Positions 1 to 34,029 of a stretch of 34,029 nt of DNA are shown here, piece by piece. Positions within the stretch are counted from its first letter, which is position 1. Each line of letters starts with the position of its first letter. This DNA comes from a bacterium (GTDB lineage Bacteria > Bacillota_I > Bacilli_A > Acholeplasmatales > JAEDCM01). Both the position numbers and the translations under genes were made by a program. The stretch spans positions 1 through 34,029 of the forward strand of contig JAILKD010000088.1 in NCBI GenBank assembly GCA_024694145.1, read 5' to 3'. The notes beneath the pieces were generated by a model. It was not told the DNA's origin, did no database searches, and worked only from the letters and a program-made list of their open reading frames with translations.

Positions 1-142
1 AGATAAATGATTAAGTAATGGCCATATAGAAGGAATGAATAATCATATAAAAACTATTAAGAAAGATGGATATGGATTTAAAACTTTTTCATTATTTAGA
101 AAAAGGCTTATGTATATAATTAATAAGCTAAAAGTTAAATAA
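1..142 (+). pseudogene. C-terminal end of ISL3-family transposase, truncated by window edge
   Basis: Frame ending TAA at 140-142 reads LSNGHIEGMNNHIKTIKKDGYGFKTFSLFRKRLMYIINKLKVK*, typical of the ISL3 transposase C-terminus (SNGxIEGxNNxIK...FGFxxFxxFRxR). In-frame TGA at 8-10 suggests degeneration, though only the edge is visible. Confidence 0.6.
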
Positions 143-164
143 TAATATAATTCTAACCATACAA

Positions 165-208
165 AAAGAGGTAATCACTAACCCATTTTTGTAAGTGTTT
201 ACCTCTTT
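165..208 (+). terminator. Hairpin downstream of transposase remnant
   Basis: AAAGAGGTAATCAC (165-178) and GTGTTTACCTCTTT (195-208) pair at 13/14 positions, followed by a T-rich run. Confidence 0.6.
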
Positions 209-229
209 ATTATTGTCTTTTTTCGAGCT

Positions 230-259
230 GCTACCTAACAACCCGTTTTAGATAGAGCC
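230..259. mobile_element. Candidate right terminal inverted repeat of the ISL3-type element
   Basis: Reverse complement reads GGCTCTATCTAAAACGGGTTGTTAGGTAGC; GGCTCT-type ends are plausible for ISL3 elements. The left end is outside the window, so this is unverified. Confidence 0.3.
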
Positions 260-411
260 AGAATAATTCCTAGTTTTAGTATACGAAAAAAATCTTTTTT
301 TATAAACTAATAAAAATATGTTAATGGTTTTTTATAGTTCGGTATATTGAGATATATTGATAGCTGAAGTGTTATAACGAAATATAAATCTAAACAACTT
401 AAAAAATCTAT

Positions 412-1566
412 TTACTTGCTTAGTTTAGAAAAATATTCATCAACATTATCGCTATTTTTGAAAAAATGTTTAACAATAAAATAAATAAAGGGTATAGTTA
501 TTTCGGTTGGTTCTTTTCCTTTTTTATAATTTATCACTGGGCAAGGGTAGTCAAAATTAATTTTTGATTCATTTATTTTAAAGAACTTTTCCCTTTTTTT
601 TGCATTTCCTTTGATATTGCGTTCTTTTCTCTTAGTATATTCGTCTACAGTGTAAAAAATATTCTCTTTATCAATATGAGAAATATAAGGTATATTATGT
701 TCATAAAAATATTCTATATGAATCATTTGAGTAATAATTGAATCATCATCGAAATCATAATCGTCAAGTAATTCTTCAAATGTTATGCTATTATCATCTG
801 TAAATACCCATAATTGATCGTTATAATTTTTATTTGAATATAATTTAGTTTCATTACAACGATTTAGTTGGTTAAAATCAAAAACAACTCCTTTTTCAGT
901 TCCCTCACATAATGTTTTGTCATCAATTAATCCATCTTCGATTATATCATTACTTCTAAAACTAATCTTAGATATAATTTTATCTTTAATCATTTTATGA
1001 AGGATTTTTAATAAATTGGTATCCAAACAAATATGGATTGTCTTTTTATTATTTAAATCAAAAATACGATCGACTTTAAATATCATTTTATCAGAAATAG
1101 GAATTAGATTCCATTTTATGAAATCTGTATCATTAATTAGATTATCATATACGTTAATAAGTTTTTCTTGTTTTAAAATAACTCTTTTTTCAAAATTCTC
1201 AAAATATATATCAAAACCACAATAAATATAAATATAAGAAACCGTTTTATTAAGGTCTGCTTCGTTTATATTTTTTAATATTAAAAAATCAATCTTATTA
1301 AACTCTTCAACTATGTTTGAATCAATACAAACGGGTTCAATTTTTTTATGAGCAAAACCATACCATTTATTTTTTATTTTTTTGTTTAACTTATCTATCC
1401 ACTTGTTTATTGTGTTACAAATGATTTTTTTGTCATATTTTTTTGAAATAATACTTATTAGCGTTTTATCTTTATTTAAATATGTTTCTTCAATAATATT
1501 AATTCTTCCTTCATAATATTTTTGAATTGACAATCTATCGTATAGCTCTTCAATTTCTAAATCCAT
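412..1566 (-). CDS. Hypothetical protein, 384 aa
   Basis: Long ORF; start preceded by AGGAGATAAATAAATG; no family recognised. Confidence 0.75.
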   Translation of the reverse strand: MDLEIEELYDRLSIQKYYEGRINIIEETYLNKDKTLISIISKKYDKKIICNTINKWIDKLNKKIKNKWYGFAHKKIEPVCIDSNIVEEFNKIDFLILKNINEADLNKTVSYIYIYCGFDIYFENFEKRVILKQEKLINVYDNLINDTDFIKWNLIPISDKMIFKVDRIFDLNNKKTIHICLDTNLLKILHKMIKDKIISKISFRSNDIIEDGLIDDKTLCEGTEKGVVFDFNQLNRCNETKLYSNKNYNDQLWVFTDDNSITFEELLDDYDFDDDSIITQMIHIEYFYEHNIPYISHIDKENIFYTVDEYTKRKERNIKGNAKKREKFFKINESKINFDYPCPVINYKKGKEPTEITIPFIYFIVKHFFKNSDNVDEYFSKLSK

Positions 1567-1599
1567 TTATTTATCTCCTAATTTTTGTTTGCAAATGAA

Positions 1600-1705
1600 A
1601 AAAAATAATATATTTAATATCTAGTTCTATTGATTCGTCAAATGATAAAGCATTTCTATTATGTTGTATTTGCCATAAACATAATAGCCCCCCTTTAGCA
1701 TCTAC
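1600..1705 (-). pseudogene. Remnant of a bacterial sugar transferase C-terminus
   Basis: Minus strand reads VDAKGGLLCLWQIQHNRNALSFDESIELDIKYI, resembling the WxQVNGRNAxSFxEKxELDxxYV block of priming sugar transferases. No intact ORF. Confidence 0.45.
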
Positions 1706-1724
1706 TTTATGTTTTGCTCATTCA

Positions 1725-3215
1725 TTAAATAGTTTGAATTATTTCTTCTTCTTTTTTACTTATGTCTTCAAGTGTTATATCAGATAAAATCATTATATAA
1801 GGAATCAGGTACATTACACTAAATAATGTATTATCAATTAACCCATGAATTATGCCTACAAATATAAATGCAATTAATAAATATTTGTAGTCTTCTTTTA
1901 CTTTTATTACATTTTTTAAAGAATCTATTCGATGATATAACAATGCAACTAATCCAATAATTCCTCCAACTGCAAGTGTTGTCATAATAGTATTATGTGC
2001 TAGCATAGGACTTAGTACAATCGGATCTGTTGGAGTGAAAACATAACTAAAAGCAGGGGACATTTCAAATAATATAGATGGTGAACCACCAAATATAGCA
2101 TTTAGAGGATTTTTAAAACAAAAATCGCATATCCATGTCCAAAAAATATTTCTACCATTAAGGTCTAATCCACGAGAAAATAGTTTTTCTCGAATAACAG
2201 GGAATGAAATGATAGCAATAATCAAAAGAAGGAAACAAGCACCATAAAATCCTCCAATATATTTCCATCTATTCTTTGATGGTTTAAAAATCAAATATAA
2301 ATAAATTGGGCTTACTATTGCTGTAGTTATTTGAGCTCCTCTAGAATCATTTATTAAAAGGGTTATGACTAACAGGAACGAAACAAATAAATAGTCCCAT
2401 CTTTTTCGGTTTTGACTATATAAATAGATTGTAATTGGAAGGCATATCTCTAATGCTACGGAAATAACATTTTTTTCTCCCCATCCTATCAAATATCTTA
2501 ATTCATTATAATCTGTTATATTTGTTATTTTTGAATATATATTTATTGAGTAGAATTGTATAAGAAGATAAATTGAAAAAATATAAAGAGATTTAAGGTA
2601 TATTAATTTATCATTAGACGCTCTATATGAAGATAATAAAATGCTTAATCCTGTTAATCCAAAAAGGCCAAATGAAGCCAAATATCCATATTTTATATCA
2701 TAGCTAAAACTATATTTAGAAAAGTCTATTATTGTACCACTAGTTGATGATATGTTGTCGGGAACAAGATAATAGTAATTATTAAACGCATAATTATTAT
2801 TAAATATATGCCTAATAATTGTCGAAAGTAAAAAAACAATTGAGAGTAATAATAAACTTTTGGTTATAATATTAAATTTTAATTTCAAACCATTGTCTTT
2901 AATATTACGTAATATATATATTCCTAAACTAATAAATAAGGATATAGATGTTATTATGACAGGAATAGGAATGTTATCAAAATAGAAAATATGTCTAAAA
3001 CAAGTAAATGAGAGTAAAGAAGGAAGTAATAATAATCTCATATCTTTATTTAGTAAAGGTGTAATGAGTAAAAACAACGAAATACTTATATAAGATGTAT
3101 ATAATGAGTTAACTGCCCATCCTATAAAGCATAATAAAGAAAAAAAACCTAGATAAGGGTAACTATATGATATTTTTTCTTTATTATCTTTAATATAATT
3201 AATAAAGGATGACAT
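1725..3215 (-). CDS. O-antigen ligase/polymerase-like membrane protein (Wzy/WaaL superfamily)
   Basis: Many hydrophobic helices plus a periplasmic-loop-like region (GLDLNGRNIFWTWICDF...AHNTIMTTLAVGGIIG). Confidence 0.75.
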   Translation of the reverse strand: MSSFINYIKDNKEKISYSYPYLGFFSLLCFIGWAVNSLYTSYISISLFLLITPLLNKDMRLLLLPSLLSFTCFRHIFYFDNIPIPVIITSISLFISLGIYILRNIKDNGLKLKFNIITKSLLLLSIVFLLSTIIRHIFNNNYAFNNYYYLVPDNISSTSGTIIDFSKYSFSYDIKYGYLASFGLFGLTGLSILLSSYRASNDKLIYLKSLYIFSIYLLIQFYSINIYSKITNITDYNELRYLIGWGEKNVISVALEICLPITIYLYSQNRKRWDYLFVSFLLVITLLINDSRGAQITTAIVSPIYLYLIFKPSKNRWKYIGGFYGACFLLLIIAIISFPVIREKLFSRGLDLNGRNIFWTWICDFCFKNPLNAIFGGSPSILFEMSPAFSYVFTPTDPIVLSPMLAHNTIMTTLAVGGIIGLVALLYHRIDSLKNVIKVKEDYKYLLIAFIFVGIIHGLIDNTLFSVMYLIPYIMILSDITLEDISKKEEEIIQTI

Positions 3216-3238
3216 ATTAACCCCTCCTAGATTATTAT

Positions 3239-3790
3239 TTACAGATTCTTTAATAAAGGATGTTTTTTATCTTTTTCAGATAATAATACTTCTCCTTCAA
3301 ACGGCCATTTTATGCCTATTTCTGAATCGTTCCACATTATTCCGCCTTCATCTTCTGGGTGATATAATTCGTCACATTTATAGCAAAAAGTTGCAGATTC
3401 AGATAATACTATAAAGCCATGAGCAAATCCTCTTGGAATCATAAATTGATTACCTTTTTCAGCTGAAAGGATTACTCCTTCCCATTTGCCATATGTTGGA
3501 GAATCTTTTCTTAAATCAACACAAACATCAAATACTTCTCCTTCAATGCATCTAACAAGCTTTGCTTGTGGAAAAGTCTTTTGAAAGTGTAATCCTCTTA
3601 ATACTCCTTTTTTAGATTTTGATTGATTATCCTGAATAAATTTATAATTAAGTCCTGCAGCATTAAAGTCTGTTTCTTTATATGTTTCCATAAAGTATCC
3701 ACGATTATCACCATATTTTTTAGGCTCAATTATGTATACATCTTTAATGCTTGTTTCTATAAATGTAAAATTACCGAATTGTTTGGGCAT
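3239..3790 (-). CDS. rfbC: dTDP-4-dehydrorhamnose 3,5-epimerase
   Basis: Motifs DNRGYFMETY, QDNQSKSKKGVLRGLHFQ, GFAHGFIVLSE. Confidence 0.93.
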   Translation of the reverse strand: MPKQFGNFTFIETSIKDVYIIEPKKYGDNRGYFMETYKETDFNAAGLNYKFIQDNQSKSKKGVLRGLHFQKTFPQAKLVRCIEGEVFDVCVDLRKDSPTYGKWEGVILSAEKGNQFMIPRGFAHGFIVLSESATFCYKCDELYHPEDEGGIMWNDSEIGIKWPFEGEVLLSEKDKKHPLLKNL

Positions 3791-3805
3791 AGTATACCCT
3801 CCTTT

Positions 3806-5041
3806 TTAATCTCTTCTAAATAAATCTCTTGTATATACTTTAGATTTAACATCATCTAAGCAACTATCATATCTATTTGCAATTATTGCATTAGATAGAG
3901 ATTTAAATTTTTCTAAGTCATTTATAACTTCACTTCCAAAGAAGGTGTCTCCATTATCTAATGTTGGTTCATAAATAATAACTTTTGCCCCCTTTGCTTT
4001 AATACGCTTCATTATACCTTGAATAGATGATTGTCTAAAGTTATCAGAATTTGATTTCATGGTTAATCTAAAGACACCAATAATAATTTCTTTTTCTTTT
4101 TCTTTTGTCCATAAATCATTTGCTGAATAATAACCAGCAATTTCCAATACTTTATCTGCAATATAATCTTTTCTTGTTTTGTTCGATTCAACAATTGCTT
4201 GTATAAGGTTTTCTGGAACATCTTGATAATTTGCTAAAAGTTGTTTTGTGTCTTTAGGAAGACAATATCCTCCATATCCAAAGGATGGGTTATTATATTG
4301 TGTCCCTATTCTTGGATCTAAACAAACACCATCAATTATACTCTTTGTGTTTAATCCTTTTATTTCGGCATAAGTATCTAATTCATTAAAAAATGATACT
4401 CTTAAAGCTAGATATGTATTAGCAAACAATTTTACTGCCTCAGCTTCTGAATAATCCATAAAAAGAATATCAATATTCTCTTTTAGAGCACCTTCTTTTA
4501 GCATATTAGCAAATATTTCTGCTTGTTTTTCATTAGTATTATTTTTTCCAACAATTATTCGGGATGGATAAAGATTATCATAAAGTGCTTTTGATTCTCT
4601 TAAGAATTCTGGAGAGAATAAAATGTTATTAGTATTGTACTTTTCACTAATTGATTTTGTGTATCCAACTGGTACAGTAGATTTGATTACAATTGTGGCT
4701 TTCTTATTTACAGATAAAACTAGTTCAATTACTTTTTCTACTAAAGATGTATCAAAAAAGTTTAATTTAGGATCATAATTTGTTGGAGCTGCAACTACAA
4801 CAAAATCCGCATTCAAATAAGCTCTTTTTCCATCAAGTGTTGCGGATATATTTAATTTCTTATTTTTAAAATATTCTTCAATATAATCATCTTGTATAGG
4901 ACTAATTCTATTATTAATTTTATCTACTTTTTCTTTAACAATATCAACTATTGTTACATCATGATTTTGAGCCAATAATGTTGCAAGTGATAAACCAACA
5001 TATCCTGCTCCAGCTATAGCTATTCTCATATTATTTAACAC
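3806..5041 (-). CDS. ugd: UDP-glucose 6-dehydrogenase (UDP-Glc/GDP-Man dehydrogenase family)
   Basis: [20 protein letters not shown] Rossmann start, [27 protein letters not shown] active site. Confidence 0.9.
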
Positions 5042-6095
5042 CTTTCATATAGTAATCATAGTACCAATTTGCAAAATTTCTTAATCCCTCTCTTAATGTT
5101 GTATGAGGTTTAAATCCAAAGTCTTTTTCTAACTCTGAAACATCAGCGTATGTAACAGGAACATCTCCTGCTTGCATAGGAACTAATTTTTTATGAGATT
5201 CAAAATCAAAATCCTTTGGTAAGACTTTTGCACTTACAAGTTCTTCGCTTAATATTTGCACAAAATCTAACAAATTTTCCGGATTGTTATTTCCAATGTT
5301 ATATATTTTGTATGGTGGTAATGGAAGTCCGTCTTCACCTGTTTTCTTTTCAGGAGCTTTTTCCATTACTTTCATAACTCCTTCAACTATATCATCAACA
5401 TATGTAAAATCTCTTTTACAATTACCATAATTGAATATTTCAATTGTATCGCCTTTTATTAATTTGTTAGTGAAACTGAAATATGCCATATCTGGTCTTC
5501 CAGCAGGCCCATAGACTGTAAAGAAACGTAGTCCTGTTGAAGGAATACTATATAATTTTGAGTATGAGTGAGCAAGCAATTCATTCGATTTTTTTGTTGC
5601 AGCATATAAACTAACGGGATTATCTACCTTATCTTCAGTAGAAAAAGGAATTTTTTTATTTCCTCCATAAACACTACTACTACTTGCATAGACTAAATGG
5701 TCAACAGGATATTTTCTACATAGTTCTAAAATGTTATAAAAACCAATTAAGTTACTTTGAATATATGCATCTGGATTTGTTATTGAGTATCTTACTCCTG
5801 CTTGTGCAGCAAGATTAACAACAATACTAGGCTTGTATTCTAAAAAAATATTATCTAATTTATCTTTTTCTATTAAGTCACCTTTGATAAAGATATAGTT
5901 ATTATTTGATTTGATATTATCCAATTCCTTTAATCTATATTCTTTTAAAGATACGTCATAGTAATTGTTAATATTATCATAACCAATCAAAGTACAGTTT
6001 TCAGATTTAGATAATAATTTTTTCATTAGATTTGATCCAATAAAACCGGCTGAACCAGTAACTAAAATTGTTTTATTTTTAAACATTTTGCTCAC
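5031..6095 (-). CDS. UDP-glucuronate 4-epimerase-like SDR
   Basis: [66 protein letters not shown]. Confidence 0.88.
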
Positions 6096-6116
6096 CTACT
6101 TAGCAATTCCTTTTTT

Positions 6117-7001
6117 TTAATAAACGTATTTTCCATTAGCAACATTCATTAGATGTATACCATATGGAGATTTACCATATTTATTTGCAGCATCTAATAA
6201 TTGTTTTTTAGTGATCCAATTATTTCTAAAAGCAATTTCTTCTGGAGCAGAAATCTTTACTCCTTGCCTTTTTTCAATCATTTGCACAAATTCAGATGCC
6301 TGAATTAAAGAATCCATTGTGCCGGTATCAAGCCATGCAAAACCACGGCCAAGGATAACACCTTTAAGTTTTCTTTCTTGAAGGTACATATTAATTAAAG
6401 TTGTTATTTCTAACTCCCCTCTATCAGACGGCTTAACTTTTTTTGCCATACTAGAGACTCCAGAAGGGTAAAAATAAAGTCCTGTTATACAATAATTTGA
6501 TTTTGGATTTGAAGGTTTTTCTTCAACAGATAATATGTTTTCATTTTCATCAATTTCCATTATTCCAAATCTTTCAGGATCATTAACATAATATCCGAAG
6601 ACAGTTGCATAGCCTTTTTCTACATTTTCAACTGCTTGCTTTAACTTTGAAGTAAATCCTCCTCCATAAAAAATGTTATCTCCTAACACCATTACACAAG
6701 AATCATTACCTATAAAATCAGCACCAATTAAAAATGCTTGTGCTAATCCTTCAGGAGCAGGCTGAACTTTATATGAAAGATTAATACCAAATTGAGATCC
6801 ATTACCTAATAATTTTTCGAAATTAGGTAAATCTATTGGAGTTGAAATAATAAGTATATCTTTTATACCAGCAAGCATTAGTGTGCTTAGTGGATAATAT
6901 ATCATTGGTTTATCGTAAACAGGAAGTAATTGTTTTGATGTAACCATTGTTAAAGGATAGAGTCTAGTTCCAGCTCCTCCAGCAAGAATAATTCCTTTCA
7001 T
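6117..7001 (-). CDS. rfbA: Glucose-1-phosphate thymidylyltransferase
   Basis: MKGIILAGGAGTRLYPLT, SKQLLPVYDKPMIYYPLS, VLGDNIFYG, GRGFAWLDTGT. Confidence 0.95.
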   Translation of the reverse strand: MKGIILAGGAGTRLYPLTMVTSKQLLPVYDKPMIYYPLSTLMLAGIKDILIISTPIDLPNFEKLLGNGSQFGINLSYKVQPAPEGLAQAFLIGADFIGNDSCVMVLGDNIFYGGGFTSKLKQAVENVEKGYATVFGYYVNDPERFGIMEIDENENILSVEEKPSNPKSNYCITGLYFYPSGVSSMAKKVKPSDRGELEITTLINMYLQERKLKGVILGRGFAWLDTGTMDSLIQASEFVQMIEKRQGVKISAPEEIAFRNNWITKKQLLDAANKYGKSPYGIHLMNVANGKYVY

Positions 7002-7031
7002 ATAATCCCTCCTCTTTTCGAATTATATTTT

Positions 7032-8171
7032 TTATTTTACAAATTCAATAACTTTATCAATTATTTTAGATACTTCTTCGTTTGTTAGCCACATATGAAG
7101 AGGCATTGTAATTAAGTGTTGAGACACTTTATGTGCATTTGGACAAGTTCCGTTGCCATATTTATATACGCTATATTCAGTATTATCTCTATAGTGTACT
7201 CCACAATTAATATCATTTTTACTTAAGAACTCTAATAAAGCTTCTCTATCTGGAACTACTAATTCGTAAAGATGATATGAACATTCATCAGCATATGGAG
7301 CAGGTATTATTTGTATGTTTGGATTATTTTTGAATCCTTCATCATACATTTTCACTATTTCTCTTCTTCTAGCGTTTTCTTCATCAAGATATTTTAATTG
7401 AGTTAATGCAATTGCTGCCATGATGGCATTTCCATTATATTTATATCCTACATAGTCAACATCATATTTCCATGCATATGTTCCTTTGTTGCTTCTTGCA
7501 TATGTATCTTTATTAATTCCGCACCATGCAAGTTGTTTAGTTAATAAGTGAGATTCTTCATCATTCCAACATATGCATCCTGAATCTCCTGTTGCTAGGT
7601 TTTTAACAGCTTGATATGAGTATACTGCAACGTCAATCCCATCCCATGTTCCTGGGAAGCTTCCATTTACTTTTGTACCTGCCATATGTGCAGCATCTAA
7701 TATTAGCTTTAGGCCGTGTTTTTTACATATTTCAATTATTTTATTTAATTGTCCTACTCTTCCTCCGTATCCTACAAAAATAACTGCTTTTGTCTTAGCT
7801 GTTATCTTTCTTTCAACATCTTTAGGATCAAGACATAAGTATTCATCAACATCTGCAAATACAGGCTTTAAGTTTTCATACATAATTGCATGATTTGTCG
7901 AAACAAAAGTTATAGGAGTGGAAATAACTTCGTCTCCATCTTTCCAATTATTTTTCATTTTTAATATTTTTATTGCTAAATGAAGTCCAACTGTATTGGA
8001 GTTTAGATAATATGCATATTTATGTCCTGTATATTTTTTCCAGGCTTCTTCGAATTCAACAGTTTTGAATCCCATACCTGTCCATCCTTTTTCTAGACAT
8101 TCTTTAACTTGTTCTAGACACTCATCAACATGAAATTTTGGTTTTAATACTTGAATTGCCATTTTCGTCAC
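7032..8171 (-). CDS. DegT/DnrJ/EryC1/StrS-family PLP aminotransferase
   Basis: GDEVISTPITFVSTNHAI, LILDAAHMAG, YSYQAVKNLATGDSGCI (candidate PLP lysine). Confidence 0.9.
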   Translation of the reverse strand: MTKMAIQVLKPKFHVDECLEQVKECLEKGWTGMGFKTVEFEEAWKKYTGHKYAYYLNSNTVGLHLAIKILKMKNNWKDGDEVISTPITFVSTNHAIMYENLKPVFADVDEYLCLDPKDVERKITAKTKAVIFVGYGGRVGQLNKIIEICKKHGLKLILDAAHMAGTKVNGSFPGTWDGIDVAVYSYQAVKNLATGDSGCICWNDEESHLLTKQLAWCGINKDTYARSNKGTYAWKYDVDYVGYKYNGNAIMAAIALTQLKYLDEENARRREIVKMYDEGFKNNPNIQIIPAPYADECSYHLYELVVPDREALLEFLSKNDINCGVHYRDNTEYSVYKYGNGTCPNAHKVSQHLITMPLHMWLTNEEVSKIIDKVIEFVK

Positions 8172-8198
8172 CTCATAATTTTATACTTTTTTTCAAAT

Positions 8199-8219
8199 AT
8201 ACTTATATTTTATAAGTAT
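8199..8219. terminator. Intergenic hairpin between wzx and the aminotransferase gene
   Basis: ATACTTATA-TTT-TATAAGTAT perfect 9-bp arms, followed by a T-rich run on the minus strand. Confidence 0.4.
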
Positions 8220-8260
8220 TATATAAAAATGTCAAATTAATAATAAATTGTTTTTAACAA

Positions 8261-9814
8261 TTATTGTTTGTTTTTTTTAAATAAGAACTTTACTCTTTTT
8301 CTGAATGGTTTATATATAAATACTAATGACACAGGAATTACATTAATTGCTAGTGAAATAGAACCACTTACCAATAGGTGAAGCCATACATTAGTCGTAT
8401 TGAGTTCAATTAATGAAAACAATAAAACTTCAATCGTAAAAAACGCAATAAACGCGTAATTAATAATATAATATTTTATAGGCCTTTTTTTCATTCCATA
8501 TTTGAATAGTACAAGCGGTTCAACAATGTGATATATTAGTAAATCCACTACTATTGTCGCTATAAGAACTCCATATATGTCAAATGCTAACGCTAAGACG
8601 ATTGATAGAACAGCATTTAGAACAGCTGCAATAATTGAAACCCATCTATCTTTGTAGAATAGCCCAAACGAATCCTTAAAAACACTAGCAGATTGTCTCA
8701 TAAATTGAATGAAATAAGTAATGGATATAAGAATTATTAAATTATTTTCTAATTCTAAGTTTTCACCAAAACATATTGTTACTGCGTCTGTACAAACGGA
8801 ATAATACCCTAAGTAGAAAACTATTCCAAGAATGAAATTAATGCAATAAAAGAATTTGAAATAATCTAATTTTTCTTCTTTTGAAGCCTTAACTCCCATA
8901 TGCCCTAAGACAGATGTTAAAGGAACAATAAATAATTTTAACACTTCATTCATAGATGTTAAGATAAGTAAGTAATTAGAATAATATCCAAGTACTACCA
9001 CGCTTATAATTGCAGAAATAACCAAACTATCAACTGTACTAAATATTACATCACCGATTTTATGCATAAACATTGCTTTGACGTTTTTAGTTACTTCTTT
9101 TTTAGTTTCATCATCAATTTTTGCTTTTTCTTTTACAATATCTTTATAATGTTTGTTATTATATATGTAAAATAGCAAATATTGAACTGAAGATGCTATT
9201 ATTTTACATATACAAAATGCAATGAAAGATTTTGTATATATTAACACAATAATTTGCAATGCATACTGAACAAATAAGCCTAATGAAGTAATTATAGTGC
9301 TTATATAGTTGTTTTTATATGCATTAACAAGAGACATTCTTGCAGAGTAAAAATAAGTAATTGATATGGAAATCAGTGTAAGAACGTATGAGATTAAAAG
9401 CAACGATTTATCTGTATAATCTTTTGCTAAATATGGCAAGAATAAAAGAATGATTAGACCCAGTGCTGTAATTATTAAACCGATAACTAAGTATACTTTT
9501 TTAAAGAGACAATATAATTGACAAACTTTCTCTTTGTTATTATTAGCAATCGGCTCATACATACAGTAAATTATTGCTGTTCCAATACCAAGTTCTGCTA
9601 TAGATAGGAAACCAATTATACTTGTAAATAGCGCGTTAAAGCCGTTACACTCATTTCCGGTATATTTGATTAGAAATCTTCTAACAATTATTGATAGAAG
9701 TAATAGTAATACCTTGCATATTAAAGAGATAAATACATTTTTTTTAGCACGAACGTGATCAAAGGAATCAGAGGATTCAGTTTGTTCACGTTGTAAATCA
9801 TTTTCTATTTCCAT
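8261..9814 (-). CDS. Polysaccharide flippase (Wzx/MATE-like)
   Basis: 517 aa polytopic membrane protein in the polysaccharide-transporter style (RRFLIKYTGNECNGFNALFTSIIGFLSIAELGIGTAIIYCMY). Confidence 0.85.
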   Translation of the reverse strand: MEIENDLQREQTESSDSFDHVRAKKNVFISLICKVLLLLLSIIVRRFLIKYTGNECNGFNALFTSIIGFLSIAELGIGTAIIYCMYEPIANNNKEKVCQLYCLFKKVYLVIGLIITALGLIILLFLPYLAKDYTDKSLLLISYVLTLISISITYFYSARMSLVNAYKNNYISTIITSLGLFVQYALQIIVLIYTKSFIAFCICKIIASSVQYLLFYIYNNKHYKDIVKEKAKIDDETKKEVTKNVKAMFMHKIGDVIFSTVDSLVISAIISVVVLGYYSNYLLILTSMNEVLKLFIVPLTSVLGHMGVKASKEEKLDYFKFFYCINFILGIVFYLGYYSVCTDAVTICFGENLELENNLIILISITYFIQFMRQSASVFKDSFGLFYKDRWVSIIAAVLNAVLSIVLALAFDIYGVLIATIVVDLLIYHIVEPLVLFKYGMKKRPIKYYIINYAFIAFFTIEVLLFSLIELNTTNVWLHLLVSGSISLAINVIPVSLVFIYKPFRKRVKFLFKKNKQ

Positions 9815-10823
9815 AGTTTTTCTCCATAAATCTCATATATTCACCACTCAATATATGATTTATCCATTCTTGGTTTTCCAAATTCCATTTGATAGTTGGC
9901 CCAATACCTGTTTCAAATGTATATTTTGGTTTCCAACCAAGCTCAGTCATTATTTTAGTTGGATCCATTGCATAACGAAGATCATGACCTGCTCTATCTT
10001 TAACAAATGTAATTAGAGATTCAGGTTTACCTAATTCTTTAAGTATAGTTTTAACTACTTCAAGATTGGTTCTTTCGTTATGACCACCGATATTATAAAC
10101 TTCTCCATCTTTTCCTTTCCTTAAAATCAAATCAATAGCTGTACAGTGATCATATACGTGAAGCCAATCACGCACATTTTCACCTTTACCATAGATTGGT
10201 AGTGGTTCATCAGCTAATGCTTTTTTGATAATAAGTGGAATAAGTTTTTCAGGGAAATGATATGGTCCATAGTTATTGGAACATCTAGATATTGTGCATG
10301 GTAATCCAAATGTTCTATGGTATGCCATAACAAGTAAATCAGCACTTGCTTTACTTGCACTATATGGACTAGATGTATGTATTGGTGTATTCTCAGTAAA
10401 GAATAAATCAGGTCTATCTAGTGGAAGATCACCATATACTTCATCTGTTGATACTTGATGGTATCTTTTTATTCCATATTTTCTACAAGCATCCATTAGT
10501 GTTTGTGTACCAATAATGTTTGTTTGTAAGAAAATACCTGGATTTTCTATTGATCTATCTACATGACTTTCTGCAGCAAAATTTACTACATAGTCAAAAT
10601 TTTCTTTTTCAAATAATTTAAATACTTCTTCTCTATTACAAATATTTTCATGAACAAACTTAAAATTAGGCTTATTTATAATTGGTTCTAGAGTTTCCAT
10701 ATTTCCAGCATAAGTTAATGCATCTATACAGACGAATTTATCGTTTGGATATGTATTAACCATATAGTGGCAAAAATTACCACCAATAAATCCGGCTCCA
10801 CCGGTAATTAGGAATTTTGACAT
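9798..10823 (-). CDS. rfbB: dTDP-glucose 4,6-dehydratase
   Basis: FLITGGAGFIGGNF, AAESHVDRSIENP, STDEVYGDL, SPYSASKASADLLV, DWLHVYDH. Confidence 0.96.
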   Translation of the reverse strand: MSKFLITGGAGFIGGNFCHYMVNTYPNDKFVCIDALTYAGNMETLEPIINKPNFKFVHENICNREEVFKLFEKENFDYVVNFAAESHVDRSIENPGIFLQTNIIGTQTLMDACRKYGIKRYHQVSTDEVYGDLPLDRPDLFFTENTPIHTSSPYSASKASADLLVMAYHRTFGLPCTISRCSNNYGPYHFPEKLIPLIIKKALADEPLPIYGKGENVRDWLHVYDHCTAIDLILRKGKDGEVYNIGGHNERTNLEVVKTILKELGKPESLITFVKDRAGHDLRYAMDPTKIMTELGWKPKYTFETGIGPTIKWNLENQEWINHILSGEYMRFMEKNYGNRK

Positions 10824-10849
10824 ATTATTCCTCCTCGTTTAAAATATAA

Positions 10850-11854
10850 TTATTCATTTTTGCTCAAAAGAAGATTTTTAAACTTATCATAAGTGTAATA
10901 GAAATCATACTTATTAATAACTTCTTCAGATATTTGGACATATGGCGTTGATAAAAAATTCTTAATAATATTAGAGTCAGTTTTTTCATCAATAATTAGT
11001 ATGTTATTTTCATTATAAAAATCGTAGTTTACTAAGTCGACATTATTTGTAATTAATTTCTTTTTGAATATTAACGACTCAATAGTACGAAAAGATATAT
11101 TGTTATCACTTGTTATATCTAGCAAACATTTTGATTTTATAACATTGCTTAGGTATTCATCAAAAGAGATATATTTTTTTATGTAGTTTATTTTTCCAAA
11201 AGTTTTCTTTTTTCCTTCCTTATCGGCAAAGATATCTATTTTTGTTTTATAGTTATCCATAATGTTTGCAACTTTTGAAATTAAATCAAATCTCCCTTTA
11301 TCTCTTCCTAGAAAGTATAAATCAATTTCATTTTTTTTAGGAACAAAGATCTTATTGAGTGAAACAAGGTGAAAATCATTTGTATATTTTAATGCATATT
11401 TTTCGCTATCTTTTTTGCTATATGTATATATATTTTCTTTTTTTATGTATTTTGAGAATTTATTAAAATTTTTTTCACTTAATTTATTCCATATCAATAA
11501 ATAAATATTTCCTTTTTTATCATGAGTCTTTATAAATAATAACAATTCTTCAGTCAAATATGAGTCTAAAATGACAATTTTAGAACCATTTGTTATACTT
11601 TCTATTAATTTTTTGTTAAAGGCTATTTTGCAAACAAAATTATTAAATTTTGAATTTTTCATTTTTTTGTTTTTTGATACGAAGAACCTGTTTATTTTTT
11701 TTAATACTTTTACAAAAATATTATTTTTTTTATAGGTGTAAACTAGGTTACATCTTGACGTGTCTATGTATTTATAATAATATTCATCTTCTCTTGTAAG
11801 TGAGAAAAGAAAATCACACATTTTGTTCACTCTCCATTTTAAAATATTATTCAA
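10850..11854 (-). CDS. Putative glycosyltransferase-like protein
   Basis: Located inside the polysaccharide cluster; GT-B-like C-terminal pattern (LLDITSDNNISFRTIESLIFKKKLITNN). Family uncertain. Confidence 0.5.
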   Translation of the reverse strand: MNNILKWRVNKMCDFLFSLTREDEYYYKYIDTSRCNLVYTYKKNNIFVKVLKKINRFFVSKNKKMKNSKFNNFVCKIAFNKKLIESITNGSKIVILDSYLTEELLLFIKTHDKKGNIYLLIWNKLSEKNFNKFSKYIKKENIYTYSKKDSEKYALKYTNDFHLVSLNKIFVPKKNEIDLYFLGRDKGRFDLISKVANIMDNYKTKIDIFADKEGKKKTFGKINYIKKYISFDEYLSNVIKSKCLLDITSDNNISFRTIESLIFKKKLITNNVDLVNYDFYNENNILIIDEKTDSNIIKNFLSTPYVQISEEVINKYDFYYTYDKFKNLLLSKNE

Positions 11855-12344
11855 ATCTATTTTTTATAAATTTTGCTGGTACTCCGCCCCATATTTCATT
11901 TGCCCCAACTTTTTTTGAAATTGTGCTATTGGCACCAATGATTGCTCCATCTTCAATATGTGCACCAGGCAATATAGTGCAATTTGCACCAATCCATACA
12001 TTATTTCCGATAAATACTTCTCCTTTTATGAAAGAATTTGCCATATTATCAGATTTATAGTCATGATTATGATCGACTATAACAACATTTGGGCCAATTA
12101 TTACGTTGTTTCCCATAGTGATACTATTTTGGCAAGTTATAAATGTATTTCTATTAAAGAAAATATTACTGCCCATAGATAATTTACTATTTTTTCTAAT
12201 AACAATTTTACAATATTCTCTCATTTGAATTGTAGAATGAATAAAAGTAGATTTTTTATCTTTTTTTATGCAAGATTTTTTTCCTATATTTGATTTTGTT
12301 CCAAAACCATATCTAACACTTCTTAGTTTGTCAAAAATATTCAT
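11847..12344 (-). CDS. Left-handed beta-helix (hexapeptide) acetyltransferase
   Basis: Hexapeptide repeats ITMGNNVIIGPNVVIVDHNHD, VFIGNNVWIGANCTILPGAHIEDGAIIGANS. Confidence 0.92.
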   Translation of the reverse strand: MNIFDKLRSVRYGFGTKSNIGKKSCIKKDKKSTFIHSTIQMREYCKIVIRKNSKLSMGSNIFFNRNTFITCQNSITMGNNVIIGPNVVIVDHNHDYKSDNMANSFIKGEVFIGNNVWIGANCTILPGAHIEDGAIIGANSTISKKVGANEIWGGVPAKFIKNRFE

Positions 12345-12383
12345 TTTTTCACTCCTAACTTATTACTAATGATTTGTTGTTAT

Positions 12384-13565
12384 TTATTTTGATATAGATT
12401 TAAGCAATGCCGATAACCTTTCATAGTATTTATCAGTTGTATTATTCTCTTCTATTTTTTTATAATTTGAGTTAACAATTGAAAAATAATCTTCTTTTTC
12501 CAAATTATAAGTATAATCTAACTTCGCTACTACATCGTTTATATCAAGGATATTAAATAAAAGATTATCGTTCTTTATCATACCTTTTATTCCTCCTCGA
12601 TTTGATCCAATAACAAGAGTTTTATTTGCCATAGGTTCTAAAACTGTATTTGGATAATTTTCTATCCAAAGAGAAGGAACAACAACACAATATACTTCTT
12701 TTAACTTTTCTAAAACATAATCATTTTTCATATATCCTAAATACTTTATGTTATCTTTATTTGATATTGCATCATTGAATAATTGCTCTTCTTCGGGTAC
12801 TACTTTCCCGATAAAGTGAAGTTCAACGTTATCTTTTCCGTTTGAGAAAGTATCAAAGGCTTCAATAAGTCTCATTACGCCCTTGGTTTTTTCAATCATA
12901 CCATAGTATAGATAGATCCTTTTCTCAAGAATTTCTTTTTCTTTTACTGCTATCTTTTTAAAGTCAAAAGGATTATTAATACAAACTATATCATATCCGT
13001 TTTTCTTACATTTTTCTGTTAATTCTTCACTAGGGCATATAAATTTTTTGATTGCTTTAAATTTGAATTTATTAATTCTCTTGAAAGAGCATTGTTTAAA
13101 TTTTGCTTTAAATCCTTTTTTCTTTAAACACTTTTTACAACTATTGAATTTATAGCCAGTACATTCACTAAAATCATCAAATATGCATGTTGTTTTTGAA
13201 CATACAGCTCCATAATCCCTAATTGTTTGAACTGCATTATATTTTTTTACTGCACTATATACAGTTATAGGACAAGCAAATATATTATTAATATGTATAT
13301 AGTCTGGATTATAAGAGGATATTATTTTCTTAATTTTTCTTTTAAGAAAATGATTCACAAATAATTTATTGTATACTTTTGCAATGAAAGTATGATTAAT
13401 TTTTATATTTATATTATTATCTATTTGTGTATTTTTTGGATCAAAGCTAAGAAATAAAACATCATCACCATGCGATTTTAGTGTATCCATTTCTCTTCTG
13501 GTTTGAAGTTCTGCTCCACCACACTCAATGAAATCATTTATTAGCAATACTTTCACTTGAACCAC
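12384..13565 (-). CDS. Glycosyltransferase family 4-like protein with Cys-rich insert
   Basis: GGAELQ N-terminus; YYGMIEKTKGVMRLIEAF; PSLWIENYPNTVLEPMA; CTGYKFNSCKKCLKKKGFKAKFKQC cysteine segment. Confidence 0.85.
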   Translation of the reverse strand: MVQVKVLLINDFIECGGAELQTRREMDTLKSHGDDVLFLSFDPKNTQIDNNINIKINHTFIAKVYNKLFVNHFLKRKIKKIISSYNPDYIHINNIFACPITVYSAVKKYNAVQTIRDYGAVCSKTTCIFDDFSECTGYKFNSCKKCLKKKGFKAKFKQCSFKRINKFKFKAIKKFICPSEELTEKCKKNGYDIVCINNPFDFKKIAVKEKEILEKRIYLYYGMIEKTKGVMRLIEAFDTFSNGKDNVELHFIGKVVPEEEQLFNDAISNKDNIKYLGYMKNDYVLEKLKEVYCVVVPSLWIENYPNTVLEPMANKTLVIGSNRGGIKGMIKNDNLLFNILDINDVVAKLDYTYNLEKEDYFSIVNSNYKKIEENNTTDKYYERLSALLKSISK

Positions 13566-14880
13566 CTTCTTTTTCAGATAATACTACCGTTTTTTTATCT
13601 TGACAATTTAAAATTGAATCAATAAACATAACAGGGAACATCCATATAATGTAGAATAATAAATTGTTGAAAAAACTAACAAATACAGAGGATATAATTA
13701 TTATCTTTACTGAATTATTTATATAGTGTTTGTCTTTTCTACTTATAACTTTGTATAATAATGCTATGAATAAAATAAACCCTATTAAGCCAGTTGTAAC
13801 TAAAACAAATAATATTGATGAGTCCATACCATAGCTTGCTGCTCTACCGACTTCTTCACCAATATTGTTTTTATAAGCTCCTAACATATTGTAACCTATA
13901 CCGATGAAGTTACTGTCTTTAAAATATTCAAAACTAGTTTTCCAAGAATCAAATCTATGCATAGCCGATGGGTCAGTAGCAAAATTTCTTATTCTTACAA
14001 ATACTGAAATGTTTGAAAAAAAGAACATGAATACAAAAACAATCATCATTATACCGATTAATGAGAAAGTAATTATACTCGTCTTTCTTTTCATTCCAAA
14101 CAAGAAAAAAACAACCAAAAAAGAAATTGCTAATCCTACTATACCACTGCGGGATTTAGTTAACAAAATTGCAATTGTAAAGAATACAAGTTCAAAAAGC
14201 AATTTAATTTTTTCTGAATTATTTTCCTTGTTTTTTCCTCGAATAGACAATAATTGTGAAAGACAAATAGCAATCGGAATGATAAGACACGATGCTAAAT
14301 AATTAGGGTCAAAATAAGTTGAAAGCATTCTATCATGATGAGGATCAGGATTTGCCCAATAAAAACCTAATTTATAAAAAACGTCATACCAGTCGAATGC
14401 AACAGGGTATACTAGTAATTGGATTAGTCCAATTAGGACCACTATTACATAGCATGCTTTTACAAATTTTAGAAGTTTATATTTTGAAATGTTTTCTTTT
14501 TTTATAAGGAAATGAAGAGCTTTTATTAATAATATTAAGTGAATAATTCTTAGCAAATAAAAGAAGCCATAGAATGAGTCACTTAAAGAATATTTGTTTA
14601 TGAATATACATGCTATATCAAGAATAATGACATATAAAATCCAAATATATAATAATAAATACCTTTTTTTTATAACAAAAAAATTTTTTTGTCTATAAAA
14701 TAGCAAGCACATAATAACAGATAGAAAAGTAATTATTGAAAACAATTCAGATATTTTTACAGGAAATCTTTCTCCAAGATTTATTGTAAATGCATTTGCT
14801 AAAACCAAATAGGAAAATATTTGTAGATAAACAATTGCAGCTACTATTAAGTTTTTTTTATTTTTCTTTGTAACACTCAT
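13534..14880 (-). CDS. Second O-antigen ligase/polymerase-like membrane protein
   Basis: Polytopic; LLTKSRSGIVGLAISF and MHRFDSWKTSFEYFKDSNFIGIGYNML typical of the Wzy/WaaL superfamily. Confidence 0.8.
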   Translation of the reverse strand: MSVTKKNKKNLIVAAIVYLQIFSYLVLANAFTINLGERFPVKISELFSIITFLSVIMCLLFYRQKNFFVIKKRYLLLYIWILYVIILDIACIFINKYSLSDSFYGFFYLLRIIHLILLIKALHFLIKKENISKYKLLKFVKACYVIVVLIGLIQLLVYPVAFDWYDVFYKLGFYWANPDPHHDRMLSTYFDPNYLASCLIIPIAICLSQLLSIRGKNKENNSEKIKLLFELVFFTIAILLTKSRSGIVGLAISFLVVFFLFGMKRKTSIITFSLIGIMMIVFVFMFFFSNISVFVRIRNFATDPSAMHRFDSWKTSFEYFKDSNFIGIGYNMLGAYKNNIGEEVGRAASYGMDSSILFVLVTTGLIGFILFIALLYKVISRKDKHYINNSVKIIIISSVFVSFFNNLLFYIIWMFPVMFIDSILNCQDKKTVVLSEKEGGSSESIANK

Positions 14881-14919
14881 TGCTATCTCCTCAAATATTT
14901 CTTAGTTAATGGTTAATAA

Positions 14920-15942
14920 TTATTTGTTATTATCAATGATTTCTAATATTTTTTTTATTCCTTTTGAGTAGTCATATTTATCATTTGTGCTTTTCTTTAA
15001 ATCAACTACAGGGTTTGCTTGTTGAATTTTATTCAATAAATCTATACTATTTTCTGATTCAAAAAATACAACATCCAAATTATGATATATTTCTTTAAAA
15101 ACTTCAATATCGCTTATTATTGGTTTTGTTCCTAAATATAATGCTTCTAGTGGTGGAATTCCAAAACCTTCGTATAGACTTGGTTGGATAAGGAATTTTG
15201 CTTGTGAGATGTAGCTAAATAATTCATCATCAGATATTCTGCCAGTAAAATGAATATTAGGATTACTCATATATTTAGTTAATGAATTATCTTTGGTTCT
15301 AAATTTATCCTTTTCTCCAACCAAGTATAACTCAATACTAGTATCTTTTATTGCTTCAAGAAGTACAGATATGCCTTTTTGCTTTTTTATATTTCCTACG
15401 AATAGAATATAATCCTTTTTTTGACAATTGTTTTTCATTTTTTTATATGAAATTATTGATTGTGATAATCCATTGTAAATTACTATGATATCTTTTTTAC
15501 ATTTTGGGAAAAAATAGTTGATTCTTTCTTTTGTAAAATTAGATACTGTAAAAATCGCAGAAGACTTTTTAATACATCTCTTGTAAAAGTGTTTTTTTAT
15601 TAAAGAATCAATAAAACCATTTGTTGTATCTTTAAAATCTAAAAACATTAAATCATGTATCATTGTATATGTATCAATTTTAACATGATATGGAATAATA
15701 AAATTAGGTGTAAAGAAAGCATCATATTTATTTATTTCTTTACTTACAAATAATCCTTTTTTTGATACAGGATAATTGTTATCATCGATGATATTACTTT
15801 CTATACCATATTCCTTTAATTTATTTTTATTTCCTAGAAAATAGAATTCTGCAGTATCAGGAAGATTTGTGATAAAACCTTCTAGCACTCTTCCTATTCC
15901 TGACATTCCAATATATCTGCAATCTATTACTATTTTTTTCAT
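14920..15942 (-). CDS. Glycosyltransferase (GT1/GT4 clan)
   Basis: SGIGRVLEGF; ILFVGNIKKQKGISVLLEAI; ISQAKFLIQPSLYEGFGIPPLEALYLGTKPI. Confidence 0.9.
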   Translation of the reverse strand: MKKIVIDCRYIGMSGIGRVLEGFITNLPDTAEFYFLGNKNKLKEYGIESNIIDDNNYPVSKKGLFVSKEINKYDAFFTPNFIIPYHVKIDTYTMIHDLMFLDFKDTTNGFIDSLIKKHFYKRCIKKSSAIFTVSNFTKERINYFFPKCKKDIIVIYNGLSQSIISYKKMKNNCQKKDYILFVGNIKKQKGISVLLEAIKDTSIELYLVGEKDKFRTKDNSLTKYMSNPNIHFTGRISDDELFSYISQAKFLIQPSLYEGFGIPPLEALYLGTKPIISDIEVFKEIYHNLDVVFFESENSIDLLNKIQQANPVVDLKKSTNDKYDYSKGIKKILEIIDNNK

Positions 15943-17087
15943 TCTAGCTCACCTAGAAGATTATTTATGTTTTTCTTGAATTCTTCTGAAGAAAATAATT
16001 CTTCTACTCTTTCTTTTGCGTTCTTTTCAAATTTATTTCTTAGTTTTTCATCATTTTTTAATGTTTCAATTGCTTTTGCAAAAGCTTCATCGTTACTATT
16101 TTCAACCTCTAGTCCTGTTACATCTTTTAAAGAAACATAATTTACTCCACTACATGGAATATTAAAAGTAACGGATGCTTTTTGATAATACATTGCTTCT
16201 GCTAAGCCAATACCAAAAGCCTCGTTTTTAGTAATAGACGGGAAACAGAAAATATCACATGCTAAAATGGTTGCTTTTAATTCATCATCAGGAATTGCTC
16301 CTAAAAAACGAACTTTATTATCATTTTTTGCAGCTTTTTTTAATTCATCAGTTAGCTTTCCTTTTCCACCAATTAAAACAACATAATCATCGCTTAATAA
16401 CTTTGATGCATTTACTAAATGAATTAAACCTTTGTATGGAACATGACGTCCAAATCCAAATAATATTGTTTTATCCTTGTATTGATCTTTAATATCTTGT
16501 GCTTTTTTTAAATCAATATCAGTATATGATAATCTTTTTTCATCAATACAATTAGGTATAACAACTACTTTTTCTTTCTTTTGACTTAACCATGGACTTT
16601 CTTCTTTGTAATTAGGACTTGTAGCAATTATTTTATCAGCATACTTTAATAGTCTTTTGTTTTGGCCGTTAAACAATTTTCCTAATATTTTTTGTTTTGT
16701 TATATCTAAATGCCAGTAGATAATGAACTTAAATTCTTTATGTTTTAAATGCTTCATTAAACTATGAGCTACAAACGGGTTTGGATAATGAAAAATTACT
16801 ATATCTGGCTTGAATTCTTTTAAAAGCTTTTTTAATTTTTTCCCAAAGGATAAAGCTATTGATTGAGATGATATTTTTACTTGGCAATTTACTCTAGTTA
16901 CTTCTACTCCATCAACTGTATCAATAACATTTCCTTTTTCATGGTTAAAACAAATAATTTTTTGTTCATAATTATCTTTTATAGAATTCAAGATATCACG
17001 TGTAACTTGTTCTATTCCACCTATATGTGGATACATATAGTTTGTTATTTGTAGTACTTTTTTCATTATATAAACCCCACGTTTCAT
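15939..17087 (-). CDS. Glycosyltransferase family 4
   Basis: MYPHIGGIEQVTRDI; GFGRHVPYKGLIHLVNA; PSITKNEAFGIGLAEAMYYQKASVTF. Confidence 0.92.
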   Translation of the reverse strand: MKRGVYIMKKVLQITNYMYPHIGGIEQVTRDILNSIKDNYEQKIICFNHEKGNVIDTVDGVEVTRVNCQVKISSQSIALSFGKKLKKLLKEFKPDIVIFHYPNPFVAHSLMKHLKHKEFKFIIYWHLDITKQKILGKLFNGQNKRLLKYADKIIATSPNYKEESPWLSQKKEKVVVIPNCIDEKRLSYTDIDLKKAQDIKDQYKDKTILFGFGRHVPYKGLIHLVNASKLLSDDYVVLIGGKGKLTDELKKAAKNDNKVRFLGAIPDDELKATILACDIFCFPSITKNEAFGIGLAEAMYYQKASVTFNIPCSGVNYVSLKDVTGLEVENSNDEAFAKAIETLKNDEKLRNKFEKNAKERVEELFSSEEFKKNINNLLGELE

Positions 17088-18136
17088 TACAACTTTTTGA
17101 TTATTTCTTTGATTTTTTGATTATCATTTTTATTACATACTAAAATGTTATCTTTAGTGATTGCTACTATCATATTAGTAACACCTAATAGTGATACTCT
17201 TTGATAATTTCCATCACTAACAATGATATTATTGTTTGAATCTACTGAAATGCAGTTTACATTTCTAATTACATTATTATTCTCATCTTTGCTGAATAAT
17301 TCTTCAAAAGCTAAATAATTACCTACATCATTCCAACCAAAGCTTGAAGGAATAACCATAATGTTATTTGCTTTTTCCATTACAGCAAAATCAATTGATT
17401 TCTTTTCAAAATTCATAAATTCATCTTTAACAATTAATGAAGTTTTAACTCCTTCATTTTTGCTAAACATATTTTTTATTTTATTTATAGTTTCATAATG
17501 ATTTGAACTATATTTTTTTAATGCATTCATAATAGTGTCATATTTAAACACAAACATTCCACTATTCCATAAATATTTACCAGATTCATAGTATTGCTTT
17601 GCAATATCATAAGCTGGTTTTTCTTTAAATCCTAAAGATTTAGTTGGAACATTTAGAGTATTATTATTTACTTCAATATAACCATAACCTGTTTCAGGAT
17701 AAGTTGGCTTAATACCTAAAGTAACAATACTACCTTTATCAGCTTCTTCTTCAGCAATTTTTATTACTTTTCTAAATTCATTTTCATCTGCGATTAGATG
17801 ATCTGATGCTAATACAACTACTGTTGGATTATCATAATATTTAGAAATCATTGTTGAGCCATAAGCTATAGCTGCAGCTGTATCTCTAAATACTGGTTCA
17901 ATAATGATTCTTGAATCATCTATATTTGTTAAATCTTCTTTTAAAGCTTTAACTTGTATTTCATTAGTCGCAATAAATATTCTATTTTCATCAACTAATG
18001 GTAATACTCTTTCATAAGCAAGTCTTATTAAAGATTTATCACTAAAAACTTTTAATAATTGCTTTGGTTTTTCTTTTGTTGATAGTGGCCAAAATCTTTC
18101 ACCAGATCCACCGGCCATAATTAAAAATGTAAGCAT
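17087..18136 (-). CDS. manC: Mannose-1-phosphate guanylyltransferase
   Basis: IMAGGSGERFWPLSTKEKPKQLLKV, VVLASDHLI, FKEKP, LWNSGMFVF, SFGWNDVGN. Confidence 0.94.
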   Translation of the reverse strand: MLTFLIMAGGSGERFWPLSTKEKPKQLLKVFSDKSLIRLAYERVLPLVDENRIFIATNEIQVKALKEDLTNIDDSRIIIEPVFRDTAAAIAYGSTMISKYYDNPTVVVLASDHLIADENEFRKVIKIAEEEADKGSIVTLGIKPTYPETGYGYIEVNNNTLNVPTKSLGFKEKPAYDIAKQYYESGKYLWNSGMFVFKYDTIMNALKKYSSNHYETINKIKNMFSKNEGVKTSLIVKDEFMNFEKKSIDFAVMEKANNIMVIPSSFGWNDVGNYLAFEELFSKDENNNVIRNVNCISVDSNNNIIVSDGNYQRVSLLGVTNMIVAITKDNILVCNKNDNQKIKEIIKKL

Positions 18137-18137
18137 A

Positions 18138-20039
18138 TTATCCCTCCAATAAGGAATCTATAAGTTTATCTATATCATATTCAAACTTGAAATTAGTGTC
18201 ATTAATGAATTTTTTTGAATCACCAACTAATGTTTTAACATCATTTGGTCTAATGAATTTAGGATTAATTCTAACTAATATTTCTTTTGTCTTAGAATTA
18301 ATACCAACTTCATCTAATCCGCTACCATTCCATTCAATATCTATTCCAATTTTACTATATGTTTTTTCAATGAATTCTCTAACTGTATATGCTTTACCTG
18401 TTGAAATCACATAATCATTTGGCTTATCTTGTTGAAGGCATAGCCACATTGCATAAGCATAATCTTTTGCATGTCCCCATTCTCTTTTTGCATCTAAGTT
18501 ACCAAGTTCTAGTATTTTTCTTCTTCCCTTTTTTACCATTTTTGCAAATTCTGTAATTTTCTTTGCTACGAAAACACATTCTCTCATTGGAGATTCATGG
18601 TTATAACAAATACCGTTTGTTACAAACATGTTATTATTCTCTCTATAACATCTAGCCATATAATATGAATATACTTTTGTTACAGCATATGGGCTCCTTG
18701 GTTCAAATGGAGTTGTTTCATCTTGTGGATACATTTCTCCAGAGAAGACATATGGACTACATAAATTAAACATTTTTGTTTTAAAATCACTATTTTTGAT
18801 TGAATCAAGTAATCTCAATGTTCCAAGTGAATTTACTTCAGTAGTATATTCAGGCATTTCAAATGAAACATCTACATGCGATTGACTTGCAATGTGATAT
18901 ATTTCATCTGGTTTAACTGTTTCAATAATTCTATTTATATTGGAAGCATCTGTTAAATCTCCTATGTGACCAAAAAAGTTTGGATTATCTAGGAATTCTA
19001 CAAGATAATCAGATGATAATTTTGACATAGATTTTATAATTCCATGAACTTCATAATCTTTTTCTAAAAGTAATTTTGTTAGATAATAACCATCTTGGTT
19101 AGTAATTCCAGTAATTAAAGCTATTTTTCTCATCTTTAATCTCTCCTTATCTTTTGGCTTAGGAATAACTGCAATTACTTCCAAATTTCCATCGAATATT
19201 ATTTTTTCAGAATCTGCAGTTAAAATAAAAGAATCACCTTTTTTTATTTTTGTATTATTTATTGATCCACATCCATCAATAACATAAAACAATTCAAATC
19301 CTTTGTTTTCGTATTCTGTTTTTTCGCTAATAAAAAGTTTGTATACATTAAAATGTGAATTTTTAAAAGTATTCTCATCTTTAAAATCATGTATTTGGTT
19401 TTTTTGAGTATTATAATTTATTACATTTAAAGCATCAACTAGATTCAATTTTCTATTTACAGATTCATAATAATCAAAAATTCTATATGTTAAATCTGAT
19501 GATTCTTGAACTTCAAGGATAAAAGTATCTCCATGAATCGCATGAACGGTACCAGGCTCTACTATAACTAAATTGCCTGGATTAATTGGTTTTTCAATTA
19601 AGAACTTTTCTACTAGTCCTCTTTGAATCATCTCTAACATTTCTCTTGAATTTTTTAAATCTATACCTAAAGTTACAGTTTTTGCAGTTGTTTCAGGTAA
19701 TATATACCAGCATTCAAATTTTCCAAGAGAGTTACACATTTTTAAAGCATAATCATCATTTGGATGTACTTGAACGCTTAAATTACTACTCGAAGATATT
19801 AATTTTAAAAGTAAAGGGAATTCTTTATCAGGGTAATTTCCAAATAATTCAGGATGCTTTACCCATAAGTGTCTTAATGTTTGACCTTTAAATTTTCCAT
19901 TAGCGATAACTGAAGATTTCCCTCTATATCCTGATATGATCCAAGCTTCTCCTGTGCTTTCGGGACAATCATAAATTTTATTTAATTCTTTACCAGCCCA
20001 TGGCTTCTTTTCAAAATATGGTTTTAAAAATAAAATCAT
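18138..20039 (-). CDS. Fused mannose-6-phosphate isomerase (N-terminal) and GDP-mannose 4,6-dehydratase (C-terminal), 633 aa
   Basis: N-terminus: KPWAGKEL, SVQVHPNDDYAL, VEPGTVHAIHGD. C-terminus from Met at 19133: MRKIALITGITNQDGYYLTKLLLEKDYEVHGI, SPYAVTKVYSYYM. One uninterrupted frame. Confidence 0.9.
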   Translation of the reverse strand: MILFLKPYFEKKPWAGKELNKIYDCPESTGEAWIISGYRGKSSVIANGKFKGQTLRHLWVKHPELFGNYPDKEFPLLLKLISSSSNLSVQVHPNDDYALKMCNSLGKFECWYILPETTAKTVTLGIDLKNSREMLEMIQRGLVEKFLIEKPINPGNLVIVEPGTVHAIHGDTFILEVQESSDLTYRIFDYYESVNRKLNLVDALNVINYNTQKNQIHDFKDENTFKNSHFNVYKLFISEKTEYENKGFELFYVIDGCGSINNTKIKKGDSFILTADSEKIIFDGNLEVIAVIPKPKDKERLKMRKIALITGITNQDGYYLTKLLLEKDYEVHGIIKSMSKLSSDYLVEFLDNPNFFGHIGDLTDASNINRIIETVKPDEIYHIASQSHVDVSFEMPEYTTEVNSLGTLRLLDSIKNSDFKTKMFNLCSPYVFSGEMYPQDETTPFEPRSPYAVTKVYSYYMARCYRENNNMFVTNGICYNHESPMRECVFVAKKITEFAKMVKKGRRKILELGNLDAKREWGHAKDYAYAMWLCLQQDKPNDYVISTGKAYTVREFIEKTYSKIGIDIEWNGSGLDEVGINSKTKEILVRINPKFIRPNDVKTLVGDSKKFINDTNFKFEYDIDKLIDSLLEG

Positions 20040-20065
20040 AATAATGTCCCTCCTTTAAAGAAATG

Positions 20066-20755
20066 TTATTTTGCTCCTTTATGTTTTAATACAGCCGGAA
20101 TAGTTTTGAATACTAATCCTAAATCAAACCAGAAACCTCTATGTTTAAAATATTCTAATTCTAGTTTTTGTCTTTCACCAGATTTAAAGTCTACATCGCT
20201 TCTACCATATACTTGCCAATATCCTGTTAAACCGGGTTTAGCTTTAAGCATTATACTTAATTGATATTCTGTAAAATTGCTCAATTCTTTTTCTGTAATT
20301 GGTCTTGGTCCAACAACGGATAATGTTCCAAATAGAATATTAAATAATTGTGGTAATTCATCAATTGATGTTTTTCTTAGGAATCTACCAAATTTAGTAA
20401 TTCTAGGATCATTATCTAGTTTTCTTTCTCTAAGCCAAATTTCTTTTTGTTCAGGAGTAAGATATTTATCTATATTGCTTTCAGCATCATAATACATTGT
20501 TCTAAATTTAAATACTTTTATCTTCTTACCTTTCTTACCAATTCTTTTATCATTAAAGAAAGGATGTCCTTTTGTTGCAAAAAGATTTATTATAAAAATA
20601 ATAAGCAAGAACCATGAAATTAAAAGTATTAAGATTAAAGATGAAAAGAAATCAAATATTCTTTTTGTAAAAGAATACCACCATCCTCCTCTTACTTTTA
20701 TTTCTTCTTGCTCAACTGTATTCTCTATATTATTATCCATTTTTATGACCTCCAA
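20066..20755 (-). CDS. Priming sugar transferase (bacterial sugar transferase family)
   Basis: KRIFDFFSSLILILL, KVFKFRTMYYDAE, FLRKTSIDELPQLFNILFGTLSVVGPRP, KPGLTGYWQVYGRSDVDF. Confidence 0.94.
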   Translation of the reverse strand: MEVIKMDNNIENTVEQEEIKVRGGWWYSFTKRIFDFFSSLILILLISWFLLIIFIINLFATKGHPFFNDKRIGKKGKKIKVFKFRTMYYDAESNIDKYLTPEQKEIWLRERKLDNDPRITKFGRFLRKTSIDELPQLFNILFGTLSVVGPRPITEKELSNFTEYQLSIMLKAKPGLTGYWQVYGRSDVDFKSGERQKLELEYFKHRGFWFDLGLVFKTIPAVLKHKGAK

Positions 20756-20784
20756 TATTTTATTTTGCCATAAACATTAATTAT

Positions 20785-20813
20785 ATTATATTATAATATA
20801 ACGTTAAAAACAA
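20785..20813 (-). promoter_or_regulatory. Candidate promoter for sugar transferase onward
   Basis: Minus strand TTGTTT (20808-20813), 17-bp spacer, TATAAT (20785-20790). Confidence 0.5.
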
Positions 20814-20866
20814 CTTAATAAAACACTTTCATTACATTTTCTTTACATTTTTATTAAAAAATAAAA

Positions 20867-20894
20867 GACATTACGTATTAAAATACATAATGCC
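20867..20894 (-). terminator. Terminator hairpin after galE (copy 1 of a duplicated element)
   Basis: Minus RNA GGCATTATGTAT-TTTA-ATACGTAATGTC pairs fully with two G-U wobbles, followed by TTTTATTTTTT. Confidence 0.7.
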
Positions 20895-20901
20895 AATAGA
20901 T

Positions 20902-21918
20902 TTATTCATAGCCTTTTGGATTTTTCTTCTGGAAGTTCCATGCTGATTTACACATATCATCAATTGTGTATTTACACTTAAAACCTAATTCTTTAAATGC
21001 TTTGCTGCTATCAGCATAGAATTCATCGATATCTCCTGGTCTTCTTTCTACAATTTTATAAGGAATATTAAACCCACATGCCTTTTCAAAAGCATGTAGT
21101 ACATCTAATACGCTTTCCCCTTTGCCTGTACCTAAATTATATTTAACTAATCCTGGATTTGTAAATAACTTATTTAATGCTTGGACATGACCGATAGCTA
21201 AGTCACAAACGTGTATATAATCTCTAACACCAGTTCCATCATGTGTTTTATAATCATTGCCAAATATATTTAAGAAAGGTCTTTTGCCTATTGCTACTTG
21301 TGTAATATATGGTGCTAGGTTATTAGGAATACCATTTGGGTCTTCACCAATTAGTCCGCTTTCATGTGCTCCAAATGGATTAAAGTATCTTAAAATAGCT
21401 ATATTAAAACGTTTATCGGAATTATATAAATCTTCTAAAATACGTTCAATGAAGTATTTAGTTGTTGCATATGTATTAGTTGTATTTCCAATTGGATGTT
21501 CTTCAGTGAATGGTAAAAACTGAGGGTTACCATATACTGTTGCTGTTGATGAGAATATAAAGTTAAACACGTTATATTCTTGCATAACTTGCAATATGTT
21601 TATTGCACCAGTAACATTATCTTCATAATATTTAATTGGAAATTTTACGCTTTCTCCAACTGCCTTAAAGCCAGCAAAATTTATTACTGCATCTATTTTG
21701 TTATTCTTGAAAACATTTCTTAAATCTTTCTTGTTAAGCACATCACCTTTGACAAATAAGAAATTTTTATTTGTAATTTGTTTGATTCTATTAATTACTA
21801 CTTCTTTTGAATTTGATAAGTTGTCAAATATAATGACATTATAATTGTTGATTAAAAGTTCAACACATGTGTGGCTACCTATGTAACCAGCACCGCCTAA
21901 AACAAGTATTGTTTTCAT
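20902..21918 (-). CDS. galE: UDP-glucose 4-epimerase
   Basis: ILVLGGAGYIGSHTCVELL, FSSTATVYGNP, ILRYFNPFGAHESGLIGEDP, GTGVRDYIHVCDLA. Confidence 0.95.
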   Translation of the reverse strand: MKTILVLGGAGYIGSHTCVELLINNYNVIIFDNLSNSKEVVINRIKQITNKNFLFVKGDVLNKKDLRNVFKNNKIDAVINFAGFKAVGESVKFPIKYYEDNVTGAINILQVMQEYNVFNFIFSSTATVYGNPQFLPFTEEHPIGNTTNTYATTKYFIERILEDLYNSDKRFNIAILRYFNPFGAHESGLIGEDPNGIPNNLAPYITQVAIGKRPFLNIFGNDYKTHDGTGVRDYIHVCDLAIGHVQALNKLFTNPGLVKYNLGTGKGESVLDVLHAFEKACGFNIPYKIVERRPGDIDEFYADSSKAFKELGFKCKYTIDDMCKSAWNFQKKNPKGYE

Positions 21919-21991
21919 ATAATCACCTCGTATACATTGTGAATATTCTATTTTAATTATAACATAATAAAAAATTAATTAAATAATAAAA

Positions 21992-22019
21992 GACATTATG
22001 TATTAAAATACATAATGTC
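21992..22019 (-). terminator. Terminator hairpin after the wzz-like gene (copy 2 of a duplicated element)
   Basis: Perfect palindrome GACATTATGTAT-TAAA-ATACATAATGTC; minus strand continues TTTTATTATTT. Confidence 0.7.
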
Positions 22020-22028
22020 ATTTAATAA

Positions 22029-23303
22029 TTAGTTGTTTTCAACTGTTTCTTTTTGTTCTTCTTTTTTTCCTAACTTTTTATGATCTAAACAAATATTTAC
22101 TATGCAACCTACAAAACATCCTAAGATTAATAATGCTGGTCCAGCAATTAATAATTTAATACCACCTTGAACTTTAACTGTATTGTTATTATATGATACA
22201 TAAGAACCTTCTGTTACTACTTCTTTTACAACTATTTTGAAATCATTTGTAAAGTTAGTTAAAACTTCGTCATATTTTTCAATTTTAGTATCAAATGCTT
22301 TCTTTTTAGTTTCGTAATCAGGATCGCTACTTCCGTTTTCTAATTGCTTATTAATTGCTTCTAATTTTCTTTCAAATTCTGCGTTTTCAACAGCTAATTT
22401 TGCAATAATTTCATTATATGCTGCTAAATCTGGAGCAGTTATATTTGAATTAAAACTATTTGCAACATCAACTAAATTATTTATTTTATTTTGATTTAAT
22501 TGTAAATCACTTTCATATTTTTGTTTTTGATTTAATAGCTCTGCTTCATATGATGTAAAATCTTTTACATAACCGTTTTTTTGAAGTTCTGTTACTAATG
22601 CTTCAACATTATTTTCAGTGAAATAAATTGTTAATTCATTATAATAAGCAGATAGCTTCTTACCATCTGATAAAGATACATCACCATATTTTTCGATTAG
22701 TTTTTCATATTGAGCTTGAAGTAATTCATATTGTTTAACCAAGCAATCTGCTTTTGTGTCATATACATTTGAATTTTTATATGTATCAAGTAATGAATCA
22801 TATTTAATAGTATCAAGTAATAAAAGAGTTTTGTTATATGGTTGATCAGCTACTGCATGGATAAATTTATTAGCTTGAGAACCATTTTTAAAATACTTAA
22901 CATTAGCAACTAATTTAAACTTCATATCAGTTACTTCATTAGTTGTTTCATTTCTAGTGATATCACAAGTAACTTGAATACCATCTTTATCAACTAATTT
23001 TTCAATATTAATGTTTTTAAATTCTTCGTTAGATTCTTTAACTTTATTTAATGAATTAGGAGAAATTAACATTTGATAATTAAATTTAGAATCATCAATA
23101 TATTTGCCTTCTTCTATGCCAGGTATTACATATTCATAATTAACATAATATTGTCTTTTATTTTGATTGTAATAGAATTTTACAAACAAAATGCCAACAA
23201 GTGTTATTGATAATGTTATGATTAATAGTAGTATTTTTCTACCAAATGCAACCTTAAATAAATCTAATAAAGATATACCTTCTTCATCTTTTTCTTCGTA
23301 CAT
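22029..23303 (-). CDS. Wzz-like chain-length determinant / polysaccharide co-polymerase
   Basis: N-terminal TM after short cytoplasmic segment (ISLLDLFKVAFGRKILLLIITLSITLVGI), long coiled-coil region, C-terminal TM. Confidence 0.8.
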   Translation of the reverse strand: MYEEKDEEGISLLDLFKVAFGRKILLLIITLSITLVGILFVKFYYNQNKRQYYVNYEYVIPGIEEGKYIDDSKFNYQMLISPNSLNKVKESNEEFKNINIEKLVDKDGIQVTCDITRNETTNEVTDMKFKLVANVKYFKNGSQANKFIHAVADQPYNKTLLLLDTIKYDSLLDTYKNSNVYDTKADCLVKQYELLQAQYEKLIEKYGDVSLSDGKKLSAYYNELTIYFTENNVEALVTELQKNGYVKDFTSYEAELLNQKQKYESDLQLNQNKINNLVDVANSFNSNITAPDLAAYNEIIAKLAVENAEFERKLEAINKQLENGSSDPDYETKKKAFDTKIEKYDEVLTNFTNDFKIVVKEVVTEGSYVSYNNNTVKVQGGIKLLIAGPALLILGCFVGCIVNICLDHKKLGKKEEQKETVENN

Positions 23304-23345
23304 AGGAATGCTCCTTTCATTAATATAAATATTAAATACATAAAA

Positions 23346-23374
23346 ATAATATCATATTAAGTTAAATAAAGCAA
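23346..23374 (-). promoter_or_regulatory. Candidate promoter of the polysaccharide operon
   Basis: Minus strand TTGCTT (23369-23374), 17-bp spacer, TATTAT (23346-23351), upstream of the wzz-like start. Confidence 0.5.
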
Positions 23375-23375
23375 A

Positions 23376-23409
23376 TGAAAATGTTTGCAAATGCGTGAAA
23401 ATTTTTGCA
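23376..23409. repeat. Direct repeat pair TGAAAATNTTTGCA, 20 bp apart
   Basis: TGAAAATGTTTGCA (23376-23389) and TGAAAATTTTTGCA (23396-23409), 13/14 identical, immediately upstream of the operon -35. Confidence 0.7.
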
Positions 23410-23478
23410 GCAACATTAATTATTGGCTTTATAAAGCCTTTTATTTATCTTTACAAAAATATTACATTTGATAAATTA

Positions 23479-23507
23479 TTGAAGATGTTTCTATTATTTT
23501 GTATAAT
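23479..23507 (+). promoter_or_regulatory. Candidate ald promoter
   Basis: TTGAAG (23479-23484), 17-bp spacer, TATAAT (23502-23507). Confidence 0.6.
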
Positions 23508-23555
23508 GAATTTAGTATTGTTCAATATATTAATATAATAATGGAGGTTTGTGTA

Positions 23556-24662
23556 ATGATAGTTGGAACAACAAAAGAATTAAAAGATAATGAATTTAGA
23601 GTTGGTTTAACACCTGATAATGTTCTTGCTTATGTATCAAGTGGCCATACTGTATTAGTAGAAAAAGGAGCAGGGTTAGGCGCAGGGTTTACTGATGAAG
23701 AATATGCTAGTGCTGGAGCTAAAATAGTTGAAACCGCTAAAGAAGTATATGAAAGTGTAGATATGCTTGTTAAGGTTAAAGAACCTGAAGAATGTGAATA
23801 TAAATATTTTAGAGATGGATTAATTCTATATACATATCTACATCTAGCTGCTAATAAACCATTAGCTTTAGAATTAATTAAAAAAGGTGTATCAGCAGTT
23901 GCTTTTGAAACAATAACTGATGATTTTAATAATTTACCATGCTTAAGACCAATGAGCCAAATTGCAGGTAGATTATCTATTCAAGAAGGAGCTAAATACT
24001 TAGAAAAAGGATTTGGTGGACGTGGAATACTTTTAGGAGGTGTTCCAGGTGTTGAAAGAGGTAAGATTGTAATACTTGGTGGAGGGGTTGCTGGTACATT
24101 TGCAGCTAAAGCAGCTATAGGTATAGATGCTCAAGTAACACTATTAGATATTAATCCAAATAGATTAGCATATCTAGAAGATATATTTGGTGCAAATGTA
24201 ACAACACTATATGCTACAGAAGCTAATATTAGAAAGTCTTTAGCTGAAGCTGACTTAGTAATAGGTTCTGTATTAATTCCAGGAGGTTCTACTCCTAAAC
24301 TTGTTAGAAAAGAACATTTAAAATTAATGAAGAAAGGTTCTGTTATTGTTGATATTGCAATAGATCAAGGTGGATGCTGTGAATCTAGCCATGTTACAAC
24401 ACATAAAGACCCAATCTTTATTGAAGAAGGAATTGTTCATTATTGTGTTGGTAACATGCCAGGAGCTGTACCTAGAACATCTACTATTGCCCTAGCTAAT
24501 GCTACTATAAAATATGGTTTAATGATTGCTAATTTAGGATTAGAAAAAGCAGTTCATAAAGATAAAGGTCTATACAATGGTATTAATATTTATAACCATA
24601 AATGTGTAAACAAAAATGTTGCTAAATCACTTGATTTAGAATATGTAGAAATATTAAAATAG
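23556..24662 (+). CDS. ald: Alanine dehydrogenase
   Basis: MIVGTTKELKDNEFRVGLTPDNV, YTYLHLAANKPLALEL, SQIAGRLSIQEGAKYLEK, VILGGGVAGTFAAKAA, DIAIDQGGCCESS. Start chosen for GGAGG at 23543-23547. Confidence 0.96.
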   Translation: MIVGTTKELKDNEFRVGLTPDNVLAYVSSGHTVLVEKGAGLGAGFTDEEYASAGAKIVETAKEVYESVDMLVKVKEPEECEYKYFRDGLILYTYLHLAANKPLALELIKKGVSAVAFETITDDFNNLPCLRPMSQIAGRLSIQEGAKYLEKGFGGRGILLGGVPGVERGKIVILGGGVAGTFAAKAAIGIDAQVTLLDINPNRLAYLEDIFGANVTTLYATEANIRKSLAEADLVIGSVLIPGGSTPKLVRKEHLKLMKKGSVIVDIAIDQGGCCESSHVTTHKDPIFIEEGIVHYCVGNMPGAVPRTSTIALANATIKYGLMIANLGLEKAVHKDKGLYNGINIYNHKCVNKNVAKSLDLEYVEILK

Positions 24663-24671
24663 TTTCAAGTT

Positions 24672-24697
24672 AAAAACGGCTAAAAATAGCCGTTTTT
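24672..24697. terminator. Terminator after ald (shared with the convergent gene)
   Basis: AAAAACGGCT-AAAAAT-AGCCGTTTTT, perfect 10-bp arms. Confidence 0.85.
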
Positions 24698-24716
24698 AAT
24701 TAGCAACAATTATTAA

Positions 24717-26033
24717 TTATACAAACATTATTAAATAAACTGGTAATATAATTAAATTACCTTCTTTTTTTAGAATATTTTTATTACCAAAAACAATTCC
24801 TTTTTTCATTTTATAATTTCCGTTTTCATCTATTAATTTCGGAATTGCTCTAAAATTATTTTGGTCTTTTCCTGATTTTATTTCTATTGGTAAAATTGAT
24901 AGATTATCATAATCATTAATTAGAAAATCAACTTCTCCAATTTTTTTACTATCAAAATAAAATAATTCATGTCCATGGGATATTAATTCTGTTGCACATA
25001 CTGTTTCATAAACAGATCCTAAATTAATTCCATAGTCATTATCTAATATAGCTCTTACATTATTTTTAAATAAAATGTTTGTTAACAATCCAACATCATT
25101 AAAATATAATTTCATAAGATTCTTGCTACTTGATTCTATAAGAGGAAATATGGGGTTGCTAACAGCTTTAACGCATTGTGCAATACCTGAATGAATCAAA
25201 TATTCGAAATCTTCACTATATTTCTCTGTTCTTTCTTTTTCTTTTTCCTCAATTTTATTTATTTGTAATCTTTTGACTTTGTTTTCCATATATGATGGCA
25301 TCATTTCATATATTCTACGAATATGCAATTTATGTTCTTCATCGTATTGACTACAATCATCACTATAATATAAATATGTTTGTTGCTGAACATTCCTCAT
25401 TTTATTTATGTTTTTCTCATTAACAAATTCTTTTACAGCATCTGGCATTCCACCACAAATCAAATATTCCTTGAATCTTTTTAAAAACGTTTCATGAACT
25501 GACTCGTTAATTTGAGTTAAATTATCAAAACATTCTTTTAAATAGTTTATCGCCTCTTGACCAACGTTGTTTGCCCATAAGAATTCTTCAAAGTCCATTG
25601 GGTACATCTTTAGTTCATTTATAGAACCCATAGGAATAAATGTATGCTTTAAAGTTATTCCAAGTAATGATCCACTTACAATATAGGTATATTTTTTATC
25701 TTGATTTAGTGCTTTTAACATAGTTAGAAGGTGAGGGTATACTTGTATTTCATCTAAAAAAATAATAGTATCATCAAAATCATTTAAAATAGAATTTTCA
25801 TAAGACGAGACCTGAATATAAAAGTCTCTTGTCGTTCTTATATTTGAAAAAATTTTTTCACCATTATAATCATCTTTTAAATTTATTTCTAGATAATTTT
25901 TAAAGTGTTTTTTTGAAAGATGCCTAATAATAAATGTTTTGCCTACTTGCCTTGCACCATCAATAACAAGAATTGTTTCTCTTTTACTTTTAAAATATTC
26001 AATTATTGCATTTTCTATCTTTCTTTTAAACAT
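24717..26033 (-). CDS. AAA ATPase with DUF4143-type C-terminal domain (copy 1)
   Basis: DGARQVGKTFII Walker A, TIIFLDEIQVYPHLL Walker B, SGSLLGI, MDFEEFLWA, GEVDFLINDYDNLSILPIEIKSGK. Start at MFKRK favoured (GGTGAT upstream); track start is 26045. Confidence 0.88.
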   Translation of the reverse strand: MFKRKIENAIIEYFKSKRETILVIDGARQVGKTFIIRHLSKKHFKNYLEINLKDDYNGEKIFSNIRTTRDFYIQVSSYENSILNDFDDTIIFLDEIQVYPHLLTMLKALNQDKKYTYIVSGSLLGITLKHTFIPMGSINELKMYPMDFEEFLWANNVGQEAINYLKECFDNLTQINESVHETFLKRFKEYLICGGMPDAVKEFVNEKNINKMRNVQQQTYLYYSDDCSQYDEEHKLHIRRIYEMMPSYMENKVKRLQINKIEEKEKERTEKYSEDFEYLIHSGIAQCVKAVSNPIFPLIESSSKNLMKLYFNDVGLLTNILFKNNVRAILDNDYGINLGSVYETVCATELISHGHELFYFDSKKIGEVDFLINDYDNLSILPIEIKSGKDQNNFRAIPKLIDENGNYKMKKGIVFGNKNILKKEGNLIILPVYLIMFV

Positions 26034-26049
26034 AATTATCACCACTTTT

Positions 26050-26127
26050 GCACTTTTCTAATATAATTATACTACTAATTTTGCACTTTTCCAATAAAAA
26101 ATAGGCGTAAAAAATACACTTTTCCAA
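26050..26127. repeat. 33-bp-period repeat array in promoter of ATPase copy 1
   Basis: Cores GCACTTTTCTAA at 26050, GCACTTTTCCAA at 26083, ACACTTTTCCAA at 26116; exact 33-bp spacing. Confidence 0.8.
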
Positions 26128-26174
26128 AGAATAATAGTGATAAAGCAATAAAACAATTCATATTAACCAACAAA

Positions 26175-26196
26175 AAAAGGCTTCGTTAAGCCTTTT
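26175..26196 (-). terminator. Terminator after the 26210-26650 gene
   Basis: AAAAGGCTT-CGTT-AAGCCTTTT, followed by T-run on the minus strand. Confidence 0.75.
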
Positions 26197-26209
26197 ATTT
26201 GCAAATGCA

Positions 26210-26650
26210 TTATTCTTCTTTAGGTGACCAACTTTCTTGTATTGGCCTAATATCAAGTTTACCACTTACTTTTACTGATACTTGATATTTATCTTCATAT
26301 ACAATTTCACCAGGTAAAAGGTTAGTATAAACTAAATAAAATGGATGATTGTAACGCTCAAGTAGCCACATAGCTGGCATTATCATATTAAGCATTTCTT
26401 CAGAGTTTTCTGTTTTAAAAAAACATATTACTTTTTCTTGATTTTTGCACTGTGGAGGCCATGGTAATTCATGGGCAAACCAGTCATCAATTTCTTTAAA
26501 TAAACTTTTATCTTCTTCATCCATTATATCATTTTGAATTAAATCCCAGCACATACTAAAAATACCTCTAGCATACATTGTGTTTTCTGCTAATTCTTGA
26601 CCTTGAATTCTTGCATATTTAAATCTAGAAATAATATTTTTATTTTCCAT
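26210..26650 (-). CDS. Hypothetical protein (about 146 aa)
   Basis: ORF with AAGGAGG 8 nt upstream of the Met at 26650 (MENKNIISRFKYARIQ); track start is 26668. Confidence 0.75.
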   Translation of the reverse strand: MENKNIISRFKYARIQGQELAENTMYARGIFSMCWDLIQNDIMDEEDKSLFKEIDDWFAHELPWPPQCKNQEKVICFFKTENSEEMLNMIMPAMWLLERYNHPFYLVYTNLLPGEIVYEDKYQVSVKVSGKLDIRPIQESWSPKEE

Positions 26651-26674
26651 ATGAAGGACCTCCTTCATTACATA

Positions 26675-27085
26675 TTATAGATTTTTAATAATTCTATTTT
26701 TTAAATCTTCAAATTTCTTTGGATCAAACTTATCACTATTATCTTTCCATTTAATATCAACAGTATCATTAATAAATCTAGGTATTACATGGATATGTAG
26801 GTGAAATACAGTTTGACCTGCAGCTTCACCACAGTTATTTAAAATATTAATACCATCGCAGTTAAATGTTTTTCTAAGAGCTTCTGCTATTTTTTTAGCT
26901 ATTTTCATAGCGTAACCAAAAGTATCAGAATCAATTTCTAAAACATTTGCGTAATGTTTTTTAGGTATCACAAGAGTGTGTCCTACACCTGCTTGTGATA
27001 AATCTAAAATACATTTAACTACATCATCTTCATATATTGTTGTTGAAGGAATACTTCCTTCTATAATCTTACAAAAAACACACAT
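26675..27085 (-). CDS. HIT-family (histidine triad) protein
   Basis: CVFCKIIEGSIPSTTIYED and HLHIHVIPR triad. Confidence 0.95.
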   Translation of the reverse strand: MCVFCKIIEGSIPSTTIYEDDVVKCILDLSQAGVGHTLVIPKKHYANVLEIDSDTFGYAMKIAKKIAEALRKTFNCDGINILNNCGEAAGQTVFHLHIHVIPRFINDTVDIKWKDNSDKFDPKKFEDLKNRIIKNL

Positions 27086-27235
27086 ATTTATACACCTCTA
27101 TTTTATTATATCATAAACTAAAGATTTTATGAAAAAAACAACGATTTATGATCATAAGATTATTTTTTAAGAGTTTAATTAATTGATAATATAAAATCTT
27201 AAAATAATTAATCAAATAATTTAATAGATAATATA

Positions 27236-27532
27236 TTATCTTTTTTCAAATTTTTTTCTCATTTTCTCATATTTTATAACTTCATCTATATTTTTAAAAT
27301 TAGGATTAGAAAACATATTTATTATCTCATCATCTAAATCTATTGCAACACATAATTTAGTTAATGCATGCAATGATATTTCTCCTTTTGATTCAAATCT
27401 TTTAATTGTTCCAAAAGGAACATTACTCATAGTTGCTAATTCTTTTTGTGTTATATTTTTAATTTTTCTTAACATTTTAAATCTTTTAGCTAACCCTAAA
27501 ATCATTTCGTCTGTAGTTAAAAAATATAGCAT
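27236..27532 (-). CDS. XRE-family HTH regulator (HipB-like)
   Basis: RFKMLRKIKNITQKELATMSNVPFGTIKRFESKGEISLHALTKLCVAIDLDDEI; AGGGG upstream of start. No HipA kinase ORF adjacent. Confidence 0.85.
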   Translation of the reverse strand: MLYFLTTDEMILGLAKRFKMLRKIKNITQKELATMSNVPFGTIKRFESKGEISLHALTKLCVAIDLDDEIINMFSNPNFKNIDEVIKYEKMRKKFEKR

Positions 27533-27553
27533 TTTAAATCCCCTCTCTAACAG

Positions 27554-27605
27554 ATAACATATTGTCTTTTTGTGCTTCTATTTTGCAAAAAGGATAATAT
27601 GTTAT
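27554..27605. promoter_or_regulatory. Inverted repeat upstream of the XRE gene
   Basis: Arms ATAACATATTGTCTTTTTG (27554-27572) and CAAAAAGGATAATATGTTAT (27586-27605), about 18/20 complementary, 13-nt centre. Confidence 0.65.
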
Positions 27606-28948
27606 ACCAATAAATAAGCCATATAATATGGAATAGTTAATATATTATTATTTTCTCCAACATTACTATTACATAATTTTATTAAGCCGTTAACGCTTGG
27701 ATATGTTTTTTTGTCGTTTAAAATAGTTTTTGAAGATTTTGTATTACCATTTTTAGCTTTTACTTCTACTAAAGTAATTATTTTGTTATATTTTGTTATA
27801 AAATCAATTTCTAATCCACTTTCTTTTGAAAAATAGAATAAAGGAATATTCATTTTAGAAAAAGCATCTGCAATTATATTTTCATAGATATATCCCTTAT
27901 ATTGCCCCATATCACCTAGAATAATATCACTTGCTGTTCCGTCATCTAACATAGATATAAATAATCCTGTATCAGCAAAATATAATTTAAATATATTGCT
28001 AATTTTATTGCCTTCTAGTGGATTTTCAAGAATAGATAAATTATAACAATAATTTACTAATCCGTAATCAACTAACCATTGTATTGCAGAATCATATTTT
28101 GCTGATGATCCTTTTTTCTCTATGTTTGAATACATAAACTTCTTGTTTTCTTTAGCTAACTGAGACGTGATAGATGAATATATTTTATTAATATTAGCTA
28201 ATAAAGATAAATCAGTTTTCTCGTTTTCTTTTTCATCTAAATGTTTTCCAAAATCATCTTTATAGCCTTCAAGGATATCTTTTTGTTCAATTAATGCATC
28301 GCGATAATTATTATTTCTAAAAAAAGCATCAACAACAGCAGGCATTCCACCAACACAAATGTATTCCCTAAAATACCTAAGCATAGCTTCATGTATAGAA
28401 TCTCTTACGGGCCTTCTATTAATAAAACAGTCTTTTATGTATGATAATGTATCTTTATTAATTCCTTTAGCCCATAAAAACTCTTCAAAGTCCATAGGCT
28501 TCATATAAACTGTATGCTCAAATCCGATTGGAGCACCACCATGATATTTTTTATTGTATCCTTTCAGTCCTAAAAGGGATCCTGAAGCGATTATATCAAA
28601 TCTTCCGTCCTCCATAAAAGGCTTTATAGCAGCTCTTGCTCCAGAACATTCTTGTATTTCATCAAGAACTAAAACGGTTTTAAACGGAATGAATTTTTCT
28701 TTTGGCCTAATAAAAGAAATATTAGTGATAATATCATTAACATTTAAGTCTTCATTAAAACATTTTTTAAGTTCAATATCTGTTTTAAAATTTATATATA
28801 TCACATTTTCATAATTCTCTTTAGAAAATTTTTTTATTATAAAAGTTTTACCAACTTGCCTTAATCCTTTTAAAATAAATGCTTTTTTCTTAAACTGAAG
28901 TGATTTTTTCCACTCGTAGAGCTCTTTTTCGATTTTTCTTTCAAACAT
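27602..28948 (-). CDS. AAA ATPase with DUF4143-type C-terminal domain (copy 2)
   Basis: KGLRQVGKTFII, VLVLDEIQECSGA, SGSLLGL, MDFEEFLWAKG, GLEIDFITKYNKIITLVEVKAKNG. Start at MFERK favoured (AAGGGTGAT upstream); track start is 28957. Confidence 0.88.
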   Translation of the reverse strand: MFERKIEKELYEWKKSLQFKKKAFILKGLRQVGKTFIIKKFSKENYENVIYINFKTDIELKKCFNEDLNVNDIITNISFIRPKEKFIPFKTVLVLDEIQECSGARAAIKPFMEDGRFDIIASGSLLGLKGYNKKYHGGAPIGFEHTVYMKPMDFEEFLWAKGINKDTLSYIKDCFINRRPVRDSIHEAMLRYFREYICVGGMPAVVDAFFRNNNYRDALIEQKDILEGYKDDFGKHLDEKENEKTDLSLLANINKIYSSITSQLAKENKKFMYSNIEKKGSSAKYDSAIQWLVDYGLVNYCYNLSILENPLEGNKISNIFKLYFADTGLFISMLDDGTASDIILGDMGQYKGYIYENIIADAFSKMNIPLFYFSKESGLEIDFITKYNKIITLVEVKAKNGNTKSSKTILNDKKTYPSVNGLIKLCNSNVGENNNILTIPYYMAYLLV

Positions 28949-28975
28949 ATTTATCACCCTTCTTTAATTATATTA

Positions 28976-29107
28976 TAGACTTTTCCAAGCGACTTTTCAA
29001 CATATTTATAGACTTTTCCAAGTGAGTTTTTAGCAAAACTATAGACTTTTCCGAGCGACTTTTTTCATTTTAAGTAGATTTTTCCAAGGGACTTTTATAA
29101 AAAATGT
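28976..29107. repeat. 33-bp-period repeat array (4 units) in promoter of ATPase copy 2
   Basis: Units at 28976, 29009, 29042, 29075; consensus TAGACTTTTCCAAGCGACTTTT plus 11 variable nt; exact 33-bp spacing. Confidence 0.9.
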
Positions 29108-29235
29108 TTTATTTTTCTTATTATAATTTAAAATATTTTTTCTTATTTTACACAAAATAAAGCTTTGTTGTAAATAAGTTAAATAAATGATAAAATTAAT
29201 ATAGTATATTAAAAGTTCTACTATTGGAGGTATTT

Positions 29236-30414
29236 ATGGTAAATAAAGTTTTTAGAGATCCTCTATATGGCTATGTAAGAGTAAATGATGAAATAATTGA
29301 TGAATTGATAAATTCAACTGAATTTCAGCGTTTAAGACGTATAAAACAATTATGTGGTGTATCAATGGTCTTTCATATGGCAGATCATACTAGATTTTCT
29401 CATTCACTAGGTGCATATGAGCTTGCTCGTGAAGTGTTAGAGAAGGTAATTGATGTTAAAAATGCATTGAATGATTATGAAAAAACTGTTTTTTTATGTA
29501 GTGCACTACTTCATGATGTTGGACATGGTCCATATTCACATAGTTTTGAAAAAATATTTAAAATCAGTCATGAAACAATGACTAATAATATTATTTTAGG
29601 TGATAGTCATATCAATAAAATTTTAACTAAATATAATCCAAATTTAGCAAGCGATATTGCTTCAGTTATATCGCATAAGCATAAATTCCCTTTAATCGAA
29701 CAACTTGTTTCTAGTCAACTTGATGTTGATAGAATGGATTATTTAAGAAGGGACGCTTATTTTACAGGTGCACAATTTGGTGATATCGATATAGAAAAAA
29801 TATTACGTGGTATGCTTGTTAAAAATGGTAAGATTTTATTTAAATATAATTCAGTACCAAATATTGAAGATTATTTAATGAGTAGATACCATATGTATTA
29901 TCAAGTATATTTCCATCCGGTATCACGTTGTTTTGAAGTTATGTTAGAAATGATTTATCAAAGATGGTATGAGTTAATAAAGAGTGGTTATCAATTTAGA
30001 ACTGATGTAAGCTTATTAATTGATGTAATTGATAAAAAGACAGTCGACGCATTCTTAAAAATAGATGATGTATATGTAAATGGATGTATTCAACAATTTC
30101 AATATGAAAAAGATAGAATCTTAAGTGATTTAGCTACTAGATTATTTAATAGAAAACTATTTAACCATATTGATTTAAAATATGCATCAGATGAACAAGT
30201 TGATGAAATAAAAAAACTCAAGAATAACGATAAATACTATTATAAAGAAGATGTTGTTGCTAAATCTGCATATGATTATCAAATAGATGAACAAATAAAA
30301 GTATTAATCCCAGGAGATAAAGAAGTAGATTTACTAGAATTCTCACCAATAGTAAAAGCATTTAGTAGAAGTAGTAAATATACATCTAAATTAATATACT
30401 ATAGTGAAATTTAA
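29236..30414 (+). CDS. HD-superfamily phosphohydrolase (dNTPase-like/YwfO-like)
   Basis: HTRFSHSLGAYELA, LLHDVGHGPYSHSFE, SSQLDVDRMDYLRRDAYFTG. Start at ATG after GGAGG; track start 29224 is a TTG. Confidence 0.92.
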   Translation: MVNKVFRDPLYGYVRVNDEIIDELINSTEFQRLRRIKQLCGVSMVFHMADHTRFSHSLGAYELAREVLEKVIDVKNALNDYEKTVFLCSALLHDVGHGPYSHSFEKIFKISHETMTNNIILGDSHINKILTKYNPNLASDIASVISHKHKFPLIEQLVSSQLDVDRMDYLRRDAYFTGAQFGDIDIEKILRGMLVKNGKILFKYNSVPNIEDYLMSRYHMYYQVYFHPVSRCFEVMLEMIYQRWYELIKSGYQFRTDVSLLIDVIDKKTVDAFLKIDDVYVNGCIQQFQYEKDRILSDLATRLFNRKLFNHIDLKYASDEQVDEIKKLKNNDKYYYKEDVVAKSAYDYQIDEQIKVLIPGDKEVDLLEFSPIVKAFSRSSKYTSKLIYYSEI

Positions 30415-30934
30415 TGAAATAGTAGTTGTTGAAGGATTACATGATTTAGAACGCTTAAAAAAAATATACCCAGAGATGGATATATTAATTACTAATGGTA
30501 GTGAAATAGAAGAAAACTTACCTACTATTATAGAAGCATCTAAGAAAAGAGATATTATATTATTCTTAGATCCAGACTATCCTGGAGAAAGAATCAGGAA
30601 GAGAATTCAACAAGTAATTCCAAATGCAAAGCATGCATTTTTAAAGAAAGATTTAGCAATAAGTAAAAATAAGAGGAAAGTAGGCATTGAGCATGCCAAA
30701 GAAAGTGATTTAATTGAAGCTCTAAATAACTATCTAACACCAGTAGAAAATACTAATAACGTTAGTTATTTAGACTTATATAATCTAGGATTATTTGGTA
30801 ATGTTAATAGTCAAAAATTAAGAGATAAAGTATGTGCTAAACTTAATCTGGGGCATACTAATGGAAAGACATTTTTAAAGAGAATTAACATGTTTAACAT
30901 ATCTATTAAAGATGTAGAAAACGCCTTAAAATAG
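30404..30934 (+). CDS. rnmV: Ribonuclease M5
   Basis: TOPRIM domain VVVEGLHDLERLKK, ILFLDPDYPGERIRKRI, KVGIEHA; position just before ksgA. Confidence 0.93.
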   Translation: MKFNEIVVVEGLHDLERLKKIYPEMDILITNGSEIEENLPTIIEASKKRDIILFLDPDYPGERIRKRIQQVIPNAKHAFLKKDLAISKNKRKVGIEHAKESDLIEALNNYLTPVENTNNVSYLDLYNLGLFGNVNSQKLRDKVCAKLNLGHTNGKTFLKRINMFNISIKDVENALK

Positions 30935-30955
30935 CGATAATTTAGTAATAAAGGA

Positions 30956-32260
30956 ATGATTAATATGGATACAAACAAGATAATTAAAGATAATAATTTT
31001 CATATCAAAAAGAAGTTTGGACAAAACTTTTTAACTGATAAAAAAATATTAGAAAAAATCATTTCTAGTGCCGAACTAGATAGTGAAGTTGGAGTAATAG
31101 AAATAGGACCTGGACTAGGTGCTTTAACAAGCATGTTATGTGAGAATTCTAAGCGCGTTTTAGCTTATGAAATTGATAGTGATTTAATACCTATTTTAGA
31201 AAAAAATCTTGCTTCTTATAATAACTTAACTATACTAAATAAAGACATATTAGAAGCTGATGTAAATAAAGATATTAAAACATATTTATCTGATTGTAAA
31301 AGAGTTTATGTTGTTGCTAATCTTCCATATTATATTACTACACCTATATTACTTAATTTATTACAAAAGGTAAAGATTGATAAATATGTTGTTATGATGC
31401 AGCTTGAAGTAGCTGATAGATTATGTGGTAAAGTAAGCACAAAAGAATACAATTCCTTATCTATTACAATACAATATCAAGCAAGTGTTAAAAAGCTATT
31501 TAAGGTTCCTAGAACTGTATTTAAACCTGCACCAAATGTTGATAGTGCAGTTATTGAAATAAAAGCTTATAGTAACATAGAACATAAGCCTAGAAACCCT
31601 GAATTCTTCTTTGATGTAGTTAGAAATTCATTTGGTCAAAGAAGAAAAACATTAATTAATAATTTAATGAATCGTTTTGGTCCTGAAAAGGAAAGATTCA
31701 TTAAAATATTAAATGAAATGAATTTAAAAGAAACTGTTAGAAGCGAAGAATTAAGCGTAGATGAATTTGTAACTTTATCAGATAAAATCTTAGAAGAATT
31801 TATGTCAAAAGAAATGGTAGATTTGTTTGATAAAGACTTACAACCACTAGGTAAGCGCGTAGCAAGAAATACCTTAAATGAGCCAAATGCCTACTTTAAG
31901 GTTACTTGTGCAATTATTAAATTTAATGGTTTATATTTTATTCAAAAAAGAAGCCCATATAAACCAATTAGCCCAAATATTTATGAGTTCCCAGGTGGTG
32001 GGTTAGATAGTGGTGAGTCTGAATTAGATGGCTTAATTAGAGAAGTAAAAGAAGAAACTGAACTAGAACTTAAAAATATAGAGTTATTAGATAAAATAGT
32101 TGGTAAATATATTATTAGATGCATTTATATGGCTGAAGCAGTAAGCGATAAGGTTGTATTACATGAGGCTGTAGATTATAAGTGGGTTAAAAAGGATGAA
32201 TTAAAAGAAATATCTGTAATGAAAAAGAACCCTAGTTTAATGGAGAAATTAGATGATTAA
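30956..32260 (+). CDS. ksgA: KsgA/RsmA 16S rRNA dimethyladenosine transferase fused to a C-terminal NUDIX domain
   Basis: KKFGQNFLTDKKILEKI, IEIGPGLGALT, VANLPYYITTPIL, then FPGGGLDSGESELDGLIREVKEETEL NUDIX box. Start may be 30965. Confidence 0.92.
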   Translation: MINMDTNKIIKDNNFHIKKKFGQNFLTDKKILEKIISSAELDSEVGVIEIGPGLGALTSMLCENSKRVLAYEIDSDLIPILEKNLASYNNLTILNKDILEADVNKDIKTYLSDCKRVYVVANLPYYITTPILLNLLQKVKIDKYVVMMQLEVADRLCGKVSTKEYNSLSITIQYQASVKKLFKVPRTVFKPAPNVDSAVIEIKAYSNIEHKPRNPEFFFDVVRNSFGQRRKTLINNLMNRFGPEKERFIKILNEMNLKETVRSEELSVDEFVTLSDKILEEFMSKEMVDLFDKDLQPLGKRVARNTLNEPNAYFKVTCAIIKFNGLYFIQKRSPYKPISPNIYEFPGGGLDSGESELDGLIREVKEETELELKNIELLDKIVGKYIIRCIYMAEAVSDKVVLHEAVDYKWVKKDELKEISVMKKNPSLMEKLDD

Positions 32261-32984
32261 AGAAAAAGCTTATGCTAAAATCAATATTTATCTAAAAGTT
32301 CTAGGAAAAAGAAGTGATGGATATCATGATCTAGAAACTTTAATGGTTCCAATCAATATTTATGATGAATTAGAGTTTACTGATTATGATTATGATATTA
32401 TAGAATCTAGCATTAATATTAAAGATAATATTATGTTTAAAGCAATTAGATATTTAAAAGAAACTTATAATATCAAAAAATGTGTAAAGATAGTTTTAGA
32501 TAAGAATATTCCTTTATGTGGTGGACTAGGTGGTGGAAGTGCAGATTTATGTGCAACACTTAGAGGCTTAAACAAATTATGGAATTTAAATTTATCTATT
32601 AATGAACTTGCAGATATTGCACTTAAATTTGGATCAGATACACTATTTTGCATGTTTAATAAACCAGCAATAGTTAGAGGTAGAGGAGACATTATAGAAT
32701 TTGTAAGTTATCCTAAAAAGGATATTTATGTATTCAAACCTCGTTTTGAAGCACTAACAAAAGATGTTTTTGCTTTATATAAAGAAACAGACATTGGTGA
32801 AAACGAACTAGAAATGGCTTTAATAAGGCTATATCCGGATATTTATGAATTTAAAATGTATTATGAAAGTCAAGGATTAAAACTACATTTAACTGGTAGT
32901 GGTAGTTCGTATTATTCATTTGATATGAAAGATTTTAACTCTAATTATGATAATTTAGAATTAAAAACAGAGACATTAGAATGA
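32253..32984 (+). CDS. ispE: 4-diphosphocytidyl-2-C-methyl-D-erythritol kinase
   Basis: AYAKINIYLKVLGKRSDGYHDLETLM, IPLCGGLGGGSADLCATLRGLN, LHLTGSGSSYYSF. Confidence 0.94.
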   Translation: MIKEKAYAKINIYLKVLGKRSDGYHDLETLMVPINIYDELEFTDYDYDIIESSINIKDNIMFKAIRYLKETYNIKKCVKIVLDKNIPLCGGLGGGSADLCATLRGLNKLWNLNLSINELADIALKFGSDTLFCMFNKPAIVRGRGDIIEFVSYPKKDIYVFKPRFEALTKDVFALYKETDIGENELEMALIRLYPDIYEFKMYYESQGLKLHLTGSGSSYYSFDMKDFNSNYDNLELKTETLE

Positions 32985-33013
32985 AAAAAGTTACATTATT
33001 TTCATGAAAATTA

Positions 33014-33042
33014 TTGAAAACGTTTTCTAATTATGATATAAT
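33014..33042 (+). promoter_or_regulatory. spoVG promoter with overlapping cre-like site
   Basis: TTGAAA (33014-33019), 17-bp spacer, TATAAT (33037-33042). TTGAAAACGTTTTCT (33014-33028) matches WTGNAANCGNWNNCW. Confidence 0.65.
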
Positions 33043-33069
33043 TAGTATGTGCGAAGGGAATGATGGAAG

Positions 33070-33327
33070 ATGAAAATAACAGACGTAAGATTAAAGAAAG
33101 TTGACGGACATAATAGATTAAAAGCAATTGCTTCTGTTACAATTGATGATTGCTTTGTTATTCATGAACTACGTATCATTGAAGGAGACAATGGTCTATT
33201 TATTGCTATGCCTTCAAGAAAACTTCCAGAAGGAGAATTTAAAGATATTGCTCATCCAATAAATACAGAAACAAGAGAGCAATTAGAAAAAGCAATATTA
33301 GACGAATATAATAAACAAGAAAACTAA
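33070..33327 (+). CDS. spoVG: SpoVG family regulator
   Basis: [51 protein letters not shown]. Confidence 0.96.
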
Positions 33328-33330
33328 AAT

Positions 33331-33352
33331 AAGGACCATGATGGTCCTTTTT
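33331..33352 (+). terminator. spoVG terminator
   Basis: AAGGACCAT-G-ATGGTCCTTTTT. Confidence 0.85.
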
Positions 33353-33359
33353 AAGATAC

Positions 33360-33387
33360 TTGATTATTTTTAATAAAATGTTATAAT
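33360..33387 (+). promoter_or_regulatory. Candidate promoter of a short convergent (antitoxin-like) RNA
   Basis: TTGATT (33360-33365), 16-bp spacer, TATAAT (33382-33387). Confidence 0.5.
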
Positions 33388-33393
33388 ATATCT

Positions 33394-33460
33394 AGCAATG
33401 ATTTATAGAAGTTAGTAAATGAAAAGGATAGAGCTTGCGACTCTATCCTTTTCGCATTTG
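33394..33460 (+). ncRNA. Candidate antitoxin RNA of a par-like type I TA module
   Basis: Predicted start about 7 nt after the -10; contains direct repeat A; ends at hairpin 33421-33453; about 65 nt. Confidence 0.4.
33421..33453. terminator. Candidate bidirectional terminator hairpin
   Basis: GAAAAGGATAGAG-CTTGCGA-CTCTATCCTTTTC, perfect 13-bp arms, 7-nt loop. Confidence 0.7.
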
Positions 33461-33490
33461 GCGGTAGCAATGAGATATAGTAGTTAGTTA

Positions 33491-33565
33491 TTAACGCTTA
33501 TTACTTTTACCAAGCATAAGAGTTATAACACATAGTGCTATAACTAGGATTACTAAGTAATCCAC
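33491..33565 (-). CDS. Small hydrophobic peptide (24 aa), candidate type I toxin
   Basis: GTG start, AAGGAGG 7 nt upstream; MDYLVILVIALCVITLMLGKSNKR*: one hydrophobic segment with basic C-terminus. Confidence 0.6.
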   Translation of the reverse strand: MDYLVILVIALCVITLMLGKSNKR

Positions 33566-33580
33566 ACTAATACCTCCTTG

Positions 33581-33616
33581 CTAAGTCATCATTGCCACCA
33601 TTAACAAGTATTTCAT
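33581..33616 (-). CDS. Leader peptide ORF (11 aa) upstream of the hydrophobic peptide
   Basis: AGGAGG (33623-33628) 6 nt before ATG; MKYLLMVAMMT*; stop adjacent to the next SD. Confidence 0.4.
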   Translation of the reverse strand: MKYLLMVAMMT

Positions 33617-33647
33617 TGCTATCCTCCTGCACCTTGCGGCAATATAG

Positions 33648-33653
33648 ATTATA
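33648..33653 (-). promoter_or_regulatory. Candidate -10 of the small-peptide transcript
   Basis: Minus-strand TATAAT in an AT-rich region; no clear -35 seen. Confidence 0.3.
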
Positions 33654-33718
33654 TATAAAACAAAGAGTAAAATATATAGAATTTTTTTGAAAAATTATTT
33701 ATTTTTTGACCCTAGAAA

Positions 33719-33738
33719 AAAGGACTTAAAAGTCCTTT
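33719..33738. terminator. Intergenic terminator hairpin
   Basis: AAAGGACT-TAAA-AGTCCTTT followed by ATTTTTTT on the plus strand. Confidence 0.7.
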
Positions 33739-33772
33739 ATTTTTTTGGTATAATTAGTTTGAGGTTTTGTAT

Positions 33773-34029
33773 ATGAAAATTAGATGCTTAATTGAAAATA
33801 ATGAAACACCATTTTTTGTTTGTGAGCATGGTTTATCATTATTAATTGAATTTAATAATAAAAAAATACTATTTGATACAGGAAAAACAAGTAGTTTTTT
33901 AAATAATGCCAAAAAACTAAATATAGATTTATCTAATATAGATTATTTAATTTTATCACATGCTCATTATGATCATACAGGTGGAGTTATAGAATTTATA
34001 AAAGAAAATAATTATAAAAAGAATATATA
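33773..34029 (+). CDS. MBL-fold metallo-hydrolase, N-terminal part (truncated by window)
   Basis: MKIRCLIENNETPFFVCEHGLSLLIEFNNKKILFDTGKTSSF...LILSHAHYDHTGG metal-binding motif; open at window end. Confidence 0.85.
   Translation, partial: MKIRCLIENNETPFFVCEHGLSLLIEFNNKKILFDTGKTSSFLNNAKKLNIDLSNIDYLILSHAHYDHTGGVIEFIKENNYKKNI

What the first reader, a model, noticed from the sequence alone, without database searches (positions are those of the whole stretch)
28976..29107. Four-unit, exact 33-bp-period array over the promoter of DUF4143 ATPase copy 2
Unit starts at 28976, 29009, 29042 and 29075 share TAGACTTTTCCAAGCGACTTTT, then 11 non-conserved nt. GACTTTT recurs within the unit at +13. In gene orientation, TTGAAA (29000-28995), a 17-bp spacer and TATAAT (28977-28972) form a promoter embedded in unit 1. 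Conserved core plus variable filler at fixed phase (about 3 helical turns) points to cooperative protein binding on one DNA face, i.e. an operator or an ATPase-recognition array.
Basis: partly seen in the sequence, partly recalled or inferred. Interest (0 to 1): 0.82.

Follow-up and report, generated by a model that had tools for sequence, protein, structure and literature searches.

The report
Self-specific repeat arrays at PDC-S01 promoters
A short row of 33-letter DNA repeats in front of an ATPase gene proves to be a family-wide feature: nearly every close relative of this very common but unstudied candidate anti-phage gene carries its own private version of such a row over its promoter, so the protein most likely recognises its own switch.

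Summary
In detail: four 33-bp units at 28976-29096 overlap a TTGAAA-17-TATAAT promoter of an AAA_14-DUF4143 ATPase gene, and occur nowhere else in the 1.57-Mb genome. It is not local. The window's other DUF4143 ATPase gene has its own 33-bp array (26051-26127), and 72 of 77 homologues from Bacillota, Spirochaetota, Fibrobacterota and Archaea have 32-33-bp arrays directly upstream (downstream 3/75, inside the gene 0/76). Period follows the protein tree: one clade has ~33 bp (69/84), another ~23 bp (34/36). Each paralogue has a private core that drifts with its protein. In the 33-bp clade the protein segment that best tracks the array sequence is the PD-(D/E)XK core of DUF4143. The proteins match PADLOC's PDC-S01, reported as the fourth most common defence (candidate) of prokaryotes, without a known mechanism. 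Best reading: an autogenous operator array, bound by its own ATPase, which shuts or gates its own promoter. Array plus ORF is often shared as a discrete unit. Protein binding, repression and defence remain untested. I found no description of these arrays in the papers I could search; the original PDC-S01 preprint was not available.

The parts
29075..29096 (-). array unit 4 core (most distal from the gene)
   Evidence: 2 mismatches to unit 1
29042..29063 (-). array unit 3 core
   Evidence: 1 mismatch
29009..29030 (-). array unit 2 core
   Evidence: 2 mismatches
28976..28997 (-). array unit 1 core (gene-proximal); fills the spacer of the promoter
28972..29000 (-). sigma-70-like promoter TTGAAA-17-TATAAT embedded in unit 1
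   Evidence: 11 of 12 matches; the same arrangement in many homologues
27602..28948 (-). AAA_14-DUF4143 ATPase, 448 aa from the ATG (ORF listing gives an upstream GTG at 28957); P-loop GLRQVGKT, PD-(D/E)XK residues D382, E395, K397; PDC-S01
   Evidence: Pfam; PADLOC (E 2.4e-132); AlphaFold (pLDDT 89.9)
26117..26127 (-). copy-1 array unit 3 core TTGGAAAAGTG
26084..26094 (-). copy-1 array unit 2 core TTGGAAAAGTG; its TTGGAA may serve as -35 to TATAAT 26071-26066 (17-bp spacer)
26051..26061 (-). copy-1 array unit 1 core TTAGAAAAGTG
   Evidence: TRF (period 33, score 95)
24717..26033 (-). second AAA_14-DUF4143 ATPase (copy 1), also PDC-S01
   Evidence: Pfam; PADLOC (E 1.1e-156)

Best explanation
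The array is an autogenous operator of a PDC-S01 gene (AAA_14-DUF4143; AAA+/STAND-like ATPase, winged helix, PD-(D/E)XK-fold domain). Several copies of the encoded ATPase bind side by side on the 33-bp-spaced units, on roughly one face of the DNA. The core of one unit fills the 17-bp spacer of the gene's own promoter, so binding would keep RNA polymerase off and hold expression low. Nucleotide state, phage or other foreign DNA, or dilution of the protein would release it. Specificity is private: each paralogue reads its own core sequence, probably with the PD-(D/E)XK (DUF4143) domain. Array and ORF often travel together as one unit. SHOWN: the array, its wide presence, clade-specific period, private and co-varying sequence, overlap with a promoter-like sequence, and the array-plus-ORF unit of homology. 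INFERRED: binding by the ATPase, repression, the inducing signal, and any defence role.
For: 72/77 homologues have an array at a 32-33-bp period (or its double) in the 192 nt upstream, against 3/75 downstream, 0/76 inside the gene and 5/385 shuffled. In a wider DUF4143 survey 157/219 upstream regions score >=17/20 against 1% of Markov-resampled ones. Period sorts by protein clade: 69/84 at ~33 bp in one clade and 34/36 at ~23 bp in another, both with support 100; of 63 further 23-type relatives 54 have 23/24/46-bp arrays. In 800 kb of one archaeal genome with 32 DUF4143 genes, 11 of 13 three-unit arrays found blind precede such a gene, each with a different core and chance-level hits elsewhere (C6:40531 assigned from the coordinates). 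Core similarity rises with protein identity from chance (13/22 below 45%) to 17-20/22 above 60%, Mantel rho 0.50 against a permutation maximum of 0.23; downstream control 11.9. The segment that best tracks the array is residues ~370-405, the DUF4143 PD-(D/E)XK core: r 0.37, permutation maximum 0.29, top region in 94/100 subsamples. In 68 loci with lattice units the unit nearest the gene has the best -35/-10 match in 44. Closest solved folds are a Pyrococcus Walker ATPase, CED-4 and Orc1/Cdc6 bound to origin DNA.
Against: No binding or expression data. In several Treponema loci the best promoter match lies in an upstream unit, so the later units would be transcribed; in a number of Lachnospiraceae and Christensenella-type loci no good promoter is seen in the lattice. 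A few arrays precede genes that are not ATPases (L129, L134, L120; G205 C9:20664), which could be relics or targets in trans. 14 of 84 members of the 33-bp clade fall below threshold, some with weak 33-bp signals. The tracking of array by the DUF4143 segment is a correlation in one clade; the 23-bp clade could not replicate it because its cores diverge too fast.
Confidence: 0.7

Rival explanations
1. The array is the target of the ATPase-nuclease rather than an operator: the PD-(D/E)XK domain nicks or cuts array DNA to start copying or insertion of the array+ORF cassette (homing- or transposon-like selfish element).
For: Array plus ORF is the unit of homology between loci in non-homologous surroundings: L083/L084 97% identical, ending 110 bp upstream and 67 bp downstream; L034/L035 95.8%, 127/0; L048/L050 93.9%, 132/-2; no flank similarity. 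Catalytic-type residues are invariant in A1. The segment that tracks the array surrounds them. COG1373 is listed among horizontally transferred gut genes (PMC10782964).
Against: No array or single unit at the 3' end, so no two-ended element. No clean empty site: at one Fibrobacter site the alternatives carry other cargo. An intact array beside an active array-cutting nuclease would be self-harming. Placement over the promoter is unexplained.
Confidence: 0.12
2. A host transcription factor, not the ATPase, binds the array.
For: Operator-like direct repeats overlapping a promoter are typical of dedicated regulators; RptR represses a defence island through three direct repeats (PMC12255303).
Against: The array is kept across Bacillota, Spirochaetota, Fibrobacterota and Archaea; paralogues in one archaeon each have a different core; core similarity follows the ATPase; there is no conserved partner gene, since homology often ends at the stop codon.
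Confidence: 0.08
3. The array acts as RNA (5' leader element) or as a CRISPR-like mini-array with 11-nt spacers.
For: Conserved core with variable 11-nt filler; in some Treponema loci downstream units lie beyond the predicted promoter.
Against: In most loci the best promoter match lies in the last unit, so the array is not transcribed towards the gene; 11-nt fillers are too short for known spacers; no cas genes among the window proteins checked; core sequences differ between paralogues.
Confidence: 0.03
4. The array is a replication origin or iteron site loaded by the Orc1/Cdc6-like ATPase.
For: The model resembles Orc1/Cdc6 bound to origin DNA among the best PDB matches; helically phased direct repeats suit an initiator.
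Against: Up to 32 copies in one 1.5-Mb genome and a dozen or more in others; the tight coupling to the gene's own promoter suits regulation better; no replicon boundary seen.
Confidence: 0.04

Closest known systems
PDC-S01 (PADLOC phage defence candidate; COG1373, AAA_14-DUF4143)
   Same: Both window proteins match at E 2.4e-132 and 1.1e-156, and so do members of every DUF4143 subfamily tested. PMC12988326 describes an ATPase fused to the PD-(D/E)XK superfamily and the fourth most common defence across prokaryotes; PMC13356809 lists it as the most frequent single locus in the rumen.
   Different: No mention of promoter arrays was found (word search of PMC12988326 for repeat and promoter; PMC13356809 was searched for PDC-S01 only). 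No experiment on defence for this family was found.
RptR-type defence-island operators (PMC12255303)
   Same: Direct repeats in the promoter of defence genes, bound by a repressor acting on its native promoter.
   Different: RptR is a small separate regulator of a restriction-modification island; here the only gene attached to the array is the ATPase itself, and the core sequence differs for every paralogue.
Plasmid iterons / Orc1-Cdc6 origin boxes (own knowledge)
   Same: Helically phased direct repeats next to the gene of an AAA+ DNA-binding protein; fold similarity to Orc1/Cdc6.
   Different: The array overlaps the gene's promoter, is present in many chromosomal copies, and its sequence tracks the DUF4143 domain rather than mainly the winged helix.
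Phage immunity repressors with private operators (own knowledge)
   Same: Repressor-operator pairs that diversify so that related elements do not cross-talk.
   Different: Here the protein is an ATPase with a nuclease fold, and the period of the array (23 or 33 bp) is fixed per clade.

Membership tests
PDC-S01 / COG1373 AAA_14-DUF4143 | full-length match to PDC-S01 profiles | tested here: met
   residues 1-446 of the 448-aa protein to 1-431/439, E 2.4e-132
PDC-S01 / COG1373 AAA_14-DUF4143 | AAA_14 ATPase domain plus C-terminal DUF4143 | tested here: met
   (Pfam, both above cut-off)
PDC-S01 / COG1373 AAA_14-DUF4143 | P-loop and PD-(D/E)XK-type residues kept | tested here: met
   G28, R30, Q31, G33, K34, E97, D382, E395, K397 invariant in 38 homologues; motif pattern found in 106/114 of the 33-bp set but only 22/35 of the 23-bp set
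PDC-S01 / COG1373 AAA_14-DUF4143 | protects against phage | not testable with these tools
   validation described as pending for most PDCs (PMC12988326)
Autogenous operator array | repeats overlap the gene's own promoter | tested here: met
   best match in the 3'-most unit in 44 of 68 loci
Autogenous operator array | site sequence co-evolves with the encoded protein | tested here: met
Autogenous operator array | encoded protein binds the array and represses | not testable with these tools
   needs EMSA and reporter tests
CRISPR array | spacers of about 26-50 nt between near-identical repeats, with cas genes | tested here: not met
   filler of 11 nt, imperfect repeats; no cas gene among the window proteins checked
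Transposon with terminal recognition arrays | recognition sequence at both ends | tested here: not met
   best core matches at the 3' end at chance level in 78 of 79 loci (L088 the exception)
Transposon / mobile cassette | discrete unit in unrelated surroundings, with empty sites | tested here: inconclusive
   discrete unit; no clean empty site:
Replication origin / iterons | supports autonomous replication | not testable with these tools
   only fold resemblance to Orc1/Cdc6

The most novel reading that the evidence does not exclude
Every array-bearing PDC-S01 gene is a self-addressed unit: an ATPase-nuclease whose PD-(D/E)XK domain reads a private array carried on its own promoter. The array sets expression and may also be what the complex occupies or is released from when foreign DNA arrives, and it diversifies so that dozens of paralogues in one cell do not cross-talk. 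A nuclease-fold domain would then serve as the specificity reader of a genetic switch in one of the most common candidate defence genes.
Probability: 0.35. Interest if true: 0.92.

Novelty: new variant of a known kind. Interest (0 to 1): 0.82.

Why it matters
PDC-S01 is reported as the fourth most common defence (candidate) in prokaryotes (about 39,000 detected in one survey, PMC12988326) and the most frequent single defence locus in the rumen (PMC13356809), yet its mechanism is unknown. The arrays hand experimenters the likely cognate DNA of each protein, with built-in specificity controls (a paralogue's array) and a candidate reader segment to mutate. They also provide a DNA-side signature for finding and classifying members, and a case of protein-operator co-diversification large enough to learn a recognition code.

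Tried and rejected
Chance or low complexity: rejected by shuffles, downstream and in-gene controls and the whole-genome pattern count. Host regulator: disfavoured by private cores per paralogue. RNA element or mini-CRISPR: promoter mostly in the last unit, 11-nt filler. Two-ended transposon: no unit at the 3' end. Empty-site test in Fibrobacter: the site after an exporter terminator holds different cargo in different genomes, not a clean empty site. Exact motif scan of viral contigs: no hit for one variant, which says little about other variants. First ORF-picking scripts mis-assigned some loci and were replaced. Replication of the co-variation profile in the 23-bp clade was not possible because cores are near chance level below ~70% protein identity. 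Solved-structure search by sequence gave nothing useful; fold search gave distant STAND/Orc-type hits.

Full report
WHAT IS THERE. On the minus strand at 29096-28976 four units of a 22-bp core (AAAAGTCGCTTGGAAAAGTCTA in unit 1) stand exactly 33 bp apart, with 11 bp of unconserved filler. The gene-proximal core fills the spacer of TTGAAA-17-TATAAT, followed by a ribosome-binding-like AAGAAGGGTG and the ATG at 28948. The core with up to three mismatches occurs four times in the whole 1.57-Mb genome, and those are the four units. The gene encodes a 448-aa AAA_14-DUF4143 protein. The window's second such gene (ATG at 26033) has its own array, TTGGAAAAGTG at 26127 and 26094 and TTAGAAAAGTG at 26061, again exactly 33 bp apart, with a different left half. 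The two highest tandem-repeat scores of the window are these two promoter regions. A third gene of the same genome (C5, L002) has repeats AAACTCACTATAAAAAAGTGT at a 33-34-bp period.

HOMOLOGUES. A scan of one genome per species returned 78 loci from Erysipelotrichaceae, Lachnospiraceae, Christensenella, Treponema, Fibrobacter, Flexilinea, Methanomethylophilaceae and Thermoplasmata. Printed upstream regions show the array almost everywhere. In 72 of 77 the 192 nt upstream hold a self-match of at least 16/20; the best lags are 33 (47 loci), 66 (20), 64 (6), 32 (5), 65 and 67 (1 each; ties counted for each lag). Downstream gives 3/75, gene interior 0/76, shuffled sequence 5/385. A pattern search for the tandem RAAAAGTG-N25-RAAAAGTG in 39 of these genomes found mostly such arrays, against about 8 hits for the reversed control, and several that differ in the left half precede other AAA_14-DUF4143 paralogues. 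Plasmid-borne relatives in Segatella copri, Glaesserella parasuis, Vibrio coralliilyticus and Bacteroides cellulosilyticus also score 17-20/20 at 32, 33 or 66 bp.

PERIOD FOLLOWS THE PROTEIN CLADE. DUF4143 genes were surveyed in the window's phylum and in the archaeal phylum of L038, with further upstream stretches fetched. Of 219 upstream regions 157 score at least 17/20; Markov-resampled sequence does so in 1%, downstream sequence in 4%. A tree of 169 proteins splits them (FastTree): a clade of 84 (proteins of the type KRKI..WK..GARQVGKT) with 69 arrays of ~33 bp and none of 23; a clade of 36 (YxPRIxD..FGAxxIEGPKWCGKT) with 34 arrays of ~23 bp. Both branches have support 100, and the two periods need two changes on the tree. 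Of 63 additional members of the second clade 54 have 23-, 24- or 46-bp arrays. The 23-bp unit looks like a ~12-bp core plus ~11 bp of filler, the 33-bp unit like 22 plus 11 (read by eye). Other subfamilies show other or no arrays; one (..IKVITGIRRCGKS) has pairs of inverted-repeat boxes about 62-63 bp apart in some members.

PRIVATE AND CO-EVOLVING. One archaeon (G205) has 32 DUF4143 genes in 1.5 Mb. In 800 kb fetched from it, a blind scan for three-unit arrays of 22-24 or 32-34 bp found 13; eleven lie upstream of such a gene (C6:40531 is assigned by the coordinates), one is coding low complexity, and one (C9:20664) precedes another gene. The cores of the paralogues differ, and each has only about chance-level matches elsewhere. 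Across 111 proteins of the 33-bp clade, core similarity is at chance (about 13/22) below 45% protein identity and rises to 17.0, 18.3 and 19.5 at 60-70, 70-80 and 80-95% (Mantel rho 0.50; permutation maximum 0.23); downstream 22-mers stay at 11.9. In the 23-bp clade the core turns over faster and is recognisable only above ~70% identity. After removing overall identity, the protein window that best tracks array similarity is residues ~370-405, the DUF4143 stretch ..SGLEIDF..EVKAKNGNTKSS.. that holds the PD-(D/E)XK residues; this region ranks first in all identity strata and in 94 of 100 subsamples, with r 0.37 against a label-permutation maximum of 0.29. This is a correlation, not a contact map.

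PROMOTER. In 68 loci with lattice units, the unit nearest the gene carries the best TTGACA-17-TATAAT-like match in 44; elsewhere it is the second or third unit, notably in Treponema. Median distance from the end of the last core to the start codon is 26 nt, and three units is the commonest number. So the operator core commonly is the promoter spacer itself.

UNIT OF TRANSFER. Loci with 84-97% identical genes often share only array plus ORF: homology ends about 50-140 bp upstream of the ATG and at or near the stop codon, with no similarity in the flanks held (for example L083/L084, L034/L035, L048/L050, L019/L023). Others keep synteny. There is no array at the 3' end, and no clean empty site was found. 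So this is a compact, often transferred gene-plus-operator unit; self-mobility is not shown.

WHAT THE PROTEIN IS. AlphaFold gives a confident model (mean pLDDT 89.9). Closest solved folds are the Walker-type ATPase PABY2304 of Pyrococcus abyssi, CED-4 and Orc1/Cdc6 bound to origin DNA, all distant. The P-loop, an acidic Walker-B-type residue and D382/E395/K397 are invariant in 38 homologues. PADLOC profiles name both window proteins, and members of every DUF4143 subfamily tested, PDC-S01. The literature that could be searched reports PDC-S01 as the fourth most common defence of prokaryotes, an ATPase fused to a PD-(D/E)XK domain with many transfers between domains (PMC12988326), and as the most frequent single locus in rumen genomes (PMC13356809). 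One member, TT_P0211 of Thermus thermophilus, was 6.6-fold up in plasmid-bearing cells with Argonaute (PMC4406477). DUF4143 is named in one open paper only. No description of promoter arrays was found, but the original PDC-S01 preprint (10.1101/2024.01.29.577857) is not held and was not read.

MECHANISM. Most likely the ATPase binds its own array cooperatively and closes its own promoter, with derepression when nucleotide state, foreign DNA or dilution removes it. The array, its wide presence, its private sequence and its promoter overlap are shown; binding, repression and inducer are inferred. Rivals are array cleavage for self-propagation, a host regulator, an RNA element and an origin; each is weaker for the reasons given in the rival list. 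Limits: start codons were assigned by simple rules; many genomes are metagenome bins; the tree is a fast one; the survey covers two phyla plus database hits; thresholds miss weak arrays.

Noticed in passing
G205 contig C9 near 20664 (L320): Three-unit palindromic array (AAAAGTAGTG..CACTACTTTT-like) resembling the array of ATPase L256 of the same archaeon, but followed by a different gene; possible target in trans or relic.
   Followed up: partly
L129 and L134: 33-bp arrays (GGTCNNGAAAAGTGT) directly upstream of TTGACA-17-TAAAAT-like promoters with no ATPase found in the stretch fetched (L129 precedes a hydrolase-like gene).
   Followed up: partly
L136, L121: Array left behind beside a truncated DUF4143 fragment (L136), and an array with no ATPase after it (L121): signs of decay of the cassette.
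   Followed up: partly
L230, L234, L236, L237: The IKVITGIRRCGKS subfamily of DUF4143 ATPases has paired boxes about 62-67 bp apart around the promoter, partly inverted repeats, instead of a tandem array.
   Followed up: partly
Fibrobacter site at L049:2250-2860: The spot after a gene's terminator holds an ATPase cassette in some genomes and other genes in others: an insertion hotspot.
   Followed up: partly
window 18138-20039: One ORF joins a mannose-6-phosphate-isomerase-like part and a GDP-mannose 4,6-dehydratase, inside a polysaccharide cluster.
   Followed up: no
window 30956-32260: RsmA/KsgA-type rRNA dimethylase fused to a NUDIX domain.
   Followed up: no
window 29224-30414: HD-domain phosphohydrolase gene starts divergently from the array's far side, with a weak PADLOC dGTPase match; the array could affect both genes.
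   Followed up: no
window 27236-27532: Small HTH_3 protein between the two ATPase genes, another candidate regulator in the neighbourhood.
   Followed up: no
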